Origin: Nitrospira sp.
GTDB taxonomy: Bacteria > Nitrospirota > Nitrospiria > Nitrospirales > Nitrospiraceae
DNA length: 64,000 bases
Reading direction: 5' to 3'
NCBI GenBank assembly: GCA_036984305.1
Contig: BQWY01000001.1
Location: 1,695,501-1,759,500, forward strand
Below, piece by piece: positions 1 through 64,000 of the stretch (position 1 is its first letter; every line of letters begins with the position of its first letter). A program made the translations under genes and the position numbers. The notes beneath the pieces were generated by a model that did no database searches, was not told the origin of the DNA, and saw nothing but the letters and a program-made list of their open reading frames with translations.

Positions 1-417
1 CTGCGTTTCGATTATGCCAGCGGAGGCCTCGACCCCTTGTATGGCGCGCGCTCATTCGAGCTGACTCCATCGGGAATCTTCCAGCCGTTCGAACGAAGCA
101 ATATCATCTCTCCAGGTGTGCGAGGCATGGTTCAGCCGAAGGAGCGGCTGACCATTCTGGCTCAGTATCGGGCGTGGTGGCTGGCGGACGCGTCGGCTCC
201 CTGGGTCGGCTCGGGTCTGCAGGATCCGACCGGCAACTCGGGCAGGTTTCTTGGGCAAACGATTGAATTGCGCCTCCGCTGGGGCGTGATCGCCAACGTG
301 TTCCTGCAAGTGGGATATGTCCACGTGGCCTGGGGCTCGTATCTGGAACGCGTGCCGGGGGGGCGGGATCTGTCCGCCTCCGACTACGGGTACGTACAAA
401 CGGAATTCATGTTCTAG
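1..417 (+). CDS. Outer-membrane porin, alginate-export-like, C-terminal part
   Basis: The reading frame is open from base 1, so the gene begins before the window; 138 residues remain. The segment alternates polar and aromatic residues in short amphipathic strands and ends in Phe (EFMF), the usual C-terminal signature recognised by the BAM machinery. The pattern of strands, with GRFLGQTIELRLRW and LQVGYVHVAWGSYL near the end, resembles the last strands of alginate-export-type 18-stranded porins that Nitrospira-like genomes carry in several copies. It would sit in the outer membrane as a channel. The substrate cannot be read from this fragment; another large beta-barrel family is possible. Confidence 0.6.
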   Translation: MRFDYASGGLDPLYGARSFELTPSGIFQPFERSNIISPGVRGMVQPKERLTILAQYRAWWLADASAPWVGSGLQDPTGNSGRFLGQTIELRLRWGVIANVFLQVGYVHVAWGSYLERVPGGRDLSASDYGYVQTEFMF

Positions 418-796
418 AAGGGCAGGGGCCGGCGCCGTAAGTCCGCGACGGTGCCTGTCCCGCGACTTGGGAGACGCTGCTCCTGGATAGGCGTCATTGG
501 CCATTCGTCAATCGTCCTTCGAGAAGAAGTCGCTCGAGAGCCTCTCTTCGTAGCCCACGATTGACGAGTGACGAATGTCGAGCCTTATAGAGGGGCGGAC
601 GCGGACGGAGACGAACCTCACGCATAGACACGAGGAAGGGGGGCGGTCCTCCGCTCGGCTAGGGGTTAGCCTGATAGGCCCGGATACGACGGCGTGATAA
701 GAGAGTAACGCCGACGGGAGCCCCACATGGTCGGATGCCTTGATCCATGATGATCTCCGTGCCGGTTATCACGCTGTGAGAGCGAGGAGGGAACAG
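418..796. other. Intergenic region with inverted repeat
   Basis: No convincing gene. An 11-bp inverted repeat (TCGTCAATCGT at 505-515 pairing with 557-567) lies about 90 bases after the porin stop and could fold as a long hairpin or act as a terminator. A related repeat-like string (GACTCGTCAAGCGTCACTCG) occurs near 4513-4532. The ligD-proximal part holds the inverted repeat described at 659-674. Confidence 0.4.
659..674 (+). promoter_or_regulatory. CTRGG-N6-CCYAG motif upstream of ligD
   Basis: CTAGG-GGTTAG-CCTGA: left arm perfect, right arm three of five, 122 bp before the ligD start. Member of the recurring 16-bp motif family described in the findings. Confidence 0.35.
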
Positions 797-3508
797 GTGA
801 ACGCACGACGGGCGACCCCGCGTCGACGCACTTCCAAATCCCACACAGGGGCACGGCGCACCGATCAAGGGGACAGTCCCGCTCTCCAGCGCTATCGGGC
901 CAAGCGGAATTTCAGGGAAACGCCGGAGCCCTCGGGTTCTCGAGTTCCACACTCCAAGGCCTTTCACTTCGTCGTGCAGAAGCACGCGGCCCGCCGTCTG
1001 CATTACGATTTCCGTTTGGAACTCGAGGGCACCCTGAAAAGTTGGGCGGTCCCCAAGGGCCCCAGTCTCGATCCCTCCCAAAAGCGCCTGGCCGTGCACG
1101 TCGAAGATCATCCACTGGAATACGCCGACTTCGAAGGCGTGATCCCTCCCAATCAATATGGATCGGGAACCGTGGTGGTCTGGGATCGGGGCTTGTGGGA
1201 GCCCGTCGGGAATGCGCAGGAAGGGTACGAGCACGGCCGGTTGAAGTTTCGCCTGTACGGTCAGAAGTTGCGCGGCACGTGGAATCTGGTTCGCATGGGA
1301 CGACGCCTGAAGAAGGGGAACGGGGACGGGGAAAAGAAAGAGCCTGACAATTGGTTGCTCATCAAGGATCATGACAGAGAGGCGCGCCGCGGGCTGCGTG
1401 GTGACGTGACGAAACAGGCTCGAAGCGTCTCGACGGGACGCACGATTGAACAAGTGGCGTCGGATCGAGACCGGACGTGGCGCTCCAATCGACGCGCCGC
1501 ACCATCCGCTCCGGCTTCTCCGGCATCGGCTCCTTCGCGACGTCGAACTCGACGTTCGTCCATGCAGCGCCACATGTCCCCGCAACTGGCGACTCTGGTC
1601 GAGCGCGTTCCGGAAGGCGATGGATGGATCCACGAACTTAAGTATGACGGCTACCGGATTCTCTGTGCGGTGAAGGAGGGACGCGCGCGGCTCTTTACCA
1701 GAAACGGGCACGATTGGACGGCCAAGCTCCATCATATCGCGTCCGCGATGGAGGCGTTGCCCGTGTCGTCGGCCTGGTTCGACGGGGAGGTCGTGGCGAT
1801 GGACTCGGATGGAGGGATCAGCTTTCAAACCCTCCAAAACGCCTTCGACGCGGGATCGGAGAACGACCTGGCGTACTATGTGTTCGATCTGCTGTCTCTC
1901 GACGGAGAGGATCTGCGGTCGCATCCGCTTCTGGAACGGAAGCGCCGGCTCGAGTCGGCGCTGGCGGAGAACGGATCGTCTCTCGTCCGTTTCAGCGATC
2001 ACATCACCGGCCACGGCGATCGTGTCTTCGCCGAAGCCTGCGCACGCGGTATGGAGGGGTTGGTCTGCAAGCAGGCCGAGGCGCCCTATGTCGCGGGCCG
2101 GAATCGCCACTGGGTCAAGGTGAAATGCGGGCAGCGGCAAGAATTCGTCATCGGCGGATATACCGATCCCTCCGGATCGCGGGCCGGGTTCGGCGCGCTG
2201 CTTTTGGGCGTCTATGAAGACGACGGACGATTGCGGTATGCGGGAAAGACCGGAACGGGATTCTCCGAGCGGTCGTTGAAGGACTTGCACCGGATGCTTT
2301 CGCGACTCGAACAGGACATGTCTCCCTTCGCCGATCCTCCACTGGGAGCCGACGCGCGAGGCGTCCATTGGGTGAAGCCCGAGCTGGTCGCGGAGGTGGC
2401 GTTCGCCCAGTGGACCAGCGACGGTCTGCTGCGTCAGGCGTCGTTCCAGGGGTTGCGGACGGACAAGGAGGCCGGAACGATCATGAGGGAACAGCCGAAG
2501 TCCATGCCGACGAAGCGGACGTCCCGTACGACGTCGCACCAGGGAGCACGGCGCTCTCATCGGCGAGCCGTAGGGCGACGCAGGGACGCGCCGCCGGCCT
2601 CGACCAATGGTACGGAGACGGTGGCAGGGGTGTCCCTGACCCACCCGCGACGCGTGCTCTATCCGGAGCAAGGTCTGACGAAAATCAATCTCGCTCGCTA
2701 CTATGAGCGGGTCTCCGATTGGATTCTGCCCCACCTTTCACAGCGGCCCCTGATGTTGGTCCGCTGTCCGGAAGGGCATGGCGGCTCCTGCTTTTACCAA
2801 AAGCATGCGACGGAGTCGATTCCCGACGCGATCCGGCGCATTGCCATCCGAGAGCGCGCACGCAAGGCCGCCACGTATATGGTCGCGGACACGCCGGCCG
2901 CGCTGATCGGCCTGGTGCAGATGGGTGTGCTGGAAATTCACACGTGGGGAGCCAGAAGAGACAATCCGGAAAGGCCGGACCGGATCATCATGGACTTGGA
3001 TCCGGACCCCGCCGTATCGTGGGGCGATGTGATCGATGCGGCCACGCTCGTCCATGGTCTGTTGGAGGAGCTGGGGCTCCGGTCGTTCGTCAAGACGACG
3101 GGCGGCAAAGGTCTGCACATCGCCGTGCCCCTCCAACGGGTTCATTCATGGGACGAGGTGAAATCGTTCTCCAAGTCGCTCGCCGAACATCTGGCCCGCG
3201 TCATTCCCGACCGGTTCGTCGCCAACATGGCCAAGCGCAGGCGGGCGGGCAAGATCTATCTCGATTACCTTCGGAACGCCAGGGGAGCCACGGCCGTGGC
3301 GGCCTATTCGACCCGCGCCAAGCCCGGGGCTCCGGTGTCGGTGCCGCTGGACTGGTCGGAATTATCCCCCCGGCTGCGATCGGACCATTTCACCGTCACC
3401 AATCTTCCGGCGCGGCTGGAGAAGCTACGCCGGGATCCCTGGCACGAGTACTTCCGGCTCGAGCAGCGGCTCACCCGTGATATGAAACGTGCGCTCCAAA
3501 CGTCTTAG
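797..3508 (+). CDS. ligD: Multifunctional NHEJ DNA ligase D (PE-LIG-POL)
   Basis: ATP-dependent ligase of bacterial non-homologous end joining; it works with Ku to trim, fill and seal double-strand breaks. 903 residues from the GTG at 797, chosen because GAGGAGGG ends five bases before it; an upstream ATG at 740 has no such site. Domain order is 3'-phosphoesterase (His69, Asp71, Arg73 in HYDFR), adenylating ligase (KYDGYR with nucleophile Lys282), then primase-type polymerase from about residue 610 with the DLD metal pair near 733-735 and GGKGLHI. This is the Pseudomonas order, not the mycobacterial POL-PE-LIG order. Basic, low-complexity linkers (about residues 200-255 and 570-610) join the domains. 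The ku partner lies 6 kb downstream on the other strand, so the two are not co-transcribed. Confidence 0.95.
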   Translation: MNARRATPRRRTSKSHTGARRTDQGDSPALQRYRAKRNFRETPEPSGSRVPHSKAFHFVVQKHAARRLHYDFRLELEGTLKSWAVPKGPSLDPSQKRLAVHVEDHPLEYADFEGVIPPNQYGSGTVVVWDRGLWEPVGNAQEGYEHGRLKFRLYGQKLRGTWNLVRMGRRLKKGNGDGEKKEPDNWLLIKDHDREARRGLRGDVTKQARSVSTGRTIEQVASDRDRTWRSNRRAAPSAPASPASAPSRRRTRRSSMQRHMSPQLATLVERVPEGDGWIHELKYDGYRILCAVKEGRARLFTRNGHDWTAKLHHIASAMEALPVSSAWFDGEVVAMDSDGGISFQTLQNAFDAGSENDLAYYVFDLLSLDGEDLRSHPLLERKRRLESALAENGSSLVRFSDHITGHGDRVFAEACARGMEGLVCKQAEAPYVAGRNRHWVKVKCGQRQEFVIGGYTDPSGSRAGFGALLLGVYEDDGRLRYAGKTGTGFSERSLKDLHRMLSRLEQDMSPFADPPLGADARGVHWVKPELVAEVAFAQWTSDGLLRQASFQGLRTDKEAGTIMREQPKSMPTKRTSRTTSHQGARRSHRRAVGRRRDAPPASTNGTETVAGVSLTHPRRVLYPEQGLTKINLARYYERVSDWILPHLSQRPLMLVRCPEGHGGSCFYQKHATESIPDAIRRIAIRERARKAATYMVADTPAALIGLVQMGVLEIHTWGARRDNPERPDRIIMDLDPDPAVSWGDVIDAATLVHGLLEELGLRSFVKTTGGKGLHIAVPLQRVHSWDEVKSFSKSLAEHLARVIPDRFVANMAKRRRAGKIYLDYLRNARGATAVAAYSTRAKPGAPVSVPLDWSELSPRLRSDHFTVTNLPARLEKLRRDPWHEYFRLEQRLTRDMKRALQTS

Positions 3509-3626
3509 CGATCATTGACGGTCGCCGGAAGCCACGCCTCGTTGCCGTTCACGCCTCATCCGTTTGCATTTTCCATAGCGAGATGCGGCGGGCATGCTGG
3601 GCAATGGCTCTCGGCTGAAAGCAAAA

Positions 3627-3642
3627 CTAGGGGGATTCCTAG
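3627..3642 (+). promoter_or_regulatory. CTRGG-N6-CCYAG motif, perfect copy
   Basis: CTAGG-GGGATT-CCTAG, both arms perfect, 111 bp before the DUF2934 gene. In this orientation the T-rich part of the spacer faces the downstream gene. Confidence 0.5.
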
Positions 3643-3753
3643 AAGCGATCGGTGATATGGTCGTATAGGCTAGCCGCGGGCCGAATCGGTGCAGGCAGTC
3701 CGAAACTGATCCGTGGAAACATCCGGGTATTTGACCAAGGGGAGACCGCATTG

Positions 3754-4179
3754 ATGAAATCGTCAGGACAATCAAAAAAGCAGCCACGAACCCAACGAAC
3801 AGACGACGAAGCACGCAAACAGACGGAACGGCCCTCTGCGCGTCACATTATTGAGGAAGCTATCCAGGCGGATTCGCCGATTGACTCCAGAGCTGGAGGT
3901 CGCGCCCAGGGAGGGCCGTCTGTGGCGGAGGCAGCCCGCTCCGGAGGGACGAGCACCCCATCCGACGATGGACGCATGGCGAGTCACTCCGACACCGCCG
4001 CCGACATTCGCCGATCGAAGCCTCTCGAGGAAAATGGAGAAGAACGCCGACGTCGACGGATTGCCGAGCGCGCCTACGCGCTGTACGAGGAACGCGGTCG
4101 GGCCCAGGGCAACGATGTCGAACATTGGCTGGAAGCGGAACGGGAAATGGACGGCATGTCCGAGCAATGGGATCATTGA
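3754..4179 (+). CDS. DUF2934 domain protein
   Basis: 141-residue hydrophilic protein. The start is the ATG at 3754, preceded by AAGGGGAG; longer versions lack a ribosome site. The N-terminal two thirds are charged, low complexity and probably disordered. The C-terminal segment, about residues 105-135 (RIAERAYALYEERGRAQGND), matches the short helical DUF2934 module, whose function is unknown but which is frequent in soil and nitrifying bacteria beside stress genes. No signal peptide or membrane segment, so probably cytoplasmic. It is monocistronic and carries a perfect copy of the recurring 16-bp motif upstream, consistent with stress-related control. Confidence 0.75.
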   Translation: MKSSGQSKKQPRTQRTDDEARKQTERPSARHIIEEAIQADSPIDSRAGGRAQGGPSVAEAARSGGTSTPSDDGRMASHSDTAADIRRSKPLEENGEERRRRRIAERAYALYEERGRAQGNDVEHWLEAEREMDGMSEQWDH

Positions 4180-4197
4180 TCGACACTCTCCAGGCGT

Positions 4198-4584
4198 TTA
4201 GAGAACGAGCTCACTGAGGCCGCCGAGGCGGGGGCATGACCGGCGTTCCGGGATCCGACACATGACTTCTTCAAGGGCAGCGTGCGTCGCACGGTGGTGG
4301 GGGCGCGATCGTTTACCGCTCACGTGGTGAGCGTGCTGCTGACTGGAGGAGGGCCAGGCGGCGTCCGCGTAGGTCCGGCGCCCCGTCACCACGTGCATGA
4401 CGTCGAGAAACAGGCTGAAGGGGAACAGCCCGGCGGGCATGGTAATCAATTGCGGATGCAAGGGATGTCCGGCGAATGTCGTCTGCGGTATGGATGCCTG
4501 CTTTCTCCCAGTAATTGGTGACTCGTCAAGCGTCACTCGTTGAGCTCGAGGTCCGACCATCATGCGACGCCAGCATGCCTTCAA
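4198..4584 (-). pseudogene. DUF2231-like membrane protein remnant
   Basis: Only the first membrane-helix region of a DUF2231-type protein is recognisable: FAGHPLHPQLITMPAGLF followed by SLFLDVMHVVTGRRTYADAAW, about residues 37-80 of this frame. In intact relatives three more hydrophobic helices follow. Here the frame runs into a basic, histidine-rich tail with no hydrophobic segment, and the other two frames stop within 15 codons, so the rest is missing rather than shifted. No good ribosome site precedes the start. I read it as a truncated, probably non-functional gene; a short expressed protein cannot be excluded. Confidence 0.45.
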
Positions 4585-4639
4585 GAACGGCGAATGAGCG
4601 ATGACGCTGTCGAGCGCTTTCGGCGCCGGTCCGGCCGCG

Positions 4640-5047
4640 TCACCGGTCGTCCCGGTCCTCCAGGCGTTGGATCGACTCCAAGGTTTCCACCTGTCGTTGA
4701 CACTCCACGCAGCGACGGGCGAACGGCACCGCTTCCAGACGCGCTTCCGTGATCGGCGCCAGGCAGTCCTCGCAGACGCCGTACGATCCGTCGTGCAGGC
4801 GTTGCAACGCCGCGTCGAGCTGCCTGGCCATTTGATTGCGTGCTTCTATGATGGAGACGAGGTTGTGACCTTGCGCGTCGCGCGACGACATGTCGTCCGG
4901 ATCGGCCGCGGCATCGTCCCGCAACTGTCCCTGAGTTTCGCGGTGGCGAGCCAGGGATTCGTCGATTTGCCGCTGCACGGCCTCCCGTCTCGTGAGCAAC
5001 CACTGTCGCAACCGTTCCGTGCGCTCGTCCGAAATCGTGTGATTCAT
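4640..5047 (-). CDS. TraR/DksA-family zinc-finger protein
   Basis: 135 residues; the ATG at 5047 follows GGGAGAGG. A long N-terminal coiled-coil (about 5-85) leads to a C4 zinc finger, CEDC at about 97-100 and CVEC at about 118-121, the DksA/TraR C-terminal signature. Relatives insert the coiled-coil into the RNA polymerase secondary channel and modulate transcription, often with ppGpp. The coiled-coil tip of DksA carries two acidic residues; here DDAAADPDD provides a similar acidic turn. It lies in the stress block beside the hemerythrin protein on the same strand, but more than 90 bases apart. Role in stress transcription is inferred. Confidence 0.85.
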   Translation of the reverse strand: MNHTISDERTERLRQWLLTRREAVQRQIDESLARHRETQGQLRDDAAADPDDMSSRDAQGHNLVSIIEARNQMARQLDAALQRLHDGSYGVCEDCLAPITEARLEAVPFARRCVECQRQVETLESIQRLEDRDDR

Positions 5048-5147
5048 GTGAGCCTCTCCCTTTTAGGGGTCATGCCCGTGACGCCCATCCGCAACCCTGC
5101 CTTGTGATGCCCGCCTCCATGGTCACCATGGTCCGGAGTCAGCGAGG

Positions 5148-5768
5148 CTATGCCACCCCGGCCGTCAATTCCTGCCTGCGTTCGTGCATGAGTTTCCCGA
5201 TGGCCTTGGTATCGAGCTGTTCCAGCGCATTGGGAAATAAGATGGCTTCTTCCTCGCTGACATGGTCCGCGATCATTTCCTCCAACCCGGCGACGGCCTT
5301 GGGAAACTCCTCGGAGTCGGTGTCCATGCGTTGCAGGCGGTCGAGCAGTTCCTTCACCAATTGGTGATCTTCGTAAGCCGCTTCGACGACGTCCTCGAAG
5401 ACGCTGTGCTCGGTTTCTTCCTCCGCTAGGTCCTCCTGGTCGTCGAGCGGCTCCGCGTCCTCGATGTCCGCCCCGTTGATCGTGTCATCCTCGTCCATCA
5501 GCTCGGCCTCTTCGACGGCGGATTCCACCTGCTGCGCGCGCTGCTGCAGCGCGGGGTAGAAAATCTCCTCTTCCAACGTCGCATGGACGTCCAGTTCCCT
5601 GACCAGCTGCTGCACGACCTGCGCCCGTTGGCGGGGCTCTCCTTTGAAGAATTGCTCGAAGAGTTGTTCGACCTTGCGGTGATCCTGCTTGAGCATCTGG
5701 ACCGCGTCGGCCGCGGACTTCTTGCCCGCTTTCTTCGGCGGCCGTGTGTTCTCTGACCGTGGGCTCAT
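5148..5768 (-). CDS. Tandem hemerythrin (HHE) domain protein
   Basis: 206 residues from the ATG at 5768, set by GGAGGAGG upstream. Two HHE-type helical repeats are visible: the first with DHRKVEQLFEQF (about 28-39) and DVHATLEEEIFYP (about 60-72), the second with YEDHQLVKELL and ADHVSEEEAILFP (about 178-190). The His and Glu residues in these helices are those that bind a di-iron centre in hemerythrin domains. An acidic linker (about 88-125) separates them. Likely a cytoplasmic O2/NO-responsive or iron-handling stress protein; the exact ligand is not readable. A near copy of the 16-bp motif sits 23 bp upstream. Confidence 0.85.
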   Translation of the reverse strand: MSPRSENTRPPKKAGKKSAADAVQMLKQDHRKVEQLFEQFFKGEPRQRAQVVQQLVRELDVHATLEEEIFYPALQQRAQQVESAVEEAELMDEDDTINGADIEDAEPLDDQEDLAEEETEHSVFEDVVEAAYEDHQLVKELLDRLQRMDTDSEEFPKAVAGLEEMIADHVSEEEAILFPNALEQLDTKAIGKLMHERRQELTAGVA

Positions 5769-5790
5769 AAAAAAACCTCCTCCGTCATGT

Positions 5791-5806
5791 CTAGGACAGA
5801 CCCTCT
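5791..5806 (-). promoter_or_regulatory. CTRGG-N6-CCYAG motif upstream of hemerythrin gene
   Basis: CTAGG-ACAGAC-CCTCT on the plus strand: one arm perfect, the other three of five, 23 bp before the hemerythrin start and very close to its ribosome site. This makes it one of the weaker members. Confidence 0.25.
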
Positions 5807-6672
5807 CGGGTCGGGACCTCATCCATTGACGACCGTGCCGCCGTTCGGGTGTACACCTGGCCGGTCATATACGAGGCGTCATCGCTCGCCAGAAAGACAT
5901 AGCTCGGCGCCACTTCCTCCGGTTGTCCGGCCCGACCCATCGGCACGTTGGTCCCGAATGTCGCCACATTTTCTGCTGGAAACGTGGAAGGAATCAGCGG
6001 CGTCCAGATCGGACCTGGAGCCACGGCATTGACGCGAATCTGTCGATCCGCCAGGGATTGCGAGAGCGAACGTGTGAAGGCCACGATCGCTCCCTTGGTC
6101 GAGGCGTAGTCCACCAAGTGCCCGCTGCCTTTGTAGGCCGTCACCGAGGTGGTGTTGATGATCGACGTGCCCTTGCCAAGGTGAGGAAGCGCCGCTTGCG
6201 CCATATAAAAATACGAGAAGATATTCGTCCGGAACGTCCGTTCCAACTGCTCGGGCGTGATGTCTTCCACGCGATCCTGCGGATGCTGCTCCGCGGCGTT
6301 GTTCACGAGGATATCCAATCGTCCGAATGCGCGATAGGCCGCTTGGACCGCCTCGCGGCACCATTCGACGTCTCCCACGTCTCCGGCGAGTGCGACGCCA
6401 TGCCGGCCTTCCTGCTCGACGAGCTGCACGGTACCCTCGGCGTCCTTGTGCTCGTCGAAATACATGATCGCGACGTCCGCGCCTTCCCGGGCGAAGGCGA
6501 TGGCGACGGCGCGGCCGATACCGCTGTCGCCGCCTGTGATAATGGCCGCTTTACCGGCCAGTTTCCCGGCGCCGTGGTGCGTGCGGTTCTCCGCCTGTGG
6601 GGGTGGGGCCATCTCCGATTCGAGACCGGGCTGGCGATCTTGGTGTTGCGGAGGACGCTGTCGTTCCGCCAT
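5791..6672 (-). CDS. SDR-family oxidoreductase with frameshifted C-terminus
   Basis: NAD(P)-dependent short-chain dehydrogenase of the general-stress YhdF/YghA type. It has an N-terminal 40-residue polar extension, the nucleotide motif TGGDSGIGRA (about 47-56), NNAA, a catalytic Ser in the NTTSVTAY region and the YASTK Tyr-Lys pair (about 189-193), followed by PGPIWTPLIP. The family normally ends with GQV-x-HPNGGTVVNG. Here the frame reads GQVYTRTAARSSMDEV instead, but one frame over the bases encode HPNGGTVVNG and a stop at 5819-5821. A single-base deletion at about 5852-5853 explains this. The enzyme core is intact; the altered tail may affect the subunit interface. Confidence 0.85.
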   Translation of the reverse strand: MAERQRPPQHQDRQPGLESEMAPPPQAENRTHHGAGKLAGKAAIITGGDSGIGRAVAIAFAREGADVAIMYFDEHKDAEGTVQLVEQEGRHGVALAGDVGDVEWCREAVQAAYRAFGRLDILVNNAAEQHPQDRVEDITPEQLERTFRTNIFSYFYMAQAALPHLGKGTSIINTTSVTAYKGSGHLVDYASTKGAIVAFTRSLSQSLADRQIRVNAVAPGPIWTPLIPSTFPAENVATFGTNVPMGRAGQPEEVAPSYVFLASDDASYMTGQVYTRTAARSSMDEVPTREGLS

Positions 6673-6788
6673 GGCGTGTGAACTCCTTCTCGTCTTCCTG
6701 CTCGTCCTCGTGCGACGTGCTGTCTGTTCGCTCAGCGAACGTCGGACCGAGCTGCCGGCATGATGCCGTCTGGCTCCGTAACGTGCCG

Positions 6789-7292
6789 TTACATTCCTCC
6801 TCCGCCTCCACCGGCCCCGGCACCACCTCCCGCTCCGGCACCCCCTCCGCCGATCGCTCCGCCGCCCATGGTGCCTCCAATCCCGCTGCCTCCGCCAGGC
6901 ATGGTGCCTCCAATGCCACTCGATCCTCCCCCTCGCATCGTGCCTCCGATTCCACTTTCACCGGTGCCCCGCTGTCCTCCAATTCCGGGATTGGGATCGA
7001 TGCCGGAATTCGGGTCGATCCCGGGATTGGTGTTGATGCCCGAGTCGATGCTGGACTTATCCGATATGCCGGGCTCCGGGTTACCGAACGCGCCTCCTGA
7101 GGCGTTGCTCGGAGGGCCGAATGCGCTCCCCCCCACCGATGATTGGCCCGGTGCCTGTGGAAGGCCGGGTTGCACCGCCGTTCCAGGGGTGGTGCTCGGG
7201 CGAGGAGTTTGGGCGTCGGCGACGCCATGGAGCGCGAGCAGCATCCCGCTCGCGACCAACGTTATTGTGCAGATGACGTGAGCATGTTTCAT
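6789..7292 (-). CDS. Secreted glycine-rich repeat protein
   Basis: 167 residues from the ATG at 7292, preceded by AAAGGAG. A signal peptide (hydrophobic TITLVASGMLLALHGVADA) ends near residue 26-28. The mature part is entirely low complexity: a Pro/Gln-rich segment, then PGIDPNSGIDPNPGI repeats, then SGIGGTM-x-GGG units repeated four to five times and a terminal stretch of almost pure Gly/Ala. Function unknown; such proteins can be cell-surface or matrix components. The opposite strand shows a long proline-rich open frame, an artefact of this composition. The 16-bp motif lies about 220 bp upstream. Confidence 0.7.
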   Translation of the reverse strand: MKHAHVICTITLVASGMLLALHGVADAQTPRPSTTPGTAVQPGLPQAPGQSSVGGSAFGPPSNASGGAFGNPEPGISDKSSIDSGINTNPGIDPNSGIDPNPGIGGQRGTGESGIGGTMRGGGSSGIGGTMPGGGSGIGGTMGGGAIGGGGAGAGGGAGAGGGGGGM

Positions 7293-7775
7293 GGCTACGT
7301 CTCCTTTGTTGTAGGAAAAGTCGAATCGACCACATCTCTCTGAGGTGGTGACCACGTTCGCGTTTGCCTCGGCTCCGGATTCGGCATCGTCCTCGATCCT
7401 CGTGATTGGCTCGTCGGGCGATGTCGCTCCTGCGCTGTCGTCCGAGCCGTGGGCCAGATCCCTTCTTCACCACGTGCCTGCACCTGATCTCACATCAAGC
7501 CCCTGCGCGGAACCGGGAAAAGCCCCAGAGATCCTAGCCGGGCCCTTGTCACGCCGAGGGCGCCTGGGCCTAGGGTAGCGGGTCGCATACGCTCGACAGT
7601 GAACGGAAGGGGAGCGTGACCTCATTGCCTTCGGGGTAACGCCTCCCAGTGACGCCCCGAGCCTCATGGCCGTAGTGGAGATCCCCGCTCGCCGTGCCAG
7701 CTGGCATGTCGAGAGCATGATGGAGAGCATGCCTGCGATCGCGGGGGGGATACCTACCTCGTGCTAGGCGGGTAA
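7293..7775. other. Intergenic region, no gene seen
   Basis: No supportable gene. It holds an 11-base palindrome GTGGTGACCAC at 7345-7355, 53 bp before the glycine-rich gene, and a near copy of the 16-bp motif at 7513-7528. Confidence 0.4.
7513..7528 (-). promoter_or_regulatory. CTRGG-N6-CCYAG motif, one mismatch
   Basis: CCGGG-AAAAGC-CCCAG on the plus strand; its reverse complement reads toward the glycine-rich protein gene 220 bp away. Confidence 0.35.
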
Positions 7776-8210
7776 TCAGCAATTGTGTCCGTTGAATCTG
7801 CACGGGGCATAGCGCGTGAGATCGAAGTCGATATGACGTTGGTAGACGCGTTCGTTGCCGTTGACGCCATCCATTTCAGGGTCATTCCACATCACGTGAT
7901 TCCACCAATAGAACAAGGGATGTTCATTCGTCGCGTAGACCGGGTTTCCGTAGAGATTGTGACTCTGCTCCAGTACCAGGCGGCCCGTGATGTAATCGAT
8001 CTGCCCATTGTCCCCCAAGGAATAGAGGATGATAAACATGCGAGCTTCCTGATCATAAATTTCCTCCACTCGAGCGTCGTAGTCTGGCTCGTGCGGTAAC
8101 GTCGCCTCGCGGGCATCGCGGAGCGCGACGTCTGTCGAAGCCACGGCTTGGTTCGTCTGGGGCAGGATGAGAATGATCAATGCGGCCAGCGTCATCTGTA
8201 GGCGCAACAT
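7776..8210 (-). CDS. Secreted protein of unknown function
   Basis: 144 residues from the ATG at 8210, chosen for the GGAGGT seven bases upstream; longer frames lack a ribosome site. A signal peptide is clear (TLAALIILILPQTNQAVAS, cleavage near residue 25). The mature part of about 115 residues is acidic and aromatic-rich, with EHPLFYWWNHVMW in the middle and a C-terminal CRFNGHNC that could form a disulfide. I recognise no family. A perfect 16-bp motif copy is 52 bp upstream, which places it with the stress-type genes. Confidence 0.7.
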   Translation of the reverse strand: MLRLQMTLAALIILILPQTNQAVASTDVALRDAREATLPHEPDYDARVEEIYDQEARMFIILYSLGDNGQIDYITGRLVLEQSHNLYGNPVYATNEHPLFYWWNHVMWNDPEMDGVNGNERVYQRHIDFDLTRYAPCRFNGHNC

Positions 8211-8644
8211 CTGTCTACCTCCGTTGTGAGGCAACATAACGTCGCACGCGCGCCGGAGAACCTGGGTTGGATCCCAGCTTCCAATACGGCCGGTGCCTGG
8301 TTGCTCACGAGTGGCATGCTGGTCCCAGGAGGTCGGCGGACGGGGTCCCGAGGCAGAGGCAAAGGGGCGGAAGCATGCCGGACGCCGGACCTGCATGTTG
8401 CGGTCGAGGGCGTCCGGGTGTCTTTTCGTGCAGCGTGTGGATGTTCGGTCTGACTGGACGCCCGAGGCTGGATGGGTGGGCGGTTCTGTCAATGTGGGGC
8501 TAGCGTGCCGTTGGTCTGATGTCTTCGACGTTCGCCACCGTAGAGAGAGGACGAACGTGTGCTCTCCCCGCCTCTGTTCGAAGGCGGCTTCTGTTGATCT
8601 TGGTTGCGGACCGGCAAAGATGAGCCTCTCCGACGCACGATCCC
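8211..8644. other. Intergenic region, no gene seen
   Basis: Apart from the motif at 8262-8277 I see no gene or RNA structure. The frames that cross it lack ribosome sites and protein-like composition. Confidence 0.4.
8262..8277 (-). promoter_or_regulatory. CTRGG-N6-CCYAG motif, perfect copy
   Basis: CTGGG-TTGGAT-CCCAG, both arms perfect, 52 bp before the secreted protein gene read on the minus strand. Confidence 0.5.
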
Positions 8645-9451
8645 TTATCCAGGAGTCGGAGTCGACTCCGATTCCATGATGTCCTTGAATCGGGCGAGAC
8701 CCGCAGCCACGGTCCTATTGGGATCTTGGCCCAAGGCCTTGGCCAAGGCCGCGCCGACTGGTCCGCCAAGCGGCTCGTACTGCAAGGTCACCGTCACTCG
8801 CGTGATGTCCCGATCATCGACGGCGATGGGCATAAACTCGACGGATCCGGCGTGCGCGATCATCGCGCCCTTGAGGGTCCGCCACGCGATCCGCGAATGC
8901 TCCACTTCGTTGATGATTTGTGCGTCCCACTCCAATGAGGGGCCGCCGGGCGCGGTGGCGAGGACCCAATGGGATAATCGGTCGCCGAATGGTTCCACGG
9001 ACCGGATGTGCGCCATGACCTCGGGCCAGTTGCGCAGGTCTCGCCAGAAGCGGAACAATTCGCGTGCCGGTTTCGCCACGTCGATCGATTCCTCGATTTT
9101 GATCGCACGTGACGTTCGGATTTTTCTTCGTCCGAGCATGGCCGTATCCGAACGACTGACCGTGTTCAGGTCGAACGCGTTGTAGACTGCGCAATGTCCG
9201 GTGAGGCCCCGTTGAAGCAGAGCCGCTCCCACCATGGTTCCGACGCCGGCCGCCAGGGAGGGGAGTCGGGGAATGCTTCTCACCAGCAGCCCGCCGCCGA
9301 CGAGCGCCGAGGCGAGTCGTTCGATGTCGCCCACGTTGAGTCCTTCCGCATTTGCTCGTTCCTCGGGCCAGTCCAGGTCCTGCGTGTTCGTGCGGTAGCG
9401 GTCATGCCTCGCGCTCGACGCGGTGCGCGTATCTCCTTGCCGACGTGCCAT
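8645..9451 (-). CDS. DUF2892-SRPBCC (polyketide cyclase-like) protein
   Basis: 268 residues; the ATG at 9451 follows AGGAGG. After a polar N-terminus come two short hydrophobic helices of the YgaP/DUF2892 type (about 40-88, with NVGDIERLASALVGGG and LTGHCAVYNAFD), then a START-like SRPBCC domain from about residue 113 to the end (IKIEESIDVAKPARELFRFW and NWPEVMAHI). This combination is a common membrane-anchored lipid- or quinone-binding architecture of unknown substrate. It lies downstream of ku on the same strand, separated by a 9-bp hairpin, in the stress block. Confidence 0.8.
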   Translation of the reverse strand: MARRQGDTRTASSARHDRYRTNTQDLDWPEERANAEGLNVGDIERLASALVGGGLLVRSIPRLPSLAAGVGTMVGAALLQRGLTGHCAVYNAFDLNTVSRSDTAMLGRRKIRTSRAIKIEESIDVAKPARELFRFWRDLRNWPEVMAHIRSVEPFGDRLSHWVLATAPGGPSLEWDAQIINEVEHSRIAWRTLKGAMIAHAGSVEFMPIAVDDRDITRVTVTLQYEPLGGPVGAALAKALGQDPNRTVAAGLARFKDIMESESTPTPG

Positions 9452-9482
9452 GGTGCCTCCTGTCATGAGTGTATCTTGGCCG

Positions 9483-9506
9483 CATCTCGCGTAGTGGCGC
9501 GAGATG
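9483..9506 (-). terminator. Hairpin downstream of ku
   Basis: CATCTCGCG (9483-9491) pairs perfectly with CGCGAGATG (9498-9506) around a six-base loop, 64 bases after the ku stop and 32 before the next gene. No T-tract follows, so it could be a weak terminator or an operator. Confidence 0.35.
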
Positions 9507-9569
9507 GTCCGGTGGTCGTTCAGTCGCCGATTCGTATACGGATCGCGTCGTGTTCGGGCGCCATGAACG

Positions 9570-10457
9570 TCATGCGCTGCGCAAGTGCGGCATGCGCTTC
9601 GGCGAGTGGCTCTTCGAGCGCCGCGATCGCTTCTGGGATTTTCTCCCGTGCCGGGATCCGCCCTTCTCTTGCACGCTCCGTTTCAGCAAGGCCATGAGAT
9701 CCAAGACCTTGCCTCGCTCCTTTCCGGGAGCGGCCTGCTTTTCGGTGTGGGAGACCTGGCGGGTGCGCCCCGATTTGATCCGATTTCGGATGACCCGCAT
9801 CAGAGAGTCGTGGTAGGTGTCCCGGTATTCGCCGGGCTTCCATTCGGCGGTCATCCCTTGGACCAGCTTCGCCGCCATGTCGATCTCCCGCGGACTCACA
9901 TTCGCGGACGCCTTCTCCGAATCGGGCGCCACCGTCTTGGTGTCCCGGATCTGATCGTGATAGCGCAGGGTGTTGAGGACGAGCACCTGTCTGTGGGGCC
10001 AAATCGCCGCCGTGTGTTGCCTGGTGCGGATCACCACCGTGGCGATGCCGACCTTCCCTGTGCGCGCCAGCGTCGCCAGCAGCAGCCGGTAGCCTTTCTG
10101 GCCGCCCCGCTGCGGCGTAATGTAGTAGGGCGTGTCGAAATAGAACGGGGAAATCTCATCCAATGGGACGAACGATTGGAGATCGATGGTCTGAGTCGCC
10201 TCGACGTCCGCATTGCGAAAGTCCTCGTCCGTCACGATCACGTAACGGCCCTTCTCGTACTCGTATCCCTTAACGATGTCCTTCCAGGGTACTTCCTTGC
10301 CCGACGTTTTGTTCACGCGTCGGAATCCGACCGGCTGCATCGAGCGACGATCCAACATCGTGAAGTCGAATCCGCCTCCGCGGTCGGCCGAGACCAACGA
10401 CACGGGAATGTGCACGAGGCCGAAACTGATCGCGCCCTTCCAGAGACTGCGAGGCAT
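9570..10457 (-). CDS. ku: Ku-family DNA end-binding protein
   Basis: Homodimeric ring protein that threads onto broken DNA ends and recruits LigD. 295 residues; ATG at 10457 with AAGGGAGA upstream. The N-terminal beta-barrel core starts with MPRSLWKGAISFGLVHIPV, typical of bacterial Ku, and runs to about residue 255 (LVQGMTAEWKPGEYRDTYHD near 195-215). The C-terminal 40 residues are Lys/Arg-rich (GRKSQKRSRRSKSHSPKRM), the basic tail that in other bacteria adds DNA binding. Two 16-bp motifs lie 78-116 bp upstream. ligD is 6 kb away, so coordinated expression would depend on shared regulation. Confidence 0.95.
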   Translation of the reverse strand: MPRSLWKGAISFGLVHIPVSLVSADRGGGFDFTMLDRRSMQPVGFRRVNKTSGKEVPWKDIVKGYEYEKGRYVIVTDEDFRNADVEATQTIDLQSFVPLDEISPFYFDTPYYITPQRGGQKGYRLLLATLARTGKVGIATVVIRTRQHTAAIWPHRQVLVLNTLRYHDQIRDTKTVAPDSEKASANVSPREIDMAAKLVQGMTAEWKPGEYRDTYHDSLMRVIRNRIKSGRTRQVSHTEKQAAPGKERGKVLDLMALLKRSVQEKGGSRHGRKSQKRSRRSKSHSPKRMPHLRSA

Positions 10458-10534
10458 TCCGCCGCTCTCCCTTGTGTCACACGACTGCTTTCGTGCGAGA
10501 GCTTCATCCCACCACAACTGCTCACGCCGTCCAC

Positions 10535-10550
10535 ACGGGATTAACCCTAG
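10535..10550 (-). promoter_or_regulatory. Degenerate CTRGG-N6-CCYAG motif upstream of ku
   Basis: ACGGG-ATTAAC-CCTAG on the plus strand: right arm perfect, left arm three of five, 78 bp before the ku start. It is followed 8 bases later by a perfect copy. Confidence 0.35.
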
Positions 10551-10557
10551 TTCGAGA

Positions 10558-10573
10558 CTGGGATTTCTCCCAG
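10558..10573. promoter_or_regulatory. CTRGG-N6-CCYAG motif, perfect copy between ku and enolase-family gene
   Basis: CTGGG-ATTTCT-CCCAG, both arms perfect. It is in the divergent region, 101 bp from the ku start and 133 bp from the enolase-family start; the copy at 10535 makes a tandem pair with 23-bp centre spacing. Confidence 0.5.
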
Positions 10574-10622
10574 GCGAATTCATGCTCGACCGTCCCATAA
10601 TACAACTCGCTCTCGACGATTG

Positions 10623-10649
10623 GGGTGAGTCATTCGGAGAGACTCACCC
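10623..10649. promoter_or_regulatory. Inverted repeat upstream of enolase-family gene
   Basis: GGGTGAGTC (10623-10631) and GACTCACCC (10641-10649) form a 9-bp perfect inverted repeat with a nine-base spacer, ending 56 bp before the enolase-family ATG. Position and symmetry suit a repressor operator; no regulator gene is adjacent. Confidence 0.4.
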
Positions 10650-10705
10650 GCCGCCTGGTCCGTTGACGGCGACGGAATCCACTCCACGGCATCGAACGGC
10701 ATCGA

Positions 10706-11803
10706 ATGAACGTTCAGGGCATCGACATCGAGCGGCTCACAGTGTCGGTCTACCAAGTTCCAACGGAGCGCCCTCGCTCCGACGCTACCCGAAAGTGGGA
10801 TCACACGACCATTGTCGTCGTCGAAGCCCATGCCGGAGGAACGGTGGGGCTCGGCTATACGTACGCCGACTCCGCGGCGGCCCTGTTCATTCGGGACGTG
10901 CTGGGGGATGTCGTCGCCGGGCGGGATGCGCTGGCCGTGGCCGCCGCCCACGCCGCGATGCAACAGGCGATTCGGGAGGCGGGGCGGCCGGGCATAGCCG
11001 AATCGGCTCTGTCCGCCGTCGACGTCGCCTTGTGGGATCTCAAAGCTCACCTGCTCGAAGTGCCCCTCGTGCTGCTGCTCGGGGCGCATCGTAAGAGTGT
11101 TCCGGTGTACGGCAGCGGAGGCTTCACCTCCGAATCGATTCCACAACTCCGCGAGCAATTGCAACAGTGGGTCGCCAAAGGGATCCGTCGAGTCAAAATG
11201 AAAGTGGGACGGTTGCCGGAGGACGACCGGGCGCGAGTGGCGGCCGCACGCGACACGGTGGGCCTCGGCGTGGAACTCTACGTCGATGCCAACGGTGGCT
11301 ATACCCGCAAGGAGGCGCTTAAACGCGCCGACGAGTTCGCCGCCCTCGATGTCACGTGGTTCGAAGAGCCCGTTTCTTCGGACGATCTGGACGGATTGCG
11401 CCTCATACGCGATCGTGCACCGGCCGGCGTGGAGATCGCCGCGGGCGAGTATGGGTACGATCGGTTCTATTTTCGCCGCATGTTGGCCGCCGGCGCCGTG
11501 GACGTGCTGCAAGTCGACGCGCGCCGGTGCGGCGGCGTCACCGGATTTTGCGAGGCCGCCAGCCTGGCGCGCGCCTTCGGCATCCCGGTGTCGAGCCACA
11601 CGGCCCCCGCCCTGCACGCGCATGTGTGTTGCGCGGTTCCGGGCGTGCGGCATGTCGAGTATTTTTCCGAACACGTGCGCGTGGAGGGGATGCTGTTCGA
11701 CGGGGTGCCCTCGGCTGTCAACGGCATGTTGACTCCGGACCTGTCCGCGCCCGGCTTGGGTCTCGCGCTCAGACGGGCGGATGCCCAGCGGCACGCCGTC
11801 TAA
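10706..11803 (+). CDS. Enolase-superfamily dehydratase/racemase (mandelate racemase type)
   Basis: 365 residues. The mandelate racemase/muconate lactonizing fold abstracts a proton alpha to a carboxylate. Visible catalytic set: KMK in RVKMKVG (about 168-170), metal ligands Asp in YVDANGGY (about 194), Glu in FEEPV (about 219) and Glu in AAGEYGYD (about 246), then Asp in LQVDARRCGG (about 268) and a His in SSHTAPALH (about 296). The KxK and His/Asp pattern fits acid-sugar dehydratases more than cycloisomerases. It lies 24 bases before a large FAD/Fe-S oxidoreductase and is probably co-transcribed, which suggests oxidation of a hydroxy- or sugar acid. The exact substrate is not readable. Confidence 0.85.
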   Translation: MNVQGIDIERLTVSVYQVPTERPRSDATRKWDHTTIVVVEAHAGGTVGLGYTYADSAAALFIRDVLGDVVAGRDALAVAAAHAAMQQAIREAGRPGIAESALSAVDVALWDLKAHLLEVPLVLLLGAHRKSVPVYGSGGFTSESIPQLREQLQQWVAKGIRRVKMKVGRLPEDDRARVAAARDTVGLGVELYVDANGGYTRKEALKRADEFAALDVTWFEEPVSSDDLDGLRLIRDRAPAGVEIAAGEYGYDRFYFRRMLAAGAVDVLQVDARRCGGVTGFCEAASLARAFGIPVSSHTAPALHAHVCCAVPGVRHVEYFSEHVRVEGMLFDGVPSAVNGMLTPDLSAPGLGLALRRADAQRHAV

Positions 11804-11827
11804 CGGTCCGGTCTCTCCGCATCGATC

Positions 11828-14800
11828 ATGACGATGAACGTGATTACGAACATTCAGCGGACACGACGGTCGGCAAGCACGGTCGACGCCGAGGCGCTAG
11901 GCGCCGAGTTGCGCAAGCGGGTGCAGGGTGAGGTTCGCTTCGACGCCGGGAGCCGGGCTCTCTACGCCACGGACGGATCGAACTATCGGCAGGTGCCCAT
12001 CGGCGTGGTGCTTCCCCGGCACGCCGCCGACATCGACGCGACGATCGCGGTCTGCCGCTCCTTCGGCGCCCCGCTGTTGCCGCGGGGGGCCGGGACGAGC
12101 CTGGCCGGTCAGTCGTGCAACGTCGCGGTCGTGCTGGACTGCTCGAAATACATGCATCGAATTCTCGAGATCGATCCCGAGCGTCGGCTCGCCCGCGTGC
12201 AGCCCGGCGTCGTCTTGGACCAGCTTCGTGGCGCCGCGGAGCGCCATGGGTTGACGTTCGGGCCGGATCCCGCGACGCACAGCCGGTGCACGCTGGGCGG
12301 CATGATCGGCAACAATTCGTGCGGCGTCCACTCCATCATGGCGGGACGGACCGAGGACAACATCCACAGCCTCGACGTCCTCACGTATGACGGGTGCCGG
12401 CTTCGCGTCGGTCCGACGAGCGACGCCGACTACGAGTGCATCGTGCGCGAGGGCGGGCGGCGGGGCGAGATCTATCAACGGTTGGACGAGCTGCGAAGGC
12501 GCTGTGCCGAATCGATCCGGACGGGGTTCCCGCACATTCCGCGGCGTGTCTCGGGGTACAGTCTTCCGGAACTGTTACCGGAACAGGGCTTTCAGGTCGC
12601 GCGCTCGCTGGTCGGCAGCGAAGGAACGCTGGTGACCATCCTCGAAGCCACCGTTCAGTTGGTGCCGAGTCCACGCGCGCGCGTCCTCGTCGTCCTCGGC
12701 TACCCCGATATCTATAGGGCGGCCGATCATATCTTGGACATCATGCGACACGGACCGATCGGTTTGGAAGGCCTGGACGACCATCTCGTGACCTTCATGC
12801 AGCGGAAGGGGTTGCGGGAGCAGGACATACGGCTGCTCCCATCGGGGGAGGGCTGGCTCCTGGTGGAGTTCGGCGGTGACACGCAAGAGGAAGCCGTGGA
12901 GCGGGCACGCGAGATGATCCATGCGCTCGAGCGGACCGATGACCCGCCGGTCATGCGCTTGCACGAAAGCCGGGAGGATCAGCGCAAATTATGGGAGGTA
13001 CGCGAATCGGGTCTGGCCGCCACCGCTCATGTCCCGCAGGAGCACGAGAGCTGGCCGGGCTGGGAGGATGCCGCCGTCCCGCCGGAGCATCTGGGCAAGT
13101 ATCTGAGGGAGTTTCGTTCGCTGCTCACCCGCTACGACTACCGCGCGTCGTTATACGGGCATTTTGGTCAGGGCTGCGTGCATACGCGCATTCCGTTCGA
13201 CCTTCGCACGCACGACGGCATCGCCAGGTATCGATCGTTCATCGAATCGGCCGCGGATCTGGTCCTTCGATATGGCGGGTCCTTCTCGGGTGAACACGGC
13301 GACGGTCAGTCGAGAGGGGAGCTGCTCCCGAAATTGTACAGCCCCGAGCTCATGCGCGCGTTTCACGAGTTCAAGTCGATCTGGGATCCGGAGTGGAGAA
13401 TGAATCCCGGAAAGGTCCTGCGGCCGCATCGAATGGACGAGGACCTGCGGCTTGGCGCTGACTACCGGCCGCCACCCCTCAAGACATATTTTCAGTTCCC
13501 GTCCGATCAGGGCAGTTTTGCTCAATCCACCCTGCGGTGCGTCGGCGTGGGAACGTGCCGGAAAATGGACGGCGGAACCATGTGTCCCAGCTACCGGGCG
13601 ACACGAGAGGAGGAGCATTCGACCAGAGGTCGCGCGAGACTCCTCTTCGAAATGTTGGAAGGCTCGCCGCTGGTCGGCCAGTGGCGGAACGAGCACGTGC
13701 GCGAGGCGCTGGACTTGTGTTTGGCCTGCAAGGGATGTTTGGGAGACTGCCCGGTCAACGTGGACATGGCTACCTACAAGGCCGAGTTTCTGTCGCACTA
13801 TTATGCGGGCCGTCTTCGACCCCGTGCGGCCTACTCGATGGGGTGGATCTACTGGTGGGCTCGGATCGCCTCGCACGTGCCGCATCTGGCCAATCTGGTG
13901 ACGCAGTCCTCTGTCTTGGGCGGGTTGATCAAGACCGTCGGCGGTCTTGCACCCAATAGGACGTTGCCCCCGTCCGCATCTCCGTCCTTCACCTCGTGGT
14001 TTCGCCGGCGCCGTGTCGAAGACAATGGCGGCACGGACGTGTTGCTCTGGCCCGATACCTTCAATAACTATTTTCTTCCGGAGACGGCCAAGGCGGCCGT
14101 CGAGGTGCTGGAAGCGGCGGGGTGCCGGGTTCGCATTCCAGACCGGCCGCTCTGTTGTGGACGGCCACTGTACGACTTTGGCTTCCTTGGCATGGCCAGC
14201 CGCCAGTTACGACAACTTCTTCATGTGCTACGCGAGGATATTTCGGCGGGGACTCCGATCGTCGGTCTGGAGCCGAGTTGCGTGGCGGTGTTCCGAAACG
14301 AATTGACCAATCTGTTTCCGCACGATCAGGACGCGATGCGATTGAGCCGCCGAGTGTTTACCCTGGCAGAGTTTCTGACCGAGCATCGGCCTGACTTCCG
14401 TCCCCCGATCCTCCATCGGAAAGCGATCATGCACGGACACTGCCATCAGAAGGCGGTGATGGGAGTCTCCGCCGAAACACGGCTGTTGGAGCAGATGCAG
14501 CTCGACGTGCAGGTCTTGGACTCAGGCTGCTGCGGGATGGCGGGCTCCTTCGGATTCAAAGCAGAGCATGCCGACCTGTCCGCGCAAATCGGCGAACGCG
14601 TCCTCCTGCCGGCGGTTCGTGAGGCCGACCCGCGCATGCTCATCATGGCCGACGGCTTCAGCTGCCGGGAACAAATCGCCCAACTGACGGACCGACAAGG
14701 CCTCCACCTCGCACAGGTCCTTCGCATGGCCATGCAGGAGGGGCCGCCGCGGCGGGATCCCGAACGTCAATATCCTGCCGTCATGCCCTCCGCAGTTCCC

Positions 14801-14935
14801 ACATTGGTGGAGACCACGCTCGCCGGCGTCGCGGTGGCAGCGGGATGGTTCTTTCTCCGCCGGTTCCTACGCGCTCGGCACGGCGGCGGTAAAAGAGTAA
14901 AGCCAGGAATTCCTCGTCCATCTGCATGCACTTAG
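11828..14935 (+). CDS. FAD-binding and (Fe-S)-binding oxidoreductase (glycolate/D-lactate dehydrogenase type)
   Basis: 1035 residues. N-terminal FAD_binding_4/PCMH domain (about 20-270, with LPRGAGTSLAGQSCN and MIGNNSCGVHS), an FAD-oxidase C-terminal domain (about 270-545, ending in HGDGQSRGELLP), then a ferredoxin-like part with C-x5-C-x8-CP near 570-585 and CLACKGCLGDCP near 633-645, and two CCG-type domains (LCCGRPLYDF near 775, GCCGMAGSFGF near 900). This is a fusion of the subunits separate in GlcDEF, oxidising a 2-hydroxy acid and passing electrons to the quinone pool. An unusual C-terminal hydrophobic helix (VETTLAGVAVAAGWFF, about 995-1012) plus a basic tail could anchor it to the membrane. 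Likely partner of the preceding enolase-family enzyme. Confidence 0.9.
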   Translation: MTMNVITNIQRTRRSASTVDAEALGAELRKRVQGEVRFDAGSRALYATDGSNYRQVPIGVVLPRHAADIDATIAVCRSFGAPLLPRGAGTSLAGQSCNVAVVLDCSKYMHRILEIDPERRLARVQPGVVLDQLRGAAERHGLTFGPDPATHSRCTLGGMIGNNSCGVHSIMAGRTEDNIHSLDVLTYDGCRLRVGPTSDADYECIVREGGRRGEIYQRLDELRRRCAESIRTGFPHIPRRVSGYSLPELLPEQGFQVARSLVGSEGTLVTILEATVQLVPSPRARVLVVLGYPDIYRAADHILDIMRHGPIGLEGLDDHLVTFMQRKGLREQDIRLLPSGEGWLLVEFGGDTQEEAVERAREMIHALERTDDPPVMRLHESREDQRKLWEVRESGLAATAHVPQEHESWPGWEDAAVPPEHLGKYLREFRSLLTRYDYRASLYGHFGQGCVHTRIPFDLRTHDGIARYRSFIESAADLVLRYGGSFSGEHGDGQSRGELLPKLYSPELMRAFHEFKSIWDPEWRMNPGKVLRPHRMDEDLRLGADYRPPPLKTYFQFPSDQGSFAQSTLRCVGVGTCRKMDGGTMCPSYRATREEEHSTRGRARLLFEMLEGSPLVGQWRNEHVREALDLCLACKGCLGDCPVNVDMATYKAEFLSHYYAGRLRPRAAYSMGWIYWWARIASHVPHLANLVTQSSVLGGLIKTVGGLAPNRTLPPSASPSFTSWFRRRRVEDNGGTDVLLWPDTFNNYFLPETAKAAVEVLEAAGCRVRIPDRPLCCGRPLYDFGFLGMASRQLRQLLHVLREDISAGTPIVGLEPSCVAVFRNELTNLFPHDQDAMRLSRRVFTLAEFLTEHRPDFRPPILHRKAIMHGHCHQKAVMGVSAETRLLEQMQLDVQVLDSGCCGMAGSFGFKAEHADLSAQIGERVLLPAVREADPRMLIMADGFSCREQIAQLTDRQGLHLAQVLRMAMQEGPPRRDPERQYPAVMPSAVPTLVETTLAGVAVAAGWFFLRRFLRARHGGGKRVKPGIPRPSACT

Positions 14936-14989
14936 GTGCGCCCGCGGCTAGACAAGAACGTAGGGTTGCACGATCGCGTGACTAATTCC

Positions 14990-15307
14990 TCATTCAGATC
15001 TGGCTGCCGCAGGCGGCGGATCGGCGCCATCGCGGACAAAAGAGATGTGAAAGCCTCGAAAGTGGGTTCGGACGATGCTCCGGATGACGAGCAGAGGCAT
15101 GATCCACAGGGTGCAGACGAGCGTGGCTACACCGAATGGCATGAGGGTCACCCAGATCGGGGGACTAGTTCTCAATAGTTCCGGCCATAAGGCCAAGAGG
15201 AGAAGATTCGTCCCGACGAGGAAGAGCACAAAACTTCCCACGGCCCGCCAGAATATGGCCCACCCCAGCCGCACTGCTTCTTCGTATGTCGGTCTCCCTT
15301 GATTCAT
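14990..15307 (-). CDS. Small two-helix membrane protein
   Basis: 105 residues from the ATG at 15307 (GGAGGG ten bases upstream). Two hydrophobic helices, about 24-45 (VGSFVLFLVGTNLLLLALW) and 55-78 (WVTLMPFGVATLVCTLWIM), are followed by a basic segment and a Pro/Ala tail. No family recognised. Possibly an inner-membrane protein of the stress block; it stands alone on this strand. Confidence 0.6.
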   Translation of the reverse strand: MNQGRPTYEEAVRLGWAIFWRAVGSFVLFLVGTNLLLLALWPELLRTSPPIWVTLMPFGVATLVCTLWIMPLLVIRSIVRTHFRGFHISFVRDGADPPPAAARSE

Positions 15308-15436
15308 GAGCCGTGGCCCTCCGTCGGCATGTTGAACCGGGTATCGTCGAGAAAAGTTCTGCATAATATATGACCGATCCAGCATCGAGTGTGCGACGAT
15401 GTGGCGAGTCCGCACGAAGGCCCCGTACCAGGTACG

Positions 15437-15934
15437 CTAACGCTTCTTCCGTGGCGTCGGACGGGACTTCCTCTTAGTCGGGTTCGAAGCAGCCCGCCTT
15501 CGGCTCGACCCACCGCTCGACGCCCTTCGAGCGCGGGCCGGGGCGGGAGACCGGCGGACCTGCCGTATGGATGAACGGCGCTCTCCATAGTCCTCCGATG
15601 ACGCGGGGTTCAATTCCCATCGCGACCGGTCTTTGGAAGCCGTCTTGTCTCCAAACTTGAGCGGTTCCGTATCGTCATAGACGATGCCCACGGACGCGCC
15701 GATGTCATCGACGCGATCCTGATCCGATGTCGGATTGCTCCAGCCGGGTGACTCGCTCCCGACATCCAGTCCGGTCGAGTCGACATCGAGGTCTCCCCCC
15801 TTGAGCGCCGCGCTGCGGGGTTCTTCATGGTCGGTCGCTTCGGAATGCGCGACCGTGTCTGTTTGATCACCATAGGGCTTCGCTCGGCGGCGACGGCATC
15901 TCTTCATAATACCTGCGAACGACTTCGTCTCCAT
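15437..15934 (-). CDS. DUF6335-like protein with basic tail
   Basis: 165 residues. The central part (about 80-115: VYDDTEPLKFGDKTASKDR then RWELNPASSEDY) matches the short DUF6335 signature known mainly from cyanobacteria and Nitrospira. The C-terminal 40 residues are very rich in Arg, Ser and Pro (RRAASNPTKRKSRPTPRKKR), likely disordered and possibly nucleic-acid binding. The start is uncertain: neither the ATG at 15934 nor the one at 15907 has a strong ribosome site. Function unknown. Confidence 0.65.
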   Translation of the reverse strand: METKSFAGIMKRCRRRRAKPYGDQTDTVAHSEATDHEEPRSAALKGGDLDVDSTGLDVGSESPGWSNPTSDQDRVDDIGASVGIVYDDTEPLKFGDKTASKDRSRWELNPASSEDYGERRSSIRQVRRSPAPARARRASSGGSSRRRAASNPTKRKSRPTPRKKR

Positions 15935-16043
15935 CGACCGTTTTCCGACGACGTGTGGTGGCCATAACGTTCACTTTCCGTCTGCGGCCTCGGCCGCGAC
16001 ATGTAAAGGTTCATCTCTTCCTGTCTCTTCCCTCTCCCGTTCC

Positions 16044-17123
16044 TCACCGCGCTCGAAAATCCGGAGGCGCTCCGAGACCTGTGTTTGCGCCCCCCACGTT
16101 CGGTAGATCCAGTGTGTGCGGCTTGAAGACCCGGTATAACACGTACAACGATGGAAACAGCAGCAGGGCCCCCGCAGCAAGGCACCACAACAGCAGCTCG
16201 AGGACCGTGTCCGGTGCCGCCGCCTGGCCGATGGTCAGACTCGGAGGAACCAGATAGGGATACTGAGAGGCCGCCCAGCCGAAGACGATGACGGTCACTT
16301 GCACAACCGTACACGCGCGGGCCGTTCGGTACGCCCGCATCCAAAGGGCACACAGGCCAGCTGCGCCTCCGACGCCCGCCACTGCCAGCGCGGCCCATCC
16401 CCAGGCGGTTGTCGCGAGTCCTTCATGAATATCCGGTCCGTGCGTCGCTGCCGTGACGAGAATGGTGATTCCCACCAGGACGGCCACGAAGCCCGCGGCC
16501 AGCCCGCGTCTTCTAAAATCGTCTCGAAGATCCGCGTCGCCGGTCTCGAACGTGAGATAAATCGCAGCCAAATAACCGAAGAGCGCCAGCGCGAAGGCGC
16601 CGACCAGAAGTGGGAACAGGCCGAGCCATGGAGCCACGTAGGCGTCATAGTAGGACGGAGAGGCGGGAACAGCTAAATTCCCTCCTGCGATGGCGCCGAT
16701 GACGATACCGAGCATGATGGAGGTGAGGATGCTCGACCACCCGAATACGCGTGCCCACCAGACGCTGGCCGCATCGTCGCGATTCGGGCGGAGCTCCACG
16801 TCGTTCGTTCGAAAGGCGAAAGCCGCACCGCGGAGCACGACCCCCACGAGCAGGAGTGTCAGCGGGATATGCAGGACGGTCGATATCACCGCCCATGCCC
16901 GCGGGAACCCCGTGAAGAGGATGGTCACGATGAGGATCAACCACACATGGTTGGCTTCCCAAATAGGAGCGATCGCGTGGTCGATGACCTTACGGCGTCT
17001 CGTCCCACGCTCTCCGACGGCGAGCGCGCTCCAGACTCCTGCACCAAAGTCGGCGCCCCCGGTGATCACGTACAGCACCAGAGAGACCACCAATGATCCG
17101 GCAAGGAGGATCTCGGCGCTCAC
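16044..17123 (-). CDS. cydB: Cytochrome bd-type quinol oxidase subunit II
   Basis: Inner-membrane subunit that pairs with CydA in the heme bd (or cyanide-insensitive) terminal oxidase. 359 residues from a GTG at 17123 whose bases overlap the cydA stop in GTGA, with GAAAGGGG upstream. Begins with ILLAGSLVVSLVLYVITGGADFG, the conserved first helix with GGADFGAG. About nine membrane helices are visible, with IWEANHVWLI near 56 and the WxSSILTS and PYLVPPS segments. It is the last gene of the SDR-cydA-cydB operon. Supports O2 respiration at low oxygen or under sulfide/cyanide/NO stress. Confidence 0.92.
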   Translation of the reverse strand: MSAEILLAGSLVVSLVLYVITGGADFGAGVWSALAVGERGTRRRKVIDHAIAPIWEANHVWLILIVTILFTGFPRAWAVISTVLHIPLTLLLVGVVLRGAAFAFRTNDVELRPNRDDAASVWWARVFGWSSILTSIMLGIVIGAIAGGNLAVPASPSYYDAYVAPWLGLFPLLVGAFALALFGYLAAIYLTFETGDADLRDDFRRRGLAAGFVAVLVGITILVTAATHGPDIHEGLATTAWGWAALAVAGVGGAAGLCALWMRAYRTARACTVVQVTVIVFGWAASQYPYLVPPSLTIGQAAAPDTVLELLLWCLAAGALLLFPSLYVLYRVFKPHTLDLPNVGGANTGLGAPPDFRAR

Positions 17124-18472
17124 GGGCGGGCCCCTTTCGCGGCATCCGGAAGGAGCCTCTCTTCCACGGTTGACCGAGAGGTCGTCTGCGTCGCGCCCAC
17201 GTGTCGCGCCATGGTCCATAGCACCACCAGCGACAACAGCCCATAGAGCAGCGTAAACAACAGGAAGGGGACGACCATACCGGGCATCGGGGTGACGGCG
17301 TCTCGAGTCCGCATCATGCCGTACACGATCCACGGTTGCCGGCCCACTTCCGTCACGATCCAACCGGCCTCGATCGCCAGGAACCCCAGCGGTGCTGCGC
17401 ACGCGAGGGTCCATAACAGCGGGCGATCGTTCAAGAGCCGGCCCTGTTTCCATCGCCACGCGGACCAGATGGCCGTGCCCGCCATGATCATGCCGGCCCC
17501 GACCATGACCTGAAAGGCGCCATGCACGATGGCCACGGGAGGCCAATCCTGACGCGGAAATTGGTCGAGTCCGGTCACGGTCGCATCGGGATCCAGATGA
17601 ATCAAGACGCTCAGGAAACGGGGCAGTTCGACCACATAGTCGACCGTGCGACGGGCTTCATCCGGGATCCCTCCCAGACGAAAGGCCGCGCCCCGCTCGG
17701 TGTCGAATAACGCCTCCATGGCCGCCAGCTTGGCCGGCTGATGCTCCGCCACCGACCTGGCCAGGACGTCCCCGCTCAGGGGCTGCAGCAGCGCGGGAGG
17801 GCCCCCTACCAGCAGCGCAATGGCGAGCGCATGCCGGTGCAGCGCGGTACGGCTGCCCCGGAGCCACATGAACGCATGAATTCCCGCCACGAACAATCCG
17901 GTTGCGGCGAACGCGGCCAGCACCATGTGAATGGTTTGATGCAGCGCATGAGGATTCGTCATCACCGTCCATGGTTGGATGCTGTGCGGCAGGCCATGCT
18001 CCCATTCCACACCGGTCGGCGTGTTCATCCAGGCGTTGACCGTCGTCACGGCCACCGCCGACGCCACGCCGCTGACCGCCACGATCACCCCGGCGGCCAG
18101 ATGAAGTCGGACGGGGAGGCGAGCCCACCCGTACAAATAGATCCCCAAAAAAATCGCCTCGGTAAAAAAGGCGAATCCTTCCAGCGCGAACAGCGGGCCA
18201 ATGACGGCGCCGACCGCGGCCATGAACCTAGGCCACAACAGGCCCAGCTCGAACGAGAGGACGGTGCCGGAAACGGCTCCGACTGCGAATAGGATGGCCG
18301 TTCCCTTGGCCCATCGTTTGGCGAGGTCCAGATAGACCGATTCTCCTGTTCGTATCCATCGCCACTCGGCGAGCACCATCATCAGCGGCATGGCGATACC
18401 GATCGCCGCATAGACGATGTGAAAGGCGAGCGACATGGCCATCTGGCTGCGGGCCGCCAACAGATCGCTCAT
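17120..18472 (-). CDS. cydA: Cytochrome bd-type quinol oxidase subunit I
   Basis: Heme-bearing subunit of the bd-type quinol oxidase. 450 residues; the ATG at 18472 overlaps the upstream SDR stop as ATGA. Candidate heme ligands: His18 in SLAFHIVYA, a His in the TNPHALHQTIHM helix, and a Met near the conserved GRQPWIVYGMMRT (about 383-395). The periplasmic Q-loop is short, as in cyanide-insensitive (CioA) oxidases rather than E. coli CydA. GWARLPVRLHL, FFTEAIFLGIYLYG and ALEGFAFF are family segments. Coupled translation with cydB is expected from the GTGA overlap. Confidence 0.93.
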   Translation of the reverse strand: MSDLLAARSQMAMSLAFHIVYAAIGIAMPLMMVLAEWRWIRTGESVYLDLAKRWAKGTAILFAVGAVSGTVLSFELGLLWPRFMAAVGAVIGPLFALEGFAFFTEAIFLGIYLYGWARLPVRLHLAAGVIVAVSGVASAVAVTTVNAWMNTPTGVEWEHGLPHSIQPWTVMTNPHALHQTIHMVLAAFAATGLFVAGIHAFMWLRGSRTALHRHALAIALLVGGPPALLQPLSGDVLARSVAEHQPAKLAAMEALFDTERGAAFRLGGIPDEARRTVDYVVELPRFLSVLIHLDPDATVTGLDQFPRQDWPPVAIVHGAFQVMVGAGMIMAGTAIWSAWRWKQGRLLNDRPLLWTLACAAPLGFLAIEAGWIVTEVGRQPWIVYGMMRTRDAVTPMPGMVVPFLLFTLLYGLLSLVVLWTMARHVGATQTTSRSTVEERLLPDAAKGARP

Positions 18473-19494
18473 GATGGTGGGAGTCTCCCTTCCACGGACC
18501 GGGTCGCACGGCGACCATAGTGTAGGGCACATGCGGCGATTCCGAGGCCCGTCGCAGTCAGCCATGCTCGGTGCCGATTCAGCCAGAACTGGATGCTCGC
18601 GGTCCTTGCCTCGTCATCGAACTCGCCGTGGGCACCGTAAGGCCCAGCGACGGTCTCGAACAAATTGTTCCGGCGATCTGGTGACACGGGTCGCTCAGTT
18701 TGTTGAGCGTCATATCCCTTCCAGGCCAAATAGTGGTCGAGGAGGCCAGGAATGAACTTGTTTCCCACGATCGCCTGCAGGGCAGGCCATCCCACGGTGA
18801 CTTCGCGGCGGCGATGGTGCGCTGCCCAGTACACGGCTCGCGCAATCACCTCCGGCTGAAAAATCGGCGGAACCGGCTGTGGATGCCGTGGCATCTTCGT
18901 GCGGATCCAACTGAATTGAGGCGTGTTCACTGCCGGAAGTTGTACGGTCGTCAGATGCACGCGGCTGCGGTCGTGAATCAATTCCGATCGGAGCGAGTCC
19001 GTGAAGCCTTGGATGGCGTGCTTTGCCCCACAGTAGGCGCTTTGCAGCGGGATCGACCGGTAGGCCAGCGCAGATCCGATTTGGACGATCGTGCCGCGAT
19101 TGCGGCGGACCATCCGGCGGAGGGCGCTCAATGTCCCATGGACGTATCCAAGATAGGTGACCTCCGTGACCCGACGGTATTCCTCCGCCGTCATTGCTAA
19201 TGCGGGGGAGAGAACGGACACCATGGCATTGTTGATCCAGATGTCGAGCGGACCCAATTCTGTTTCCACCCTTTCCACGGCCTGCTCCATTTGCGCGGCA
19301 TCGGCAACGTCGCCGACCAAGACCAAGGCCCGCCCTCCGGCGTCTTCGACCTCGCGGCGCACCGCGTCCAAGCGAGCGCGATCCCGTGCGATCAGGCCGA
19401 TCCAGGCCCCGTGTCGTGCGAACTCACGCACAATGGCGCGACCTACCCCTGCTGATGCTCCTGTTGCTACAACAATTTCTGGACGCCGGTTCAT
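18469..19494 (-). CDS. SDR-family oxidoreductase upstream of cydAB
   Basis: 341-residue classical short-chain dehydrogenase: TGASAGVGRA at about 11-20, NNAMVS near 90, a Ser in QIGSALAYRS, YCGAKHA (Tyr-Lys pair near 157-161) and PAVNTPQFSW. Relatives carry this extended C-terminus, here ending in a hydrophobic stretch (about 315-330, ATGLGIAACALHYG). The start at 19494 (MNRRPEIVV) fits the fold, though its ribosome site is weak; in-frame ATGs further up have none. Its stop overlaps the cydA start by four bases, so translation of the oxidase is coupled to this gene. Substrate unknown. Confidence 0.85.
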   Translation of the reverse strand: MNRRPEIVVATGASAGVGRAIVREFARHGAWIGLIARDRARLDAVRREVEDAGGRALVLVGDVADAAQMEQAVERVETELGPLDIWINNAMVSVLSPALAMTAEEYRRVTEVTYLGYVHGTLSALRRMVRRNRGTIVQIGSALAYRSIPLQSAYCGAKHAIQGFTDSLRSELIHDRSRVHLTTVQLPAVNTPQFSWIRTKMPRHPQPVPPIFQPEVIARAVYWAAHHRRREVTVGWPALQAIVGNKFIPGLLDHYLAWKGYDAQQTERPVSPDRRNNLFETVAGPYGAHGEFDDEARTASIQFWLNRHRAWLTATGLGIAACALHYGRRATRSVEGRLPPS

Positions 19495-19579
19495 GGCTAG
19501 CCCGCTTGGAGGTTCGGATGGGGGGAAAGGTTCTACCATATGCAGTGCTGGTCGTATCACGGACGGGATCATTCCGAAT

Positions 19580-19595
19580 CTAGGGGCTGTCCTAG
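19580..19595. promoter_or_regulatory. CTRGG-N6-CCYAG motif, perfect copy
   Basis: CTAGG-GGCTGT-CCTAG, both arms perfect, 86 bp upstream of the SDR-cydAB operon (minus strand). Confidence 0.5.
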
Positions 19596-19750
19596 TCGGA
19601 CTCGTTTTAATGGCCGGAATAGAAACGGCAGTGATTCGGTTGAGACTGAAAATCTGTCATGCAGTGGCCGAAGTGGTTGGGGGTAACGTCAGAAACAGAT
19701 CGGTGATCGAAGGGCTATGGTCGTAGATGTCGGGATGCTCGTGTCGTACT

Positions 19751-19766
19751 CTGGGGGAATTCCCAG
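19751..19766 (+). promoter_or_regulatory. CTRGG-N6-CCYAG motif, perfect copy
   Basis: CTGGG-GGAATT-CCCAG, both arms perfect, 129 bp before the small basic protein gene at 19896. Confidence 0.5.
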
Positions 19767-19895
19767 GGGCGTCCGAGTCCATACTGAGGGATATAAGTGG
19801 CTGATCCTAAATTCGCCACGATTGCTAGCTTCTTATCGGTGAGGAGGGGTTACAAGGTGTGCATCAGGACTTGTTCCGAATGGGAAGGAGAGGTC

Positions 19896-20141
19896 ATGCC
19901 ACGAGGTGATAAATCAAAATACACAGGCAAGCAGAAACGGAAGGCCGCCAAAATCGAAAAGGGATACCGGAGTAGGGGCGTGTCCGAGAACGAGGCTGAG
20001 CGGCGGGCATGGGCCACTGTCAACAAGATGGACAAGGGAGGAAGAAAGAAAGGAGGATCGGGCCGGGGCAAGCCGGTGAATAAGGGGCCGGCAAAAAAGG
20101 GAGGGCGCAAGGGAGGCCGCGCCACGTCGAAGCGGCGCTGA
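19896..20141 (+). CDS. Small basic protein, 'plasmid stabilization'-annotated family
   Basis: 81 residues; ATG at 19896 just after GGAAGGAGAGG. The first 50 residues (MPRGDKSKYTGKQKRKAAKI, then ENEAERRAWATVNK) match a small family usually labelled plasmid stabilization protein, without experimental support that I know of. The C-terminal 30 residues are Gly/Lys/Arg repeats (GGRKKGGSGRGKP and similar), which suggests nucleic-acid binding and disorder. No partner toxin or antitoxin gene is adjacent. The perfect 16-bp motif copy upstream places it with the stress-type genes. Confidence 0.75.
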   Translation: MPRGDKSKYTGKQKRKAAKIEKGYRSRGVSENEAERRAWATVNKMDKGGRKKGGSGRGKPVNKGPAKKGGRKGGRATSKRR

Positions 20142-20245
20142 AGTCGGGCGAAATCGTCGTAGCGTTGGCTGTCCGCTTCTCACTGTGCTTGGGTGGCTTG
20201 GTGCGGATACGTCGCACCGGCGTGGACGTGGAAAGGTTATTCGCT

Positions 20246-21361
20246 ATGCCACAGACTTCCCTCAACAATGCCGAGATGCTGGACAGCTCGGTCTCCCTTC
20301 TGGATGACCCATCCTCTCAGGATATTCTGCACCCGATCCGCAGGGCGCCCTGCACCGTGTGCGGGAGCAACTTTTCTGAAACACTCTGTTCCGCCGACCA
20401 AATAAAGTCCCAGCACGATGAGCTCAGGCGGTTTCACGAGAGCCGACTGATATCGACCGAGAAGGCTCGAACCTCGCAAGAAACCGATCTTTTCGATCGC
20501 GTGGATTTCACGCAGCGATATACCACCAATGTGGATCGGTGCCTCACGTGCGGGCTGTTGTTCCGGAATCCCAGACCCACCGCAGACGTGGTCGCCGACT
20601 TGTACGCAAGCGATCGCTACACCGACAGTTACCTTCTGGAAGAACATCAGCGTCAGGTCGCCTCGGCAGAAGAGAAGCTGCTGACTCTGGCGGGGTGGTT
20701 GTGGAAATTCGGTCGCGTACGGCCGCGTATCATTGAAGTGGGAAGTTTTGTGGGTGGTTTCCTGTCCGTGGCGCGCATGTGCGGATGGGACATTCTCGGC
20801 GTCGATCCGGGACGCCAGGTCGTAGAATTTTGTCGCAGCCGCGGTCTTCCCATCATCCAAGGGAGGCTGCACGAGACCGATGCGAAGCCCGGCAGTGCCG
20901 ACGCGATTACGATCTGGAATACGTTTGATCAATTGGCAAATCCCCATCTCGTCTTGAGTGCAGCGCGGAAGTTGCTTCGACCTGGCGGCATCTTGGTCGT
21001 CAGAGTGCCGAACGGAGAATGTTACCGAACCCTGATTACTGCCCGGCAAGGCTGGAAAAAAGTTTCAAGTCGGATGTGCAGGTCAATTCTTGCCTGGAAC
21101 AATCTCTTGGGGTTTCCCTATCTGTATGGATATACGGCTTCGACGCTGGACCGTCTCTTGGCCGGATATGGCATGCATCGTCTCCGAGTGTACCCGGATG
21201 TCCTCTTGCCGATCGCTGGGGCGCAGCACACGACTTGGGCGAGGGCGGAGGAACGAATGACGAAAGGTCTGTGCCGTGCCTTCAGCCATCCCCGACAGGG
21301 AGGCAGGCGTGCGCGACTCCGGTTGTCTCCCTGGTGCGATTATTACTATCGGCTCGGCTAG
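20246..21361 (+). CDS. Class I SAM-dependent methyltransferase with N-terminal zinc-ribbon-like region
   Basis: 371 residues; ATG at 20246, with GGAAAGG nine bases upstream. The N-terminal 110 residues carry CTVCG (about 37-41) and CLTCGLLFRNP (about 100-110), a Cys4 pattern typical of sugar C-methyltransferase-like and MTase_zf proteins. A Rossmann methyltransferase follows: motif I EVGSFVGGFLSVAR (about 162-175), acidic DPGRQ end of strand 2, and LRPGGILVVRVPN. The target may be a nucleotide-sugar or polysaccharide component, by family analogy only. It is a single gene with no glycan cluster around it. Confidence 0.8.
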   Translation: MPQTSLNNAEMLDSSVSLLDDPSSQDILHPIRRAPCTVCGSNFSETLCSADQIKSQHDELRRFHESRLISTEKARTSQETDLFDRVDFTQRYTTNVDRCLTCGLLFRNPRPTADVVADLYASDRYTDSYLLEEHQRQVASAEEKLLTLAGWLWKFGRVRPRIIEVGSFVGGFLSVARMCGWDILGVDPGRQVVEFCRSRGLPIIQGRLHETDAKPGSADAITIWNTFDQLANPHLVLSAARKLLRPGGILVVRVPNGECYRTLITARQGWKKVSSRMCRSILAWNNLLGFPYLYGYTASTLDRLLAGYGMHRLRVYPDVLLPIAGAQHTTWARAEERMTKGLCRAFSHPRQGGRRARLRLSPWCDYYYRLG

Positions 21362-21477
21362 ACTGGCGTACGATGCGACCTTGGGACGGGAAGCTGCGGG
21401 GCGGGTGATCTCACTGATGACCTCAGCTTCAAAGATCCCCCACCCGCATGGTGCCTCGACGGCCTGGATCGGCTCCG

Positions 21478-21933
21478 CTATTCCTCAATGCTTGGACCGA
21501 TCCCTAATTTGGCTCTGAGCAGATCGTGGCGGGTGATGGAACGCACGACTTTTCCCTCTTGCACGACGGGTAAGATTCTAAACCCCATTTGAAACATATC
21601 CGCAACCGAGGTCAGGGGAGTGTCTTCGGTGACACCGATGAAACTCGTGTTCATGATGTCACGGGCCGTCGACTGTTTGAGATCCATTCCGCGCTCCAGT
21701 GCCCGAATGATATCCCCTTCGTTGACAAACCCCAAGAACTCGGCACTGGTCCCTACGACCGGGCCCCCTCCGGCATGTGTCGAGACGATCTCTATGGCGA
21801 CGTCCAAGGCATTGTCCTCGGGTTTGAATTGCAGCGAATTGGTCGCCACGATATCCGCTACGCGATGATACCCTCCGGCGGGAGTTCCCGGAACATCGGT
21901 TTGATACGGCGTTGAGAATTGGTTTTGCATCAT
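21478..21933 (-). CDS. CBS-domain pair protein
   Basis: 151 residues; start at 21933, preceded by GGAAGGAG. Two CBS motifs: about 25-80 (VADIVATNSLQFKPEDNALD, then GFVNEGDIIRALE) and about 88-145 (ARDIMNTSFIGVTEDTPL, then ILPVVQEGKVVRSITRHDLL). Stand-alone CBS pairs bind adenine nucleotides and act as energy sensors on unknown partners. Cytoplasmic. Followed on the same strand by a small wing-helix-like protein gene upstream (21993-22265) with a 59-base gap, so they could share a transcript. Confidence 0.88.
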   Translation of the reverse strand: MMQNQFSTPYQTDVPGTPAGGYHRVADIVATNSLQFKPEDNALDVAIEIVSTHAGGGPVVGTSAEFLGFVNEGDIIRALERGMDLKQSTARDIMNTSFIGVTEDTPLTSVADMFQMGFRILPVVQEGKVVRSITRHDLLRAKLGIGPSIEE

Positions 21934-21992
21934 GGCGCTCCTTCCGTGTCGTGGATGAGGTGATTCGCCTCGCCTTTATATCGTCATCGACT

Positions 21993-22265
21993 TTACACGA
22001 TTACAGGCGCCCGCAGGCCTGGCACTCTCCCTGGTCGTGCCTGCCTGCAGTCTTCGTCTGACTGAATCGTGTTGTTCCGCGGCGAGGCCGTGTAGGAACC
22101 TCTGTCACGACGTAGCACGATCAATCCGTCGCGGGCCAATTCATCCACGGCCAGCACGATCTGATTCCAACTGTATGGCCCACACGTTTGAATGAGGTCA
22201 TCCAGTTGGATTCCAGGACAGCGTGAAATTGTACGCAGGACTTCTTGTGAGGTGACTTCAGCCAT
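21993..22265 (-). CDS. Small winged-helix-like protein
   Basis: 90 residues from the ATG at 22265, which follows GGGAGGGG. The segment EVLRTISRCPGIQLDDLIQT, then WNQIVLAVDELARDGLIVLRR, has the helix-turn-helix-wing periodicity of small MarR/ArsR-like or SelB-type modules. The remaining C-terminal 25 residues are polar. DNA binding is inferred from pattern only. The stop is 59 bases before the CBS gene on the same strand. Confidence 0.6.
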   Translation of the reverse strand: MAEVTSQEVLRTISRCPGIQLDDLIQTCGPYSWNQIVLAVDELARDGLIVLRRDRGSYTASPRNNTIQSDEDCRQARPGRVPGLRAPVIV

Positions 22266-22689
22266 GGGCGCCCCTCCCTGTCTGTGAGTCAGCGAGATGA
22301 CCGACGCTACAGTAATGACCCACAGTCTCATGAGATACCGGTAAAAACCCTGGTCAGGGGCCGGTCGCATCATCTGCTGCTTTACGGCCCATGCCGGATC
22401 GAATGGCTTCCCTTGGCGCTTCAGCGCGTCTCCTCTCTCAAACGCACGCCCTAGCCTGTGATGCCAATCAATCTAGGGATTTGCCCCGTGACGACGAATC
22501 CCGTCGCGACGGACAATAGGCTTAACGATCGGCCGTGGACCCCGTTTTCTCTCTGGGATCATGCGCTCCTTTCGCCGTAGGGGCAGGAGGGGAGAGGAAA
22601 AGCGAAGAGGCCAGAAGCTGCCGCTCCACAACGGGGTGGCAGGGGGGTCGGGAAATTCAGGCGTTCACAACACGTACAGGAGGTGACTC
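22266..22689. other. Divergent intergenic region
   Basis: Regulatory region between the winged-helix-like protein gene and the PRC-barrel gene. It holds a degenerate 16-bp motif (22473-22488) and a strong ribosome site AGGAGGTGA before 22690; no gene seen. Confidence 0.45.
22473..22488 (+). promoter_or_regulatory. CTRGG-N6-CCYAG motif, degenerate right arm
   Basis: CTAGG-GATTTG-CCCCG: left arm perfect, right arm with one true mismatch to C-C-Y-A-G; 202 bp before the PRC-barrel gene. Confidence 0.35.
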
Positions 22690-23376
22690 ATGATTCGACA
22701 GTCGAAAGGTGTTCAAGCACTCGTGTTCGCCATGGTTGCGGCGGCTCCATTCTGGGCCGGGACTGTCTGGGCCGATCCCATGTCCGGGCAGAAGGGAAAA
22801 GATGCAGGCACCGATCTGACCGAAGGGAAGAGTGCCACGCCCGATGAGTATTCCGATACTCCGGTGCGCCAAGGAAAGCTCGAAGAGGTCAAGAATAGCA
22901 AGTGGCTGAACCACCATGTGAAATCGTCCGAGGGAAAGGATCTGGGCAAGATCGAACAGATTCTCAAAGACAAAAAGACCGGCGATATTGAATATGCCGT
23001 CCTGAGTTTTGAGCACACCGATCGTCTGGTGCCGATGCGCTGGAGTCAGTTCAAGGAACAGGGTGATCGGCTGAAACTCAATGTGAAGGAAGAGGAATTC
23101 AAGAAAACCATCAACGAGTTCGCTCCGGAGGATACGTCTCCGGACGTCCGCATGTACATGAAGCAGATCGAAGACGTGCGGAACAGTAAGTTCAATGCGG
23201 GACAGAAGAAGGATCCGGCCAGTCATAGCGCCACTGGCGAGCCGGCTGCTGCGGGGACGATGGGTGAGGAGAAGACTACAGGCGGAGGGGCTGGCGGTCC
23301 GCAGGGCCTGCCTACAGACAGGGCTCCCGGCTTGGAGGGTGGACACCCGAGCAGCCCCGCGATGAAGAATCAGTAG
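22690..23376 (+). CDS. Secreted PRC-barrel domain protein
   Basis: 228 residues; ATG preceded by AGGAGGTGA. Signal peptide (VQALVFAMVAAAPFWAGTVWA, cleavage near residue 28). A PRC-barrel-like domain spans about 58-140, with WLNHHVKSSEGKDLGKIEQI and DIEYAVLSFEHTDRLVPMRW. The C-terminal 60 residues are low-complexity Gly/Pro/Ala-rich. Periplasmic PRC-barrel proteins are common in stress islands with BON and CBS proteins; their partner is usually unknown. A bidirectional hairpin terminator follows. Confidence 0.82.
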   Translation: MIRQSKGVQALVFAMVAAAPFWAGTVWADPMSGQKGKDAGTDLTEGKSATPDEYSDTPVRQGKLEEVKNSKWLNHHVKSSEGKDLGKIEQILKDKKTGDIEYAVLSFEHTDRLVPMRWSQFKEQGDRLKLNVKEEEFKKTINEFAPEDTSPDVRMYMKQIEDVRNSKFNAGQKKDPASHSATGEPAAAGTMGEEKTTGGGAGGPQGLPTDRAPGLEGGHPSSPAMKNQ

Positions 23377-23403
23377 TAGGAACCTAAACGTACCCGAGTT
23401 GCG

Positions 23404-23442
23404 ATTGAGAGGTGAGGAGCGAGTCACACCTCACCTCTCAAT
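23404..23442. terminator. Bidirectional hairpin terminator
   Basis: ATTGAGAGGTGAGG (23404-23417) pairs perfectly with 23429-23442 over 14 bp, loop 11 bases. It lies between two convergent genes (stops at 23376 and 23468) and would end transcription from both sides. Confidence 0.7.
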
Positions 23443-23467
23443 TCGCAGTCGGAAAGCGAGAGGGATT

Positions 23468-24817
23468 TTACTTAGCGTCCAATTGTTTTGACCAAAAAAT
23501 AAACATTCCGTGACCGCCCTTCGTAGGTGGAGCCCCTCCCGGATCCCGAAATATCCCAAAATTGTACGTGTAGTTCAGCTCGATTTGTGAGCGCCACGGT
23601 GCCCCCGTAACCACTCCGGCTCCAATGGTCGGCATCGAATCCATCACATACTTAATGCTTCCATCCGGGTTGAAGCGGGATTGCTCGACGAACCCCCACG
23701 TCGCTTCAAGATACGGATACAAGAAGAAGAGCGCTTCATAGCGATAGTGAAGATCGGCAATGGCATACCGACGGGGATAGAGTTCATTGAATGCGACGCC
23801 GTGGATCATGGGAAGCGAGACAGCTTCCCATTCATAGCCCGTCGGTCGTCCCGGCAGTCGAAACGTCGAAAACCGGTCGAGATCCTTGCCGATCCCGCCG
23901 TGCAGGCTCGTAATGAGGCGGTGTTTGCTGCTGTGAACCCCTGGAATCCCCGTCGCCGCCAGCATATAGGCGCTTGCCATGACGTAGGTTTGTTCCTTCT
24001 TATAATCCGGCGTGTCGCCTGGCGGCCCTCCCCACGCGTGCCATCTGGCTCTATGGCCATGCACGATGTCGCCACCGAGCGTGATGCCTTCATGGGGCAG
24101 CTCCATGAGATTGCGCGTCATCGAGTCGATCCGCAACCGCAAGTGGAGCCGCCCTTCGTACGTGTCGCTCGGAACCCCGTACTGAGGGCCGGTTTCGCTC
24201 GTTCCGCGAAACCACCGATAGCCCGGTTCGTACGTGACGAAAACGTTGGCAGCACTGTCCTGGCTGAACGGATGGATGGGGAGGCGATAGCCTAGTCCGA
24301 TCCCTCCGAACGCATAGCTCCATTCGATCTCCGACTGGCTGATCCGTTGCCCCTCGACGTATTCCGATCGACCGATCGGAGCGATAAACGTATCGAGCGA
24401 AAACACGAGCGTCCAATTCGGATAGGTGCGGAGGCCGATCGTATAATCGAGGTCGTTCACGGGTCCAGAGAAGGCCCCGCGAAACCGGCGATTGTCTTTA
24501 TCCCAATTCCGCCATACGTACAGGGCGCCAAATGGTAACAGCTCGAGTTGAGAAGGACCGTTTGGAATCCACTGGAGGCCAAAGCTGGCGGCTGTGACGC
24601 TTCGACGATCCCGCGCGGGAACATGCACGTCTTCGCCGAACAGCGTGGTGTGAAATTCCTTTCCTGCGATGGGCGTGGGTTCGTCTTCGGCAAATTCAGA
24701 CTGACTCCAGGCGTGCGGCGGCATCGCGCAGAGCAGAACCAGCGACCACACCACTATGTGCCGGATGAACCGCGTGCCGATTCGAGTGCGATATACTGCG
24801 ATGAACTCGGAAAGCAT
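23468..24817 (-). CDS. Outer-membrane beta-barrel protein
   Basis: 449 residues with a cleavable signal (HIVVWSLVLLCAMPPHAWS, near residue 38). The mature chain is a succession of amphipathic strands with aromatic girdles (for example LELLPFGALYVWRNW, YTIGLRTYPNWTLVFSLD, RYEALFFLYPYLEATW and QIELNYTYNFG) and no hydrophobic helix. This is typical of an outer-membrane barrel of perhaps 16-20 strands. The last strand (GHGMFIFWSKQL) is followed by a short DAK tail rather than a terminal Phe. The ligand is not readable. No neighbouring TonB or secretion genes. Confidence 0.7.
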   Translation of the reverse strand: MLSEFIAVYRTRIGTRFIRHIVVWSLVLLCAMPPHAWSQSEFAEDEPTPIAGKEFHTTLFGEDVHVPARDRRSVTAASFGLQWIPNGPSQLELLPFGALYVWRNWDKDNRRFRGAFSGPVNDLDYTIGLRTYPNWTLVFSLDTFIAPIGRSEYVEGQRISQSEIEWSYAFGGIGLGYRLPIHPFSQDSAANVFVTYEPGYRWFRGTSETGPQYGVPSDTYEGRLHLRLRIDSMTRNLMELPHEGITLGGDIVHGHRARWHAWGGPPGDTPDYKKEQTYVMASAYMLAATGIPGVHSSKHRLITSLHGGIGKDLDRFSTFRLPGRPTGYEWEAVSLPMIHGVAFNELYPRRYAIADLHYRYEALFFLYPYLEATWGFVEQSRFNPDGSIKYVMDSMPTIGAGVVTGAPWRSQIELNYTYNFGIFRDPGGAPPTKGGHGMFIFWSKQLDAK

Positions 24818-25181
24818 TGGCAGTCTTCTTCTTATTCTTATCCCCGAACGTCACGATCCACGGGTCGCGAATTGCGATTGGGACGAGCTCCAGAATCACT
24901 TCTCAAGCCACACTCAGGAGCGAGCGCTCTATTCGGAAATCGAGTCACTCGTTCGAAGGCTCTCCCACGCTTGATTTGGAAGACGTGCCCTCCACCGTGG
25001 TTGGAGGTGGGTGAGGCTAACTTGTTTGTGCCGCGACCTGCCCTAGATATTGCCCCTGAGCATATCCTGGGCGGGGCTGGATCTTCCGGAAGGGTGCCCT
25101 TGGTGTACGTTGCACGCTGTGTATGGTAAGCCCTCCACCCGGGGCGGTCAGTAGGATTTTAAGGAACCTGCGTAACTCTCA

Positions 25182-25197
25182 CCAGGGCATTCCCCAG
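25182..25197 (+). promoter_or_regulatory. CTRGG-N6-CCYAG motif, one mismatch
   Basis: CCAGG-GCATTC-CCCAG, 100 bp before the GTG of the first Crp/Fnr gene. Confidence 0.4.
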
Positions 25198-25225
25198 TAA
25201 GGCATCACAGTATATACCTGAGATG

Positions 25226-25239
25226 CTGTTACGTAACAG
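25226..25239 (+). promoter_or_regulatory. 14-bp perfect palindrome, candidate Crp/Fnr operator
   Basis: CTGTTACGTAACAG at 25226-25239, a perfect dyad 58 bp before the start of a Crp/Fnr regulator. The T-G-T...A-C-A arrangement resembles the half-sites of this regulator superfamily, which suggests autoregulation by one of the two adjacent proteins. Confidence 0.6.
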
Positions 25240-25297
25240 TAGTGACGTTCTGCGAATGGTGTGAAGGGGATGAGTCTTCACTGTTCAAGGAGCAGGC

Positions 25298-26062
25298 GTG
25301 GAAGTACACAAGGACAAATCATTTTCCGACGCGCAAAATCTGCTGCTGCGAGCGGTGTCCGTCGCCCTGAATGGGAAACCTTCCCTGGACGGAGGCGCGC
25401 AGTGCGTACGCCTCGATCGAGGACGCTGGCTCTACGAACCGGGGATGAAGCACGACCGGGTCTATTTCCCCGGCAGTGCCAGTTTGTCGATGGTGGCCAT
25501 GACACGGGACGGAGCCACATTGGAGTTGGGTGTCGTGGGGTGCGAAGGCTTCACAGGACTGTCCAGCGTCTTGGGAAAAGGACTCGATCCTCTTGGATGT
25601 TGGGTCCAGCAAGAAGGCACGGCGTGGCAATTCGGTGGAGATGTGTTTGCTCGGGACGCTTCGTTGGGCGACAGTGCGGCCATCCGGGCCTATCTCGCCT
25701 TCCGTCTGTCGGAACTCCAACAGTTGGCCCTATGCCAGCAGTTCCACAGCGCCACCCAGCGGCTGTGCCGCTGGCTTCTCACCGTCAGTGATCAGATCAA
25801 AGCGAGGCAGATACCCACGACCCAAGAGGGAATCTCGTGCATGATCGGGGTCAGTCGACCGGTTATTTCGAATCTGGTCGAGACCCTGGAGTCGATGCAT
25901 CTGGCCCGCCATGAGCGCGGCTGTATTACCCTCTTGGAGCAGTCGGGGCTTGAACGGATGAGTTGCGAGTGTTACCGGCTGATCAGATGCGCGCGAAGCG
26001 AATATCTGGCAGAGCTCACGCTGAGCGCGGGTATTGAAGACCTCTCGGGGTACCCTTTTTAA
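25298..26062 (+). CDS. Crp/Fnr-family transcriptional regulator (first of tandem pair)
   Basis: 254 residues from a GTG at 25298 after AAGGAG. An N-terminal cupin-like effector domain (about 30-130, GMKHDRVYFPGSASLS and VVGCEGFTGL), a long dimer helix and a C-terminal HTH (about 178-200: TTQEGISCMIGVSRPVISN). The C-terminus has CECYRL with Cys223 and Cys225, outside the usual Fnr cluster site. The effector domain lacks the Arg-Ser phosphate-binding signature of cAMP-binding members. Followed by a second family member and a response-regulator protein on the same strand. Confidence 0.9.
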   Translation: MEVHKDKSFSDAQNLLLRAVSVALNGKPSLDGGAQCVRLDRGRWLYEPGMKHDRVYFPGSASLSMVAMTRDGATLELGVVGCEGFTGLSSVLGKGLDPLGCWVQQEGTAWQFGGDVFARDASLGDSAAIRAYLAFRLSELQQLALCQQFHSATQRLCRWLLTVSDQIKARQIPTTQEGISCMIGVSRPVISNLVETLESMHLARHERGCITLLEQSGLERMSCECYRLIRCARSEYLAELTLSAGIEDLSGYPF

Positions 26063-26201
26063 GCCGACTCAACCGAGCGAGGCGGTTTCAAGTGGCGATA
26101 CCAATGATCGGTGCCCCTACTGCCCATTCCCCATAACCGGGCAGGTCAAATGCATTCCAGCGTCAGCAAGCTTACAGACATTTTGGCGACTTTCGGCTAC
26201 G

Positions 26202-26999
26202 GTGCGCGCGGTTTTCATTGCGCCGAGGGGCCACCTCATTCGAACCACGTCTGTCTTCCCGAACACGCCAGGCAACTTGTTTCTACAGGGACTCCATCAG
26301 GCTGACTATCGCCTGCTGAACCATGCCCTGACGGAAGTCCATCTGAAGAGGGGCGCGGTACTTGGCGGCACGCTCGACCAACCGGATTTTGCCTATTTTC
26401 CCATTGACGCCGTGGTCTCTCTTGTCGGGACGACCACCGATGGCTTGGGCGTCGAAATCGGCATGGTTGGACGAGAAGGCTGCCTGGCCTTGCCGAGCTT
26501 GTTCGGGAGACCGGTGACCGCCTATCAAAAAATGGTGCAGTCTGCCGGCATGACGTGCCGGCTCCCCGGCCAGGTTTTGAGGGACGCCACACAGGCAAGT
26601 CGGACCCTTCGGGAACATCTGCTCCGGTACGGAAGCGTGCGAGTCATGCAGTTGGCTCAATCCGCCATCTGTCACCGCTTCCATAGGTTGGAGCAGCGGC
26701 TGTGTCGATGGCTTCTCTCCGTCCACGATCGCCTTGAAAGGAATGAAATCCAGGTCACGCATGAGAGCTTGGCACACCTGTTAGGTGGTCGACGACCAAC
26801 CCTCAACACCACGATCAAAGCCCTTCGGCATGTCGGTGTGGTGGAATATCGGCGCGGATCCGTGGTGATCAAGGACCGCAAGCGACTGGAAAGTTGTTCC
26901 TGTGAATGCTATCGCGTAATTGCCTCGGAGATACGCGAATTCCTCGGCAGAACTGTCATCTCGCTGACAGACAGATGTCCGGGGCCTCGACTACATTGA
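26202..26999 (+). CDS. Crp/Fnr-family transcriptional regulator (second of tandem pair)
   Basis: About 265 residues from a GTG at 26202; an earlier TTG at 26034 would give 321 residues and overlap the first regulator. The added N-terminus has no recognisable domain, so I favour the later start, with low certainty. Effector domain from VFPNTPGNLFLQGL through VGREGCLALPSL, then the dimer helix and HTH QVTHESLAHLLGGRRPTLNT. C-terminal SCSCECYRVI shares the Cys-x-Cys-Tyr element with the first regulator. The two align along most of their length, so they probably arose by duplication. Confidence 0.85.
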   Translation: MRAVFIAPRGHLIRTTSVFPNTPGNLFLQGLHQADYRLLNHALTEVHLKRGAVLGGTLDQPDFAYFPIDAVVSLVGTTTDGLGVEIGMVGREGCLALPSLFGRPVTAYQKMVQSAGMTCRLPGQVLRDATQASRTLREHLLRYGSVRVMQLAQSAICHRFHRLEQRLCRWLLSVHDRLERNEIQVTHESLAHLLGGRRPTLNTTIKALRHVGVVEYRRGSVVIKDRKRLESCSCECYRVIASEIREFLGRTVISLTDRCPGPRLH

Positions 27000-27043
27000 G
27001 TCGCACCTCCGAAGTCTATGTTTTGTCGATCTCAGCGGAGCGT

Positions 27044-27454
27044 ATGAAGGCTCAGACAAAGCGGCTTCTCCACGTCGACGAACATCGGGAGGATCGCGCA
27101 CGGATCAAAGCGTCCCTGCTCGAGCACATGCCGGAACTCGAAATCCACGAAGCGTGTTCCGGCCTTGAGGCGCTGCAGGTCATTCAATCACTTCAACTGG
27201 ATTGTGTTCTCTTGGATCTGAAGTTGCGGGATATCGTCGGGATGGAGTTGGTGCGCTTGATTCGTGAATTACAGGACAAGCCTCTTCCCATCATCGTGTG
27301 GACGGGGCTTAAGCACGACATACTGCGACAGGCTGCACTGTCAATGGGCATCCATTGCCATCTTCTCAAACGTCGAGATGAACGGGAGGTAGTTCTTGCG
27401 ATCCAGCGTGCGCTGGCCGATGGTATGATGGCGCATAAGTCGTTCCAGGCCTGA
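27044..27454 (+). CDS. Single-domain response regulator (receiver)
   Basis: 136 residues. LLHVDEHREDRARI gives the acidic pair at the start of the fold; the phosphoacceptor Asp is in CVLLDLKLRD (about 54); the conserved Thr region is IIVWTGLKHD and the Lys is in HLLKRRDE. No output domain, so it acts through a partner like CheY or Spo0F. I chose the ATG at 27044 because GGAG lies just upstream; a longer version would overlap the preceding regulator. No histidine kinase is adjacent. It may be part of the same regulatory module as the Crp/Fnr pair. Confidence 0.85.
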   Translation: MKAQTKRLLHVDEHREDRARIKASLLEHMPELEIHEACSGLEALQVIQSLQLDCVLLDLKLRDIVGMELVRLIRELQDKPLPIIVWTGLKHDILRQAALSMGIHCHLLKRRDEREVVLAIQRALADGMMAHKSFQA

Positions 27455-27514
27455 CCCTTCTTCAGCGCTCACCCCAGAGAGATGCCAGTACGTATATGTT
27501 CGATGGGTCGATAT

Positions 27515-27889
27515 CTAGGCCACGCCCGGCGTCGACATTTCACGACAGAGCGAGGCGCAGCGAGAACAGGCCTCCGCGCATGGTTCGCAGAGGGGATGTT
27601 GCGGAGCGTGTCGTCTGCACATCTCTGCACAGCGGTCACAGACGTCTGCGCAGAGGCGGCACAAGGCTTCCGACCATTCGGACGGTCGGCTCATCCACCG
27701 GGCACTGAGGGTACAAATCTCCGCGCAGTCCCAGCACAACCGAATGCACTGTTGCATCAGCTCCATGTCGCCGGTGTGCTTCATCGAGATCATGTCGTTT
27801 GCACAGGCCGTGCAGAGATGAGCGCACGCGTCGCAGGCTTCGATGCACTCCTCGAACTGTGGATTGGGAAACGGCTTGGATTTGGCCAT
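27515..27889 (-). CDS. Cys-rich four-helix bundle protein (DUF326/Csp-like)
   Basis: 124 residues with 19 cysteines arranged as repeated C-x2-C and C-x3-C along predicted helices (CIEACDACAHLCTACA, CIRLCWDCAEIC, CRLCADVCDRCAEMC, CEPCAEACSRCASLC). This matches the Csp-type copper-storage four-helix bundles, where cysteines line the core and bind many Cu(I) ions. GGAGGT precedes the ATG at 27889. No signal peptide, so cytoplasmic (Csp3-like). Its neighbour is a small zinc-ribbon-like protein gene 110 bases upstream on the same strand. Confidence 0.85.
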   Translation of the reverse strand: MAKSKPFPNPQFEECIEACDACAHLCTACANDMISMKHTGDMELMQQCIRLCWDCAEICTLSARWMSRPSEWSEALCRLCADVCDRCAEMCRRHAPQHPLCEPCAEACSRCASLCREMSTPGVA

Positions 27890-27999
27890 CGCATACCTCC
27901 GAATGGTGGAACAGGTAGCCCGTCGTAAGGGCGAGGAACGTGTCGATTGGAAATGGATCGCCCGGGTGCTGCGGAAATCCTCAGGGCGTGTCGGTAGGC

Positions 28000-28218
28000 T
28001 TACCGCGCCAGTTGCACGTATTTCGTTCCGCTCCCGGCCTGAATGACGCGCTCACAATCGTCGCAGTAGGTTTGTCGGAGTTCGAGATCGGTCCAGCGAA
28101 ATCCATACTTCGCGAGAAGCACATGCGCGTCGGTCCAACCCTGACCGTGTTGATCCTTAGCGAGTTCATCGCAAATCTTGCCACACCCCGTACAGAAGCG
28201 CGCCACTAAGAGCTTCAT
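28000..28218 (-). CDS. Small zinc-ribbon-like protein
   Basis: 72 residues; AAGGGGG precedes the ATG at 28218. CTGCGKICDE (about 9-18) and YCDDCERV (about 51-58) give two C-x2-C knuckles, plus a third cysteine, separated by a helix. Likely a structural zinc site in a small adaptor or redox protein. Same strand as the Cys-rich protein gene, and possibly co-transcribed. Exact family not recognised. Confidence 0.65.
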   Translation of the reverse strand: MKLLVARFCTGCGKICDELAKDQHGQGWTDAHVLLAKYGFRWTDLELRQTYCDDCERVIQAGSGTKYVQLAR

Positions 28219-28315
28219 CGGTATCCCCCTTCAATCTGGGTGAGCGACTCGGATTGGAGCGCCCATCGTGTCAAGGAATGGGTAGGAGTCTACTCTTCCG
28301 CACGCATGACCATCC

Positions 28316-28331
28316 CTAGGATAAACCCTAG
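28316..28331 (-). promoter_or_regulatory. CTRGG-N6-CCYAG motif, perfect copy
   Basis: CTAGG-ATAAAC-CCTAG (extended to six-base arms CCTAGG at 28315-28332). Reads toward the zinc-ribbon gene 98 bp away on the minus strand; SOD lies 204 bp away on the plus strand. Confidence 0.5.
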
Positions 28332-28385
28332 GCGACCCGACCGGCAGGGTGAGCGATTTGGAAAGGTCGCGACGAAAGGTATTGG

Positions 28386-28401
28386 CCAGGGTTCTGGCCA
28401 G
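28386..28401 (+). promoter_or_regulatory. CTRGG-N6-CCYAG motif, two mismatches
   Basis: CCAGG-GTTCTG-GCCAG, 134 bp before the superoxide dismutase gene. Confidence 0.35.
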
Positions 28402-28534
28402 TGACGGAAGGCAGGTGGTTCCCCCTATGATCCTCCTGAGGTTTGAGTCGTGGGTTCGGAACGGCCGGAGTGTCGGTCGGCACCGTATGCCCGGATCAAG
28501 GGTAACTGCCCGGAATTGAAAGGAGAAACGGACT

Positions 28535-29167
28535 ATGCTGCTTCAAGAGCCACATCGAGCACAGTCGTTTGAACTGCATGGGCTTCAGGGCATTTCGGAT
28601 AAGACCCTGGAGATGCACTTCAAGCTCTATGAGGGGTATGTCAAGGCGACGAACAAATTGCGCGGCCAGCTCTACGAGATTATTCGTGATCAACACATCG
28701 ACCAGGAGGAGATGCCGGCGTATTCCGAGCTGACTCGGAGATTGGGTTTCGAATACAACGGCATGGTTCTTCATGAGTACTATTTCAGCAATCTCATCGG
28801 GCCAAAGCGAGAAGCGCTCAAGGCACACGGTGCGTTCTCGAAGGTTGCCGAGGACAGTTTCGGCTCCTTTGATCTCTGGAAAACGGATTTTACCAGCGTC
28901 GGGAATATGCGCGGCGTTGGATGGGCGATCTGTTATCTGGATCCTGCCAGTGGTCGTGTCTCCAACCATTGGATCAGCCTTCATGAACACGGCAACATCG
29001 CGGGGTTCGTGCCGCTCCTGGTCATGGACGTATGGGAACATGCCTACCTGCTCGACTACAAACCGTCTGAACGGGGAGAGTACATCGATGCATTCTTTGC
29101 CAACGTCAATTGGAAGCTTGTCGAAGAGCGCCTGGACTTGGGCGTGCCCGCCCTCCAGCGCCTCTAG
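28535..29167 (+). CDS. Fe/Mn superoxide dismutase
   Basis: 210 residues; GAAAGGAG precedes the ATG. N-terminal two-helix domain (LQGISDKTLEMHFKLYEGYV, with metal ligand His28) and C-terminal alpha/beta domain. Metal ligands read as His28, His in GMVLHEYYFSN (about 80), Asp and His in VMDVWEHAYLLDY (about 164 and 168). The N-terminal FELHGLQGISDKTLEMH differs from the E. coli pattern but matches cytosolic Fe/Mn-SODs of related phyla. No signal peptide. Two copies of the 16-bp motif lie in the divergent region upstream. Single gene, protects against superoxide during aerobic metabolism. Confidence 0.93.
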   Translation: MLLQEPHRAQSFELHGLQGISDKTLEMHFKLYEGYVKATNKLRGQLYEIIRDQHIDQEEMPAYSELTRRLGFEYNGMVLHEYYFSNLIGPKREALKAHGAFSKVAEDSFGSFDLWKTDFTSVGNMRGVGWAICYLDPASGRVSNHWISLHEHGNIAGFVPLLVMDVWEHAYLLDYKPSERGEYIDAFFANVNWKLVEERLDLGVPALQRL

Positions 29168-29286
29168 GGTGAATTCGTAGGCTCGGGCTGGCGACAAGAG
29201 GTCGGGGAGGCCGGTGAGCGCAAGGGACATGGCACGCACAGGCCTTTCATCCGCTCACCGATACAGGCATGCGAAGGAGATTTGTC

Positions 29287-29766
29287 ATGCAACGACATCT
29301 TCGTTCATTGAGACGATCGTTGATAGGGGGAGTTGCGCTGGCGTCAACAGCATTGATTGGGTTGCCTTCGGTCGTAGACCTTGGATGGGGTGGGACGTCA
29401 GGCGTTCCGGGGACACAGACGCCGCAAGCCGTTCGATCCGGGGAGACCGAGACGGATGCGGAGGTACGCGCGCGCGTGGAGAAACGGCTTCTGCTGGAAG
29501 ATGAGATTGCGTGGAGCAATCTCGTGGTGGACGTGACGGATGGAGAGGTCACGCTTGATGGCATGGTACGGAGCCAGGTTGAAAAGGGATTGGCCACGAA
29601 GCTCGCGGTCACGGTGCCAGGAGTAAAAGTCTTGAACAACCGGCTTATCGTGAACGCCAACCTACCGGCGTCACCGGACGACCGGAACGTTCATATTGAA
29701 CGACAAGACCGCGACCGTGTGCTCGAGGGGCAACCAGGGACGAAGGACAAGCAGATTCTTCCCTAA
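29287..29766 (+). CDS. Secreted BON-domain protein
   Basis: 159 residues from the ATG at 29287 (GAAGGAG eight bases upstream). Signal-like N-terminus with RR and GGVALASTALIGL. One BON domain (about 58-120: VRARVEKRLLLEDEIAWSN, VVDVTDGEVTLDGMV, VKVLNNRLIV), of the phospholipid-binding or OsmY type, usually periplasmic. The C-terminal 30 residues are polar and basic. A strong hairpin (29886-29908) lies 120 bp downstream and may terminate the transcript. Confidence 0.82.
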   Translation: MQRHLRSLRRSLIGGVALASTALIGLPSVVDLGWGGTSGVPGTQTPQAVRSGETETDAEVRARVEKRLLLEDEIAWSNLVVDVTDGEVTLDGMVRSQVEKGLATKLAVTVPGVKVLNNRLIVNANLPASPDDRNVHIERQDRDRVLEGQPGTKDKQILP

Positions 29767-29885
29767 CGCCATGCAGGGCCACCTCGTCTCAGGTCATGAC
29801 CACGCGAGGGAAGCGGCTTCCTGTGCCAGTCCTGTGACCCGCGATTCGTTTCAGGTGGTTGGGTCAAGGAGCCAGTTTGAAGGAA

Positions 29886-29908
29886 GAGGTGGCCTTCGTG
29901 GCCACCTC
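29886..29908 (+). terminator. Hairpin after BON-domain gene
   Basis: GAGGTGGCC (29886-29894) pairs perfectly with GGCCACCTC (29900-29908), five-base loop, no clear T-tract; 120 bases after the stop. Confidence 0.4.
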
Positions 29909-29984
29909 GCGAAGGCATTGTTTGTCCTGCTGTTGCCCCTCCAACGGAGCGTCGCGATTTCTCCAGGGATTCAGTCTCGACCTT

Positions 29985-30000
29985 TTAGGGGTTCATCTAG
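29985..30000 (+). promoter_or_regulatory. CTRGG-N6-CCYAG motif, two mismatches
   Basis: TTAGG-GGTTCA-TCTAG, 82 bp before the small basic protein gene at 30083. Confidence 0.4.
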
Positions 30001-30082
30001 TCTGGATGGTTATCCAATCGGGATTAGGCTGGAAATGAACGTCAGAAGATAATTCTGGCAAAGGAGCCAAGGAGGTGTGGTC

Positions 30083-30274
30083 ATGCAGCAACAAGTCAAA
30101 CAGACGTTCCGCCGGAAAGGTCGGTTACGGACGGGTGAGGAAGACACAGGCCTATGGCCTCTATCCGCCCGTGAATTCGTGAAGCTGCCGGCCACCTCGC
30201 TTGGAGTGAGCGGTCGCCCTGTGGCAAAGCATGACTCCGCTTCGAAACCGGTTCGGGATCATAAGCCCGGATGA
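30083..30274 (+). CDS. Small basic hypothetical protein
   Basis: 63 residues (QQQVKQTFRRKGRLRTGEED near the start), hydrophilic and basic, no recognised domain. Support is the strong AAGGAGGTG eight bases before the ATG at 30083 and the nearby copy of the 16-bp motif. It could be a small DNA-associated or stress-induced protein, or not a gene at all. Confidence 0.45.
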   Translation: MQQQVKQTFRRKGRLRTGEEDTGLWPLSAREFVKLPATSLGVSGRPVAKHDSASKPVRDHKPG

Positions 30275-30503
30275 TGTGGGGACAGATAGGGCGCAAGTAC
30301 CACACTCGGAGCGGATCTTGGTTTGTCGGCTACGGGGCAATATCGCAGGGGAGGTCCTCGAGCACGTTTCGGGTTGCTGATTCGGATCTGAACCTGCGTT
30401 TGGTTGAATCGAAGGGGGGTGCCCCACGCGAAGAAAATTGTCGTCCGCCGCTCGAACGCAGGCGGCGGTCCAGCCTGCCTCGTCTACTTTCAAATCAGGA
30501 GGA

Positions 30504-30713
30504 TCATTCCAGAGTCCTGGGAACCGTCGTGTTGTTGGTTTGGCTGCAATACTGAACCCCGATCACGAGCAGCGTCATGACCAACAAGGCTGCTAGAAAG
30601 GATGAGAGAATACTGACGGGGCCGGTGCCGACTGCCGTCCTACCGGTTACCACATACCCGACAATCGCGCCGACGAGTCCTATGAAAATGATGAGGGCGC
30701 CCCACATCAACAT
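30504..30713 (-). CDS. Small two-helix membrane protein
   Basis: 69 residues. MLMWGALIIFIGLVGAIVGYV and SILSSFLAALLVMTLLVIGV form two membrane helices; a short polar tail follows. AGGAGGTTCTGTC precedes the ATG. Size and composition resemble the small DUF1328-like and stress-induced membrane proteins, but I make no family call. Confidence 0.6.
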   Translation of the reverse strand: MLMWGALIIFIGLVGAIVGYVVTGRTAVGTGPVSILSSFLAALLVMTLLVIGVQYCSQTNNTTVPRTLE

Positions 30714-31112
30714 GACAGAACCTCCTGAGCAAGGTGCCGCCTACTGGGTGACCCAAATACCAGCTCACGTTCCAACGTACGCTTACCATCCTTGGCCGTC
30801 GTGGGGCACTGGTGACACCCCTGGCTCCGCGCCACGGAGGCAGTCCGACCCAGATGCAAGGCATTTATTCGTAGAGCATCCGTCCCCATAGGGCGCAACA
30901 AAACACTGATTGGGCACAATGGGTTGCATGTTCTGCCAGGTATGCAGCCCCTCGGGGGTTCTCTAGTTTGCCCGGTTGATCATTGTCTATAGAGTAAAAA
31001 AGTGAGACTGCCTGTAGCGGTCTCCTATAATCTTTCGCTGGAAGAGACGAGATGGCGTGCCTCGTGAGGACGAACCTGTTGGCGAGTGAAGACTTGACAT
31101 GAAGGAGGACCT
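30714..31112. other. Intergenic region with motif copy
   Basis: No gene seen between the small membrane protein and the hypothetical protein at 31113. It holds the motif at 30952-30967 and, near 31101, the GAAGGAGGAC ribosome site of the next gene. Confidence 0.4.
30952..30967 (+). promoter_or_regulatory. CTRGG-N6-CCYAG motif, two mismatches
   Basis: CTCGG-GGGTTC-TCTAG, 145 bp before the secreted/anchored protein gene at 31113. Confidence 0.35.
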
Positions 31113-31577
31113 ATGACGCGACTGGGATTCACGAATCTGGGCGTGGCGGCCTTGTTTGGGTTTTTGGGAGGTTGGGTGGCGACGGCATTCCTGGGGCTGT
31201 CGGCTGTGACTGCCCAGGTCGGGGAGAGGTATCCTGTCACCACCACGGGGATCACGATCGTCACGGAGGAAGGTCAGCCTCGCGCTAGTCTGACGCTCTG
31301 GGACAACCAACATCCGGCGCTGATTTTTGCCGACGACAAGTGCGAACGTCGTGCGGCCCTGACAGTGGCACCGATGGAGCGGGCCGGGCTGACGTTGTAT
31401 GGCGAGGATTGCAAGAGGCGTGTGGCGCTGGAGCTTCAAGCGGACGATCTGCCCAGCCTGGTCCTCCGCGACACTGAGGATGTTCCCCGTGCCAGGCTGC
31501 ACCTCCTGAAAGATGGAAGTCCTGTATTCGCCTTATACGATCCGACGGGGAAGCGGTTGCAGACGTTTCCCGATTAA
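31113..31577 (+). CDS. Membrane-anchored protein with repeated beta segments
   Basis: 154 residues; GAAGGAGGAC precedes the ATG. One N-terminal hydrophobic helix (VAALFGFLGGWVATAFLGLSAV) acts as an anchor or uncleaved signal. The rest is built of short repeating beta-strand pairs (GQPRASLTLWDNQHPALIFA, CERRAALTVAPMERAGLTLY, CKRRVALELQADDLPSLVLR, VPRARLHLLKDGSPVFALY), four units of about 22-25 residues, each with an Arg-Ala/Val-x-Leu start. That suggests a small beta-solenoid or blade-like periplasmic domain. Function unknown. Confidence 0.65.
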   Translation: MTRLGFTNLGVAALFGFLGGWVATAFLGLSAVTAQVGERYPVTTTGITIVTEEGQPRASLTLWDNQHPALIFADDKCERRAALTVAPMERAGLTLYGEDCKRRVALELQADDLPSLVLRDTEDVPRARLHLLKDGSPVFALYDPTGKRLQTFPD

Positions 31578-31728
31578 TGTCCTATGCGGTGTGACGCTGT
31601 CGGCGAGCATGACGGATAAGCCCCTGATGACACGGACGGCCTCCGGCGTTTCCGCCGGTATCCGGTCCGTTCGACTCTCCGTGAGACATGTTCCAATGGA
31701 GACGCTTGAAGGGCAACAGGAGTAGCTG

Positions 31729-33552
31729 ATGGGGACATTTCCGGCGATTGAAGATCACGGCGTTGTGGGAGACTTACATACGGTCGCGCTCGTCAGCTTG
31801 GACGGTGTGGTCGATTTTATGTGCTTTCCCAGTTTTGATTCCCCGACGATCTTTGCTTCCCTTCTCGATCCCGAAAAGGGAGGTGAATTTCGCATCGATC
31901 CGCTGCACGGGGAGGGGCGGCGGAGGCAGATGTACCTGCCGGATTCCACTATACTCTTGACCCGATTTTATTCCGACCGTGGGGTCTCCGAGTTGAGTGA
32001 CGTGATGCCCGTGGAAGAGCAGGATCACGCCCATCAACTGGTGCGACGAATCAAGATGGTGCACGGAAGTGCACGTTTTCGTATGCGATGTGCTCCTCGG
32101 TTCGACTATGGACGAACTCCGCACCAGCTCGTGGCGCATGGGGACAAGGAAATCGTGTTTCAGCCGGAAGGCTCGGTTGGCCTTGCGTTGAGGTTGCGGA
32201 CTTCTGTCCCGATGAGGCGGCGGAACGGGGAGGCGGTGGCTGAATTCTCCCTCAAAGCAGGCGAGCACGCGGCTTTTATTTTGGAGGATGCGTCCCTTGA
32301 GACGCGTGGCCGGGAAGTGACGGACCGTGAGGTGGCGACCGAATTCAAGGAAACATTGAATTTCTGGCGAAACTGGGCGAATCGCTCGACGTACAAAGGC
32401 CGGTGGCGGGAGCCGGTGTCACGCTCGGCTCTGACCCTCAAACTGCTCACGTACCAGCCGACCGGTGCGTTGCTGGCGGCGCCTACCTTTGGTCTGCCGG
32501 AGGAAATCGGAGGGCCTCGAAACTGGGACTATCGCTATACCTGGATCCGTGACGCCAGTTTTACGGTCTACGCCTTTCTCCGACTCGGGTACACGGAAGA
32601 GGCGACGGCCTTCATGCGTTGGATTCAGGATCGCTGTGCCGATCAGGAATGGAATGGATCGCTGCAAGTTCTCTACGGGATTCGTGGCGAAAAGGAAATC
32701 AAGGAGGAAACCCTGGACCACTGGTCCGGGTACCGTAACTCGCGCCCCGTGCGGATCGGAAACGACGCGTTCCAGCAGGTGCAACTCGACTTGTACGGTG
32801 CCTTGCTCGACTCGGTCTATCTCTATAACAAGTACGTCGAGCAGATTTCCTACGATATGTGGCAGGATCTATCCAAGCTGATCGATTGGGTCTGTGACCA
32901 TTGGGATGCCGTAGGCCATGGAATGTGGGAGGTACGGGGGAAGAGCCGGCACTGGATCAGTTCCCAACTCATGTGCTGGGTTGCCCTGGACCGGGGATTG
33001 CGTCTGGCCGATAAACGATCGTTTCCAGCTCCCCGTGAGCGGTGGAGGGTGCGTCGTGACGACATTCATCGGCATATTATGACCGAATGCTGGGATGAAC
33101 GGCGCCAGACATTCTTCCAGTCTTCCCAAAGTCGCAGTCTGGATGCCTCGTGCCTGCTCATGCCCCTCATGAAATTCGTCGCCCCCAACGACCCTCGCTG
33201 GATCTCGACGCTGCAGGCGATCGAAGCCGACCTCGTCGAGGATTCTCTGGTGTATCGGTACGACGATCAGGCCAGACGGTCGGACGGATTAGACGGCGGA
33301 GAGGGCACATTCTCGTTGTGTTCGTTCTGGTACGTCGAGTGCCTCTCCCGTGCGGGAGACTTGCACAAGGCGCGGTTGCTCTTCGAGAAAATGCTGGGGT
33401 ATGCCAATCATGTCGGGCTGTACTCGGAACAACTTGGGATGAGCACACACCATTTGGGAAACTTTCCGCAAGCCCTGACTCACCTGTCGTTGATCAGTGC
33501 CGCCTACGATTTGCACCATCGCTTGGAGCACGGGGGCGTATCCTCCTCCTAG
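31729..33552 (+). CDS. Glycoside hydrolase family 15 protein (glucoamylase/trehalase type)
   Basis: 607 residues with the GH15 layout: an N-terminal beta-sandwich (about 1-230, AIEDHGVVGDLHTVALVSLDG, then FPSFDSPTIFASLLD) and an (alpha/alpha)6 catalytic barrel (about 240-600, RNWDYRYTWIRDASFTVYAF). Candidate catalytic acids are the Glu in GHGMWEVRG (about 403) and the Glu in GLYSEQLGM (about 567), positions of the acid and base in glucoamylases. No signal peptide, so it acts inside the cell on glycogen, maltooligosaccharides or trehalose, a plausible osmolyte turnover enzyme. No other starch genes nearby. Confidence 0.92.
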   Translation: MGTFPAIEDHGVVGDLHTVALVSLDGVVDFMCFPSFDSPTIFASLLDPEKGGEFRIDPLHGEGRRRQMYLPDSTILLTRFYSDRGVSELSDVMPVEEQDHAHQLVRRIKMVHGSARFRMRCAPRFDYGRTPHQLVAHGDKEIVFQPEGSVGLALRLRTSVPMRRRNGEAVAEFSLKAGEHAAFILEDASLETRGREVTDREVATEFKETLNFWRNWANRSTYKGRWREPVSRSALTLKLLTYQPTGALLAAPTFGLPEEIGGPRNWDYRYTWIRDASFTVYAFLRLGYTEEATAFMRWIQDRCADQEWNGSLQVLYGIRGEKEIKEETLDHWSGYRNSRPVRIGNDAFQQVQLDLYGALLDSVYLYNKYVEQISYDMWQDLSKLIDWVCDHWDAVGHGMWEVRGKSRHWISSQLMCWVALDRGLRLADKRSFPAPRERWRVRRDDIHRHIMTECWDERRQTFFQSSQSRSLDASCLLMPLMKFVAPNDPRWISTLQAIEADLVEDSLVYRYDDQARRSDGLDGGEGTFSLCSFWYVECLSRAGDLHKARLLFEKMLGYANHVGLYSEQLGMSTHHLGNFPQALTHLSLISAAYDLHHRLEHGGVSSS

Positions 33553-33581
33553 CTGTGAGCAGCGTGGTCTCTGGCTGGCAG

Positions 33582-34013
33582 CTATCCTCGCCCGGCTTCC
33601 ACGGCCTCTGAGTGTTGTCGTGCTTGTTCGCGGGCATCGACGCTCATCGGACCAGGGCCATAGACCGAGACGTACAGCAGTCCTCCCATGATAGCGAGAT
33701 TTTTCAAAAAGTGGATGAACTGATTCTGATCTCCGAAGTCCGTATGGAAAATGAGTGTAGTGGGCACGAGAAAAAGTGCCAAGAGGAGCCCTGCCCGCCG
33801 AGTGTGGTAGCCGAGCAGCAAGGCTAGGCCTGCTCCAATCTCAACCGCAATCGCTCCCGCGTAGAGAAGACCGGTCGCCGTGGTCATGCCATGGGAGGCC
33901 ATATATTGCTGTGTCGCCTCTGGCGTCGCGATTTTGTTGATGCCGGACATGACGAAAATCAGCGCGAGCAGGATACGGCCGGCTAACGCTCCATATGTTT
34001 CGGTCTGTCCCAT
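33582..34013 (-). CDS. DoxX-family membrane protein
   Basis: 143 residues with four membrane helices: about 10-28 (LAGRILLALIFVMSGINKI), 48-68 (GLLYAGAIAVEIGAGLALLL), 72-92 and 105-125. The GRILLALIFVMSGINKI start is the DoxX signature. GAGGGGA lies 8 bases before the ATG at 34013. DoxX proteins are associated with detoxification and oxidative-stress systems, sometimes with thioredoxin-like partners, none of which is adjacent here. The gene converges on GH15 with only 29 bases between stops and follows the transaldolase-like gene on the same strand. Confidence 0.85.
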   Translation of the reverse strand: MGQTETYGALAGRILLALIFVMSGINKIATPEATQQYMASHGMTTATGLLYAGAIAVEIGAGLALLLGYHTRRAGLLLALFLVPTTLIFHTDFGDQNQFIHFLKNLAIMGGLLYVSVYGPGPMSVDAREQARQHSEAVEAGRG

Positions 34014-34078
34014 GGTCATTCCCCTCTGTGGACGTGGGCTGGCGGTGTGAGCCCGCGTCGTACGCCACCGGACCCGAG

Positions 34079-35344
34079 TCAACCGCGGACGTGCTCGGCC
34101 AACAGGGTGTCCATCGCGGCCTGATGATTTTCAAAGTCGCCGTCTGCATGCAAGCTGAACAGCGTATCGAGCGGCAATCGATGCGCGAGCGATCCGCTCA
34201 GATCAGGAAGCTTTCCGGACTTGATTTCGGCCCATTCCGCTCGATCGGGGGCGTAGAAGCACTGGCCGAATCCGGCTTCCTCAAAGCGCTTGGCGAGCGT
34301 GTCGCCGTCGTTCTCCTCTTGCCATTCGACGCTGGCGGCGTAGGAGAGAAGAAATTCCATGAATTCGGGGTCGATCCGATACAGATCGTCGATCCGCGAG
34401 CGAACAGGCTCGGGTACCGTTGCGCCGATCCCAAGGCGGTCGGCATATGAGGTATCCAGTTGGGATCCGATTTGCTCAGCCGACCAGGGGGCTTCCGTCA
34501 GCCATTCCCGCAAGACCTTGACCGGAATGGTATAGACATCGCAGCCGGCCGTGTCGTAGAGATGCTGCGCGTTCCGCAAGCTGGCGATGATCAAGAGTGT
34601 CGGCACGTCCAACTCCCGCCGCAGTTGGCGCAACGCCCGCTGAGTCTCCAGACACACGTGGGCCCCAAGCCGCGCCGACTGCAATCCCTGGTCAAGGCGC
34701 CCCATGAAAATATTGGTCCGCGCCACTCGGCAGAGCAGTGCCGCAGCGATCGCTTGTCGCGCGGAGAAGGTCGAGGTGAAATTGACCGGGATTCCCTCGC
34801 GTTCCAGATTGCGTGCCAGCACGAAGCATCGTGGTTCGTAGGGCGTCAATGGAACCTTCACGATCGCCCCCGGTGAGAGGTCTCGCATCAGCCTGGCGAC
34901 GTCTTGCGCCTGCGCGACATCACGGGAGAGGCTCATATGCAATTGCAGGCTCGTTTCCCAGCGCCGTCCGCTAGCGAACAGATGCTCGAAATCGTTGGCC
35001 ATTTTTGAGCAGAGCACCGCATAGCATCGGGCGGGGTCGCGAAGCTCTCCCGATCGGTTTCCTGAGCCGAATTCATCCGCGCACATACCTTGGTCCATAC
35101 GGGATAGATACTCGGCTATGACTTTATGGGCCAACGGCTGATTGATCGTGTTCCCGTCGACGCCCGAAAAGAGTGAGCCGCGGTCTGCATAGAGAAGGTC
35201 GGCCAGTTCCTGGACGTTCGCAGAATCGGCATACACGTGCACCGCTCCGGCGTCGCGTAATGCGTCCAGCATGGGGTGTGAGATGAGTTTGGGAAGTCGC
35301 AACGCCTGAGTGGGGCGGCTTAGGATTCGCAATGTTTCGTTCAT
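34079..35344 (-). CDS. Transaldolase-family protein (extended)
   Basis: 421 residues; ATG at 35344 (MNETLRILSR) chosen as a compact start, with a possible longer form from 35365; neither has a strong ribosome site. AVHVYADSANVQELADLL and GVDGNTINQPL open the TIM barrel; the Schiff-base Lys sits in GAIVKVPLTPYEPRCFVLA; GIPVNFTSTFSARQAIAAA and NIFMGRLDQG follow, as in TalC/FSA-type transaldolases. About 170 C-terminal residues beyond the usual barrel (TLLIIASLRNAQHLYD onward) are unusual and include a helical tail. It may transfer dihydroxyacetone units or act as an aldolase. Neighbours include GH15 and a cupin, a small carbohydrate/stress group. Confidence 0.82.
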   Translation of the reverse strand: MNETLRILSRPTQALRLPKLISHPMLDALRDAGAVHVYADSANVQELADLLYADRGSLFSGVDGNTINQPLAHKVIAEYLSRMDQGMCADEFGSGNRSGELRDPARCYAVLCSKMANDFEHLFASGRRWETSLQLHMSLSRDVAQAQDVARLMRDLSPGAIVKVPLTPYEPRCFVLARNLEREGIPVNFTSTFSARQAIAAALLCRVARTNIFMGRLDQGLQSARLGAHVCLETQRALRQLRRELDVPTLLIIASLRNAQHLYDTAGCDVYTIPVKVLREWLTEAPWSAEQIGSQLDTSYADRLGIGATVPEPVRSRIDDLYRIDPEFMEFLLSYAASVEWQEENDGDTLAKRFEEAGFGQCFYAPDRAEWAEIKSGKLPDLSGSLAHRLPLDTLFSLHADGDFENHQAAMDTLLAEHVRG

Positions 35345-35375
35345 GTGTTGAGTATTGGGTTTCATGTGACTCGAA

Positions 35376-35795
35376 TCACTCTGCTGGTTGCGAGGGCCTA
35401 CCGAGATCCGCGTCCCGGTCCTTGATGTGCGAGGGTGGGCTCGTGGCTTCGATTGCCCCGAACCGTTCGAGTACACGGTACTGGTGCTGCGCCCCCTTGG
35501 GTACCACCCATGAATCTCCTTCCCGGAGATGTATCAACTGGCCCTCGATATATAACTCTGCCCGTCCATACAAGACGTACCCGACCGCTTCGTAAGGACC
35601 GACTGACTGCAGCGATGGGGCATCCTGGGGCTCTTCGTCCCATCGTCGCATTGACATCACGCGCCCTGATGCGAGGTATTGCTGTCCCATGTCGCCGTGG
35701 GGCGATACCTTTCCCTCCACCTTTTTAACCGTCGAATCGCCTATCCGTGCGGCCCTCACTTGTTGTGTTATTCCTTTGCGTGAGCCATGCTTCAC
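35376..35795 (-). CDS. Cupin-domain protein
   Basis: 139 residues. A single double-stranded beta-helix: QDAPSLQSVGPYEAVGYVLY, then EGQLIHLREGDSWVVPKGAQHQYRVLE, with GDSWVVPKGAQH as the second cupin motif. The metal-binding histidine set is incomplete: motif 1 lacks the usual HxH and only HQY in motif 2 remains. The start is uncertain: a GTG at 35795 is used, but the conserved part begins near VKKVEGKVSPHG, about 23 residues later. It ends 31 bases before the transaldolase-like gene. Small cupins like this bind sugars or metal ions or act as isomerases; function not readable. Confidence 0.7.
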   Translation of the reverse strand: MKHGSRKGITQQVRAARIGDSTVKKVEGKVSPHGDMGQQYLASGRVMSMRRWDEEPQDAPSLQSVGPYEAVGYVLYGRAELYIEGQLIHLREGDSWVVPKGAQHQYRVLERFGAIEATSPPSHIKDRDADLGRPSQPAE

Positions 35796-35822
35796 GCTAA
35801 CTGGTGGATCGAATCGCTTGTA

Positions 35823-35838
35823 CTGGCCAAAGCCCTAG
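35823..35838 (-). promoter_or_regulatory. CTRGG-N6-CCYAG motif upstream of cupin gene
   Basis: CTGGC-CAAAGC-CCTAG on the plus strand, one mismatch; 28 bp before the cupin start. Confidence 0.35.
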
Positions 35839-35963
35839 GGAAGGAGGGGCAGACATGTCCTCCGGAGAAAGCCGGCCCGACCGGCTCGTCGCGGTGTAGT
35901 CAATCCGTCCCAATTGGCACGATCCCTACGTTTCCACCGTGGGCCGAATGATCCGGCGAAGAC

Positions 35964-36593
35964 TCAAAAGCCGTGTACCGACGGGTGTCCGGACGATTCT
36001 GCGCGGAAATCGCCCATGCGCTCTCTCAACCGCGAGCGAAACGTATCGTATTGCTCTGCGGTGAGGATACTCTTCAGCTCGAGAAGCGATTGCACTCGTC
36101 CCATGGTCAGTGCGGTCCGAGCCGATCCAATTGTGTTGACTGCTTTGGTGATCGCCCCCATGTCGGGCTCTCGCTCGTCCAGCAGAGCGGCGAGTTCGAC
36201 TTCCCCGACGCGGATCTCGGCGGTCTTGGTGATGGTCATGGATTTATAGGCGGTTTCGATCCGGCGCAGACGCGCGGACTGTTCCTCGCTGAGCTTGAGG
36301 TCTTGAAGGAGCGGTGTCATGTCGTGACCTGTCACATGGTGCGGGCTGCCTCCCTTCGTATGCGGTGACCGGCCGTGCGGTGAGCCTGGGTGCGGATAGG
36401 GAGGCGCTCCCATGGGGTCCGCGCTCATCCCGCTTGGATCCGTGGTCGTCCGAGGTTCGAGCGCGAAGGCGGAATCAGGCGTCCATCCCATGAAACCGGC
36501 GGCTACACACCCCACTAATAGAACTAGTAGAGGGTGAAGATATACCGATCGTTTCATTTCGGACACGTTGGACATGTCGGCAAGCCGCGTCAT
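35964..36593 (-). CDS. Spy/CpxP-like LTxxQ-family periplasmic protein
   Basis: 209 residues from the ATG at 36593 (GGAGGG upstream). Membrane or signal segment about 15-38 (HPLLVLLVGCVAAGFMGW), then a His/Pro/Gly-rich linker (PYPHPGSPHGRSPH) that could bind metal, then a helical C-terminal domain (LLQDLKLSEEQSARLRRIET, LLELKSILTAEQYDTFRSRL) with the LSEEQ and LTAEQ repeats of Spy/CpxP chaperones. Likely a periplasmic stress chaperone or metal-responsive protein. Divergent from the cation antiporter gene 387 bases away. Confidence 0.78.
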   Translation of the reverse strand: MTRLADMSNVSEMKRSVYLHPLLVLLVGCVAAGFMGWTPDSAFALEPRTTTDPSGMSADPMGAPPYPHPGSPHGRSPHTKGGSPHHVTGHDMTPLLQDLKLSEEQSARLRRIETAYKSMTITKTAEIRVGEVELAALLDEREPDMGAITKAVNTIGSARTALTMGRVQSLLELKSILTAEQYDTFRSRLRERMGDFRAESSGHPSVHGF

Positions 36594-36980
36594 AACAGCC
36601 CTCCTTCTTCGACCAGATGGCGGGATACGACCGAATCGGGCGTCTGTTCGTAAGGTTACCATTGATCATTAGCCGATCACGATGAGAATGAGCACTGGTT
36701 CAAACCCTGGACGCCGACGCGTCGCGATCTTGATGGAAAGCTACTAGTGGGCAATTTGGACATCAGCTCTTGTCGCCGACAAGAGTAAGCGGTCGCGGAC
36801 GAAGAGGGCGACGCCCAATGTCTCCTGTTCGGGCTTCGGACGTTAGAGTGTGATACGTGCTTCCCTTGTGAGCAGGCGCCACGTGCAGCTTGCTGTAGAA
36901 AGACGAAGACGTGATGTGATTGTGTGTCTGGGCCAGAAGATACATTGTCTTCATGGCGAGGACACGATACCCTGCGGGTG
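36594..36980. other. Divergent intergenic region with palindrome
   Basis: Regulatory region between the Spy-like and cation-antiporter genes. It holds the 19-base palindrome at 36767-36785; no other gene or RNA structure seen. Confidence 0.45.
36767..36785. promoter_or_regulatory. 19-base palindrome in divergent region
   Basis: CTCTTGTCG-C-CGACAAGAG: perfect 9-bp arms around one central base. No T-tract on either side, so an operator is more likely than a terminator. Confidence 0.45.
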
Positions 36981-38000
36981 ATGTCCCTTGCGATGGCATG
37001 GAGTATATTTCTGGTGAGCGCCGCCGTCATCGTGTCTGCCGGTGCGAAGCTTAGCAAGCTCGGTGACCGGATTGCGGATCTGACGGGCCTGGGGGGCCTG
37101 TGGATTGGCATGGTGCTGATGGCGGCGGCGACGTCGCTGCCCGAAGTTCTCACCACCGTCAGCGCGGGCATGTTCGACCTGCCTGATCTTGCTGCCGGAG
37201 ATCTGTTTGGAGCCGGCATGACGAACATGCTGACGTTGGGACTCATCGATCTCGTGCATCGCCAGAAGCGCATTTGGCAGCATACAGCCCTCGATCATGC
37301 CCTTAGCGCCGCGCTGGCGATGTTTCTCACCGGTCTGGCGGCCTTCCTCATTTTGATGGGTCGCGACGTCGAACATGGGGGCATCGGACTGGGAAGCTTG
37401 TTACTCCTGCTCTTTTATGTGTTCGGCATGCGCGTTATCTTTCGACAGGAGGCGATGCGGCGTCTGCAACGCGAGAAGGAGAAGGTCGCCGAAGCGGATG
37501 AGGAGACGGAATCGAAGGCGCCGAGCCGGCGGGTCGAACTCCGGCGCGTCCTATGGAAATTCGGATTGGCATCGCTGGCGCTCCTGGTCGCGGCGCCGTT
37601 CCTGGCCCATTCCGCTGGAGACATTGCTCGTCAGTCTGGTGTGAGCACCACCTTCGTGGGGACCTCGTTGGTGGCCATCACGACCTCATTGCCCGAACTT
37701 GTCACGTCGTTGACCGCGGTCCGGCTAGGGGCATTCGATCTTGCGGTGGGCAATTTGTTCGGGAGCAATGCCTTCAACATGGCGGCGTTCTTCTTCGTCG
37801 ATGTCGCCTACCGAAACGGCCCGTTGCTCAATGCCGTCGGGGACGCCCATGCCATGACGGGGTTGTGGAGCATCCTGCTGATGAGCACCGCTCTGATGGG
37901 CATCATGTACCGGGTCGAGCAGCGGTACATGCTGATCGAGCCGGACAGTTTTGTCATCATCGTGGGATATTGCCTAGGATTGTGGTTCCTCTTTCAGTAG
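36981..38000 (+). CDS. Sodium/calcium exchanger-family cation antiporter
   Basis: 339 residues, about ten membrane helices. The two alpha-repeats carry the exchanger signature: GMVLMAAATSLPEVLTT (about 45-61) and GTSLVAITTSLPELVTS (about 226-242), each with the acidic residue that binds the cation. A charged cytoplasmic loop (about 170-195, REKEKVAEADEETESK) separates the halves. Start at the ATG at 36981, although its ribosome site is weak. It would export Ca2+ or exchange Na+ or K+. Monocistronic, divergent from the Spy-like gene. Confidence 0.9.
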   Translation: MSLAMAWSIFLVSAAVIVSAGAKLSKLGDRIADLTGLGGLWIGMVLMAAATSLPEVLTTVSAGMFDLPDLAAGDLFGAGMTNMLTLGLIDLVHRQKRIWQHTALDHALSAALAMFLTGLAAFLILMGRDVEHGGIGLGSLLLLLFYVFGMRVIFRQEAMRRLQREKEKVAEADEETESKAPSRRVELRRVLWKFGLASLALLVAAPFLAHSAGDIARQSGVSTTFVGTSLVAITTSLPELVTSLTAVRLGAFDLAVGNLFGSNAFNMAAFFFVDVAYRNGPLLNAVGDAHAMTGLWSILLMSTALMGIMYRVEQRYMLIEPDSFVIIVGYCLGLWFLFQ

Positions 38001-38217
38001 ATCTGGAAGTACCTCGTGTGAACGTGCTCCCTGCGTCGCGCGCTTCGCGCAGGAATCGTGGCTTCCCCTCGATCGATGCATTGCCAGGCATTTACGCCGA
38101 TTGCTACAATCCCGCCTCTCGGCGACCAGCGGTGTATCGTCGCCGTGACCTTCGAGAACCGCCTTCGGATTGACCGATGGCTGATTGCCGTTCAACTATC
38201 GAACAGAGGAGGTAGGT

Positions 38218-39033
38218 ATGCGGAGCGCGGCACGGTGCCGGATGGGCGCAGCTTACGGGGTTGCGCTGGTCGGGCTTGCAGTCCTGGCCATGGGGTGCGA
38301 GTTGCCTGCGGGAAACGCCAAAGTCCGCGGAGGGGGCGGTCCGGACATCGCGTCGGCACAGTCGGAGGCCTATAACGGTCCCAAGGCTCGGGTTGCCGTG
38401 ACCGACTTCGAGGACAAGATCGGAGGCCAGGGTCGTGGCTACTGGCTGCCTGCCTACGGCACCGGACTACGAGACATGCTGACGACCGAACTGTTTCAGA
38501 CCAATCGGTATATCGTGCTGGAACGCGAGCAATTGAAGGCCGTGCTGGCCGAACAGGATCTGGGCGCGTCGGGCCGCATCAAACGAGAAACGGCGGCGCC
38601 GATCGGAGAATTGGAAGGGGCCGAGATACTGGTCAAGGCGGCGGTGACCGGGTTCCAGCCCGGTACCAGCGGGGGTGGGGCCCAAGCCGGCAATTTGTTC
38701 GGCAAAGCCGGAAGCATGCTCGACTCCGTTGCTGGAAGTTTCGACCGGGCGACCATCGCGATGGACCTTCGCCTCATCGATACGCGAACGGGACGGGTGC
38801 TCTCCGCAACGAGCGTGGAAGGGTCGGCGACGTCTATCGGGGGAAGCGCAAGCGGGTCGGTATTGAATCGCTACGGCTCACTCAGTGGATTTGCCAAGAC
38901 GCCGATGGAACGTGCCATGCGGGAATGTATGGACAAAGCGGTGGAGTGGGTGGTCGGCCAGACCCCGCCGACGTATTTTCATTTCGATGGAATGACGGGA
39001 CAACCGCTGACCCCGGTGAAAACGGGCAAGTGA
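38218..39033 (+). CDS. CsgG-family lipoprotein
   Basis: 271 residues from the ATG at 38218, set by GAGGAGG. A lipoprotein signal with near-consensus lipobox (LAVLAMGC) is followed by a CsgG-like fold (about 57-240): ARVAVTDFEDKIGG, GLRDMLTTELFQTNRYIVLEREQL, ILVKAAVTGFQPG and DLRLIDTRTGRVLSATSVEG. CsgG forms the outer-membrane curli export pore, and relatives are used for other secretion or as periplasmic assembly factors. No csgA, csgB, csgE or csgF gene is near, so a curli role is not supported. A 9-bp hairpin follows the stop. Confidence 0.88.
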   Translation: MRSAARCRMGAAYGVALVGLAVLAMGCELPAGNAKVRGGGGPDIASAQSEAYNGPKARVAVTDFEDKIGGQGRGYWLPAYGTGLRDMLTTELFQTNRYIVLEREQLKAVLAEQDLGASGRIKRETAAPIGELEGAEILVKAAVTGFQPGTSGGGAQAGNLFGKAGSMLDSVAGSFDRATIAMDLRLIDTRTGRVLSATSVEGSATSIGGSASGSVLNRYGSLSGFAKTPMERAMRECMDKAVEWVVGQTPPTYFHFDGMTGQPLTPVKTGK

Positions 39034-39539
39034 GATGGTCCGCGCTGGGCCGCCCACCGGGTGGCCCAGCGGACTGGCCGTCAAGGCACTCTGGATCGCC
39101 CCTCGCCTCTCAGCTTGGTCTTGCCGATCATCTCTACTGCGATATAGTCCCTCTTTCACACTAGTCTTGAACCGCAAGCGTAGAACCTAGCTCAACATCG
39201 CTCGAGTCAGCATCGGTAAGGATACTGCTCATGAAAAGCGCTCGGTTGACGAGCGTGAGACGCGCCCGCCTTGCCATGCCGCGTTGATGTCCGGCTCGTC
39301 GGCTCACGCCCTCCTGAGTCTCTCGCCGGAGTGCTTTGGATAGGTTCTGGGGTCCGATCCTGAGGTCCGAGAAATAAATAGTGCGACGATCTCGGAGGAT
39401 GGGGCTTGCGCCTTCGCGTCGGTGTGTGGAGAGAGAGAAACCCGAGCGATGCCTTCAGGTGCGTGTGGTCACCCAGGGGTGCGTCATGATGTGGGAAGGA
39501 AAGAGGAACAATCGGCCGCAGTGCTGGGCTGCCCGCGAG
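39034..39539. other. Intergenic region, no gene seen
   Basis: 506 bases between convergent genes. A hairpin follows the CsgG-like stop; the rest has no convincing gene, RNA or repeat. Confidence 0.4.
39043..39071 (+). terminator. Hairpin after CsgG-like gene
   Basis: CGCTGGGCC (39043-39051) pairs perfectly with GGCCCAGCG (39063-39071) over an 11-base loop, 9 bases past the stop; no T-tract. Confidence 0.45.
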
Positions 39540-39962
39540 TTACCCAACGAGGTCGGGGTTGAGGCGTGTCATCGAACGCACGGACGAGGCTTTAATTTCG
39601 TTGTAAATAATTGTCCGTCCCGCCTGGCGCATGCGGCTGAACAGACCTTCGACGATGATGAGGTCGCCCTCTCGGATCTCCGCCCGGCCGAGGGCGACGA
39701 CCTTCAGCGTTCCGGCTTGGTCCTTGAGCAGGAAACCGTAGGCGGGACGCCCGTCTCGTGTGGTCGCCAACTGCATATTGGTCACCTGGCCGGTGACCCT
39801 GACCTGCTGGTGATCATATTGCTCTGGGTGAGTGACCAGATCGGCGATTTGCAGAATCTCCGTAGAGAAGGCGGGCGTGCTGTCCACAATAATGGCAACC
39901 AGTCCCAGGAGACAGGCCGCAAGAAACTCGAGAGTGACTGCCGATCGAAGATCGAAAGCCAT
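39540..39962 (-). CDS. Membrane-anchored OB-fold-like protein
   Basis: 140 residues from the ATG at 39962. An N-terminal hydrophobic segment (LEFLAACLLGLVAIIVDS) is followed by an OB-like beta domain (about 40-135: VTHPEQYDHQQVRVTGQVTN, RPAYGFLLKDQAGTLKVVAL, REGDLIIVEGLFSR). The pattern resembles the periplasmic nucleotide- or cofactor-binding OB folds seen in cytochrome c biogenesis proteins (CcmE-like), but no heme His motif is visible. Function unknown. Confidence 0.65.
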   Translation of the reverse strand: MAFDLRSAVTLEFLAACLLGLVAIIVDSTPAFSTEILQIADLVTHPEQYDHQQVRVTGQVTNMQLATTRDGRPAYGFLLKDQAGTLKVVALGRAEIREGDLIIVEGLFSRMRQAGRTIIYNEIKASSVRSMTRLNPDLVG

Positions 39963-40045
39963 TGTTCCAGTATACCTGATAAAACCACCAACGCCTACCG
40001 CACACGATGTCGGCATCCCAGCGAGAGACTGGGAGCCGTCGAAGG

Positions 40046-41227
40046 TTAGCGTTGGACCTCGTTGTTGTACCGGCCGTCCCCAAAGAAGCTGTTGAGCACG
40101 TGTTGAGCCAATTCACCGATTTCCGGTTTGGCCTCCCCGGAATCCGCGAGTTCACCGGCGGCTGCTTTCGGCTTGGGCGCGATGCGAGCCAATAATTCTT
40201 GTTCGACGGCGTCCGGGGCCATGTCCACATCTCCGAGCACCGCATTGAGCCGCTGTAAGCCGAAGACGGACCATCCAAGCTCGGCGTGCACGGCATTGCT
40301 GCTGGCTCCTTTGACGATAGAGAGCCAGAACTTCGTCTGAACCTCTTCAGGAAGCCGATTCCACACGAAGCGCTGGACCTTATCCATGAATGCGTCTTCC
40401 GTCCGCTCCAGCCCGTCATACGGGGCAGTCGACCGGTCAATGGGAGTGGTGGCGAGCGTCGCCAGCGTTTCCTTCCACACATCGACCGCCGAGACGGCCT
40501 GCTGCCCTTGGGCGGGGCAAGACTGTTGAACGGCCTGCAAGAACTGGGAGAGAGACTTCGCCTTGCGCGCGAGCAAGGTGCCGGCCGGAATGCCCCAAAT
40601 ATGACCGATTTCATGGTCCTGGAGCGGGGAGGTCGAGACCGTGCGGTACTCACGCTCCGCGAGGTCATACTGTCGTCGCTCGCGTTCAATCCGTCGCAGC
40701 AACGATTGAACTTCGATCGCTAATCGTTCTTTCAGGTACTCCTCTTCCGAGATGGAATCCGCGTCCCATTGCTGGTCAATGCTTCGCTGGAAGGTCTTGG
40801 TCAGCGACGTCCGAGCACCCTCCTTGATCGTGTTGAGCTTGTCGGGAGCCAGCCCGTATTTCTCGAGAAGCAGGCGCTCGGCAGCCTTGACCTGGGCCGT
40901 GTTCAGCGCGATCAACTTTTTCAGGATCTCTTTCTCCAGCCACGCCCGCTCGCGACGCATGCACACAAATCGGCGATATTGTGCCGCGCGATCGACCACC
41001 GCTTGGATTTTCTCCAAGGAAGCGAACGACACCGGCGGCTTGACGCCTGATTGCATGCGCGGATCCGGGCGGTCCGCCGCCATGTACTCCACCTCTTCAC
41101 GGGAAATGTCGAAATACTGGAGCAGGAGCAGCCGAAGCATGACTCGGCTTTGGATCGCAAGACCGCTGATGGCGGCCTCAATGATCTGTGGGGTCAACGT
41201 GGTCTGTGTGGCGGTTGAAGGTGTCAT
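40046..41227 (-). CDS. Conserved protein of unknown function, helical
   Basis: 393 residues, almost wholly alpha-helical, no signal peptide or membrane helix. Charged coiled-coil stretches (KAAERLLLEKYGLAPDKLN, LLRRIERERRQYDLAERE) and a C-terminal region rich in Ala/Glu/Lys. I do not recognise a family. It lies 24 bases after a small protein gene (41252-41467) on the same strand; the two are probably co-transcribed. The initiator ATG has GGGAGG about 13 bases upstream, slightly long. Confidence 0.65.
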   Translation of the reverse strand: MTPSTATQTTLTPQIIEAAISGLAIQSRVMLRLLLLQYFDISREEVEYMAADRPDPRMQSGVKPPVSFASLEKIQAVVDRAAQYRRFVCMRRERAWLEKEILKKLIALNTAQVKAAERLLLEKYGLAPDKLNTIKEGARTSLTKTFQRSIDQQWDADSISEEEYLKERLAIEVQSLLRRIERERRQYDLAEREYRTVSTSPLQDHEIGHIWGIPAGTLLARKAKSLSQFLQAVQQSCPAQGQQAVSAVDVWKETLATLATTPIDRSTAPYDGLERTEDAFMDKVQRFVWNRLPEEVQTKFWLSIVKGASSNAVHAELGWSVFGLQRLNAVLGDVDMAPDAVEQELLARIAPKPKAAAGELADSGEAKPEIGELAQHVLNSFFGDGRYNNEVQR

Positions 41228-41251
41228 AAGCGTCTGTGTGCCTCCCGCCGA

Positions 41252-41467
41252 TTAGGCCGTGCCTCGAGGCATGGCTTCGATGTAATTGGCCACGTATTCA
41301 CGGATTTCCTGCACGGTCCCAGTGATATAGAGTTCGCGGGGAATCTCGACTCGTACGAGTTTCGATGCGTCGACGCCGCGCTCGGCGGCATATTCTTCAT
41401 CGATGTAGAGACTGACGGAACCGTCCGCAAATCGAACGGCGTAGAGGGCTTGACCGCTATCTCCCAT
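41252..41467 (-). CDS. Small conserved protein, operon partner
   Basis: 71 residues from the ATG at 41467 (GAGGAACG upstream). SGQALYAVRFADGSVSLYID, then VRVEIPRELYITGTVQEIR, forms a beta-rich N-terminal part and a helical C-terminus. Gene is 24 bases before the 393-residue protein gene on the same strand. Function unknown. Confidence 0.6.
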   Translation of the reverse strand: MGDSGQALYAVRFADGSVSLYIDEEYAAERGVDASKLVRVEIPRELYITGTVQEIREYVANYIEAMPRGTA

Positions 41468-41570
41468 GAACGTTCCTCGTCGTGTGGCTGAGCCCGTTCG
41501 GGTTCTTGCACACATAACATACGTGCTGAAACCGTGTCAAAGTGCCATGGGCTCCTAACCGCCGAATAAG

Positions 41571-42215
41571 TCACGCGAAATGTCGCCGTCGTGACCAGAT
41601 GTACGCGGTGAACGCAAGAAGGGAAACGAGAAAGACGGTTCGCACCCGTCCAAACCCGAAGCAGGCGAAATTGGCGGTCGCGTTGAGCAGTCCGAATCCA
41701 GCATAGGCAAGGTACAGCCCGAGCGCCCAGCGACGAAGCCGGAGAAATCCCGCGCCGATGAGCACGTGGATCGTCGGCGACTGGATCTTAACCATTAAGC
41801 CAAGAGCGCCCGTGGGTTTCGAGCAGAAGATGGCGAGTGCATAGTCGGGGTTCGCGAGGATAATATACAGATCCATCAATGCGGTGACGAGAAACAATAT
41901 CCCCAGGTAGCGGATGTCATGGGCATGGTCGCGGACTTCCCGGAGGGCCGTCGCGAGCGGAACACCCTTGTCGGAATGGGAGACGGTGGTGTCGTACACT
42001 TGGAGGAGCCACCAGGGAAGCACCAGAAGGACGAAGTAGAAAATTTCGGCGCTGAGGCCGGCCGTGCGGCCGAGTGCCAGCCCGGAAGCGATCAGGACGC
42101 CCGTGAGCGAAAAGATCACCAGACCGTGCACCGGCCGACGAGAGACGACGTGCCCGAGTCCTGGTAACAACGCCGCGAGCACGGCTGCTCTCATCGGTGC
42201 CCGCTGAAAAGTCAT
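41571..42215 (-). CDS. Multi-helix membrane protein
   Basis: 214 residues with about five membrane helices: about 8-50 (two), 56-75, 102-120, 150-165 and 180-205. The N-terminal RAAVLAALLPGLGHVVSRRPVHGLVIFSL resembles small membrane proteins with a Gly-Leu-Gly turn and histidines. C-terminal SRRRHFA is basic. The start is not fixed: no strong ribosome site at 42215. It lies downstream of the chlorite dismutase-family gene, separated by a hairpin terminator, so it is probably independent. Confidence 0.6.
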   Translation of the reverse strand: MTFQRAPMRAAVLAALLPGLGHVVSRRPVHGLVIFSLTGVLIASGLALGRTAGLSAEIFYFVLLVLPWWLLQVYDTTVSHSDKGVPLATALREVRDHAHDIRYLGILFLVTALMDLYIILANPDYALAIFCSKPTGALGLMVKIQSPTIHVLIGAGFLRLRRWALGLYLAYAGFGLLNATANFACFGFGRVRTVFLVSLLAFTAYIWSRRRHFA

Positions 42216-42251
42216 GAGATGGTAGGAGGCATGGCGGACCCTAGAAGCAAC

Positions 42252-42282
42252 ACGGCCTTCGAACCGTCCGTTCGAAGGCCGT
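42252..42282 (-). terminator. Hairpin terminator of chlorite dismutase-family gene
   Basis: ACGGCCTTCGAA (42252-42263) pairs perfectly with TTCGAAGGCCGT (42271-42282), seven-base loop, 12-bp arms. It lies 30 bases past the minus-strand stop at 42313. A short GTTGCTTC follows on the minus strand. Confidence 0.65.
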
Positions 42283-42312
42283 CGTATGCCGCATCGAATG
42301 GGAAGCGGGTCG

Positions 42313-43038
42313 TTAGCCGCCGAGCGTATCCAACGCTTCCTTGAGGCTCTTCTTGATGCAGGTGAAGATCGGCGTGTCGCGCAGCGTATATCGGCTGCCC
42401 TCGGTCTCACGGAGGGCCATGACCAAGTCCAAGAAGTCCTCCGGTTTGTCCGACTCGAACGCCACGACCCATTCTTGATCGTCCAAGCCAAAACTGTAGG
42501 TGGTATTCAACTTGACGGAGGGGAACCGGTGACCGACTGCAATATGCTCGTCCATCATCCCTTGGCGAGCCGGCTTGGTCAACAAGAACCATTCCCGAGT
42601 CTTCAAGAAAGGATACACGAAAATGTACTTGCTTCGACCTGGAACGATCGTCAGGCGCTTACTCTCCTGTCCTTCGTGGGAATGATGATCGACGTAGATC
42701 GAGCGCTTGGTCATCGACAGGTAGGAATAGGGGGTCGACAGGTATTTTCCGAGTCCGCTGGCCATGATCTTGGAGGACATTTCCTGGAAGAGATCGAGTT
42801 CGTAACTGATCCGCCACAGCATGATGTCCGTTTCCGGCCGAATTCCCATCGTGCTGTACGGGATCACCAGAACCTTGCCCTGGTAATCCTCGACGGCGCG
42901 AATGAATTCTTGTTTTCCGCGCGTACGTTCGTCCTCCGGGAGTCGACGCCATGCCGGGTCGACACGGTAAAATACGAAATTGCAAAACTGCCGGCGTTGC
43001 GGCTGTTGTTGCCCTGGTTGTGAGTCGGAATCAGGCAT
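42313..43038 (-). CDS. Chlorite dismutase-family heme protein (HemQ/ChdC-like)
   Basis: 241 residues; ATG at 43038 with GGAGGG six bases upstream. The alpha/beta ferredoxin-like repeat of the Cld family is clear: FCNFVFYRVDPAWRRL and SKYIFVYPFLKTREWFLL, and a candidate proximal heme His in MMDEHIAVGH. The YPFLK motif keeps the Tyr and Lys typical of coproheme decarboxylases. In alignment with GLDD, the distal residue is Leu or Asn, not Arg (chlorite-splitting) and not Gln (Gram-positive HemQ). No signal peptide. Chlorite dismutation is therefore doubtful; a heme-biosynthetic or other heme role is more likely. It is a Cld family member in any case. Confidence 0.88.
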   Translation of the reverse strand: MPDSDSQPGQQQPQRRQFCNFVFYRVDPAWRRLPEDERTRGKQEFIRAVEDYQGKVLVIPYSTMGIRPETDIMLWRISYELDLFQEMSSKIMASGLGKYLSTPYSYLSMTKRSIYVDHHSHEGQESKRLTIVPGRSKYIFVYPFLKTREWFLLTKPARQGMMDEHIAVGHRFPSVKLNTTYSFGLDDQEWVVAFESDKPEDFLDLVMALRETEGSRYTLRDTPIFTCIKKSLKEALDTLGG

Positions 43039-43195
43039 CAGCACCCTCCGTCGAAGCGATCTCCCGGATCGTCAATAATGATGGGATGAGAAGGAGGGAC
43101 ATGTAGCACTTGTTCCGCGCCCTTGTCAACCGCGAGAGCCGCCATAGTGGCCACGTTGACACGTTTCGGCCGATCTGCTACTGGCTGCCCCTACG

Positions 43196-43819
43196 ATGCC
43201 ATTGCGTGCCGTATATCGCGCTCGTCGCGAGTCATCCACGTGGACCCTCTCTGTTTCGCTGGCCGTTCTGATTTGCGGGTGGCATCCGGCGCTGGCCATC
43301 GAGGTGGCTCCCACACCGGCACAGGTCGCCGCCGCCGTGCAGCGCGGAAAGGATTCGGCCGAACGACGCGAACCTCCCGACCGTCTCTATGCCTGGTTCG
43401 GCCCGGATGAAGAACTCGCATCGCGGGGATTCATTCTGACCAAGCTCGTGGGGGTCACAGTCATGGCCTCACATTTCGCACTACGCGGTGAAACCCCTGC
43501 CGACAGCGATCTCCGACAAATCCTGGATGGCACCTCCTTTCTCGTGACCGTGATGATCCTGGGCGACCGTCCTAACTTTGCCGTCAACAGCTACGTCGTG
43601 ATGGACCAGGCGGGTACGACGGTCAAACCCATCAGCGTGCGATTCGACGGATCGGCGTCCCGCACGACGGTATGGCCGAAGGCGCCAGCCTATCGCGCCA
43701 AGGTCGTCGCGTCCTTTAACTATGCCGACCTCGATCCGCGCGCGAAGACGACACTGTCGGTCTTTCCTCCAGGCGGCGGCGAAGTCAACTTCGAGTTGGA
43801 CTTTTCTACGATCCAGTAA
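43196..43819 (+). CDS. Secreted protein of unknown function
   Basis: 207 residues. Signal peptide (TLSVSLAVLICGWHPALA, cleavage near residue 34). The mature part starts IEVAPTPAQVAAAVQRGKDS and has beta-rich segments (FILTKLVGVTVMASHFAL, GTSFLVTVMILGDRPNFAV, AKVVASFNYADLDPRAKTT). No family recognised. It is 80 bases before cinA on the same strand with no obvious terminator between. Confidence 0.65.
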   Translation: MPLRAVYRARRESSTWTLSVSLAVLICGWHPALAIEVAPTPAQVAAAVQRGKDSAERREPPDRLYAWFGPDEELASRGFILTKLVGVTVMASHFALRGETPADSDLRQILDGTSFLVTVMILGDRPNFAVNSYVVMDQAGTTVKPISVRFDGSASRTTVWPKAPAYRAKVVASFNYADLDPRAKTTLSVFPPGGGEVNFELDFSTIQ

Positions 43820-43899
43820 GTCCCGTGAACAAGCCACGTCTCAAGCGGGTCCGTCGGGGGCGGCATAACCCCGATTTTACAGGTCTCCTCAAGGAGACA

Positions 43900-45195
43900 T
43901 TGACGGCCGAAACCATCGCGATCGGATCGGAACTCCTGCTCGGCGGCCGGCTCGACACGAATTCGCTCTACATCGCGGAGGCATTGGGTACGCTGGGCAT
44001 CGAGGTCCGGTACAAGAGCGTAGTCGGTGACGATCGAGCGTCGATTAGGCGCATGGTTCGAGCCGCGGCCGGACGCGTCGGATTGGTCGTTCTCACCGGT
44101 GGGCTCGGGCCGACGCTCGATGACTGCACGCGGGAGGCGGTCGCCGATGTGACGAGGGAGGCACTCGAAGACAATCGGACGGCGCATCGGCAGGTCGTGG
44201 GATGGTTGCGCTCGAGACACCGCAAGGCCGGCGATGTACAGTTGCGTCAGGCACTGATTCCCCGTGGGGCGACCGTATTGCGGAACCCAGCAGGGTCTGC
44301 TCCGGGCTTCCTTATGGTGCATGGTTCATCGATCATTGTGGCACTGCCCGGCGTGCCGATCGAGGCTCAGGAGATGTTCGAGCACTCCGTCCTGCCGAGG
44401 CTTCGCCGGGCGCGAAAGGGGTGCGCGCCTCTTATTCGGCGGACGCTTCTCACTTATGGACTGCCGGAGTCGGAGGTCGAACAACAAGTGATGGACCTGG
44501 TTCCGCAGGGATACGGGATCACCCTCGGTACGTTGGCTTCCCCGCTCGGTGTGGCCTTGTCGCTCACCGCGGTGTACGACCATGTCGGTCAACGCCGACG
44601 CAGGCAGTCTGTCACTTCGAATGGCGACACCCCGCAAGACGTCGTCCAACGCAGTCTGGGGGCCATGCGAAGCCGTCTGGGCGCGCTGGTCTATGGAGAA
44701 GGACGTGAGACCATGGAGGAGGTGGTCGGACGCAGCCTTGCCGCCAAGCGGCTGACGCTGGCCACGGCCGAATCGTGCACCGGAGGGCTGATCGGTCATC
44801 GGTTGACACAGGTTCCAGGCTCTTCCGGCTACTATGATGGTGGTGTCGTCTGCTATAGCAATGAGGCCAAAGTTCGCTGGTTGGGCGTGGATCCAGACGT
44901 GATTCGAATCCATGGCGCGGTCAGTGCCGAGGTCGCCGCTGCAATGGCCGAGGGAATCAAACGACAGAGTGGCAGTGCCATTGGCGTGAGTGTGACGGGC
45001 ATAGCCGGTCCGGGCGGAGGGACGTCCACCAAGCCGGTCGGTTTGGTCTTTGTTGGCCTGGCGCTCCACGACGGCTCGACGAGCACGAGGCGCTTTCAGT
45101 TTCATGGAACCCGCGACGCCGTGAAGCTGCGGGCCTCGCAGGCGGCCTTGAATTGCGTGCGTCTGGCTCTCGTGGGAACCCGGGATGTGACGTGA
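43900..45195 (+). CDS. cinA: Competence/damage-inducible protein CinA
   Basis: Nicotinamide mononucleotide/ADP-ribose pyrophosphatase-type enzyme involved in pyridine nucleotide repair. 431 residues from a TTG at 43900, which follows AAGGAG and matches the family start (TAETIAIGSELLLGGRLDTN); a GTG at 43825 is possible. N-terminal MoCF/molybdopterin-binding-like domain (LVVLTGGLGPTLDDCTREAV, near 55-75) and C-terminal CinA deamidase domain (about 270-425, TAESCTGGLIGHRLTQVPGS, YSNEAKVRWLGV, GVSVTGIAGPGGGT). The stop overlaps thpR in GTGA, so the two are translationally coupled. Confidence 0.93.
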   Translation: MTAETIAIGSELLLGGRLDTNSLYIAEALGTLGIEVRYKSVVGDDRASIRRMVRAAAGRVGLVVLTGGLGPTLDDCTREAVADVTREALEDNRTAHRQVVGWLRSRHRKAGDVQLRQALIPRGATVLRNPAGSAPGFLMVHGSSIIVALPGVPIEAQEMFEHSVLPRLRRARKGCAPLIRRTLLTYGLPESEVEQQVMDLVPQGYGITLGTLASPLGVALSLTAVYDHVGQRRRRQSVTSNGDTPQDVVQRSLGAMRSRLGALVYGEGRETMEEVVGRSLAAKRLTLATAESCTGGLIGHRLTQVPGSSGYYDGGVVCYSNEAKVRWLGVDPDVIRIHGAVSAEVAAAMAEGIKRQSGSAIGVSVTGIAGPGGGTSTKPVGLVFVGLALHDGSTSTRRFQFHGTRDAVKLRASQAALNCVRLALVGTRDVT

Positions 45196-45803
45196 TCCGA
45201 GTGTTTCTCGCAGTCTTGCTCGAGGAGCGGCTTAAAAGCCAGATTGCCTCCTTGCAGGATTCCGTCAAGAAGCGGTGGGCGTCCCATGCGGACGCGTCAG
45301 TCCGGATTCAGTGGGTGGGCCCGCATCGCGTGCATCTGACCCTGAAATTCCTCGGCGCGATCGAAGAGGCACAACTAATGGAAATCAGACAGGCCGTGCG
45401 TCCGATTGTGGAACGGGCGCGGCCGATGAGCCTGACGTTGGGTCCCATGGGAGTATTCCCGGACATCAGAGCGCCCCGCGTGCTCTGGCTCGGCAGCCTA
45501 CCGGACGCCGACGCCTCGGCCCTCGTCGAGCTCGCTGTTGCGGTGGATCGGGCGCTCGTCCCACTTGGATTTCAGCCTGAAGCCCGGCCCTTTCGGCCGC
45601 ACCTTACCTTGGCCAGGATCAAAGATGGGTGGCGTAGCGCCGGTCAGGCTTTCCTTCGCGGTGGGATACTCGAACGACCTGCTACAGTCGATCCGTTCCC
45701 TATCGGAGCGATTCATCTCATGGAAAGTGAATTGCTGCCGTCGGGTCCTCGGTATACCTCGTGCTGGTCCCTCTCATTGGGTGCCGCCGCAGGTTCATCC
45801 TAG
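45192..45803 (+). CDS. thpR: RNA 2',3'-cyclic phosphodiesterase
   Basis: 203 residues, 2H phosphoesterase fold: two HxTx motifs, HLTLKFLG (about 49-56) and HLTLARIK (about 137-144), the catalytic His and Thr pairs that open 2',3'-cyclic phosphates at RNA ends. GTG start at 45192 overlaps the cinA stop by two bases beyond GTGA. The cinA-thpR pair is conserved in many bacteria, often upstream of recA as here, although a minus-strand DUF4403 gene intervenes. Confidence 0.9.
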   Translation: MIRVFLAVLLEERLKSQIASLQDSVKKRWASHADASVRIQWVGPHRVHLTLKFLGAIEEAQLMEIRQAVRPIVERARPMSLTLGPMGVFPDIRAPRVLWLGSLPDADASALVELAVAVDRALVPLGFQPEARPFRPHLTLARIKDGWRSAGQAFLRGGILERPATVDPFPIGAIHLMESELLPSGPRYTSCWSLSLGAAAGSS

Positions 45804-45808
45804 GCGGG

Positions 45809-47326
45809 TCAGTCGCGTGTAGCAGGTTTCGGACTGTGCACGGTCGATTGCGCCGGCACCGTGAAGTGTAGTGCTCCCTCGCTCCTGAATCGTGCCACAA
45901 AATGGTCCCCTTCCATCGCAAGCCGGAGTATGCGGAGCGAGTCCACCGAGCCCTGAAGCACACCGCCCCTCCACTGGCGATTGAGTTCTTGATTTGCGCG
46001 CTGGCGCGCCTCCTGCAGCCGATCTTCTAAGGGAAACCGGAGCCGTTGTTCCAATTGCCGGCGAAATTCCTCATGCAAAAGCGACTCTGCGAAATCGGCC
46101 AAGGCCGATCGGTTCTTGATCGCATAATCGAGTCGAGCAAACGAGACGGTTTGGGTCGGCTCGTCGAACACCGGAGTCCCGGTGAGTTGAAGCGTCATCG
46201 TTGCAAGTCCACCGACATCGAGATCGAGGTCGATCCGAGCACGGTCACCCGCCGGGGTGAAGCGTGCGCCCTGGACCGTGACCGTTCCAAGGCTTTGGCC
46301 GAACTGCTGGCCCACCAATGCCTCGCGCAGGCGGTCGTCGGCCTCCTGGAATGGGATTGGTATATCCAAGGTCGCCGCAATTCGATCGGACGATGCCGCT
46401 CGCTCCGCGTTAGGAAGTGGGTGCGCGGCCCGAGGCGGCAACGACCCGCGGGCGAGTTTCGGATCGATCGCGACCGCGACGGTGGCAGAGAGCAGGCCCC
46501 GGTGCAGTCCGATCGAGCCCCTCTCGATCGAGGTTGGGTGAAGGAGGAGCCACGTCTGGGTTGCCTCATCCAAGAGGATCGGTTCCTGCAGTTGTGACCA
46601 CACCGTGCCGACCCGGTCCCGAATGGGCCAGTTCTTGGCCAGACCGTCTCCGATCAATTGGGTCATGCGCTCGCGCTGAATGCTGAGTTCAGCTTTGATC
46701 ACAGGTCCGGGATCGACTGTGAGTGTGGTGGGTTTGCACAAGGATTGGAGATTGACCTGTGCGGCACGCGCCGTCACGCGCGGCGTGTACCCCGGAGTGA
46801 GAACGAGCGTGGCGCTTTGTTTGACATGAAGCAATCCTGGAACGTCCGCCGGCGGACGGCTGCCGCAGTGTGCCAGGACCTGGCGGTCGGACCGGAGATC
46901 GGACAGGGGGGGCGAGCCATGGATGAGGGAGAAATGCAGCGACTCGTCCACGTCCAGTCGTGGGCCGACCAGCTTCCATGAGAGCCGTTGCCGCCACCAG
47001 GGCACCCGCAAAGATCCTTGTTGGTCGGTCAAAGGGATCCAGTACTGTTCTCGTTCTCGTCGAATGTCGTCTTCGGCCTTCGTGTACACCGATGTGAGCA
47101 GTGAAGGTGGAGCCGTGATATGCACCTGGAGCGTGGATTCAGGGGAGGAGAGAGGAGAGGAGGCGGGTTTGGTGGAACTCTGACTGGCCCCGAGAGCGAG
47201 AGGATGAGAAAAGTCTGTGGTGAATAACCCTATGATAATGAACGCAATCAAGCCGCCAATTCGGAGAGACTGCGAGACTGGTTCGATCCGTTGGATGGTT
47301 GGTGCCATCGGGGCGGGACAGGCCAT
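45809..47326 (-). CDS. DUF4403-family protein
   Basis: 505 residues with an N-terminal hydrophobic segment (IGGLIAFIIIGLFTTDF, about 24-40) acting as a signal or anchor. The remainder has the repeated beta-rich DUF4403 layout: LQVHITAPPSLLTSVYT, YWIPLTDQQGSLRVPWWRQRL, VTARAAQVNLQSLC, ERGSIGLHRGLLSATVAVAI, and near the C-terminus FAESLLHEEFRRQLEQRL. DUF4403 proteins are periplasmic or outer-membrane-associated lipid-transfer-like barrels (TULIP-type), by predicted fold. The start (47326) is not certain. Convergent with thpR, 5 bases between stops; divergent from recA. Confidence 0.78.
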   Translation of the reverse strand: MACPAPMAPTIQRIEPVSQSLRIGGLIAFIIIGLFTTDFSHPLALGASQSSTKPASSPLSSPESTLQVHITAPPSLLTSVYTKAEDDIRREREQYWIPLTDQQGSLRVPWWRQRLSWKLVGPRLDVDESLHFSLIHGSPPLSDLRSDRQVLAHCGSRPPADVPGLLHVKQSATLVLTPGYTPRVTARAAQVNLQSLCKPTTLTVDPGPVIKAELSIQRERMTQLIGDGLAKNWPIRDRVGTVWSQLQEPILLDEATQTWLLLHPTSIERGSIGLHRGLLSATVAVAIDPKLARGSLPPRAAHPLPNAERAASSDRIAATLDIPIPFQEADDRLREALVGQQFGQSLGTVTVQGARFTPAGDRARIDLDLDVGGLATMTLQLTGTPVFDEPTQTVSFARLDYAIKNRSALADFAESLLHEEFRRQLEQRLRFPLEDRLQEARQRANQELNRQWRGGVLQGSVDSLRILRLAMEGDHFVARFRSEGALHFTVPAQSTVHSPKPATRD

Positions 47327-47444
47327 ACGTCGGACATCCTGCGAAGTTACTGTATCACGGATCGGACGAATGCGAACGTCACCGAGTTCAGTGAATGGTG
47401 CCAACTCGGAATGAGACGCCTAGGCTTTTCCAACGAGCCTCGGG

Positions 47445-47450
47445 TATAAT
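47445..47450 (+). promoter_or_regulatory. Candidate -10 box of recA promoter
   Basis: TATAAT, 32 bases before the recA ATG. A matching -35 is weak (AGGCTT near 47422-47427, 17 bases upstream). No LexA-type SOS box was recognised. Confidence 0.5.
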
Positions 47451-47481
47451 CACTCGATTTTTCATGTGAAGGAGACACGGT

Positions 47482-48582
47482 ATGGCCGAACGGACGGCGG
47501 AAAAGGATGAACGGAAACGGGCGCTCGATCTGGCGCTCTCGCAGATCGAAAAGCAGTACGGCAAGGGTGCCGTCATGAAGCTGGGAACGGCCGAAGTGGC
47601 GGTCGACACTCCCGTCGTCTCCACCGGCTCACTGACATTGGATCTGGCCCTGGGTATTGGCGGATTGCCCCGTGGGCGCGTCATCGAGATTTTCGGTCCC
47701 GAATCATCCGGCAAGACCACGCTCTCATTGCATGTCATCGCCGAGGCTCAGAAGGCCGGTGGCATCGCGGCATTCATTGACGCGGAGCATGCCCTGGACC
47801 TGGCTTACGCACGAAAACTGGGTGTGAATACCGATGACCTGCTGGTCTCCCAGCCGGATACAGGCGAACAGGCCCTGGAAATTGCGGAAACGCTCGTCCG
47901 GAGCGGGGCCGTGGATCTCTTGGTCGTAGACTCCGTGGCTGCGCTGGTTCCTCGCGCCGAAATCGAGGGGGAGATGGGGGATGCCCACATGGGGCTACAG
48001 GCCCGATTGATGTCGCAGGCGCTCCGCAAGCTCACCGCCGCCATTTCCAAGTCACAGACGATGGTCATTTTCATCAATCAGATTCGGATGAAACTCGGGG
48101 TCATGTTCGGGAACCCTGAAACGACGACAGGCGGAAACGCTCTGAAATTCTATTCGTCCGTACGATTGGACATACGCCGGATCGAATCGATCAAAGATGG
48201 GACCGACGTCACGGGGAACCGTGTACGCGTCAAGGTCGTTAAGAACAAGATGGCGCCTCCCTTCAAGCAGGCGGAGTTCGACATCATGTTCGCGGAAGGG
48301 ATTTCCAAGTGGGGCGAACTGGTTGACCTTGGAGTGGACAAACGGATCATGGAAAAATCCGGTGCCTGGTACAGCTACAAGGGAGAGCGGTTGGGGCAAG
48401 GCCGGGAACAGGTGCGGGATATGCTCAAAAACAATCCTGCGGTGGCCAAGGAAATCGAGACGAAGATTCGCGAATCGTCCGGGCTCGGAGGCAAAGCCGC
48501 GCCGAAACAAGGCGAGTCCAAGGACGAGAAGAAGGGGGAGGCCCGTTCGGAGGAAAGGGCCGGTCGAGCTGCGCGTGGGTAA
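47482..48582 (+). CDS. recA: Recombinase RecA
   Basis: 366 residues; central strand-exchange ATPase with Walker [10 protein letters not shown] (about 73-81), Walker [11 protein letters not shown], the L1 loop ([16 protein letters not shown]), the L2 loop ([23 protein letters not shown]) and a C-terminal acidic/basic tail ([17 protein letters not shown]). GAAGGAG precedes the ATG. It leads recX-alaS-ruvX-mltG. Roles: homologous repair and the SOS coprotease. Complements the NHEJ genes at the other end of the window. Confidence 0.98.
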
Positions 48583-48657
48583 GTCGGTTTCCCCACCTGG
48601 GGTATGCGTGTGGCATGCATGATGGCGATCGCCAAGTTTCCGCCCGGCGTGCGTGGT

Positions 48658-49131
48658 ATGAAGGGTCAGGGGGAGAGCGTGAACGAGCCGCTCGTCCGTC
48701 TTGCTCTCACCTATCTCTCTCGTCGTGACCGATCGATGAAGCAACTTGCCCAGTATCTCTCGAGTCGAGGCGCGACCCCGGCCGCCATCGGAATCATCGT
48801 CCAACGGTGTCGAGATCTGGGTTATCTCGACGATGGCGCGTTTGCCAGGCGCTGGTCCGAGGCCAGACTCGGCAAGCTGCCCATGGGAGTTGCACGGCTG
48901 GAGGCGGAACTCGAAACGAAAGGCTTCGCGGAGCAGGAGATCGCGAAAACGCTCGATGCCTGTTACGGAGAATGCGGTGAGTTGAGCTATGCGCTTCGCG
49001 TCCTCAACGAGCTGAAGGGCAAGCAACGTCTCTCGTTGGGGCGATTGGTTGGCACCCTTCGACAGCGCGGTTTTAGTGAGGAGACGATCGAGTCTGTCGT
49101 GCGGCGGTCCGGCGTTCAGTCTTGGGACTGA
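48658..49131 (+). CDS. recX: RecA regulatory protein RecX
   Basis: 157 residues if the ATG at 48658 is used; a GTG at 48679 with GGGGGAG just ahead is an alternative. Repeated three-helix units typical of RecX: NEPLVRLALTYLSRRDRSMK, IVQRCRDLGYLDDGAFARRW, RLEAELETKGFAEQEIAKTL and GTLRQRGFSEETIESVV. It binds RecA filaments and limits their extension. Placed directly after recA as usual. Confidence 0.9.
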   Translation: MKGQGESVNEPLVRLALTYLSRRDRSMKQLAQYLSSRGATPAAIGIIVQRCRDLGYLDDGAFARRWSEARLGKLPMGVARLEAELETKGFAEQEIAKTLDACYGECGELSYALRVLNELKGKQRLSLGRLVGTLRQRGFSEETIESVVRRSGVQSWD

Positions 49132-49214
49132 GCGGGGTGGTGGATCAGGGCTGGTGGCACGAGGCACAATGAAATGACGGGCGAGACCACGAAGAACGGC
49201 TAGGAACGATCACG

Positions 49215-51845
49215 ATGGGACAGACGGCAGACGAGCTTCGACAGGCATTTCTTCGGTACTTTGAGGGGCATGGGCATCGCGTCGTGCCGAGCGCGTCCCT
49301 GATACCGCAAGCGGATCCCACGCTGCTGTTTACGAATGCCGGCATGAACCAGTTCAAACGCGTGTTCCTAGGGGAAGAGACCAGACCATATCGGCGGGCT
49401 GCAAGTGCGCAAAAGTGCGTGCGGGCCGGCGGCAAGCACAACGATCTCGAGAACGTGGGGTATACGGCCCGCCACCACACGTTCTTTGAAATGCTCGGGA
49501 ACTTTTCTTTTGGAGATTACTTCAAGGCCGACGCGATCCGTTTCGGCTGGGAATTCCTGACCAGAGAGGTTGGGCTGGCACGCGATCGCCTATGGATCAC
49601 CGTGTACAAGGACGACGACGAAGCCCTGGATTTATGGAAGCGCATTGGTGTGGCCGAATCGAGGATTCTTCGTTTTGGAGAGAAGGACAACTTTTGGCAG
49701 ATGGGCGATACCGGCCCGTGCGGCCCCTGTTCGGAGATCCATGTCGACCAAGGCCCCTCGGTGCCCGGCGACGATCGTCCGAATGGCGATGGCGACCGCG
49801 TGATCGAGATCTGGAATCTAGTCTTCATGCAATACAATCAGAACGAACGGGGCGAACGCCAACCGCTCCCCAAACCCAGTATCGATACGGGGATGGGGTT
49901 GGAGCGCCTGGTGGCTGTCGCACAGGGCAAGCACAGCAACTACGATTCCGACCTCTTCATGCCGATCCTCGGGGCGATCGGAGAACGGACGAATCGGCAG
50001 TACGGGGCGGACGTGGCCTCCGATCGATCCATGCGAGTGATCGCGGACCACCTACGAGCCATTTCCTTTCTCATTGCCGATGGGATCCTGCCCTCAAACG
50101 AGGGCCGGGGATACGTGCTGCGACGAATCCTTCGCCGCGCGGCTCGGCATGGCCGGTTGCTCGGCGTCGCCGAACCGTTTCTCCACGAGCTGACGAGTGC
50201 GGTGGTCGAGACGATGGGGCGCGTATATCCGGAGCTGCAGACGGCGCGCGGGACGATTCAAGAAGTGACCGTGGGCGAGGAAGAGCGGTTCATTGCGACG
50301 CTGGATCAAGGACTGCCGTTGCTCAATGACTTGGTCGATCAGGCTCGATCGGCCGGGCGCACCACGTTGGGCGGAGCCGAGGTGTTCAAGCTGTACGATA
50401 CCTACGGATTTCCCACCGACTTGATCGCCGAAGCCTGTCGGGAACATGGAATCACCTGGGATGAGCCGGGATTCCAACGGGCAATCGAGGAACAACGGAA
50501 TCGTGCGAGGAAGTCGGCGGCTTTTGAAACCGAAGAGGCGAATCCCATGCTTGCCGGCCTTGCGGCGAGACTGCCTGCATCCCAATTCATCGGCTATGAG
50601 CGCTTGGAAACCGACAGCGTGGTGCAAGCCATCTTGAAGGGCGATCGTCTGGTCAAGGAAGCCAGGGAGGGGGAAGCCATCGAGGTCGTGCTGGACGTGA
50701 CGCCCTTCTATCCGGAGGGAGGAGGCCAGGTCGGCGACCGAGGGGTACTGATGGCACCCGAAGGCCGGATCGACGTGAGTGAAACGTCACGTCCTGTGTC
50801 GTCCATGATCGTGCAGAAGGGATCCGTGCGGAGCGGCGTGATTCGCGAAGGCGATCGTGTGCGGGCGTATGTACAGGTCAATACCCGCCTTGACGCCGCC
50901 CGAAACCATACGGCGACGCATTTGGTCCACGCGGCTCTCCGAGAACTCCTGGGACCGCATGTCAAGCAGTATGGCTCGCTCGTCGCGCCCAATCGACTCC
51001 GGTTCGACTTTGCGCACTTTAAACCGCTCTCCACCCGGGACCTCGAATCGATCGAGACGATGGTCAATGAACAAATCCGGCTGAACGAAGGGGTGCAGAC
51101 GCAGGTGATGGGGATTCAGGATGCCGTGGCCGCGGGGGCTCTGGCGTTTTTTGGGGACAAGTACGGAGACCAGGTCCGAGTGGTCTCGATCGATACGTTC
51201 AGCAAGGAACTCTGCGGCGGAACCCATTGCCGTCAGACAGGTGAAATTGGGTTGTTCCGAATCGTCTCCGAGACTGGAGTGGCGGCCGGAGTCCGGCGGA
51301 TCGAAGCGCAAACGGGAGTCGGCGCGTTGACAACGGTGAAACGATTGGAGGCCGACATCCGGGAACTCTCCGACATCCTCAAGGTGGGGCCGACCGAATT
51401 AGTGGGACGCGCCAAGAAACTGGCCGTACAGCTCAAGGACAAAGAGCGCGAATTGGAAGCGTTGAAGCTCAAGATGGCAGCGGGTACGGCGAGCGACAGC
51501 CGGCAAAACACGATACACGGGAGTCATGTCCACGTTCAGCGGACCGACGGGTTGGACATGAACGGGATGCGGGCCCTGGCGGATCGCATCCGGGAGAAGC
51601 ACAGCTCCTGCATCGTCGCATTGGGGGGAGTGACGGACGGAAAAGTCTCCCTCCTCGTGGCTGTGACCAAGGACCTGACCGGCCGAATCAAGGCCGGTGA
51701 TTTGATCAAGCCGATGGCCGCCGAAGTTGGGGGAACCGGAGGCGGACGGCCAGAGCTGGCTCAGGCAGGAGGGAAGAATCCTGAAGGCCTCGATCGTGCG
51801 CTTGAAAAGATTTTTCCTCTGGTAGAATCTACCCTAGGGCAGTAA
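49215..51845 (+). CDS. alaS: Alanyl-tRNA synthetase
   Basis: 876 residues, usual bacterial length. Class II core with FLRYFEGHGHRVVPSASL and FTNAGMNQFKRVFLG, the editing domain with HTATHLVHAALRELLG (about 570-585) and ELCGGTHCRQTGEIG (about 672-686), carrying the HxxxH and C-x3-H zinc motifs. The C-terminal domain (about 760-876) has GGGRPELAQAGGKNPEGL. Starts after a recX gene and precedes ruvX by 4 bases, so they are co-transcribed. Confidence 0.97.
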   Translation: MGQTADELRQAFLRYFEGHGHRVVPSASLIPQADPTLLFTNAGMNQFKRVFLGEETRPYRRAASAQKCVRAGGKHNDLENVGYTARHHTFFEMLGNFSFGDYFKADAIRFGWEFLTREVGLARDRLWITVYKDDDEALDLWKRIGVAESRILRFGEKDNFWQMGDTGPCGPCSEIHVDQGPSVPGDDRPNGDGDRVIEIWNLVFMQYNQNERGERQPLPKPSIDTGMGLERLVAVAQGKHSNYDSDLFMPILGAIGERTNRQYGADVASDRSMRVIADHLRAISFLIADGILPSNEGRGYVLRRILRRAARHGRLLGVAEPFLHELTSAVVETMGRVYPELQTARGTIQEVTVGEEERFIATLDQGLPLLNDLVDQARSAGRTTLGGAEVFKLYDTYGFPTDLIAEACREHGITWDEPGFQRAIEEQRNRARKSAAFETEEANPMLAGLAARLPASQFIGYERLETDSVVQAILKGDRLVKEAREGEAIEVVLDVTPFYPEGGGQVGDRGVLMAPEGRIDVSETSRPVSSMIVQKGSVRSGVIREGDRVRAYVQVNTRLDAARNHTATHLVHAALRELLGPHVKQYGSLVAPNRLRFDFAHFKPLSTRDLESIETMVNEQIRLNEGVQTQVMGIQDAVAAGALAFFGDKYGDQVRVVSIDTFSKELCGGTHCRQTGEIGLFRIVSETGVAAGVRRIEAQTGVGALTTVKRLEADIRELSDILKVGPTELVGRAKKLAVQLKDKERELEALKLKMAAGTASDSRQNTIHGSHVHVQRTDGLDMNGMRALADRIREKHSSCIVALGGVTDGKVSLLVAVTKDLTGRIKAGDLIKPMAAEVGGTGGGRPELAQAGGKNPEGLDRALEKIFPLVESTLGQ

Positions 51846-51849
51846 GCTG

Positions 51850-52335
51850 ATGGCGGCGACCCGGGTACTCGCAATCGATTATGGGACCAAGCGAATGGGG
51901 ATGGCCCTCAGCGATGAGTTGGGTTGGACGGCTCAGCCGCTGGAGACCTACCAGCGTCGGTCGCTGAATTCAGACCTGGCCCATATCCGGAACCTGGTCG
52001 AAGAATACGCGGTCCGGCAGGTGGTGTTGGGGCTTCCCATTCGGACCACCGGGGAGCTTGGACCTGAAGCCCACGCCGTGGAACTGTTTCGACAGCACCT
52101 GCAAGCGATCTTATCCGTGCCGGTCGTCACTTGGGATGAACGTCATACGACCCACAGCGCAGAAGCGGTCCTCCTCGAGGCCGATATGAGTCGGGCAAAA
52201 CGCAAGCTGGTGATTGATCGCATCGCCGCAGCCATTTTGTTGCAAGATTACCTGGCGAGCCAGGACTCAGGTGTCTCTCAAGCGGAGCCGCAGGATGACG
52301 ATGGCGACCCGGAGCCCCACCCGTTCACCGGGTAG
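51850..52335 (+). CDS. ruvX: Holliday junction resolvase-like RuvX/YqgF
   Basis: 161 residues; RNase H-like fold: VLAIDYGTKRMGMAL (about 5-19, catalytic Asp), VLGLPIRTTGELG, WDERHTTHSAEAVL and the C-terminal KRKLVIDRIAAAILLQDYL (Asp near 127). Needed for pre-16S rRNA processing and possibly junction resolution. Its acidic C-terminal tail (about 140-161) is longer than usual. Four bases after alaS, 19 before mltG. Confidence 0.93.
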   Translation: MAATRVLAIDYGTKRMGMALSDELGWTAQPLETYQRRSLNSDLAHIRNLVEEYAVRQVVLGLPIRTTGELGPEAHAVELFRQHLQAILSVPVVTWDERHTTHSAEAVLLEADMSRAKRKLVIDRIAAAILLQDYLASQDSGVSQAEPQDDDGDPEPHPFTG

Positions 52336-52354
52336 CCGCGCCGCATGATACGAG

Positions 52355-53389
52355 ATGTACGGACGACTGATTCTGTTCCTGCTAGTCGTGGCCGTGGTTG
52401 TTGCCGGAGCGCTTGCTCTTCGAGCGCTCCGGTGGGCCGATAGCCCGGCCGTCCCACCCGAACTGCACCCTCCTTCTCAAGTCATCTTCATTCCGGACGG
52501 CAGCAGCTTTCAGCAGGTCGCGGCGCTGCTAGAAGAGGCGCGCCTCATCAAGAGCCGGACCCGATTTGTCATGCTCGGACGGAACAACGGGGCGGACCGA
52601 CGCATCATTTCCGGGGAATATGAATTGAATCCCAGCCTGACGCCGAAAGAAATCCTCGCCAAGCTGACGGCGGGACAGGTGTTGCTGCATACCATCACCA
52701 TTCCGGAGGGGTACACGATCGAGCAGATCGGGGACCTGTTGGATATCGACAAACTGGTCGACCCCAAGGAATTCGAACGATTGGCTCGGGATCCGGAGTT
52801 CATCCGTACGTTGCGCATCGGTGCCCCCACTCTGGAAGGCTATCTGTTTCCGGACACCTATCGCGTGACACGGGGCACCAAGGCGAAGGACTTGATCCGT
52901 GTGATGGTCGAGAAGCTATGGCAGACATTGACCCCTGAACTACGGGAGCAAATGGAGCGTCGCCAGATGACGCTGCACGAAACCTTGACGCTGGCCTCCG
53001 TGATCGAAAAGGAAACCAGCGTTGGGGAGGAGCGTCGACTCATTTCGGCGGTATTTCACAATCGACTGAAGAGACAGATTCCACTGCAGAGCGACCCGAC
53101 GGTTATCTATGGTCTGGAAGAGTTCGACGGCAACATTCGGAAGAAGGATCTATCGAGTGCGAGCCCCTATAACACCTACCGAGTACGAGGATTGCCGCCA
53201 GGGCCGATTGCCAGTCCTGGAGCCGAAGCCATCGTGGCAGCCCTCAACCCGGCCGATGCGAGTTACCTCTACTTCGTGTCTCGAAACGACGGGACGCACG
53301 AATTTTCGTCGACTCTCACCCAGCACAACGAAGCCGTGGAACGGTACCAAAAGCGCCCCTTTCGACGCCTCGCGAAACCCCATGCCTGA
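52355..53389 (+). CDS. mltG: Endolytic peptidoglycan transglycosylase MltG
   Basis: 344 residues; inner-membrane anchor (LILFLLVVAVVVAGALALRA, about 4-23), LysM-like region, then the YceG catalytic domain. The catalytic Glu is in ASVIEKETSVGEERR (about residue 216), followed by AVFHNRLKRQIPLQSDPTVIYG. C-terminal LYFVSRNDGTHEFSSTLTQHN is typical. It cleaves nascent glycan strands and sets their length. Belongs to the alaS-ruvX-mltG operon. Confidence 0.93.
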   Translation: MYGRLILFLLVVAVVVAGALALRALRWADSPAVPPELHPPSQVIFIPDGSSFQQVAALLEEARLIKSRTRFVMLGRNNGADRRIISGEYELNPSLTPKEILAKLTAGQVLLHTITIPEGYTIEQIGDLLDIDKLVDPKEFERLARDPEFIRTLRIGAPTLEGYLFPDTYRVTRGTKAKDLIRVMVEKLWQTLTPELREQMERRQMTLHETLTLASVIEKETSVGEERRLISAVFHNRLKRQIPLQSDPTVIYGLEEFDGNIRKKDLSSASPYNTYRVRGLPPGPIASPGAEAIVAALNPADASYLYFVSRNDGTHEFSSTLTQHNEAVERYQKRPFRRLAKPHA

Positions 53390-53416
53390 TGGGGTGACAG
53401 TAAAGAATACCGACCC

Positions 53417-54106
53417 ATGATGTCCCGGAAATTGACGACTCAGGAGCTGGCCGCCCTGATCGATCACACCGTCCTGCGAGCCGATGCCACACGGGCGGAC
53501 GTGCTGCGGGTGTGCGAGGAGGCCAAGCAGTGGGGCTTTGCCGTCATCTTCATCCCACCGTCTTACGTCGTGGAGGCGGTCGAGGCAGTGGGACGCTCGG
53601 CAATCCGGGTAGGGATTCCGATCGGCTTTCCCCTGGGCGGACACCGTACCTCGATCAAAGTGGCGGAGGCGCTGGACGGCGTGGCCTGTGGTGCGAGGGT
53701 GCTGGACATGGTCATCAACATCAGCCGCTTGAAGTCGGGCGACTATGACTGGGTTCGGCGCGACATGGCTGCGGTCTGCGAAGCCACCCCGGGCGCGGAA
53801 CACAAAGCGATTCTGGAAACGTGCCTGCTGACGAAAGAGGAGCTTCGCATTGCCTGCAGACTTGCGCTCGAGGCAGGAATGGATTACGTCAAGACTTCGA
53901 CCGGCTTTTCCTCCGGCGGTGCCCGGGTCGAAGACGTGCGCATCATGAAGGAGGCCGTGTCTGGCCAGGCCAAGGTGAAAGCGTCCGGGGGAATCCGAGA
54001 TCTGCCGAGCATGTTGGCGCTTTTGGACGCCGGGGCCGACCGCATAGGAACCAGTGCGGGAGTCGATATCCTGCGTGGAGGGATCGGAACGGGTCTGGAT
54101 GGGTGA
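53417..54106 (+). CDS. deoC: Deoxyribose-phosphate aldolase
   Basis: 229 residues, TIM barrel. IDHTVLRADATRADVLRVCE starts the family; Lys of the Schiff base in VKTSTGFSSGGA (about 160); a second Lys in AKVKASGGIRD (about 190) and Asp in LDMVINIS. It cleaves 2-deoxyribose-5-phosphate into acetaldehyde and glyceraldehyde-3-phosphate. The 28-base gap from mltG suggests continued transcription. Its usual partner enzyme DeoB is represented nearby only by the degenerate protein at 55426. Confidence 0.95.
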   Translation: MMSRKLTTQELAALIDHTVLRADATRADVLRVCEEAKQWGFAVIFIPPSYVVEAVEAVGRSAIRVGIPIGFPLGGHRTSIKVAEALDGVACGARVLDMVINISRLKSGDYDWVRRDMAAVCEATPGAEHKAILETCLLTKEELRIACRLALEAGMDYVKTSTGFSSGGARVEDVRIMKEAVSGQAKVKASGGIRDLPSMLALLDAGADRIGTSAGVDILRGGIGTGLDG

Positions 54107-54413
54107 GATCAGACGGCACGCGCGTGTAGCCCTGGAGTGTCCAGTCGTCGTCTATCAGGACGATGGTGCCTCGGTCACCGGGACGGTCTTCGACTTGTCT
54201 CTCGGTGGATGCGCCATTGAAAGCGAAGCTGCCGTGCCGGTCGAAAGCCATGTGGTGCTGGAGCTACGCCTGATTGAAGATCAACCCGCCGTGAAGGTCG
54301 AATTGGGACGGGTGAGTTGGGCGACGCGCCGTGAGTTCGGTGTCCAGTTCGTGTTGCTCGACGGAGCGTCGCGGGCTCGCTTGGAACGGTTCTTCATGGG
54401 TGGGAGCAAATAA
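54099..54413 (+). CDS. PilZ-domain protein
   Basis: 104 residues; the ATG at 54099 lies inside the end of deoC (overlap of 8 bases), so translation is coupled. The PilZ c-di-GMP-binding signature is present: RRHARVALECPVVV (RxxxR, about 5-9) and FDLSLGGCAIE (D/NxSxxG, about 31-36), then a hydrophobic beta segment and EFGVQFVLLDG. It likely binds cyclic di-GMP and controls motility or matrix functions. Stand-alone. Confidence 0.88.
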   Translation: MGEIRRHARVALECPVVVYQDDGASVTGTVFDLSLGGCAIESEAAVPVESHVVLELRLIEDQPAVKVELGRVSWATRREFGVQFVLLDGASRARLERFFMGGSK

Positions 54414-54497
54414 TCGCGTTCCAGGAATGGAAGAGGCGGATGGTCAGGGGGGCATCCGAAGGACTTCGCGATGTACTGTGCGGATCAACCCACCGCT

Positions 54498-55239
54498 TTA
54501 GGAGAAAGTACCATCACCGCCAGGCGTTCCAGATTGCGCGCCCCTGCCGTCTCCCTGCCCAATCAATCTTTTCTTGCCCCCTATTGAATACCCCAAGGTT
54601 ACGGTATTCGGACTCGTAGGATCTGAGCGAGACCAGGCTGACCCTGTCAAACCCAACATCCTTGAGCATCGCTTCCACAGCCGCGACGTTGGGACCCCAC
54701 CAGTTGGATCGGTCACCATTTAATTCGTCATTCGGATAGAACGCCATTGCGGGTCGATCATAGTCGAGCATATCGATGTGAGATTCGATGATTGCGAGGG
54801 TGCCCGTCACGCTAAAGACACGCTCCAGGGCAGCAACGGATGTCGCATGTGATACATCACCCCGAGAAACAGTACGACGTCAAAGACACCCGCTGTTTCC
54901 GGCGAATGATCCAGTACGTCAAGGTATTTGCTCCCAACTTTTGAATCGAGCACCTCTCGCGCGAGGTCACATGCCGCCTTACTGGTTCCCGGGCAGCCAC
55001 CCACAGCCGAGAGTCCGTGGCGAGGACGGAATCCGCATCGAGCCGCTCCGCTTGAAAGGAGCACCCCCCGTCGGTCGCACAGAGGTCAAGGACGCTCATG
55101 CCATCTAGTCCTTTGGGCATCCGGTGACTGTGAGATCGGCGGGATGCCACAATCACGGAGTGATGATCCCGTTTCCAAGGTCTAGGATGTGAATCCAGGA
55201 AAGTTCTGTGACGCGCCTTTGAATGTTGTCAGTATCCAT
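54498..55239 (-). pseudogene. Frameshifted SAM-dependent methyltransferase (CmoB/DUF1698-like)
   Basis: Four consecutive frames spell one methyltransferase on the minus strand: IQRRVTELSWIHILDLGNGI (start near 55239), then MPKGLDGMSVLDLCATDGGC with the SAM motif, then ACDLAREVLDSKVGSKYLDV and VFDVVLFLGVMYHMRHPLL, then TLAIIESHID and FYPNDELNGDRSNWWGPN. The breaks lie near 55155, between 55020 and 54980, and near 54836; the last fits one lost base. In intact relatives the segments form one chain. Either a decayed gene or several sequence errors. tRNA-modifying or small-molecule function unknown. Confidence 0.7.
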
Positions 55240-55391
55240 TTCTTGTTCTCCGGCAGCGGCACCGTGAGGAGGGAGTGACGACCAGTAGTCTAACGAAAGA
55301 GCCTCCAGGCATCCAGGGTCGTCATCCCGTGTGAGTCGATAAGCGGTTGTTAGCACAGCCCCGGCAGTACAGGCGGGCGCGCTTCTTGTCT

Positions 55392-55419
55392 TTGCGAGAG
55401 GTAGGTATTCTGCTATAGT
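55392..55419 (+). promoter_or_regulatory. Candidate promoter leading to leaderless DeoB-like gene
   Basis: TTGCGA (55392-55397), 16-base spacer, TATAGT (55414-55419). The GTG start at 55426 is 6 bases after the -10, where the transcript would normally begin, and no ribosome site precedes it. Confidence 0.45.
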
Positions 55420-55425
55420 GCGCTC

Positions 55426-56598
55426 GTGATCCGTCGGGTTATTCTGCTAGTGCTTAACGGTCTCGGCCTCGGTCCGCTTCCCAATGCAAGTGGTGTTGGT
55501 GAGGAAGAGACCGGATCCCTCGGGCATGTGTTCGCCGCCGCCCCCGACATCGCGCTTCCCAACCTCGACGGGCTGGGACTTGGACACATCGCCCCGCACC
55601 GACAGCTTCGTCGCATGGACCAGCCCGAGGGATGCTTTGGGCGCCTGCTACGCCAATCGCCGGGATGTGATGCCATGACGGCATGGTGGGAATTGGCCGG
55701 CGTTCCCGCGTCTGGGAAATTGCCCACCTATCAACAAGAGGTGCCTGGCGACTTTCGTCAGACCGTCGAACGGATCTCACAGCGTGGGACCATGATCCCC
55801 AGATCCGACGCACCGGATGACATCCTGGCGAGCGGGGCTCCGCATTCCATGCGAGAGAAGAAGATTCTTGTCTGGGGTGGGGGCGGTGCAGCCTGTTTTC
55901 TGGGTGCTCACGACTCGGTGCTGTCAGCCAAGGAGCTGTTCCGTATCGCGAGGGAAGTACGCACCGCCACCGGCGCCGCGATGGGCGTGTGGCGGGTGGG
56001 GGCCAGGCCGTTTAAGGGAGGAGCCGGAGCCTGGCGGTGGGCGGAAGGATGGCGGGACAGTTGCGTGCCTTTGCGCAGCACGTCTTTGTTCGACCATCTA
56101 CTCGGGGCCGAGCAGTTGGTGACCTCCTTCGGAAAGTGCGGAGATTTTTTCAACGGAACCGGGTTCACGCGCTCGATTCCTGTCGAGGCTACGGCGGCCG
56201 CGTGGGCCGATCTTCTCAAGACTCTTTCGACGACGCCGCGAGGGCTCATCGTGGTGAGCCTCTTCGACGACGTAGGGCGGTTACCTCCCAAGCAATTTGC
56301 GCCAGCGTTGGCTGAGCAACTCGTGCAGTTCGATGCACAGCTCCTGCAACTGCAGCGTCTGCTGAAGCCGGAGGATTGCGTGTGTGTGATTTCTGACCAG
56401 GCTCGGGACGTGCGCCGGCCGCAGCACGAGAGCCGGGAATGTGTCCCGCTCCTCGTCTTCGGCCCCAAGTTGGCTCGTGGAGTCAATCTGGGAGACCGGA
56501 TGAGCTATGCCGACCTGGGGCAGACCATTGTCGAGGCATTCGACGGAGCGAGACTGTCCGTGGGAGAGAGTTTCCTCGCGGCCTTGCGGTCGGGGTGA
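55426..56598 (+). CDS. Phosphopentomutase-like protein with degenerate active site
   Basis: 390 residues, the same length and order as DeoB (alkaline phosphatase superfamily): N-terminal LVLNGLGLGPLPNASGVG matches the DeoB start, GCDAMTAWWELAG matches the GKDTMTGHWE catalytic helix, and ESRECVPLLVFGP matches the C-terminal segment. Key residues differ: metal Asp to Asn11, nucleophile Thr to Ala83, and metal His positions to Arg, Gln and Glu (GHRRD to VGRLP, TADHG to ISDQA, DHTREYVP to HESRECVP). A phosphopentomutase reaction is therefore not expected. It may be a pseudoenzyme with a binding or regulatory role. Co-transcribed with a RidA gene 18 bases later. Confidence 0.75.
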   Translation: MIRRVILLVLNGLGLGPLPNASGVGEEETGSLGHVFAAAPDIALPNLDGLGLGHIAPHRQLRRMDQPEGCFGRLLRQSPGCDAMTAWWELAGVPASGKLPTYQQEVPGDFRQTVERISQRGTMIPRSDAPDDILASGAPHSMREKKILVWGGGGAACFLGAHDSVLSAKELFRIAREVRTATGAAMGVWRVGARPFKGGAGAWRWAEGWRDSCVPLRSTSLFDHLLGAEQLVTSFGKCGDFFNGTGFTRSIPVEATAAAWADLLKTLSTTPRGLIVVSLFDDVGRLPPKQFAPALAEQLVQFDAQLLQLQRLLKPEDCVCVISDQARDVRRPQHESRECVPLLVFGPKLARGVNLGDRMSYADLGQTIVEAFDGARLSVGESFLAALRSG

Positions 56599-56616
56599 GG
56601 ACAAAAGGGATTTGTC

Positions 56617-57084
56617 ATGGGATACGATGCGCGCGTGCAGGCTCTGGGGCTGATCTTGCCAATCGCGCCGAAGCCGGTGGCGAACTACATTCCGGCCGCG
56701 CTTGTCGGCGAGCTGCTTTTCTTGAGCGGCGTCTTGCCTTTTCGGGAAGGGCACGTGGTGTCGCCCGGCAAACTCGGTCGCGAGGTGACCATCGAGCAAG
56801 GCGAAGCAGCAGCCCGCCAGGCGGTGCTGAACGCGTTGGCGATCGTGCGGACGGAGCTCGGGACGCTCGACAAAGTTCGTCGCATCGTCAAGTTGACCGG
56901 TCACGTGGCCTCCGCGCCGGAATTCGTGCAGCAGCCTGCTGTTATCAACGGAGCGTCCGATCTGCTGGTGCAGGTGTTCGGCGACGCCGGTCGGCACACA
57001 CGCGTGGCAGTTGGGGCGGCCGAATTACCCCTGAACGCGGCCGTAGAGTTGGAATTGATTCTCCAGGTGCATGCCGAGGCGTGA
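56617..57084 (+). CDS. RidA-family protein
   Basis: 155 residues, YjgF/RidA fold: KPVANYIPAALVGELLFLSG, GQGEAAARQAVLNALAIVRT-like helix (EQGEAAARQAVLNALAIV), VRRIVKLTGHVASAPEFVQQ and HTRVAVGAAELPLNAAVELE. This is the longer RidA-like subgroup with an N-terminal extension. RidA proteins hydrolyse reactive enamine/imine intermediates of PLP enzymes. AAGGGA precedes the ATG. The Arg that binds the carboxylate in canonical RidA (near RVAVGAAELP) is present. Confidence 0.87.
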   Translation: MGYDARVQALGLILPIAPKPVANYIPAALVGELLFLSGVLPFREGHVVSPGKLGREVTIEQGEAAARQAVLNALAIVRTELGTLDKVRRIVKLTGHVASAPEFVQQPAVINGASDLLVQVFGDAGRHTRVAVGAAELPLNAAVELELILQVHAEA

Positions 57085-57118
57085 CCTTGCCGCGCTTGTA
57101 CCCCCATCGCCGGTTGCC

Positions 57119-57148
57119 TTGACACCCAAAAAAATCGCTTGTTATAGT
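57119..57148 (+). promoter_or_regulatory. Sigma70-type promoter of TIG-repeat gene
   Basis: TTGACA (57119-57124), 18-base spacer, TATAGT (57143-57148). Lies 117 bases before the ATG at 57265. Confidence 0.65.
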
Positions 57149-57264
57149 GCCACGATCCCCTGAACGAGGATTTTGCCTCCCCCGTATGACGGGTTTGCTG
57201 CGTGGGGAACAACCGGACACGCAGGGGCCGTAGACCTTTCTCCTTTCACGAAACGAGAATCATT

Positions 57265-58974
57265 ATGCGTCGCACACTTGTTTCTCTGTCGGTTGCTCTG
57301 CCTCTGCTCGCCTGGGCGTCACTGTTCCTCGCGGACCTGTCCATCGCCGAAGCAGGCACATCTCAAGATAAGACCGAGATTCAGATGGCACCGGATGCGG
57401 CGGCCCCAGGCGCCGTCGTCGTGATCGTCGGAGATGAGTTCGGTCAGTTTGCTAACGCACAGGATAGCCGAGTGCTCTTCAACGGGATTCCGGCACTCGT
57501 CCAGCGCTGGGAACCTTCCTTGATCGAGGTACGCGTGCCGTCCGACGCCAAGGACGGTACCGTGGAAGTGCACAAAGGGACGCAGCGCATCGTGGCCGGG
57601 CAGTTCACCGTCACACGACCTGTTATCGATCGCGTCGAACCGGCGGAAACGGAGGCCGGTGCGATTCTGCATATCAAAGGACAGCACTTCGGACCGACCG
57701 CCGGCCCGCGCGATCCGAATTCGATGTTTGGGGTGAACGACGTGGTCATAGGTGGCGTCGTCGTGCGCGCGCGTCGATGGCATGACGATAAGATCGAGGT
57801 GCAGGTGCCGAGTAATGCCAAGAGCGGGTCGGTCCAAGTCCGCTTGGGTTCGTCGGATCCTCTGCCGGACGGCTCATGCTGTGCGGAACTGCAGCGGACG
57901 ACCAGCAACACAGCGGAGGTAAAGTTGCTGCCGACGGTTCGCATCGATCCCGTTGCGGGTCCGGTCGGCACGAAGGTCGTGATATTCGGATCAGCTTTCG
58001 GCAAGGACAAGGGGCCGAACGACGCCATTACTTTTGGCGGTCATCCGGCTGTCATTGATCAATGGAAGGATACGACGATCGTCGCTCATGTGCCGCTTGA
58101 CGCGGAATCGGGACCGGTCGTGCTCAGACATGGCGACGAACAGCGTACCGTGGGGAAATACCAGGTCAATGTCCCCAAGGTGACCAGCATGACGCCGATG
58201 GGCGCACCGATCGGGACGATGGTAAAAATCACGGGCGAAAATTTCGGGCTCTATTCGGAGAGCGGGTCGTCTGCATTTGCATTCACCGATTTCAATATCG
58301 GGGACAACGGGATCGAGTTCGGCGGGGTGCCGGGGATTGTGTACCGGTGGCACGATAACCGCATCGATGCATGGGTTCCGTTCAGTGCCAAGGACGGGCC
58401 GGTGATCGTCACACGTGGTGCGAACCGACCGAATCCGGACGGGAGCTGTTGCGCAGAGAAGAAGGTCCTGAAGTTTCAGGCCGGCACCTTCACGGTCGTG
58501 ACCCCGCGCGTCACGTCCTATTCTCCGCATTCGGCAGGCCTGGATGACATCGTGACGATCAAGGGATCGGGCTTCGGCGACTTCATCAAGATGCGTGAAA
58601 CTGTCAAGATCGGCATGGCGGAGCATGCGTACAAACGCAAAGCTCAGGACATCGACGAGAACATCTCTCGTACGGAGGTCTTGTTCAACGGCGTCGCTGT
58701 GCAAGTGGTGTCGTGGAAGGACGACGAGATCAAGATCCGCGTTCCTCGCCGACACCTGTGGGGAATCGGCAAGGGGCAGGAATTCCAGCCCGATCTGTCG
58801 AAAGGCCAAATCGTGGTCCGCAGAGGGTCTTGGGACCCGCTTCCAGACGGCACGTGCTGTCATCCGCAGCAGTATATTTCCATTCCGGTCGGCGACTTCA
58901 CGATTGAAGCGCGTGGTCTTCCCGACCAGGATTGGTACCAAAACAATCGTTACGACGCCGATACCAACCAGTAA
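57265..58974 (+). CDS. Secreted IPT/TIG-repeat protein
   Basis: 569 residues from the ATG at 57265. Signal peptide (VSLSVALPLLAWASLFLADL, cleavage near residue 29). About five IPT/TIG immunoglobulin-like repeats of roughly 90-130 residues, each with AAPGAVVVIVGDEFG-like beginnings (PAGTKVVIFGSAFGKDKG, APIGTMVKITGENFG, AGLDDIVTIKGSGFG). Three copies of a PDG(S/T)CC motif occur at about 205, 395 and 531, each with a vicinal Cys-Cys pair at a repeat end. These could form ring disulfides or bind metal. No cell-wall anchor. Overlaps the possible 5' end of the following BNR-like gene region. Confidence 0.8.
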   Translation: MRRTLVSLSVALPLLAWASLFLADLSIAEAGTSQDKTEIQMAPDAAAPGAVVVIVGDEFGQFANAQDSRVLFNGIPALVQRWEPSLIEVRVPSDAKDGTVEVHKGTQRIVAGQFTVTRPVIDRVEPAETEAGAILHIKGQHFGPTAGPRDPNSMFGVNDVVIGGVVVRARRWHDDKIEVQVPSNAKSGSVQVRLGSSDPLPDGSCCAELQRTTSNTAEVKLLPTVRIDPVAGPVGTKVVIFGSAFGKDKGPNDAITFGGHPAVIDQWKDTTIVAHVPLDAESGPVVLRHGDEQRTVGKYQVNVPKVTSMTPMGAPIGTMVKITGENFGLYSESGSSAFAFTDFNIGDNGIEFGGVPGIVYRWHDNRIDAWVPFSAKDGPVIVTRGANRPNPDGSCCAEKKVLKFQAGTFTVVTPRVTSYSPHSAGLDDIVTIKGSGFGDFIKMRETVKIGMAEHAYKRKAQDIDENISRTEVLFNGVAVQVVSWKDDEIKIRVPRRHLWGIGKGQEFQPDLSKGQIVVRRGSWDPLPDGTCCHPQQYISIPVGDFTIEARGLPDQDWYQNNRYDADTNQ

Positions 58975-59048
58975 GACCGTCATCACGACAAGTCGTTCTT
59001 GTGCCATCGTTACGACCGGGTTTCCAGAGTGTTCGACAGCCTCGCCAA

Positions 59049-60026
59049 GTGCTGCGAAGGACCTTCGGCACGAGTCTAATCGTGCTCTGCCTCGCGGCAT
59101 CGGTCCAACTCCTCCAGCACATTGCCTCGGCTACAGACGGCTCGGATCGTATCGGCATTGCCGCGCAGCGGAGCGGAACTGCGCATACGCTGTTGTCCGT
59201 GTATTTTCAAAGCCCTCAGCTGGGATGGGCGGTCGGCGGCGGCGGCACGATCATAAGGACGGAAGACGGTGGCAAACGGTGGACATCTGCGAAGAGCGGG
59301 ACATCCGTTTTGCTCACCGGAGTGACGTTTCCGGACGACCGCAATGGGTGGGTCGTGGGTGCGGGAGGGACCATCCTGTTCAGCGTCGATGGTGGGGAGC
59401 GATGGCGGAGACAACTCAGCGGAACTCAGAATACGTTGTACGCCGTGACGTTCTTGACGCCGGCGCTTGGGTGGGTGGTTGGTGAGCGCGGGTTGATCAT
59501 GCGGACGGATGACGGGGGCCGCCGGTGGTCCGAGCAGGCGGCGGTCACAAATGCGAATCTGTACGGTGTCGTATTTCGGGATCCCCAACACGGCGTGGCG
59601 GTCGGGGCGCTCGGGACGATCCTCGTGACGGACGATGGGGGCGAATCATGGCAGGTGAAGGACACCAAGAGCACAGGAACGTTCTTCGACGTCGGTTTTT
59701 CCGATGCCGTCACCGGTTGGGTGGTCGGCAATGCGGGTGCCATGATGCTCACGACCGACGGCGGAGAAAGCTGGACGGATCGCACCCTGTCGTGCATCGG
59801 TCTCTGTACGCGCGTCACGGACTTACTCAAGATTCGCTTTACGGCTCCCAACACCGGCTGGATCGTCGGCGAACGGGGTACCTTGTATCGGTCCACCGAC
59901 GGAGGAGGGTCTTGGGCCGCACAACCGCCGCTAGGGCGAGATTCGTTGTTCGGCCTGTCCTTCGGTGATGCCCGGCACGGCTGGGCTGTTGGAGAAAACG
60001 GGACCATCCAGGCCATTCACCCGTGA
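59049..60026 (+). CDS. Secreted Ycf48/BNR-repeat-like protein
   Basis: 325 residues if the GTG at 59049 starts it; this gives a signal-like segment (TFGTSLIVLCLAASVQLLQH). No strong ribosome site, so a start up to 120 bases earlier is possible. The mature chain is six or seven blade-like units of about 42 residues (GWAVGGGGTIIRTEDGGKRW, GWVVGAGGTILFSVDGGERW, GWVVGERGLIMRTDDGGRRW, GVAVGALGTILVTDDGGESW), each with an Asp-box-like S/T-x-D-x-G-x-x-W. This matches the Ycf48/HCF136 propeller family. Its role in a non-phototroph is unknown. Follows the TIG-repeat gene, probably the same operon. Confidence 0.85.
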   Translation: MLRRTFGTSLIVLCLAASVQLLQHIASATDGSDRIGIAAQRSGTAHTLLSVYFQSPQLGWAVGGGGTIIRTEDGGKRWTSAKSGTSVLLTGVTFPDDRNGWVVGAGGTILFSVDGGERWRRQLSGTQNTLYAVTFLTPALGWVVGERGLIMRTDDGGRRWSEQAAVTNANLYGVVFRDPQHGVAVGALGTILVTDDGGESWQVKDTKSTGTFFDVGFSDAVTGWVVGNAGAMMLTTDGGESWTDRTLSCIGLCTRVTDLLKIRFTAPNTGWIVGERGTLYRSTDGGGSWAAQPPLGRDSLFGLSFGDARHGWAVGENGTIQAIHP

Positions 60027-60031
60027 CCATC

Positions 60032-60787
60032 TTACTTCGATTGTATCGCCGTTCCCAGTCGGCCAAGACGGCCTTGGATGATGCTGATCGCCGCCAGGGA
60101 CGCGGTTTCTGATCTCAGAATATTCTCCCCCATTCCGACCGGCACAGCCCCCTTTTTCACAAGACCGTCGATTTCCTTCTCCCTCCATCCGCCCTCCGGG
60201 CCTACCAAGAGCGTGATTGTCTGCTGTCGGGTGTCCAGTCCGACCGTCTGAAGGCTCACGGCGTGCGTGCGTTCGAGAAGGACCAGTGCGAGGCCTGGTG
60301 AATCCCACTGTATCATCCACTGCTCAAGCGACAGGGGACCGGCCACAACCGAAGGAAGCCACCGTTCTGATTGCTGCGACGCTTCGATCGAGATGCGCTG
60401 CCATCGTTCCCGCTGCGCCTCTGCTCGCTTGGGATCGGGACGGACGACGCTCTGATCGGTCACGAGCGGTTGAATGGATTCCACACCGAGTTCCGTGGCT
60501 TTTTGAATCACCCAGTCCATACGGTCGTGTTTGAGAATGGCTTGGGCGAGGACGAGTTGGGGAGATGGGGGCGTGACGGCGTCGGTCGACTCTGCGATGT
60601 GCGATGTCAAGCGTGTGCGGTCGACCGACGTCACGGTCGTGCGATAACGACGCACTCCTGGCACCGTCAAGTACAGGGTGTCGCCGGGTTGGCTCCGAAG
60701 ACTCGCCCGAAGGTGGTGCAAGAGAGCACCGGAAACAGTAATCACCTCTCCTTGCACATTGGAGGGATCGATAAAGAAGGCCGGCAT
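60032..60787 (-). CDS. rsmE: 16S rRNA (uracil1498-N3)-methyltransferase
   Basis: 251 residues; SPOUT-type methyltransferase of the RsmE family. N-terminal PUA-like domain (about 1-70), then the knot domain: LVLAQAILKHDRMDWVIQKATELGV (about 78-103), LLVGPEGGWREKEIDGL (about 194-210) and GENILRSETASLAAISIIQ (about 218-236), the conserved GPEGG and LG-x-x-ILR-x-ETA. It methylates U1498 in the decoding region of 16S rRNA. Directly follows dnaJ (47-base gap) in the same orientation. Confidence 0.94.
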   Translation of the reverse strand: MPAFFIDPSNVQGEVITVSGALLHHLRASLRSQPGDTLYLTVPGVRRYRTTVTSVDRTRLTSHIAESTDAVTPPSPQLVLAQAILKHDRMDWVIQKATELGVESIQPLVTDQSVVRPDPKRAEAQRERWQRISIEASQQSERWLPSVVAGPLSLEQWMIQWDSPGLALVLLERTHAVSLQTVGLDTRQQTITLLVGPEGGWREKEIDGLVKKGAVPVGMGENILRSETASLAAISIIQGRLGRLGTAIQSK

Positions 60788-60834
60788 GGGAGGCGAGTGA
60801 CCGCTAGGGGTCGCGGCGAACCGATGATAGGACG

Positions 60835-61956
60835 CTACTCAAAGAGGGTCTTCACCTTATCCAAGAGCCCTTCTCCATCTTGCTCCAGAGACATTCCGCT
60901 GTCCTTGGCAAACTCCTTGAGGAGATCCTTCTGGCGTTCGCTGAGCTTCGTCGGGATTTGGACCTTGACCGTGCAAATCTGATCGCCTGGATGGGCTCCC
61001 TTCAGGCTTGGAATGCCTCCGCCTTTGATTCGGACCGGACTATCGTGCTGGGTGCCGGGCGTCACCTTGATCGTCGCCGACCCTTTGAGCGTTGGAACTT
61101 CCACTTTTCCGCCCAGACTGGCCGTGATGAAGCTGATAGGCACGTCGCAGACGATATCCGTCCCGCGGCGGCTGAATACCGGATGCGGTTTGACCCTCAA
61201 TGCGACAAACAGGTCTCCCGGGGGTCCTCCATTCAGGCCGTGCTCGCCCTCGTTTGAAAGCCGGAGGCGCATGCCATCTTCGATTCCGGCCGGAATTTGG
61301 ACCGAGAGCAATCGTTCTCGATAGAGGCGTTGTCGTCCCTGGCAGGTCTTGCAGGGCTCCGTGATGACCTGGCCGTTTCCGTTGCAGTGGTGACACGTGC
61401 GGCTGATACTGAAGAAGCCCTGTTGCAGGCGTAGTTGTCCCGTACCCTTGCAACTCGGGCACACTTTCACGGAGGCTTGGGACCGGGCGCCCGTGCCCTG
61501 GCAGTCCTGGCAGGTTTCCCAACGAGGAATCTTGAGTTTGGCTTCTTTGCCGAATACGGCTTCTTCGAAGGTCAGCTCGAGGTTATATTGAAGATCGGAT
61601 CCACGCTCGCCGCGCTGTCTGGTGCCCCCACGGGCCCCACCGAAGAAATCCTCAAAAATGTCGTTGAAAATGTCACCGAAGCCGCCTTGGCCAAAATCGA
61701 ATCCTTCGAATCCGGCGCCGCCTTGGGCGCCCGCATGACCAAATGCATCGTAGCGCCGGCGCTTGTCCTGATCGCTGAGAACCTCGTACGCCTCGGCGAT
61801 TTCCTTGAATCGCTCCTCAGCCTGCTTTTTGTCCCGATCACTCTGTTGCACATCGGGATGATGCTGGCGGGCGAGCTTTCGGAAGGCCTTCTTGATGTCC
61901 TCATCGGAGGCCGTTCGTTCAAGGCCAAGCGTTTCGTAGTAGTCGCGCTTGCTCAC
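60835..61956 (-). CDS. dnaJ: Chaperone DnaJ (type I)
   Basis: 373 residues. J domain (about 1-70) with HPD in [12 protein letters not shown]; a Gly/Phe-rich linker ([19 protein letters not shown]); a zinc domain with four C-x2-C-x-G-x-G motifs ([32 protein letters not shown], about 144-210); then the beta-rich substrate-binding domain to the end. Co-chaperone that stimulates DnaK ATPase. The stop of dnaK lies 91 bases upstream with a strong hairpin between them. Confidence 0.97.
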
Positions 61957-61995
61957 GGATGAATACGCTTTCTCTCAGCGGTTGGAGGAAAGACA

Positions 61996-62029
61996 AAGAC
62001 CGAGCCTGAGGGCGTCAGGGCTCGGTCTT
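61996..62029 (-). terminator. Hairpin terminator between dnaK and dnaJ
   Basis: AAGACCGAGCC (61996-62006) pairs perfectly with GGCTCGGTCTT (62019-62029), 12-base loop. On the minus strand it is followed by TGTCTTTCC. It lies just after the dnaK stop and may reduce dnaJ expression relative to dnaK. Confidence 0.7.
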
Positions 62030-62047
62030 CGACAGGCTCATTATAGG

Positions 62048-63964
62048 CTACTTCTTGTCCTTGTCCACTTCTTCGAATTCTGCGTCCACAACCTTTTCGT
62101 CCGTCTTCTGGGCACCGTCCCCACCTTGAGGTGACTCGCCGCCCGGGGTCGCCGCGGCGGAGGCTTTCTTGTACATCTCCTCGGCCAGTTTGTGCGAGGC
62201 CGTGGTCAAGGCCTGGGTCGCGGACTGAATGGCGGCAGCGTCCGTGCCCTCCATGGCTTTTTTGAGCGATGCGAGCGCTTCTGTGATTTGGTTCTTGTCG
62301 GACTCGGCGATCTTGTCGCCGTGTTCGGCCAGATTTTTCTCGGTGCCGTAGATCAGGCTGTCCGCCTGGTTCTTTGCTTCTGCCAACTGGCGGCGCTTTT
62401 TATCCTCGTCGGAGTGGCTTTGTGCGTCGCGCACCAGGTTTTCGATCTCTTCCTTGCTGAGACCGCTGGACGCCGTAATCTTGATGGATTGTTCTTTGCC
62501 CGTGCCGAGATCCTTCGCGGACACGTGGACGATACCGTTGGCATCGATGTCGAACGTCACCTCGACCTGCGGCATGCCGCGCGGTGCCGGTGGAATCCCC
62601 ACGAGGTCAAATTGCCCAAGCAGCTTGTTGTCGTTGGCCATCTCACGTTCGCCCTGGAAGACGCGGATGGTGACCGCGGTTTGGTTATCCGCGGCGGTTG
62701 AGAAGACTTGACTCTTTTTCGAGGGGATCGTCGTATTGCGCTCGATCAAGTGCGTGAAAATCCCGCCAAGGGTTTCGATGCCCAAGGTGAGAGGGGTCAC
62801 GTCCAGGAGGAGCACGTCCTTGACCTCTCCCTTCAAGACGCCACCTTGTATGCCCGCTCCGATGGCCACCACTTCGTCGGGGTTGACCCCTCGATGCGGT
62901 TCCTTTCCGAAGAAGTCCTTCACCGTCTGGATGACCTTGGGCATGCGGGTCATGCCACCGACCAGCACGACTTCGTTGATGTCCCGAGCGGACACACCGG
63001 CATCGGCGAGCGCTTTTTTGCAGGGCTCAATCGTGCGCTGCACGAGGTCGTCCACCAGCTGTTCCAGCTTGGCACGAGTCAGCTTGGTCACCAGGTGTTT
63101 GGGACCGCTTGCATCCGCGGTAATGAACGGCAGGTTGATCTCGCTCTCCTGTGAGGACGACAACTCGATCTTGGCACGTTCGGCCGCTTCTTTGAGCCGC
63201 TGGAGTGCCATGCGATCCTTCCGCAGATCGATGCCTTGATCCTTCTTGAATTCATCGACCAGCCAGTCCATCACGCGCAAATCGAAGTCGTCTCCTCCCA
63301 AGTACGTGTCGCCGTTGGTCGACTTGACCTCGAAGACGCCCTCTCCGATTTCCAGGATCGAGATGTCGAACGTTCCGCCGCCCAGGTCGTACACGGCGAT
63401 GCGCTCGTCTTTTTTCTTGTCCAAGCCGTAGGCCAAGGACGCCGCGGTCGGCTCATTGATGATGCGGAGCACCGTGAGGCCCGCGACCTGTCCCGCGTCC
63501 TTGGTCGCTTGCCGCTGGCTGTCGTCGAAATAGGCCGGGACGGTAATGACCGCCTCGCTCACCTTTTCTCCGAGGTAATCTTCCGCCGTCTGTTTCATCT
63601 TTTGGAGGATCATCGCGGAGACTTCCGGCGGACTATAGCTCTTGCCGCGAATTTCGACGTGGGCGTCGCCATTGCTTGCTTCCAGGACCTTGTACGGGAG
63701 ACGCTTGATGGCGTCCTGTACTTCCTTTGAGCGGAACTTGCGTCCCATGAGCCGCTTGACGGAGTAGATGGTGTTTTCCGGATTGGTGATCGCCTGTCGT
63801 TTGGCAATCTGACCGACCAATCGTTCGCCTTTATCGGTGATCGCCACAACAGAGGGAGTAGTACGACTTCCCTCAGCATTCGCGATCACAACGGGATCCC
63901 CGCCACTCATGATGGCCACGCAGGAGTTCGTCGTGCCTAAATCGATGCCGATGACTTTTCCCAT
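62048..63964 (-). CDS. dnaK: Chaperone DnaK (Hsp70)
   Basis: 638 residues. [13 protein letters not shown] (about 4-16), [13 protein letters not shown] (about 195-207), a beta-sandwich substrate-binding domain ([10 protein letters not shown], then [20 protein letters not shown], about 450-470) and a C-terminal lid that ends in the acidic EEVDKDKK. Central ATP-dependent chaperone. The ATG at 63964 has AAGGAGCG upstream. grpE and hrcA, its usual neighbours, are not seen within the 36 bases left in the window. Confidence 0.98.
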
Positions 63965-64000
63965 GGATACGCTCCTTCCGTAAAACTCATCTAAACCGTG

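Follow-up and report, generated by a model that had tools for sequence, protein, structure and literature searches.

The closest described relative of the protein reported here is phosphopentomutase (DeoB), known from the structures of the B. cereus (3M8W) and S. mutans (3M7V) enzymes and covered by the family models TIGR01696 and NF003766. In B. cereus DeoB, we take metal site 1 to be Asp286, His291, and His339, metal site 2 to be Asp13, Asp327, and His328, and the nucleophile to be Thr85. Purine nucleoside phosphorylase (PunA) makes ribose-1-phosphate, which feeds DeoB. The arrangement of metal sites in the alkaline phosphatase superfamily has been described, and the single cation of the sulfatases sits at the position that in ENPP is formed by two Asp, one His, and the nucleophile (PMC11677397). 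Pseudoenzymes of metabolic families, in which the fold is conserved, catalysis is lost, and the protein is retained under selection, offer a further likeness. Our search of the literature found no paper on a phosphopentomutase pseudoenzyme and none on a DeoB-like protein in Nitrospira.

We analyzed a 64,000-nucleotide stretch of Nitrospira sp. DNA (contig BQWY01000001.1, positions 1,695,501 to 1,759,500; hereafter the window), in which the genes and codons discussed below lie on the forward strand. The open frame at 55426-56598 starts with GTG and runs for 390 codons without an internal stop, and B. cereus DeoB matches residues 3-388 of its product (phmmer, E ~1e-41), confirming that the catalytically degenerate protein has kept the length and motif order of DeoB. 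As the initial annotation had noted, an apparently intact deoC, encoding deoxyribose-phosphate aldolase (53417-54106; TIGR00126, 231.7 bits, cut-off 117.3), is nearby, 1.3 kb upstream and separated by a PilZ-domain gene (54054-54413; PF07238, 57.1 bits), and a RidA-superfamily gene (56617-57084; PF14588, 94 bits) follows directly, starting 18 bp past the stop codon. The adjacency of the DeoB-like and RidA genes is conserved throughout Nitrospiraceae, and the order alaS-ruvX-mltG-deoC-(pilZ)-DeoB-ridA-TIG protein-ycf48-like-rsmE-dnaJ is common to this family, in which deoC is kept both with and without an intact DeoB. A search of the whole genome, six-frame translation included, yielded no further DeoB homologue. 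Thus, a second, intact deoB in the same genome, for which the initial annotation advised looking, was rejected, and the window gene is the sole copy.

Residues were matched in a MAFFT alignment of 133-145 homologues using B. cereus numbering, with the geometry of the sites judged by alignment. Asp13 is replaced by Asn11 (codon 55456-55458) and the nucleophile Thr85 by Ala83 (55672-55674), both as originally proposed. Asp286 corresponds to Val283, His291 to Pro288, and His339 to Glu335 (56428-56430), while the Asp327-His328 pair is now Asp324-Gln325 (56395-56400). Asp327 is consequently the sole survivor of the seven metal and nucleophile residues. Of the Arg, Gln, and Glu that had been assigned to metal-binding His positions, Gln325 and Glu335 stand; the Arg depends on the register, with His291 aligned to Pro288 and Arg285 nearby. 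Two changes had escaped the earlier reading. In the former metal-site-1 loop (SLFDDVGRLPPKQFA, 56257-56301; canonical VDFDxxYGHRND), His291 is gone and the Asp-Asp pair is shifted upstream of the old Asp286 position by one residue, a displacement also present in the nearest homologue found in a phylum-wide search (genome G250, 49% identity). In the cap, the pocket segment W150-H162 (WGGGGAACFLGAH, 55873-55911; canonical YTSADSVFQIAAH) has lost Ser154, Asp156, and Val158, and Arg208 has been lost as well. Equivalents of Arg193, Lys240, Asp306, Asp331, and Arg341 are still present.

Because Asp13, Asp286, His291, Asp327, His328, and His339 are kept in 52/52 canonical homologues, all of which also have Thr or Ser at position 85, the substitutions in the window protein do not represent chance variation within the family. 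The covalent phosphoenzyme route would be impossible in the window protein because the nucleophile is missing. Judged from the missing nucleophile and ligands, it is close to certain that phosphopentomutase function has been lost, and the protein is almost certainly non-catalytic.

The DeoB fold is predicted to be complete. AlphaFold gave a mean pLDDT of 91 for the window protein, and the top structural match of the model was B. cereus DeoB (Z 46, rmsd 3.0 over 385; VIA-align), with sulfatases and phosphoglycerate mutases far behind (Z 21 or less). With the frame intact and the full core and cap fold predicted, the earlier statement that the gene is not otherwise decayed holds. The window protein nevertheless differs from DeoB in scoring under the curated equivalog cut-offs (159.4 of 341.2 bits for TIGR01696; 188.7 of 256 bits for NF003766). 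It passes the broader PF01676 model (Metalloenzyme superfamily) at 28.1 bits against a gathering threshold of 24.3; in the six-frame genome search, the same model gave 23.0 bits, just below 24.3.

In the phylum-wide search, almost all Nitrospiraceae genomes proved to carry a single homologue, usually sharing 35-41% identity with the window protein. These matches, further genera, and 80 named loci together gave 145 usable sequences. The named loci are the best 80 from a set of at least 436 homologues, and half-site forms may therefore also occur in other phyla. Following the substituted positions across Nitrospirota, as had been suggested, we found three states, which we call canonical, half-site, and dead. 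The canonical state (52 sequences) comprises all other phyla and families sampled as well as early-branching Nitrospiraceae (g4, g7, g11, and others), whose orthologues retain the canonical site. The half-site state (92 sequences) is that of the main Nitrospira lineage, to which Candidatus Nitrospira defluvii belongs. Here the Asp286-His291 loop is shortened by six residues in every sequence and His339 is kept in 18/92; Ser85 as nucleophile and His328 are found in 92/92, Asp13 in 89/92 (Gly or Glu in the other three), and Asp327 in 87/92 (Asn or Ser in the other five). The dead state consists of the window protein and that of G250, with Asn at 13, Ala (window) or Pro (G250) at 85, and no site-1 His. 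Neither has the six-residue deletion, so the window protein departs from the half-site pattern in its full-length loop as well as in having Ala83 and Gln325 instead of Ser85 and His328. The window gene is not an isolated case: its state is the end of a process that runs through the family, and the whole Nitrospira lineage is without metal site 1.

The half-site proteins are also altered in the cap. Ser154 is Asp in 91/92, Val158 is Thr in 90/92, Tyr152 is Trp in 91/92, and Arg208 is lost in 92/92, while Arg193, Lys240, Asp306, Asp331, and Arg341 are retained in nearly all. As read from the alignment, this pocket is rebuilt with new conserved residues, not merely lost. Positions 154 and 158 are those altered in the B. 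cereus variants S154A, S154G, and V158L in the structure match list. Trp152 and Cys159 of the half-site lineage also occur in the window and G250 proteins, both of which have Ala at 158; position 154 is Gly in the window protein (Gly152) and Asp in G250.

A pseudogene created by a frameshift or an assembly error was considered and rejected, as the window frame is unbroken and half-site relatives are encoded by the single-contig genomes G141, G246, G110, G149, and G204 and by the N. defluvii chromosome (L144). Genome G299 carries two half-site copies on different contigs (L192, L196); with a listed contamination of 5%, this may be a binning artefact.

In retaining just the sulfatase-type metal site, the half-site proteins resemble single-metal sulfatases. 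However, they have Ser instead of the formylglycine Cys and a DeoB-type cap, and their structural match to sulfatases is far weaker (Z 21-22) than that to DeoB, which reaches Z 49 for the N. defluvii protein (same predicted fold, pLDDT 92). We took a sulfatase site to consist of a Cys or Ser nucleophile, two Asp, and one Asn, Gln, or His metal ligand. The window protein is without even this site, having Ala83 for the nucleophile and Asn11 for the first Asp.

To place these states in order, we compared a tree of the proteins with one of neighbouring genes (alaS, ruvX, mltG, deoC, ridA, rsmE, and dnaJ). In the protein tree, the window protein groups with the half-site proteins, apart from canonical DeoB (100/98 for canonical versus all degenerate sequences); the half-site clade has support of 93/83 and the window-G250 pair 100/100, with branches of 0.65-0.67 following a shared branch of 0.95. 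In the neighbour-gene tree, the canonical genera branch first, followed by half-site genus g6 (93); the other half-site genera then group with the window pair (100). Because of these two trees, we regard the DeoB-like gene as vertically inherited. They disagree on one point: in the protein tree, the window pair forms the sister group of the whole half-site set, whereas it branches after g6 in the neighbour-gene tree. The simplest order would have site 1 disappearing before the split of g6 and site 2 at a later point, within the window lineage. Since the loop deletion is missing in the window pair, there may instead have been two separate losses of site 1, or the loop may have been refilled.

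The relatives of the window gene are under purifying selection. Median dN/dS is 0.10 for half-site genes in 360 close, non-independent pairs (dS <1.5) and 0.08 for canonical genes in 6 pairs. Between the window gene and G250, codon differences amount to 0.41 at first, 0.31 at second, and 0.63 at third positions, as in constrained coding DNA, and third-position GC is similar to that of neighbouring genes. Identity between the same two genomes is 49% for the DeoB-like protein, 46% for RsmE, and 78% for AlaS. For the window gene, whose nearest homologue is 49% identical, the codon positions, the GC, and the rsmE-like divergence argue indirectly for constraint. The gene is dispensable, because it is lost or fragmentary in five small or draft Nitrospiraceae genomes. 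One 2.0 Mb genome of this family (G105, locus L049) has only a 91-aa 3' DeoB-like fragment between deoC and ridA.

PunA, called by TIGR01697 above cut-off (with the G294 protein confirmed as NF006054), is present in 8/17 genomes with canonical DeoB versus 0/75 genomes of degenerate-DeoB genera, where DeoB was read in part of the 75 and the others come from genera whose DeoB sequences, as far as read, are all degenerate. Fisher's test gives p 2.6e-7, a value that ignores shared descent. Few independent origins underlie the correlation, and in genus g11 PunA is missing although DeoB is intact. The window genome encodes an additional PNP_UDP_1 protein (L175 1365-2357, contig 1 1368364-1369356) that is similar to methylthioadenosine phosphorylase, scores under all cut-offs, and adjoins an amidohydrolase-like gene. 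Second matches to PF00591 (thymidine phosphorylase) occur in Nitrospiraceae.

Given the lost residues, the lack of other decay, and the single deoB homologue, a role other than that of a phosphopentomutase is well supported for the window protein. The explanation we favour, and consider fairly probable, is that the protein descends from a phosphopentomutase and is no longer one, its sites having been lost stepwise while it was repurposed, with the window form non-catalytic and under selection. The phosphorylase supplying ribose-1-phosphate would probably already have been missing from the common ancestor of the Nitrospira lineage. DeoB would then have lost metal site 1 (the Asp286-His291 loop and His339) and the ribose-phosphate pocket, which would have been rebuilt with new conserved residues, while keeping the nucleophile and also metal site 2, on which single-metal sulfatases of the same superfamily rely. 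The window genus and a related genus would have gone further and lost metal site 2 together with the nucleophile, leaving a folded protein that could bind a ligand or a partner and still has the equivalents of Arg193, Lys240, Asp306, Asp331, and Arg341. That activity was lost, that this happened stepwise, and that the role is non-catalytic are our inferences; for the window protein, ligand or partner binding seems most likely. The non-catalytic role under selection that was first suggested would therefore apply to the window genus and its sister genus and not to the whole subfamily, because the Nitrospira lineage keeps the nucleophile and site 2. The half-site forms, for their part, may act as one-metal enzymes or bind a ligand.

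The strongest competitor, possible although in our judgment improbable on balance, is that the half-site proteins are one-metal hydrolases or phosphotransferases that use a Ser nucleophile on a new substrate, with the window protein a later-inactivated descendant. The invariant Ser85 and His328 and the nearly invariant Asp13 and Asp327 speak for such an enzyme, as does the equivalence of the retained site to that of the sulfatase cation (PMC11677397), and the nearly invariant new pocket residues suggest a new ligand. However, an obligate metal site would hardly tolerate the three changes at Asp13 and five at Asp327, and nothing points to a substrate, product, or partner gene. A related reading, that Nitrospira holds a one-metal enzyme with a remodelled pocket that arose from a two-metal mutase and forms a new subfamily within the alkaline phosphatase superfamily, and that from this enzyme the window genus has derived a non-catalytic sensor or regulator, is offered tentatively and is rather doubtful. 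If it were true, a single syntenic gene would record the mutase, half-site enzyme, and pseudoenzyme stages.

For the window gene itself, the main alternative to a binding role is a functionless remnant whose frame has yet to break. The long branches of the window pair, the stepwise loss of the active site, and the loss or fragmentation in reduced genomes fit such decay, yet the intact 390-codon frame and well-predicted fold, second-position divergence half that at third positions, the same location in distantly related genera, and an identity to G250 similar to that of the housekeeping gene rsmE make it unlikely. Far less probable still is a working phosphopentomutase with metal sites rebuilt from other residues. 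The displaced Asp-Asp pair in the window and G250 proteins speaks for it, and Glu335 could in principle bind metal; against this, the nucleophile is gone, as are Asp13, both site-1 His, and His328, the substrate-pocket residues are replaced, and the sole lineage-conserved candidate for a replacement ligand, Asp154 in the cap, is Gly152 in the window protein. We rejected rebuilding on these grounds and favour the non-catalytic reading, in which the DeoB-like gene, kept intact at one conserved chromosomal position, probably now does a different job.

For most Nitrospira, Candidatus Nitrospira defluvii among them, the half-site state suggests that phosphopentomutase is the wrong label. All of the half-site relatives tested pass the NF003766 cut-off of 256 bits (278.7-356.9 bits) and would therefore be named phosphopentomutase, so that misannotation is likely widespread. 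The N. defluvii locus (L144 9001-10149) and other half-site loci pass this cut-off despite the deleted metal site 1. If the label is wrong, metabolic models of these nitrite-oxidising bacteria that include ribose-1-phosphate salvage would need correcting. One gene at one locus in one family presents an ordered series from canonical to half-site to dead, and this route from enzyme to pseudoenzyme can be tested by assay.

Upstream of the DeoB-like gene (55392-55426), we observed a promoter-like match, TTGCGA-16-TATAGT with a TG before the -10, ending 7 bases before the GTG. Because of this proximity and because no Shine-Dalgarno motif is visible upstream of the GTG in this segment, the mRNA may be leaderless. 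In Nitrospiraceae with an intact DeoB, a gene for a protein of ~817 aa lies between deoC and deoB (L171 1501-3951 and L087 9176-11632, both on the minus strand). It is missing from nearly all genomes with a degenerate DeoB, and a search of the window between deoC and the DeoB-like gene found no remnant of it. The ~817-aa protein has no Pfam or NCBIfam matches; judged by eye, one stretch of it resembles class III nucleotidyl cyclases.
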